From the NCBI GenBank assembly GCA_900554395.1, contig USHB01000022.1:1-11654 (forward strand): DNA of 11,654 nucleotides, given 5' to 3'. This DNA comes from an uncultured Phascolarctobacterium sp. GTDB lineage: Bacteria; Bacillota; Negativicutes; Acidaminococcales; Acidaminococcaceae. The position numbers were made by a program, and so were the translations under genes. The notes beneath the pieces were generated by a model. It saw only the letters and a list, made by a program, of their open reading frames with translations. It was not told where the DNA came from and did not search any database. Below are positions 1 to 11,654 of this stretch, piece after piece; the first letter of the stretch is position 1; each line of letters begins with the position of its first letter.

Positions 1-103
1 CGTACGGAAGCTGCGGATTTAAATATTTAGCAGCGGCATTTCCCGTAAGATAACGAAGCACTGCTCCAACAGCGCCGCCAAAGGCTATATAAAACAGGTT
101 CAT
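1..103 (-). CDS. crcB: CrcB/FluC fluoride channel, N-terminal fragment
   Basis: The first 34 codons of a gene running off the left edge read MNLFYIAFGGAVGAVLRYLT followed by GNAAAKYLNPQLPY. The GGxxGAxxRY signature in the first transmembrane helix is the hallmark of CrcB/FluC, the small four-helix membrane protein that forms a dual-topology dimeric channel exporting fluoride. The ATG at 103-101 is preceded by GGAGAG four bases upstream. It lies downstream of purL on the same strand but has its own promoter and is separated from purL by a terminator, so it is probably an independent unit. No fluoride riboswitch fits in the short leader. Only the N-terminus is visible, so the central Asn and Phe-box residues cannot be checked. 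Confidence 0.85.
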   Translation of the reverse strand, partial: MNLFYIAFGGAVGAVLRYLTGNAAAKYLNPQLPY

Positions 104-135
104 TGTACTCTCCGTCACATAAAATTACATTATTA

Positions 136-144
136 ATTATACCA
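136..144 (-). promoter_or_regulatory. Extended -10 promoter for crcB
   Basis: Reading the minus strand, TGG followed by TATAAT (hexamer at 141-136) is a consensus extended -10 element (TGnTATAAT). No good -35 is visible 16-18 bases upstream, because that stretch is occupied by the terminator of purL. Transcription would start near 129, giving a leader of about 26 nt before the crcB ATG, just long enough for the ribosome site. The same nine bases recur in the promoter at 6104-6112. Confidence 0.6.
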
Positions 145-145
145 C

Positions 146-184
146 AAAAAATTAAAGCCACCCGGCAAAATACCGGATGGCTTT
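146..184 (-). terminator. Intrinsic terminator of the purL operon
   Basis: On the minus strand an AAAGCCAUCCGGUA arm pairs with UGCCGGGUGGCUUU around a short U-rich loop and is followed by AAUUUUUUG. Two of the pairs are G-U wobbles, which become C-A mismatches if the plus strand is transcribed. This orients the terminator to the minus strand. It starts 18 bases past the purL stop codon. Confidence 0.85.
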
Positions 185-201
185 TTTAAATCAGTTAATT
201 T

Positions 202-3200
202 TTATTTAAAATAATTTACGCCGCTGATAAAGATTTTCTGGTCTTTATTGCCGCTGATATTTTTAAACAGGCCGGGAACGAAACGTTCGGTATGACCCAT
301 TTTGCCAAGAATTCTGCCGTCTGGGCTGGTAATGCCTTCGATAGCATACAGAGAACCGTTGGGGTTATACGGCATTGCCATAGTCGGTTTGCCGTTTTCA
401 TCAACGTACTGGGTTGCAACCTGTCCGTTGGCAAACAGTTCTTTAATGGTTTCTTCCGTTGCATAGAAGCGGCCTTCACCGTGAGATACGGCAACGGAAT
501 GGATTTCACCGGGTTCAACGGCGCTGAACCACGGAGATTTATTGGAAACAATGCGGGTATTGACAATCTGCGATACATGACGGCCGATATTGTTGAAAGT
601 TAAAGTCGGGCTGTCAGATTTCATATCACGGATTTCGCCATAAGGCACAAGGCCGAGTTTTATAAGTGCCTGGAAGCCGTTGCAAATGCCGAGCATCAAA
701 CCGTCGCGGTCATTCAGCAAACGTTCGATAGCTTCTTTAATGCGCGGGTTGCGCAGCATAGTAGCAATAAATTTGCCGCTGCCGTCCGGTTCGTCACCGG
801 CACTGAAGCCGCCCGGAAGCATAACAATCTGCGCATTGTCAATCATTTTTACCATTGTTTCAACAGATTCTTCAACTGCCTGCGGAGTAAGGTTGCGGAC
901 AATGAAAGTCTCTGCAACTGCACCGGCATCTTCAAAGGCGCGTGCAGAATCATATTCACAGTTAATGCCCGGGAATACCGGAATAAATACGCGCGGTTTG
1001 GCAATGGTTACCGGTGCGGTTAAAGGCAGTTCTGCCTTGTAAAGCGGCAGGTCGATGTCTTTGTCATCTTTATCCGCAGTTTTGGACGGGAAAATGCTTT
1101 CCAGCGGAGCGCTGTATGCTTTTTCTGCTGCAGCAATTTCAATAACGTCATCGTTGATTGCAATAACTGCTTTTTCAGCCGTATGGCCAAGCAGCATATA
1201 ATCAAGGCCTTCAAACAGTTCTTCCGGCTCTGCGCCTGCAGCAAGTTCAAGCACCATGCCGCCCGGCTGCAAGGTAAAGAGTCCGTCTGTATCATTATAA
1301 GGTTTAATGAATTCAAAGCCAAGGTTATTGCCAAGGCACATAGTGGTGATGAGCGCTGCAATGCCGCCTTCTTTTACAGCAGCCGCTGCGTTTATTTTCC
1401 CTGCCAGAATGGCATTGTGTACAGCAGTAAGATTTTGTTTCAGCACGCTGAAATCAGGCACTTCGCTGTTATCGCGCGGGCAGGAAAGGAATACAACTTT
1501 GCTGCCTGCCTGTTTGAATTCAGCAGATACGGCTTTGTCGCCGTCGATAACATCAACTGCAAAGGAAACCAGTGTAGGCGGAACCATTTTATCCATAAAA
1601 GTGCCAGACATGCTGTCTTTGCCGCCAATAGCAGGCAGTTCCAAAGCATCAAGTACGGTAAAGGCACCTAAAAGTGCGGCAAACGGCTGGCCCCACAGTT
1701 CTGTATTATGCAGTTTGGGGAAATATTCCTGGCAGGTAAGGCGCAGTTTTGCCGGGTCAGCGCCCAATGCAACAGCACGGGTTACAGATTCAATAACTGC
1801 ATACATTGCGCCATGGAACGGGCTCCAGCAGGCAACGTCCGGGTTATAGCCACAGGCCATAACGGAAGCCGCCGTGGTTTTTCCGTGCAGAACAGGCAAT
1901 CTGCCTACCATACCTTCCGAAGGAGTAAGCTGTTTTTTGCCGCCAAACGGCATCATTACGCTGCCGCGGCCGATAGTGCTGTCGAAACGTTCGGAAAGCC
2001 CTTTCTGGCTGCAAACATTCAGCCTGCCGAGGTTAGCAAGCCATGCTTCTTTTAAGTCTTTGGCAGCAGCTACTTCTGCCGGAATTTTATCAAATACGCA
2101 TTCGCCGGTAGTTTCGCAAACTTTAACATCGGCATGCTGGGCAACGCCGTTAGTATTCAAGAAATCGCGCGAAAGGTCAACGATTTTATCGCCGCGCCAG
2201 AACATAACAAGCCTTCTTGTTCCGGTAACTTCACCGATAACAGTTGCTTCAAGGTTTTCTTCATCAGCAAATGCCACAAATTTTTTAATATTTTCCGGAG
2301 CGATAACAAGAGCCATGCGTTCCTGGGATTCGGAAATTGCAAGTTCAGTACCGTCAAGGCCTTCATATTTTTTAGGCACTTTGTCAAGGTCAATAACCAT
2401 ACCGTCGGCAAGTTCACCGTTAGCAACAGATACGCCGCCTGCACCGTAGTCGTTGCAGCGTTTAATCATCGGCGTAACTTCCGGGTTGCGGAACAAACGC
2501 TGAATTTTGCGTTCAGTCGGCGGATTGCCTTTCTGTACTTCTGCACCACAGCTTGCCAGAGAATCAACGGTATGTTCTTTGGAAGAACCGGTTGCACCGC
2601 CGCAGCCGTCACGTCCAGTTCTGCCGCCAAGCAGAACCAAAAGGTCGCCCGGTTCAGGAGTTTCGCGTTTAACAAGGTTACGGGGAACAGCACCTACAAC
2701 AGCACCTACTTCCATGCGTTTTGCTACAAATCTATCATGGTAATATTCCTGTACATGTCCGGTTGCAAGGCCAATCTGGTTGCCGTAAGAACTGTAACCT
2801 GCGGCAGCGCCAATGGTAATTTTACGCTGCGGCAGTTTGCCGGGCAGAGTATCTTCAACCGGTACGCGCGGGTCGGCAGCGCCAGTTACGCGCATTGCCT
2901 GGTATACATAAGCACGGCCGGAAAGCGGGTCGCGGATTGCGCCGCCGAGGCAGGTTGCAGCACCGCCGAAAGGCTCAATTTCCGTCGGATGGTTATGGGT
3001 TTCGTTTTTGAACAGCAGCAGCCATTCTTCGGTTTTGCCGTCTACTTCAATAGGCACAACAATGGTGCAGGCATTAATTTCTTCCGATTCGTCCAAATCG
3101 TTAAGTTTGCCTTCGGCGCGCAGTTTTTTCATGCCGATAACGGCAATATCCATTAAAGTAACAGGACGTTTGGTATCTGCGCCGTAAACTTCGTCACGTG

Positions 3201-3972
3201 CTGCCATGTATTTATCAAGCGCAGCCTGCACCGGCTGATTGTAAAGGCCGGGTTCAATTTCCACATCCTCAATCTGAGTCATGAAAGTGGTATGGCGGCA
3301 ATGGTCAGACCAGTAAGTATCAAGCACTTTAATTTCGGTAACAGTCGGTTCACGGTGTTCTTCATTAAAGTATTTCTGGCACCACAGTAAATCTTCAAGG
3401 CTCATGGCAAGACCGTTTTCTGCACGGTAGTTTTCCATTTCGTCCTTACTGAAAGTCAAAAAGCCTGCCACAGATTTAATTTTCTGCGGTTCTTCGCAGC
3501 TTTGTACAAGAGTTTCAGGTTTTTCCCATGCAGCTTCACGTGCTTCAATAGGATTAATGCAGTAAGCCTTAATTTTAGCAAAGTCTTCGTCGCTGATTGT
3601 GCCGGACAAAATATAAACTTTGGCAGAAGATACCAGCGGGCGTTCTTTTTGAGTAATAAGCTGAATGCACTGTGCCGCGAAGTCTTCCCTCTGGTTATAC
3701 TGACCGGGCAAAAATTCCACGGCAAAAGCACGGCAGCCTGCCGGAACTTCCAGTTCTTCCACAACGGTATCAACCGGCGGCTCGCTAAGCACAAGACCTT
3801 TGGCTGCAGCAAATTCTTCATCCGCTACGCCCATTACGTCATAACGGTTAAGCACACGGATGCCGGTTAAGCCTTTCATGCCGAGGTTTGTCTGCAAATC
3901 AGCCAAAAGGCCTCTTGCCTCAACAGCAAAAGCATCTTTTTTTTCTACAAAAATGCGTCTGATTTTGTCCAT
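202..3972 (-). CDS. purL: Phosphoribosylformylglycinamidine synthase, single-chain (FGAM synthase)
   Basis: Catalyses the fourth step of de novo purine synthesis: FGAR + glutamine + ATP to FGAM, in the cytoplasm. At 1256 residues it is the large single-chain form, with PurS-, PurL- and PurQ-like parts in one polypeptide, as in many Clostridia. The PurS-like region and linker fill about residues 1-200. YWSDHCRHTTF (220-230) and KNETHNHPTEIEPFGGAAT (322-340) mark the ATP-binding FGAM synthase core. A PurQ-type glutaminase covers about 993-1256: LPGGFSAGDE, LGICNGFQ with nucleophile Cys1097, VSHGEGRF, and GHTE with His1227 and Glu1229. All key residues appear present. The ATG at 3972 has GGGAGG eight bases upstream. 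It is the last gene of a three-gene operon, 24 bases after the acetyltransferase gene, and ends at a terminator. No other pur gene lies in the window and no purine riboswitch is visible. Confidence 0.97.
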   Translation of the reverse strand: MDKIRRIFVEKKDAFAVEARGLLADLQTNLGMKGLTGIRVLNRYDVMGVADEEFAAAKGLVLSEPPVDTVVEELEVPAGCRAFAVEFLPGQYNQREDFAAQCIQLITQKERPLVSSAKVYILSGTISDEDFAKIKAYCINPIEAREAAWEKPETLVQSCEEPQKIKSVAGFLTFSKDEMENYRAENGLAMSLEDLLWCQKYFNEEHREPTVTEIKVLDTYWSDHCRHTTFMTQIEDVEIEPGLYNQPVQAALDKYMAARDEVYGADTKRPVTLMDIAVIGMKKLRAEGKLNDLDESEEINACTIVVPIEVDGKTEEWLLLFKNETHNHPTEIEPFGGAATCLGGAIRDPLSGRAYVYQAMRVTGAADPRVPVEDTLPGKLPQRKITIGAAAGYSSYGNQIGLATGHVQEYYHDRFVAKRMEVGAVVGAVPRNLVKRETPEPGDLLVLLGGRTGRDGCGGATGSSKEHTVDSLASCGAEVQKGNPPTERKIQRLFRNPEVTPMIKRCNDYGAGGVSVANGELADGMVIDLDKVPKKYEGLDGTELAISESQERMALVIAPENIKKFVAFADEENLEATVIGEVTGTRRLVMFWRGDKIVDLSRDFLNTNGVAQHADVKVCETTGECVFDKIPAEVAAAKDLKEAWLANLGRLNVCSQKGLSERFDSTIGRGSVMMPFGGKKQLTPSEGMVGRLPVLHGKTTAASVMACGYNPDVACWSPFHGAMYAVIESVTRAVALGADPAKLRLTCQEYFPKLHNTELWGQPFAALLGAFTVLDALELPAIGGKDSMSGTFMDKMVPPTLVSFAVDVIDGDKAVSAEFKQAGSKVVFLSCPRDNSEVPDFSVLKQNLTAVHNAILAGKINAAAAVKEGGIAALITTMCLGNNLGFEFIKPYNDTDGLFTLQPGGMVLELAAGAEPEELFEGLDYMLLGHTAEKAVIAINDDVIEIAAAEKAYSAPLESIFPSKTADKDDKDIDLPLYKAELPLTAPVTIAKPRVFIPVFPGINCEYDSARAFEDAGAVAETFIVRNLTPQAVEESVETMVKMIDNAQIVMLPGGFSAGDEPDGSGKFIATMLRNPRIKEAIERLLNDRDGLMLGICNGFQALIKLGLVPYGEIRDMKSDSPTLTFNNIGRHVSQIVNTRIVSNKSPWFSAVEPGEIHSVAVSHGEGRFYATEETIKELFANGQVATQYVDENGKPTMAMPYNPNGSLYAIEGITSPDGRILGKMGHTERFVPGLFKNISGNKDQKIFISGVNYFK

Positions 3973-3996
3973 TAAATCAGCCTCCCTGCTTTATTT

Positions 3997-5175
3997 TCAA
4001 TAATACTCGTTAATGTAATTGCGGCATTTGGCAAACAATGCCTGCATAAAACCGCATTTCTGCGGATTATTAACTTTTATTTTACCAGCGCGCACAAGCT
4101 CATCAAAGCTAAACGCACCGAAATATAACTGCGTAAAAGCCGTAACATCCATAATGATTTCTTCGTCATCAAGGGTGCTGGCATGGCTGAGCGCACCGTT
4201 TTGTGCTTTTATTTTCAAAAGCCCGTTGTTCAGCGGCAAAAATTTATCTGTAATAAGCAGCACTGCCTCGCCTTTAAGTTCCTGCGGAACCGGCAAAACG
4301 TCCAGCGCTTTGCGGATGTTCAGACAGCGCGCCATCATAAAAGGCTTTAAGCTACCGCAGTAACCGGCATTATTAAAATCAAGATGCGCCAAATTACCTT
4401 CTTCCGCCAGCCACTCCAAAGTCTGCGCAGCGCTTAAATGCCCTGCCGCATAACGCAGAAGCGCTGTTTGCGCTTCATTATTCAGCGTCAGCATTTCCTG
4501 TACTTTAAAAACGCCGCCGTCAACAGAATACAGCATATAACCTTGTGCTTCATCATTTTTTACAGCAGCGGCAAGCATTACTTTTTCGGCTTTATAGCCG
4601 TTTAAAAGTTCCTGCCATTTTGCTGTTGAGCGCACTGCCATACCGTTTAAAAACTGCATGCAGTTTTTATAAACGGCTTCGGCTGCTTCTACCCCATCTG
4701 TTATATCTGCATAGCGCACTATTTTTATATTTTGCACTGCCGACAAGTTTTTAAGCATTGCCAGCGGCAGTTTGTAATTATGGCGGTAATAGCAGTAGCT
4801 AAAGCCATAAGGCGTATAAATGGCAGGGTCAATGGGCATTAATAATGCAAAGGCCGCCCCTTGTGCCCTTAAAACCGTAAATGCGGTTTCCAGCAGCGGC
4901 TTGGTTAAATGCTGCCCGCGGTATTCCGGCGCCGTTGCCACGCCGACAATGTACGGCAAACGTATTTCCTGGCCGCGCAGCATAACCGCGTATGGGTTCA
5001 AATGCAACATACAGGCCAGTTTATCACCATCAAAGCCGCCGATAACAGTATTCTGCTTTAAGCAGTATTCCGCAAAATACCATTCATAAAACGGGTCGCC
5101 CTTTTTTTCAAAGCAGTAATCCCACAAATCCGCTGCCTGCGGCAGCAGGTTTGCATTTAAAAGCCTAAAATCCAT
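3997..5175 (-). CDS. Eis-like GNAT acetyltransferase with C-terminal SCP2-like domain
   Basis: A 392-residue protein of the COG4552 type: GNAT fold at the N-terminus, second GNAT-like section, and a sterol-carrier-like C-terminal domain. The acetyl-CoA binding motif A is visible at about 77-95 (VGVATAPEYRGQHLTKPLL, where R/Q-G-Q-H-L replaces the usual Q/RxxGxG/A). The block LLMPIDPAIYTPYGFSYCYY at 111-130 is the family's signature before the second domain. Eis enzymes acetylate amines such as aminoglycosides or lysines; the substrate here cannot be read from sequence. The ATG at 5175 has AGAGGA about six bases upstream and lies 11 bases after the upstream stop, and the 24-base gap to purL holds only the purL ribosome site. 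The three genes are therefore probably co-transcribed. The tie to purine synthesis is unclear and may be only shared expression. Confidence 0.88.
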   Translation of the reverse strand: MDFRLLNANLLPQAADLWDYCFEKKGDPFYEWYFAEYCLKQNTVIGGFDGDKLACMLHLNPYAVMLRGQEIRLPYIVGVATAPEYRGQHLTKPLLETAFTVLRAQGAAFALLMPIDPAIYTPYGFSYCYYRHNYKLPLAMLKNLSAVQNIKIVRYADITDGVEAAEAVYKNCMQFLNGMAVRSTAKWQELLNGYKAEKVMLAAAVKNDEAQGYMLYSVDGGVFKVQEMLTLNNEAQTALLRYAAGHLSAAQTLEWLAEEGNLAHLDFNNAGYCGSLKPFMMARCLNIRKALDVLPVPQELKGEAVLLITDKFLPLNNGLLKIKAQNGALSHASTLDDEEIIMDVTAFTQLYFGAFSFDELVRAGKIKVNNPQKCGFMQALFAKCRNYINEYY

Positions 5176-5186
5176 ACATTCCTCTG

Positions 5187-6071
5187 TTATTTAAAAACGG
5201 TAGAATATTTTTTAATCATAAATTCCGGTTTGTACGATTCTTTTGCCTTGCGCAGTCCTTCGTGCCCCATATCTTCCTCACGGTTAAGATACGTTACATC
5301 ACCCCACGCGTTTTTGGCAAAATCGCGGTTAATTACCGAATACAAGCCGCGTATTTCCGGATTAGCCTTTTCTACATGCAGCACTGCGGTATCATCATTA
5401 ATTTTTTCGCCAAAGCTGAATGCTTCAACCTTGCCGTTAATGCGGATTAAACCACCGCGCAGATTCAGCGCTTCAAAATTATTCAACGCTTCGTGAATGG
5501 CGCATTTTTCGCATACCAGCGAAGGGTCGTCGCCCATGCGGCGTTCACACCACATATCGCCAAAAGCAATGCATTCATCAATATTGCTGCGGTTCATTTC
5601 TTCATAAACGTAATCAGGATATTCTTTTACAAAAGCATTGCAGTGGTTCTTTTTGCCGTGATATTTGCGCCCTGCCAGTGTTGCCAGATTCTGCTGCAAA
5701 TATACATAATCCCAGTTATCACGGTCTTCGGTAATTTCCAAATCGGGAAACGCTTTCAGCAGCCTTTCCTTGCCATCTTCGTAAATACCGTGAATTTCAA
5801 ACGGCTGTCCGCCGTTATATTCCTTAATTTCCTGCATCAGCAAAGGCAGGTCTTCATCTTTGCCGCCAAACGGCTGTAAAAAAAAGTCAATATCGTTGCG
5901 TTTTACTTTTATAACCAAAAAGTCATGCGCAACAGTCCAAAAAATATCATAACAGGTTTGCCACATAAAAAGGTTGCCGAAAGCACATTCCGAGCCGCGG
6001 TAATCCGGGCGGGACATATAACTTTCAAACAAAGCCTTATCTGTAACGGCAATTTCTTTAAGTGTTAAAAT
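5187..6071 (-). CDS. DUF2156 / COG4866 family protein (phosphatidylglycerol lysyltransferase-like fold), probable ATT start
   Basis: Resembles the soluble DUF2156 (COG4866) proteins of Firmicutes, which have a double GNAT-like fold related to the C-terminal domain of MprF. Their substrate is not established. Features are an NLFMW block near the N-terminus, a Cys-containing middle section (GDMWCERR, then VCEKC) and the family's closing signature YLNREEDMGHEGLRKAKES close to the C-terminus. The first ATG/GTG/TTG-type start is TTG at 6032, which has no usable ribosome site and begins inside the conserved N-terminus. Thirteen codons upstream, an ATT at 6071 is preceded by GGGGG (6079-6083) with seven bases of spacing, and gives (M)LTLKEIAVTDKALFESYM, matching how I recall the family beginning. 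This makes 294 residues; the TTG version is 281. It is the first gene of the operon with the GNAT gene and purL, with a good promoter about 30 bases upstream. Confidence 0.82.
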   Translation of the reverse strand: MLTLKEIAVTDKALFESYMSRPDYRGSECAFGNLFMWQTCYDIFWTVAHDFLVIKVKRNDIDFFLQPFGGKDEDLPLLMQEIKEYNGGQPFEIHGIYEDGKERLLKAFPDLEITEDRDNWDYVYLQQNLATLAGRKYHGKKNHCNAFVKEYPDYVYEEMNRSNIDECIAFGDMWCERRMGDDPSLVCEKCAIHEALNNFEALNLRGGLIRINGKVEAFSFGEKINDDTAVLHVEKANPEIRGLYSVINRDFAKNAWGDVTYLNREEDMGHEGLRKAKESYKPEFMIKKYSTVFK

Positions 6072-6103
6072 AAAATGACCCCCAATTTTCTTCTTATTAA
6101 AAT

Positions 6104-6133
6104 ATTATACCATAACGCGCATAACTTTCTCAA
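6104..6133 (-). promoter_or_regulatory. Promoter of the DUF2156-GNAT-purL operon
   Basis: Minus-strand TTGAGA (6133-6128) and TATAAT (6109-6104) are separated by 18 bases, with TGG directly before the -10 (extended -10). Transcription should begin near 6097, about 25 nt before the proposed ATT start. No operator or riboswitch is seen in this short leader. Confidence 0.7.
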
Positions 6134-6164
6134 AATTTCTGTCACATTATTTATAAAATTTGCC

Positions 6165-6197
6165 GCAAAAACAAAAACCTGCCGCAAAAACGGCAGG
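6165..6197 (-). terminator. Intrinsic terminator of the zinc-ribbon gene
   Basis: On the minus strand CCUGCCG and CGGCAGG form a perfect 7-bp stem around UUUUU, followed by UUUUUGUUUUUGC. It lies 14 bases past the stop codon of the 96-residue protein and upstream of the next operon's promoter. Confidence 0.88.
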
Positions 6198-6210
6198 CGT
6201 TGTTATTTAA

Positions 6211-6501
6211 TTATGCACGGTGATGTGCGTTAAAGCAGTCGCGGCAGTAAACCGGACGGTCTTCGGAAGGTTTGAACGGAACTTCGGTTTCTTTGCCGCA
6301 TTCAGCACAAACTGCCGGATACATCTGGCGGGCCGGACGTTCACTTACAATGCCGAGGCGCTGTTTGCGGGCCTGACGGCATGCCGGGCAGCGGCCCGGT
6401 TCGTTGGTAAAGCCTTTGGATTCATAAAATTCCTGTTCGGAAGCGGAAAAAACAAATTCCTTGCCGCATTCCTTGCATACTAAAGTTTTGTCTTCTTTCA
6501 T
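6211..6501 (-). CDS. Small double zinc-ribbon protein (zf-trcl plus CxxC-x17-CxxC domain)
   Basis: A 96-residue soluble protein with four CxxC pairs: Cys9/12 with Cys38/41, and Cys65/68 with Cys86/89. The first pair set (CKECGKEFVFSASEQEFYESKG, then CPACR) looks like the 'probable zinc-ribbon' (zf-trcl) domain. The second has exactly 17 residues between its two CxxC knuckles, the spacing that defines the CxxC-x17-CxxC domain. A basic linker (QARKQRLG) lies between. Each set should bind one zinc ion; the basic linker is compatible with nucleic-acid contact, but the function of these proteins is not known to me. ATG at 6501 has AAGGAG 11 bases upstream. The gene is alone, with its own promoter, a long leader and a terminator, which suggests separately controlled expression. 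Confidence 0.88.
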   Translation of the reverse strand: MKEDKTLVCKECGKEFVFSASEQEFYESKGFTNEPGRCPACRQARKQRLGIVSERPARQMYPAVCAECGKETEVPFKPSEDRPVYCRDCFNAHHRA

Positions 6502-6624
6502 TGTTATCAGCTCCTTACATTAAACATACCCCATGAGGACTTCATAGACGTGCCACGGCTTCGATATAAATGCAAGAAGCATTAAAGAAGATATGAACCC
6601 TTTATGAACCAACAGAGATATACT
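6502..6624 (-). promoter_or_regulatory. Long 5' leader of the zinc-ribbon gene
   Basis: About 120 nt lie between the predicted transcription start (near 6624) and the ATG. It holds a perfect 5-bp hairpin (AAUGC, UUCUU loop, GCAUU; 6569-6583), a weaker AUGA/UCAU hairpin (6533-6545), and an 8-base direct repeat GGTTCATA (6603-6610 and 6592-6599) with an 11-base period. The ribosome site AAGGAG is at the 3' end. I recognise no known riboswitch class and see no terminator in it. Confidence 0.4.
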
Positions 6625-6639
6625 ATTTAAAGTATATCT
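6616..6639. repeat. Perfect 9-bp inverted repeat over a promoter -10 (candidate operator)
   Basis: AGATATACT (6616-6624), six spacer bases ATTTAA, then AGTATATCT (6631-6639). The right arm contains the whole -10 hexamer (6631-6636) of the zinc-ribbon gene's promoter, and the left arm covers the start site. A dimeric regulator bound here would block RNA polymerase. It has no U-run and is AT-rich, so it is not a terminator. Confidence 0.55.
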
Positions 6640-6659
6640 TTTTAATGTACAAATGTCAA
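6631..6659 (-). promoter_or_regulatory. Near-consensus sigma-70 promoter of the zinc-ribbon gene
   Basis: Minus strand TTGACA (6659-6654), 17 bases, TATACT (6636-6631). It lies 38 bases beyond the cobC stop, so the zinc-ribbon gene need not depend on cob operon read-through. An additional 8-bp inverted repeat (ACAAATGT 6649-6656, ACATTTGT 6679-6686) has one arm overlapping the -35. No U-rich terminator is seen after cobC. Confidence 0.82.
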
Positions 6660-6696
6660 TATATCATAGCTGTTTTTAACATTTGTGCGGCAAAAT

Positions 6697-7305
6697 TTAA
6701 CGCAAATAATATGTTGCGTTGGTACATTCAAGCACTGTATTATATCCGCGCCATTTGGCAAGCGTAGTTGTACTGCAATTACCTACGCTGAAATTCCATA
6801 TTTTGTTCAAATCAACGTCCAAAAACAAACACAGCAACACACGGATAATGCCTCCGTGGGATACTATGGCATTATCCGCATCGTCCATCTCTGCCAGGCA
6901 GCGTTTAAAAAACGGTTCTACGCGCGCGGCAACGGCCGAAAAGTTTTCGCCCCCTGGCACATGGCATAGCGCCGGATTTTTAAAAAAAGCATCAATATCG
7001 CCCGGCCACCTGGCATTAATTTCATCAAAAGTCATGCCTTCCCATTCTCCAAAGGCAATCTCTTTAATATCATCAAAAGTTTCTACCTTTAAGTTATGCA
7101 TTTCAGCCATGGGCTGCGCTGTCTGGCGTGCGCGCGTAAGGCTGCTGCAATAAATTTTATCAAGGTGAATCTCCTTAAAATGTTCTGCCAGTAATTCTGC
7201 CTGGGCTTTGCCTTCGGCATTCAGTTCAATATCGGTTTGACCCTGAAAACGGTAACTTTTGTTGGAATCGGTTTCGCCATGGCGGATAAGATACAGCCTG
7301 CCCAT
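6697..7305 (-). CDS. cobC: Histidine phosphatase family protein, probable alpha-ribazole phosphatase
   Basis: A 202-residue phosphoglycerate-mutase-like phosphatase. It carries LIRHGETDSN (catalytic His9 in RHGE), CSSLTRARQTA (phosphate-binding Arg58), GEWEG (acid residue near 87-89) and the second histidine in VSHGG (His150). In the cob context the expected reaction is removal of the 5' phosphate from alpha-ribazole phosphate or from adenosylcobamide 5'-phosphate, the last step of nucleotide-loop assembly. The family is broad and the assignment rests on position: it is the last gene of a riboswitch-controlled cob operon. Its ATG shares one base with the upstream stop (TAATG), and the AGGAGG ribosome site lies in the last codons of the CobT paralogue, so translation is probably coupled. 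Confidence 0.88.
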   Translation of the reverse strand: MGRLYLIRHGETDSNKSYRFQGQTDIELNAEGKAQAELLAEHFKEIHLDKIYCSSLTRARQTAQPMAEMHNLKVETFDDIKEIAFGEWEGMTFDEINARWPGDIDAFFKNPALCHVPGGENFSAVAARVEPFFKRCLAEMDDADNAIVSHGGIIRVLLCLFLDVDLNKIWNFSVGNCSTTTLAKWRGYNTVLECTNATYYLR

Positions 7306-8162
7306 TATTTTGCCTCCTGTTTGCCTTTCAATTCTTCGGCATGCGAAAATTCTTTTACTTCTACATGTACGCCTGCTTCGGCAAAGGTTTCCATTTCCTT
7401 ATAGGCTTTAATGCCTGCGTTCAAAAGGCTTAACGCCAGCACGGCACCTTCGCCGCGGCAAACTTTTACATCTAACCTTAACGGCGCGGCAAGGCCGATA
7501 GCCTTTAACAAATCTTCCATTGCCGGTTCTGCCGATACATGCCCTGCCAAAAGATAGCCTTTAACAGCAGCGTTGTATTTTACTGCCGCCAGTGCAGCCA
7601 GACAGGTTGCAGCGCCATCCAACATTACAGGCACTTTTAAAGCTGCCGCCTGCAAAATGCCGCCTGCCATAGCTGCAATAGTTTTGCTGTCAAGCTGCTG
7701 TAAAAATTCATAGCCGTTTTCAGCGATTTTATCAATAGTGTATGCAGGAACTTTTTCATCTCCACAGCCAAAAACCAGTACCTGCTGTCCGCCGTTTGCA
7801 CCGACAGCTTCTTTAACCAAGAGCGCGCCTTCAAGCAATGCTTCTTCAATATTTTCTGCCGTTATCAAAAGGGTTTGCGTATTTATTTGGGAATTTTCCG
7901 CAAGTACGCAGACTGTTTTGCCGCCCTGCATATATTCAGCTGCTATTGCCGGTTCATCAGTCCATACCAGCAAGGTTTTATGCGGATAGTTCACATCATT
8001 TTTATCGGCGCTGCCGTAAATTGCAGCATAGCGTGTGGTCATTTCTTCCAGTTTGGCAAGCGAGCCAACCGGTTTAATTAAATTGTCAAAACGCTCCTGC
8101 GCCTTGGCAACCAGTGTTTTATCAAGAGGCTGAACCGTGCCAGCCAGAACATCTATTTCCAT
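7305..8162 (-). CDS. Degenerate CobT paralogue, candidate ArsB-like partner subunit
   Basis: A 285-residue member of the CobT (nicotinate-nucleotide:base phosphoribosyltransferase) family. It keeps the N-terminal loop KPVGSLAKLE (30-39) and the block VMLDGAATCLAALAA (179-193) to GHVSAEPAMEDLL (207-219). Other motifs are lost. The GDHG motif is replaced by TDEP (68-71), the GIGNT region reads FGCGDEK (131-137), and about 45 and 37 residues are missing around them compared with the operon's CobT, including the GRGTGIND segment. Aligned without gaps, the catalytic Glu of GEGTGA falls on Arg236; a two-residue gap would instead retain Glu238. It is unlikely to be an active CobT alone. The ribosome site AAAGGA is nine bases before the ATG, 24 bases after cobS. 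Sporomusa ovata ArsAB, a heterodimer of two CobT homologues that activates phenol and p-cresol, is the closest known precedent. A regulatory or stabilising role is also possible. Confidence 0.8.
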   Translation of the reverse strand: MEIDVLAGTVQPLDKTLVAKAQERFDNLIKPVGSLAKLEEMTTRYAAIYGSADKNDVNYPHKTLLVWTDEPAIAAEYMQGGKTVCVLAENSQINTQTLLITAENIEEALLEGALLVKEAVGANGGQQVLVFGCGDEKVPAYTIDKIAENGYEFLQQLDSKTIAAMAGGILQAAALKVPVMLDGAATCLAALAAVKYNAAVKGYLLAGHVSAEPAMEDLLKAIGLAAPLRLDVKVCRGEGAVLALSLLNAGIKAYKEMETFAEAGVHVEVKEFSHAEELKGKQEAK

Positions 8163-8186
8163 TTTGCACCATCCTTTTTATATTAA

Positions 8187-8945
8187 TCAGCACGCAGCAA
8201 GCAAAAGTACGCGCGCTAAAATTATCAGCGTTATCAAATACAGCACATTGCCGCATTCCGTCAACGCGCCGTAAGTATCGCCCGTTAATCCGCCAAGCTG
8301 GCTTTGTAAAAATTTGGCAATGCCAAATACCAGCACAAAAGTTACAGCCATCACCGCAAGGTAAGCCATGCCGCATACCGCCGTTATGGCAATGCCAAGT
8401 GCCAGGGCTATAACAGTGTATATAGGTTTGGCATACATGGTAAACATGTGCCCGATACCGGTTTTGCGCGCATACGGAAAGTTGACGATGAAAATTACCA
8501 TAAAGGTACGCGTTGCCACACTCATAGCTATCAACGCCGCCGTAAGTTCCGCCGGGTTAATGGCAAGGTATGCCGATACTTTCAGCAAAATAAGCACGAT
8601 AACCGCTAAAACTGCGTTAGAACCTACATGGCTGTCCTTCATAATTTCCAGCATCCGCTCGCGGCTGCGTGCCGAAAATACGCCGTCAGACGTATCCATA
8701 AAACCGTCGTACATCAACCCGCCGGTAATAATTATCTCGGCAAGGATAAGCAGTGCCGCGCGCATAAAATCGGGTACGGCAAGCCATACCAGCCCATAGT
8801 TAACTGCACCTAAAAACACGCCGATAACAAGCCCTATCAGCGGAAAATACGGTACACTGCGCGAAAAATCTTCGTCGCGCCAATCAGTGCGGTGACTGAA
8901 ACGGATGCGCGTTAAAAATTCCAGGCAGGTTATAAAATCACGCAT
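8187..8945 (-). CDS. cobS: Adenosylcobinamide-GDP ribazoletransferase (cobalamin synthase)
   Basis: An integral membrane enzyme of 252 residues that joins adenosylcobinamide-GDP to an alpha-riboside (phosphate) to give the cobamide. Signatures, numbered from this start: FPLIG (34-38), the metal-binding DGFMDTSDG (80-88), IMKDSHVG (101-108), and QLGGLTGDTYGAL near the C-terminus. Several hydrophobic segments fit the family's multi-spanning topology. I chose ATG 8945 rather than the in-frame GTG at 8954: it gives the usual MRDF-type N-terminus, has AGGTGA just upstream, and forms a tight ATGCGTGA overlap with the cobT stop, suggesting translational coupling. It lies between the two CobT-family genes. 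Confidence 0.95.
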   Translation of the reverse strand: MRDFITCLEFLTRIRFSHRTDWRDEDFSRSVPYFPLIGLVIGVFLGAVNYGLVWLAVPDFMRAALLILAEIIITGGLMYDGFMDTSDGVFSARSRERMLEIMKDSHVGSNAVLAVIVLILLKVSAYLAINPAELTAALIAMSVATRTFMVIFIVNFPYARKTGIGHMFTMYAKPIYTVIALALGIAITAVCGMAYLAVMAVTFVLVFGIAKFLQSQLGGLTGDTYGALTECGNVLYLITLIILARVLLLAAC

Positions 8946-9966
8946 TATGTTCACCTGCGGTTAATTTTTTATATAAATCCAGCGCCGATTGCAGAATAAC
9001 TATTGCCAAAGATGCACCGGTGCCTTCGCCAAGGCGCATGCCTGCATCCACGATAGGCTGAAGGTTTAAAATTTCCAGCATTTTGGCATGTGATATTTCT
9101 GCCGATAAATGCGAGCAGAACATATAATCTGCGCAGGCAGGTTCAATGCCGTAAGCCAAAAGCGCCGCTGCCGTTGCGTTTACGCCGTCCACCATGGTCG
9201 GCACGCGGCGGCGCGCACCTGCAATAATCATACCGGCAAGCCCGGCGTGGTCGTAACCGCCAACCTTGCACAAAATATCCATTGCATTGCCAAGTTTCGG
9301 CTTATTAACATCCAATCCATCGGCAACTACTTTACGTTTTACTACCATGCGTTCATCGTTAATGCCGGTGCCGCGCCCAACAGTCAGCTCCGGTGCAAGC
9401 CCGGTAAACGCAGATACGATAGCGGCGGTTGAAGTTGTATTGCCAATGCCCATCTCTGCCGTTACCAGCATGTTATAGCCTTTATCAATACATTCATCGG
9501 CAACTTTCATGCCGCGCTGCAATGCTTCTTCTGCCTGCTCAAGTGTCATGGCAGGGCCTTTAGTAAAATCTTCCGTACCCCAGGCAACCTTTTCATTGCG
9601 CACTTTCGGCAAATGGCTTAAATCAAAAGTTGTGCCCATATCCACAACAAAAACATCTGCACCGGCATGGCGCGCCATTACGTTAGCACCTGCCGTGCCG
9701 CGCATATAGCCGTTAATCATCTGCATGGTTACTTCCTGCGGGTAGGCGCTTACACCGTATTTGGCAATACCGTGGTCGCCGCACATTAAAAGCATGGCGC
9801 TTTTTATTTTGCCTTCAAAATCAGCCGTTCCGCTGATTGCCGCATATTTTTCAACCATTTTTTCTATTTTGCCAAGCTGCTCCGGCACTTCATCCAAACA
9901 CAGCCATTTTTGGCGTACAATTTCTGCCGCATCTTTATTAAGGGGCGGCACAGTAATTTTCTGCAT
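8938..9966 (-). CDS. cobT: Nicotinate-nucleotide:base phosphoribosyltransferase (CobT / ArsA-like)
   Basis: Makes alpha-ribotide of the cobamide lower ligand from nicotinate mononucleotide and a free base. The 342-residue protein has most CobT hallmarks: CGDHGIAKYGVSAYPQEVT (62-80), EMGIGNTTS (171-179), GRGTGIND (197-204), VGGYDHAGLAG (235-245), MVDGVNATAAALL (258-270), SHLSAE (285-290) and RLGEGTGA with the catalytic base Glu314. One hallmark is missing: the N-terminal KPxGSLGxLE loop reads EVPEQLGKIE (26-35). That loop is intact in the second CobT-family protein two genes downstream, so the two may form one composite enzyme. The ATG overlaps the cobU stop by one base (TGATG), and the ribosome site GAGGAGG is formed by the Glu codons at the end of cobU. 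The accepted base (benzimidazole, purine or phenolic) is not readable from sequence. Confidence 0.93.
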   Translation of the reverse strand: MQKITVPPLNKDAAEIVRQKWLCLDEVPEQLGKIEKMVEKYAAISGTADFEGKIKSAMLLMCGDHGIAKYGVSAYPQEVTMQMINGYMRGTAGANVMARHAGADVFVVDMGTTFDLSHLPKVRNEKVAWGTEDFTKGPAMTLEQAEEALQRGMKVADECIDKGYNMLVTAEMGIGNTTSTAAIVSAFTGLAPELTVGRGTGINDERMVVKRKVVADGLDVNKPKLGNAMDILCKVGGYDHAGLAGMIIAGARRRVPTMVDGVNATAAALLAYGIEPACADYMFCSHLSAEISHAKMLEILNLQPIVDAGMRLGEGTGASLAIVILQSALDLYKKLTAGEHNA

Positions 9967-10544
9967 CAGTTTTCCTCCTCAAACTTAAAAGCCAGTTTCT
10001 TCATATCCACTGCCTGCCCGGCAACGCAGTAAAACACGCTGTCTGCCGCTTCTGCAACCTGCTGGTTTACCCAGCCTGCAATATCGCGGTATTCACGCGC
10101 CATAGCATTTTCCGGCACAATGCCTGCGCCGCCTTCGTTAGTTACAAACACAACCGTTTTGCCGCTTTGGCGTGCAACAGCAAGCAATTTGCCAATTTCT
10201 GCTTTTACAGCCTGTGCTTTTTGTTCAGTTGTGCCTCCCGGCGCATTTTTGCCATACAATAAATTGCTCATATAAAGCGTGAGGCAGTCAAACAAAACCG
10301 TATCTGCCTGCTGCGCAGCTTCTTTCATCACTTCATGAGCGTTGTAGGGGGCTTCAAAATTTATCCAGCGCGTCTGGGGGCGGCGCGCCTGATGTAAACG
10401 TACTCGTTCTGCCATCTCGTCATCTAAAATCTCGGCGGTAGCAATGTAGGCGCACCTGGCGCCATAATGCAGCACATATTTTTCGGCAAATTCACTTTTG
10501 CCGCTGCGCGCACCGCCCGTTACCAAAACAAGTTTACCCGGCAT
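9966..10544 (-). CDS. cobU: Adenosylcobinamide kinase / adenosylcobinamide-phosphate guanylyltransferase
   Basis: Bifunctional enzyme that phosphorylates adenosylcobinamide and transfers GMP to give adenosylcobinamide-GDP, the substrate of CobS. The protein of 192 residues starts MPGKLVLVTGGARSGKS, with the P-loop GGARSGKS directly at the N-terminus as usual. Also visible are VRLHQARRP (the segment with the guanylylated histidine of CobU), FDCLTLYMSNLL, and TNEGGAGIVPENAMAREYRD. The start is ATG 10544 with AAGGAG seven bases upstream. An in-frame TTG at 10586 would place 14 extra residues across a terminator hairpin and is rejected. It is the first gene of the riboswitch-controlled operon; its last codons hold the ribosome site of cobT. 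Confidence 0.95.
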   Translation of the reverse strand: MPGKLVLVTGGARSGKSEFAEKYVLHYGARCAYIATAEILDDEMAERVRLHQARRPQTRWINFEAPYNAHEVMKEAAQQADTVLFDCLTLYMSNLLYGKNAPGGTTEQKAQAVKAEIGKLLAVARQSGKTVVFVTNEGGAGIVPENAMAREYRDIAGWVNQQVAEAADSVFYCVAGQAVDMKKLAFKFEEEN

Positions 10545-10566
10545 CTTAAAACTCCTTTCTATAAAC

Positions 10567-10594
10567 AAAAAATCCCCTTTATGCAAAGAGGATT
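10567..10594 (-). terminator. Riboswitch expression-platform terminator before cobU
   Basis: On the minus strand AAUCCUCUUU and AAAGGGGAUU form a 10-bp stem (one U-G wobble) around the loop GCAU, followed by UUUUUUG. It lies between the cobalamin riboswitch and the cobU ribosome site, 22 bases before the ATG. It therefore fits transcription attenuation rather than ribosome-site sequestration. Confidence 0.88.
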
Positions 10595-10649
10595 ACACTT
10601 TTACCAATATGCAAGCACCCACCTATCCCCCGTAGGCAATAGCACTCGT
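10595..10649 (-). promoter_or_regulatory. Linker between riboswitch aptamer and terminator, candidate antiterminator
   Basis: The linker can fold as CUAUUGCC, UACG loop, GGGGAUAG (one mismatch). Alternatively its GGGGGAU (10631-10625) can pair with AUCCUCU (10593-10587), the 5' arm of the terminator, using two G-U pairs. The two states exclude each other, as expected of a ligand-controlled switch. This is my pairing by eye, not a computed fold. Confidence 0.45.
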
Positions 10650-10811
10650 AACAGGCAGGTCTCCTGGCTCAGGTTCATCGCCGCGCTGCGCCTTCCCAAA
10701 GCATCGCTTCAGTGACATCTTGCAGACGGCTCGCCATTACAGTAGCGGGACTGCGCCGGATTCGCACCGGCTTCCCTATTAAGCTCGCGGGGTTAACCGC
10801 ATCACCTGTTG
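10650..10811 (-). ncRNA. Cobalamin (adenosylcobalamin-type) riboswitch aptamer
   Basis: The minus-strand leader before cobU contains the conserved B12 box AGCCAGGAGACCUGCC (within 10669-10651), the GGGAAGCCGGUGCGAAUCCGGC hairpin region, and the CAGUCCCGCUACUGU core. A closing P1 helix pairs AACAGG (10810-10805) with CCUGUU (10655-10650). Together with the downstream terminator it should shut off the operon when cobamide is plentiful. With the linker and terminator, it accounts for the whole 328-base gap between the transaldolase gene and cobU. Confidence 0.95.
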
Positions 10812-10825
10812 ATTTTTTCCGATAA

Positions 10826-10831
10826 ATTATA
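10826..10831 (-). promoter_or_regulatory. Probable -10 element of the cob operon
   Basis: TATAAT on the minus strand (10831-10826) lies just before the riboswitch, so the transcript would start near 10819, about eight bases before the P1 helix. No convincing -35 is visible in the AT-rich stretch upstream. It sits downstream of the transaldolase terminator, making the cob operon an independent unit. Confidence 0.5.
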
Positions 10832-10865
10832 TTCTATGCGTTTTTAAAAATTCCTGCCGGAGCAG

Positions 10866-10898
10866 ATAAAAAATTAGCGGCAGCATTGGCGCCGCCGC
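10866..10898 (-). terminator. Terminator overlapping the 3' end of the transaldolase gene
   Basis: Minus strand GCGGCGGC pairs with GCUGCCGC (8 bp, one G-U) around GCCAAU, followed by UAAUUUUUUAUC. The whole stem is inside the coding region and the U-run begins at the stop codon. Confidence 0.85.
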
Positions 10899-11530
10899 GT
10901 GATATTATTTTCAAGGAACTGTGCCAGACCTTTATCTGTTAAAGGATGCAGCAGCATTTCTTTTAATACTTTGGTAGGAATGGTAGCAATATCGGCACCT
11001 GCCAGCATTACTTTTTCTACATGTTCCATATTGCGGACGCTGGCTGCGATAATCTGCGTATCAAGGTTATATTGACGGAAAACTTTAACCATTTTTTCCA
11101 CCAGTTCTACGCCGTTTTCGCCAATATCATCCAAGCGGCCGATAAACGGGCTGACATAAGTTGCACCGGCGCGTGCTGCCAAAAGTGCCTGCTGCAAACT
11201 AAACACCAAAGTTACGTTGGTTTTAATGCCTTCTTTGCTTAAAATTTTAACGGCTTTCAGTCCTTCGGCAATGCAGGGAATTTTAATAACAACTTTATCA
11301 GAAATTTTCATCAGTTTACGCGCTTCGGCAACCATGCCTTCGCAATCAGTGCTGATAACTTCTGCACTTACAGGGCCGTCAACCAATGCACAAATTTCGG
11401 GAATAACCTCAGCCTGGGTTCTGCCGCTTTTGGCAATCAGGCTCGGATTGGTGGTCACGCCATATACAACGCCCAGCGCTGCCATTTCTGCAATTTCCGC
11501 AACATTAGCGGTATCCATAAAAATCTTCAC
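10874..11530 (-). CDS. tal: Transaldolase, TalC/FSA-type
   Basis: A 218-residue TIM-barrel transaldolase of the small TalC/fructose-6-phosphate aldolase-like group. It transfers a dihydroxyacetone unit between sedoheptulose 7-phosphate and glyceraldehyde 3-phosphate in the non-oxidative pentose phosphate pathway. Motifs: [10 protein letters not shown] (4-13), [11 protein letters not shown] (24-34), Schiff-base Lys83 in VVIKIPC, and [20 protein letters not shown] at 55-58 has Glu57 where E. coli FSA has Gln59, which favours transaldolase over fructose-6-phosphate aldolase activity. Translation begins at GTG (11530) with AGAGG eight bases upstream; the protein then starts MKIFMDT as usual for the family. 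The last eight codons (TRRRQCCR) form a terminator stem and look like an atypical tail. It stands alone, divergent from the gene at the right edge across a 43-base gap in which I see no clear promoter. Confidence 0.94.
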
Positions 11531-11573
11531 AACTCATACCTCTTTCATATTTAAAATAAAAGGAGTGTTGAAT

Positions 11574-11654
11574 ATGGATACGAAAGCCTTAATCAATCAT
11601 CTGACAGAGGATATCATTAAACTGTATGACATCAAAATCCCTATCAAAGATATA
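11574..11654 (+). CDS. Unidentified protein, N-terminal fragment
   Basis: The only plus-strand gene: 27 codons beginning MDTKALINHLTEDIIKLYDI and continuing KIPIKDI up to the window edge. The ATG has a strong AAAGGAG eight bases upstream. The helix followed by 'Y-x-I-x-I-P-I' is vaguely like the start of ImmA/IrrE-type or other small regulatory proteins, but 27 residues are too few to name a family. It is divergent from the transaldolase gene. Confidence 0.65.
   Translation, partial: MDTKALINHLTEDIIKLYDIKIPIKDI

Follow-up and report, generated by a model that had tools for sequence, protein, structure and literature searches.

CobT and the ArsAB heterodimer

CobT is a homodimer, and the N- and C-terminal parts of each chain close the active site of the neighboring chain. 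In the S. enterica enzyme, the base pocket is described as being built from both chains, with E317 as the catalytic base (PMC9561151). The closest described two-subunit system is ArsAB of S. ovata (PDB 4hdk, 4hdm, 4hdn, 4hdr, 4hds), which also consists of two CobT paralogues and has the catalytic residues in subunit A; ArsA and ArsB were identified here by their identity to the 4hdk chains. In a review that names two producers of phenolyl cobamides, S. ovata and V. parvula, both are reported to use ArsAB. A survey placed arsAB in 27 species by a search for cobT genes that are direct neighbors and 300-800 aa in length (PMC6461909), a rule that would miss pairs split by cobS, B proteins of less than 300 aa and single-gene fusions. 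Among the papers listed in literature searches, none has a title or start of abstract on cobS-split or fused pairs, and an earlier description may be in print. The genus Phascolarctobacterium was found in the cobamide literature searched only in the reference list of one paper.

The operon in Phascolarctobacterium

The window analyzed here is a stretch of 11,654 nucleotides from an uncultured Phascolarctobacterium sp. (GCA_900554395.1, contig USHB01000022.1). It contains an operon with two CobT paralogues, both belonging to PF02277, and cobS in between:

10637..10824, minus strand: RF00174 cobalamin riboswitch aptamer upstream of the operon (115.6 bits, gathering score 31.5, E 5e-29)
9966..10586, minus strand: cobU, adenosylcobinamide kinase/guanylyltransferase (PF02283 8.3e-57; NF004469 190.9 bits, cut-off 161)
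8938..9966, minus strand: long CobT homologue (A), 342 aa, proposed catalytic subunit (PF02277 2e-110)
9862..9903, minus strand: place of the KPxGSLG loop in the long protein, codons 22-35, aligned to S. enterica CobT 27-40; reads LCLDEVPEQLGKIE, loop lost
9025..9027, minus strand: codon of Glu314 in the long protein, aligned to the catalytic base E317 of S. enterica CobT
8187..8954, minus strand: cobS, adenosylcobinamide-GDP ribazoletransferase (PF02654 2.8e-51; TIGR00317 131.5 bits, cut-off 110)
7305..8162, minus strand: short CobT homologue (B), 285 aa, proposed non-catalytic lid subunit (PF02277 5.2e-40)
8046..8087, minus strand: KPxGSLG loop of the short protein, codons 26-39; kept, reads DNLIKPVGSLAKLE
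7455..7457, minus strand: codon of Arg236 in the short protein, aligned to the column of the catalytic Glu (E317)
7368..7397, minus strand: C-terminal element EMETFAEAGV of the short protein, codons 256-265; missing from the long protein
6697..7305, minus strand: cobC, alpha-ribazole phosphatase (TIGR03162 178.8 bits, cut-off 162.9)

While the genes of ArsA and ArsB are adjacent, those of the window pair are separated by cobS and thus lack the adjacency by which arsAB was recognized in PMC6461909. The original prediction had pointed out this difference, and the gene order stands, but it is no peculiarity of the window: besides the window itself, the order cobU-A-cobS-B-cobC was found in 18/18 Acidaminococcaceae loci read, and cobS also lies between A and B in five loci of other families.

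Division of the motifs between the two proteins

The long protein scores well above the gathering score of PF02277 (369.5 versus 22.6 bits) and also above the curated cut-off of the CobT equivalog TIGR03160 (350.8 versus 319.3 bits), and its best PDB sequence match is ArsA (4hdk_A, 5.6e-82). The fold, PF02277 and, in the long protein, the catalytic motifs are shared with CobT of S. enterica, Thermus and Yersinia. As had been read from the sequence before, alignment to S. enterica CobT finds DHG, TAEMGIGNTT, GRGTGINDE and Glu314 (E317 in S. enterica CobT numbering) present, and the KPxGSLG loop absent. The short protein is likewise recognized by PF02277 (138.1 bits, gathering score 22.6) and remains below the TIGR03160 cut-off (126.1 versus 319.3 bits). 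It keeps the K-P loop, lacks DHG, GIGNT and GRGTG, and carries Arg236 at the Glu column, again as predicted; in place of the two internal deletions claimed earlier, the alignment contains three gaps relative to S. enterica CobT (69-84, 116-143 and 182-222), the edges of which are alignment-dependent. Residues K30, P31, S34, L35 and E39 are invariant across an alignment of 19 B proteins.

A second reciprocal loss, absent from the earlier note, concerns a C-terminal element, [ED]MxTFxxA, which is found in the short and not in the long protein.

The predicted structure of the short protein is a confident, compact and reduced CobT fold, with ArsB chains as the top structural matches and CobT nearly tied. 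A length below 300 aa and the loss of motifs could indicate a pseudogene or a frame artefact, and tandem cobT genes of that size were dropped as annotation errors in the survey (PMC6461909). We give this explanation practically no weight and rejected it on the dN/dS of the short gene, which within its genus is 0.12-0.15 and thus reflects purifying selection (the long gene is better conserved, with 0.06-0.10; all values are approximate because dS is 0.6-1.3). The confident model speaks against a pseudogene as well, as do relatives of 278-289 aa among the 120 matches listed of 567 public proteins. A scan of viral contigs for the short protein gave 15 pattern matches, with no relative among these.

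The same motif split is seen in S. ovata, and in this respect the predicted likeness to ArsAB is confirmed: ArsA reads LQSAGSLG, with K-P lost, and ArsB reads TKPLNSL; K-P and the C-terminal element are lost from ArsA and window A and kept by ArsB and window B; and in the window pair, too, the catalytic residues reside in one subunit only. S. ovata ArsB, like window B, lacks the DHG His, the GIGNT Asn and most of GRGTG. The B proteins differ in that S. ovata ArsB keeps Glu317 in a chain of 350 aa, whereas window B has 285 aa and Arg replaces the Glu. In CobT the parts of the pocket are found within one protein type, whereas in the window they are divided over two proteins.

The motif split across Negativicutes

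The reciprocal decay predicted for this pair is general in Negativicutes. Among 44 A/B pairs, Glu317 and Glu174 are kept in 44/44 A proteins and K-P in 44/44 B proteins, and the C-terminal element is found in 41/44 B and 2/44 A rows. The discordance is one-sided beyond chance, with K-P lost in A and kept in B in 32 pairs and the reverse in 0, the C-terminal element at 39 versus 0 and Glu317 at 30 versus 0, although these pairs are not independent events. Counted as the fewest changes on a single quick tree per feature, K-P requires 11 and the C-terminal element 3 in the A rows, and Glu317 requires 7 in the B rows with four long-branch rows left out. The 25 control CobTs of other phyla were hand-picked from 69 loci (L122-L190) that were found via the C-terminal pattern, so that its presence in 25/25 of them is by construction; K-P is not part of that pattern. 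A class-wide DNA pattern for DNLxxKP had many matches outside the locus and is too short for counting.

In other families, 8 of 20 loci contain the A and B halves in one open frame. Public single-chain A-B proteins, 39 of which were aligned from a list of 120, are 591-755 aa long; in the aligned proteins, the N halves carry the catalytic motifs and the C halves DNLxKP, both without variation. One of them, P0133 of Anaerosporomusa (named CobT at NCBI), was modeled with AF2 at a pLDDT of 91.8 and a pTM of 0.93. The N/C motif division is the same as between the window proteins, which differ in being encoded by two genes.

A proposed one-site heterodimer

We infer, with a probability of about 0.82, that the two window proteins pair obligately as an asymmetric heterodimer in which, as in ArsAB, a single active site works, which supports the composite site of the original prediction. 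This is based on the one-sided loss in the 44 pairs and the same split in S. ovata ArsA/ArsB, on the A-B fusions, the constant gene order, the dN/dS of the short gene and the riboswitch, and on the use of both chains in the S. enterica CobT base pocket as described in PMC9561151. Speaking against it, K-P is still found in 12/44 A proteins (including 7/18 of Acidaminococcaceae) and Glu317 in 14/44 B proteins, and a Veillonella-like family (f35) has three CobTs, apart from its A/B pair, that keep the catalytic residues without K-P and the C-terminal element, so that some CobTs can do without these two.

One protein appears, as judged from sequence, to have kept the chemistry and its much shrunken partner only the lid, and relatives show this division as well. 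The long subunit would bind NaMN and provide the catalytic Glu. The short subunit, whose own site is gone together with about 60 core residues, would use its N-terminal KPxGSL loop and its C-terminal [ED]MxTFxxA element to close the base pocket of its partner in trans. The heterodimer would then turn the lower-ligand base into its alpha-ribotide; CobS would join this to the CobU product before dephosphorylation by CobC, with the cobalamin riboswitch presumably controlling the operon. Physical pairing, the contribution of both elements in trans, activity and regulation are all parts of this inferred model.

Alternatively, the long protein could act as a lone homodimer, and the short one could be decaying or have another role such as CobS binding. 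The long protein does exceed the CobT equivalog cut-off and its gene is the better conserved one, but both elements kept by the short protein are missing from it; the short gene is found in 18/18 Acidaminococcaceae loci read and evolves under purifying selection within its genus, and other families have B fused to A. We therefore regard a lone homodimer as improbable.

Descent of the pair

The ArsAB-like nature of the pair, as originally proposed, holds for similarity and not for descent. In a careful tree (21/44 pairs, 12/25 CobTs, no f35 rows), the window-type A groups with A of genomes G043 and G048 in a clade (97/99) apart from ArsA (100/99), and the short protein falls outside the ArsB clade. 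In this phylogeny, which had been suggested as a check, forcing the short B together with ArsB, without B of G043 and G048, gave a p-AU of 0.026, whereas one clade of all B proteins was not rejected (p-AU 0.351). Both proteins of L048, a locus of another family with cobS in between, lie in the ArsA and ArsB clades of the careful tree. In a quick tree (116 rows, with a long-branch warning), B of L034, L039 and L048 falls outside the S. ovata ArsB group and B of L047 joins it, adjoining another long branch; the A halves of the eight fused loci group with ArsA.

Long branches might in principle have misplaced a true ArsAB orthologue, which would make a phenolyl or p-cresolyl cobamide as in S. ovata and V. 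parvula. ArsA and ArsB are indeed the best PDB sequence matches, with ArsB chains on top structurally, the clade of all B proteins is allowed, and the A proteins lie on one side of a branch with a support of only 62/43. Asn266 occurs in 18/18 Acidaminococcaceae A and 22/22 ArsA proteins and in 0/25 of the control CobTs, with Tyr92 and Ala99 distributed alike. However, ArsA-typical Thr84, Asn104, Ser206 and Ala318 are found in 0/18 Acidaminococcaceae A rows, genome G019 has both kinds of locus (L062, L063), and the separate A clade and the p-AU of 0.026 also disagree, so that we think orthology is unlikely. The best reading of the sequences is that the pair works like ArsAB and comes from a sister lineage.

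The lower ligand

A phenolic or otherwise non-DMB cobamide, as proposed for this operon, is possible. Phenol or p-cresol is a leading candidate because S. ovata and V. parvula use ArsAB, and p-cresolyl cobamide is given as the product of the two relatives with known product (PMC8123684). Residues 80, 88 and 175 are those changed in a p-cresol-bound CobT mutant, going by the PDB title of 4kqj. Y80, M88 and M175 are present in the long protein, but all three also occur in 15 of the 25 CobTs of other phyla, and they were rejected as a mark of phenol use. A one-site heterodimer with a different natural base, adenine or a salvaged benzimidazole, deserves serious consideration, although we rate it somewhat below an even chance in view of the two p-cresolyl cobamide producers. 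ArsAB itself is reported to activate DMB too (PMC8123684), and the 80/88/175 signature is not diagnostic. Profile matches over the cut-off were found among relatives in 0/61 cases for TIGR04386 (BzaB) and in 0/37 each for TIGR04385 (B12-related radical-SAM) and BluB, and a benzimidazole would therefore probably have to be salvaged. The TIGR04386 hits in four genomes checked are ThiC by the cut-off.

Wider occurrence

Lower-ligand activation helps to determine the structure of a cobamide, and this structure in turn influences which B12-like cofactors a given microbe can use. Tentatively, and at slightly less than even odds, a one-site two-subunit enzyme that arose from an early CobT duplication in Negativicutes could be the main means of lower-ligand attachment in this class, kept as an adjacent pair, as a cobS-split pair with a shrunken lid or as a fusion. 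The Acidaminococcaceae branch would then be a separate lineage with its own ligand range, overlooked because the survey accepted only neighboring genes with lengths of 300-800 aa. In genome G043, A and B both have intact motifs, and the series from such an intact pair to a dead lid subunit offers a testable case for the transition from a shared-site homodimer to a one-site heterodimer.

Complementary motifs in the two CobT homologues

The operon begins with a cobalamin riboswitch, followed 50 bases further on by cobU, and 24 bases separate cobS from the short CobT gene; the other adjacent operon genes abut or overlap:

10824-10637, reverse strand: cobalamin riboswitch, first element of the operon
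10586-9966, reverse strand: cobU
9966-8938, reverse strand: long CobT homologue (342 residues, A)
8954-8187, reverse strand: cobS, between both CobT homologues
8162-7305, reverse strand: short CobT homologue (285 residues, B)
7305-6697, reverse strand: cobC

The gene at 6211-6501, between cobC and that of an LPG_synthase_C protein, encodes a 96-residue protein consisting of two treble-clef zinc-finger domains (PF13451, PF23477).

Alignment on S. enterica CobT, whose numbering is used below, bears out the original assignment of motifs to the two proteins. DHG, TAEMGIGNTT and GRGTGINDE are present in the long protein and its Glu314 corresponds to position 317, but at positions 27-40, the KPxGSLG site, it has LCLDEVPEQLGKIE instead. 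The short protein reads DNLIKPVGSLAKLE at the loop site, lacks DHG, GIGNT and GRGTG as well as equivalents of residues 69-84, 116-143 and 182-222, and carries Arg236 at position 317. A second reciprocal loss concerns the C-terminal element [ED]MxTFxxA, which the short protein carries as EMETFAEAGV and the long one lacks.

ArsAB of Sporomusa ovata is an already known system and the model for this pair. Two proteins encoded by genome G303 equal the ArsA and ArsB chains of PDB entry 4hdk letter for letter over the alignments shown. The loop region is VLQSAGSLGRLE in ArsA, whose end lacks the C-terminal element, and NLTKPLNSLHSFE in ArsB, which ends in NDMKTFGEAEV. The predicted likeness to ArsAB therefore holds in that both pairs split the motifs in the same way, although the decay of ArsB is less advanced than that of the short protein, since Glu is kept at 317 and 174.

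In CobT the N- and C-terminal parts of the chain form a small domain that closes the site of the neighbouring subunit. If this holds for the present pair, the core has to be retained by A and the lid by B, with which the pattern found agrees, and the KPxGSLG loop may serve the partner's active site. As described in PMC9561151, the base pocket of S. enterica CobT has components from both chains, and Glu317 is the base.

Generality of the division

We compared 44 A/B pairs (the window, 17 more Acidaminococcaceae, five A-cobS-B pairs of other families, nine adjacent, eight fused and four of the Veillonella-like family f35) with 25 CobTs of other phyla. All 44 A proteins keep Glu317, Glu174 (E or D) and Asn179, with Lys-Pro of the loop in 12 and the C-terminal element in two; all 44 B proteins keep Lys-Pro and 41 the C-terminal element, with Glu317 in 14, Glu174 (E or D) in eight and Asn179 in five. 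The outside CobTs keep all five features (25/25), the C-terminal element by construction, as this pattern was used to find them. Discordant pairs run in one direction: 32 versus 0 for Lys-Pro, 39 versus 0 for the C-terminal element and 30 versus 0 for Glu317. On one quick tree each, the minimum number of changes among A proteins is 11 for Lys-Pro and three for the C-terminal element, and among B proteins, with four excluded, seven for Glu317, six for Glu174 and none for Lys-Pro. Judged from these motifs, the putative division of labour is general. In genome G043 all these motifs are intact in both proteins, and thus stages are visible, with two complete CobTs at one end and a dead lid at the other. 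In fused chains (39 aligned, out of at least 120 proteins) the catalytic motifs are invariant in the N-terminal half and DNLxKP in the C-terminal half, which would give the same answer, A as core and B as lid. A strict rule for Lys-Pro and the C-terminal element is contradicted by three f35 CobTs apart from the f35 pair (L103, L105, L108), which lack both and keep the catalytic residues.

In a published survey, arsAB was taken to mean cobT genes that lie side by side and encode 300-800 residues (PMC6461909). Because this definition requires adjacency and that length, cobS-split pairs, lid subunits below 300 residues and fusions would escape it. Among the papers listed by open-access literature searches we found no description of the class-wide split, of a sub-300-residue lid subunit with cobS between, or of the fusions.

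Gene order and distribution

The nearest genome among those compared, G001, has 25% of sampled words in common with the window. The family of the window, Acidaminococcaceae, includes Succiniclasticum ruminis DSM 9236 (L114); further relatives are MAGs labelled Acidaminococcaceae or Phascolarctobacterium. The order cobU-A-cobS-B-cobC occurs in 18/18 Acidaminococcaceae genomes (L051-L062, L064-L069, each locus read over 9-10 kb) and identically in G048 outside this family (L070). At 20 loci of other families (L031-L050), A-cobS-B is found in four, adjacent A-B in eight and both in one open frame in eight; L049, counted as adjacent, is cut by a contig end and its B is visible in a separate analysis only. 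Public databases contain fused A-B proteins, several bearing the name CobT. The position of cobS, originally set against tandem arsA-arsB, is confirmed for the window but does not mark a lineage, as G059 (L048) combines A-cobS-B order with proteins inside the ArsA and ArsB clades.

One genome, G019, holds a cobS-split window-type pair (L062) plus an adjacent pair (L063) whose proteins group with ArsA and ArsB. An Acidaminococcaceae-type pair (L121) lies in a MAG filed as Acholeplasmataceae, a label that is probably wrong. An additional CobT elsewhere in the genome occurs in 5/12 f35 genomes. Genus g12, of the window's family, seems to have lost base activation, because none of its nine genomes (G017, G028, G033, G062-G067) has a PF02277 match.

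Descent of A and B

In a careful tree of 54 rows, ArsA (100/99), ArsB (100/100) and window-type A with the A proteins of G043 and G048 (97/99) form clades, and the branch with all A proteins on one side has a support of 62/43 only. The original prediction connected the short protein with the ArsB/CobT branch; a place within ArsB did not stand, as short B proteins form their own clade outside it (100/99), whereas a single clade of all B proteins has an AU p of 0.351. Further AU tests of short B gave p 0.451 with B of G043 and G048, 0.172 with window-type A, 0.156 with other CobTs, 0.036 with ArsA and 0.026 with ArsB without B of G043 and G048. The simplest reading is a single duplication into A and B, followed by two lineages of pairs. 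Descent on the B side is uncertain because of long branches, and this side is less tidy in the quick tree of all rows than in the 54-row tree.

Lower-ligand evidence

Y80/M88/M175, the combination present in 4kqj (by its entry title an engineered p-cresol complex), occurs in the long protein and also in 15/25 outside CobTs. The long protein shares Asn266, Tyr92 and Ala99 with ArsA (0/25 outside CobTs) and lacks all of ArsA's Thr84, Asn104, Ser206 and Ala318. PMC8123684 describes p-cresolyl cobamide as made by S. ovata and V. parvula. Among relatives, no matches over cut-off were obtained for TIGR04386 (0/61), TIGR04385 (0/37) or BluB (0/37). A marker of corrin-ring synthesis, CbiD, exceeds its cut-off in 21/25 relatives and in 6/6 of the window's genus. 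Three proteins of the window's family (L191:4057-5331, L192:5198-6472, L193:5622-6896) reach 643-664 bits with the BzaB model, whose cut-off is 700; as they pass the ThiC cut-offs, they are probably ThiC, though near BzaB. ThiC of G046 scores 535 bits against the same model.
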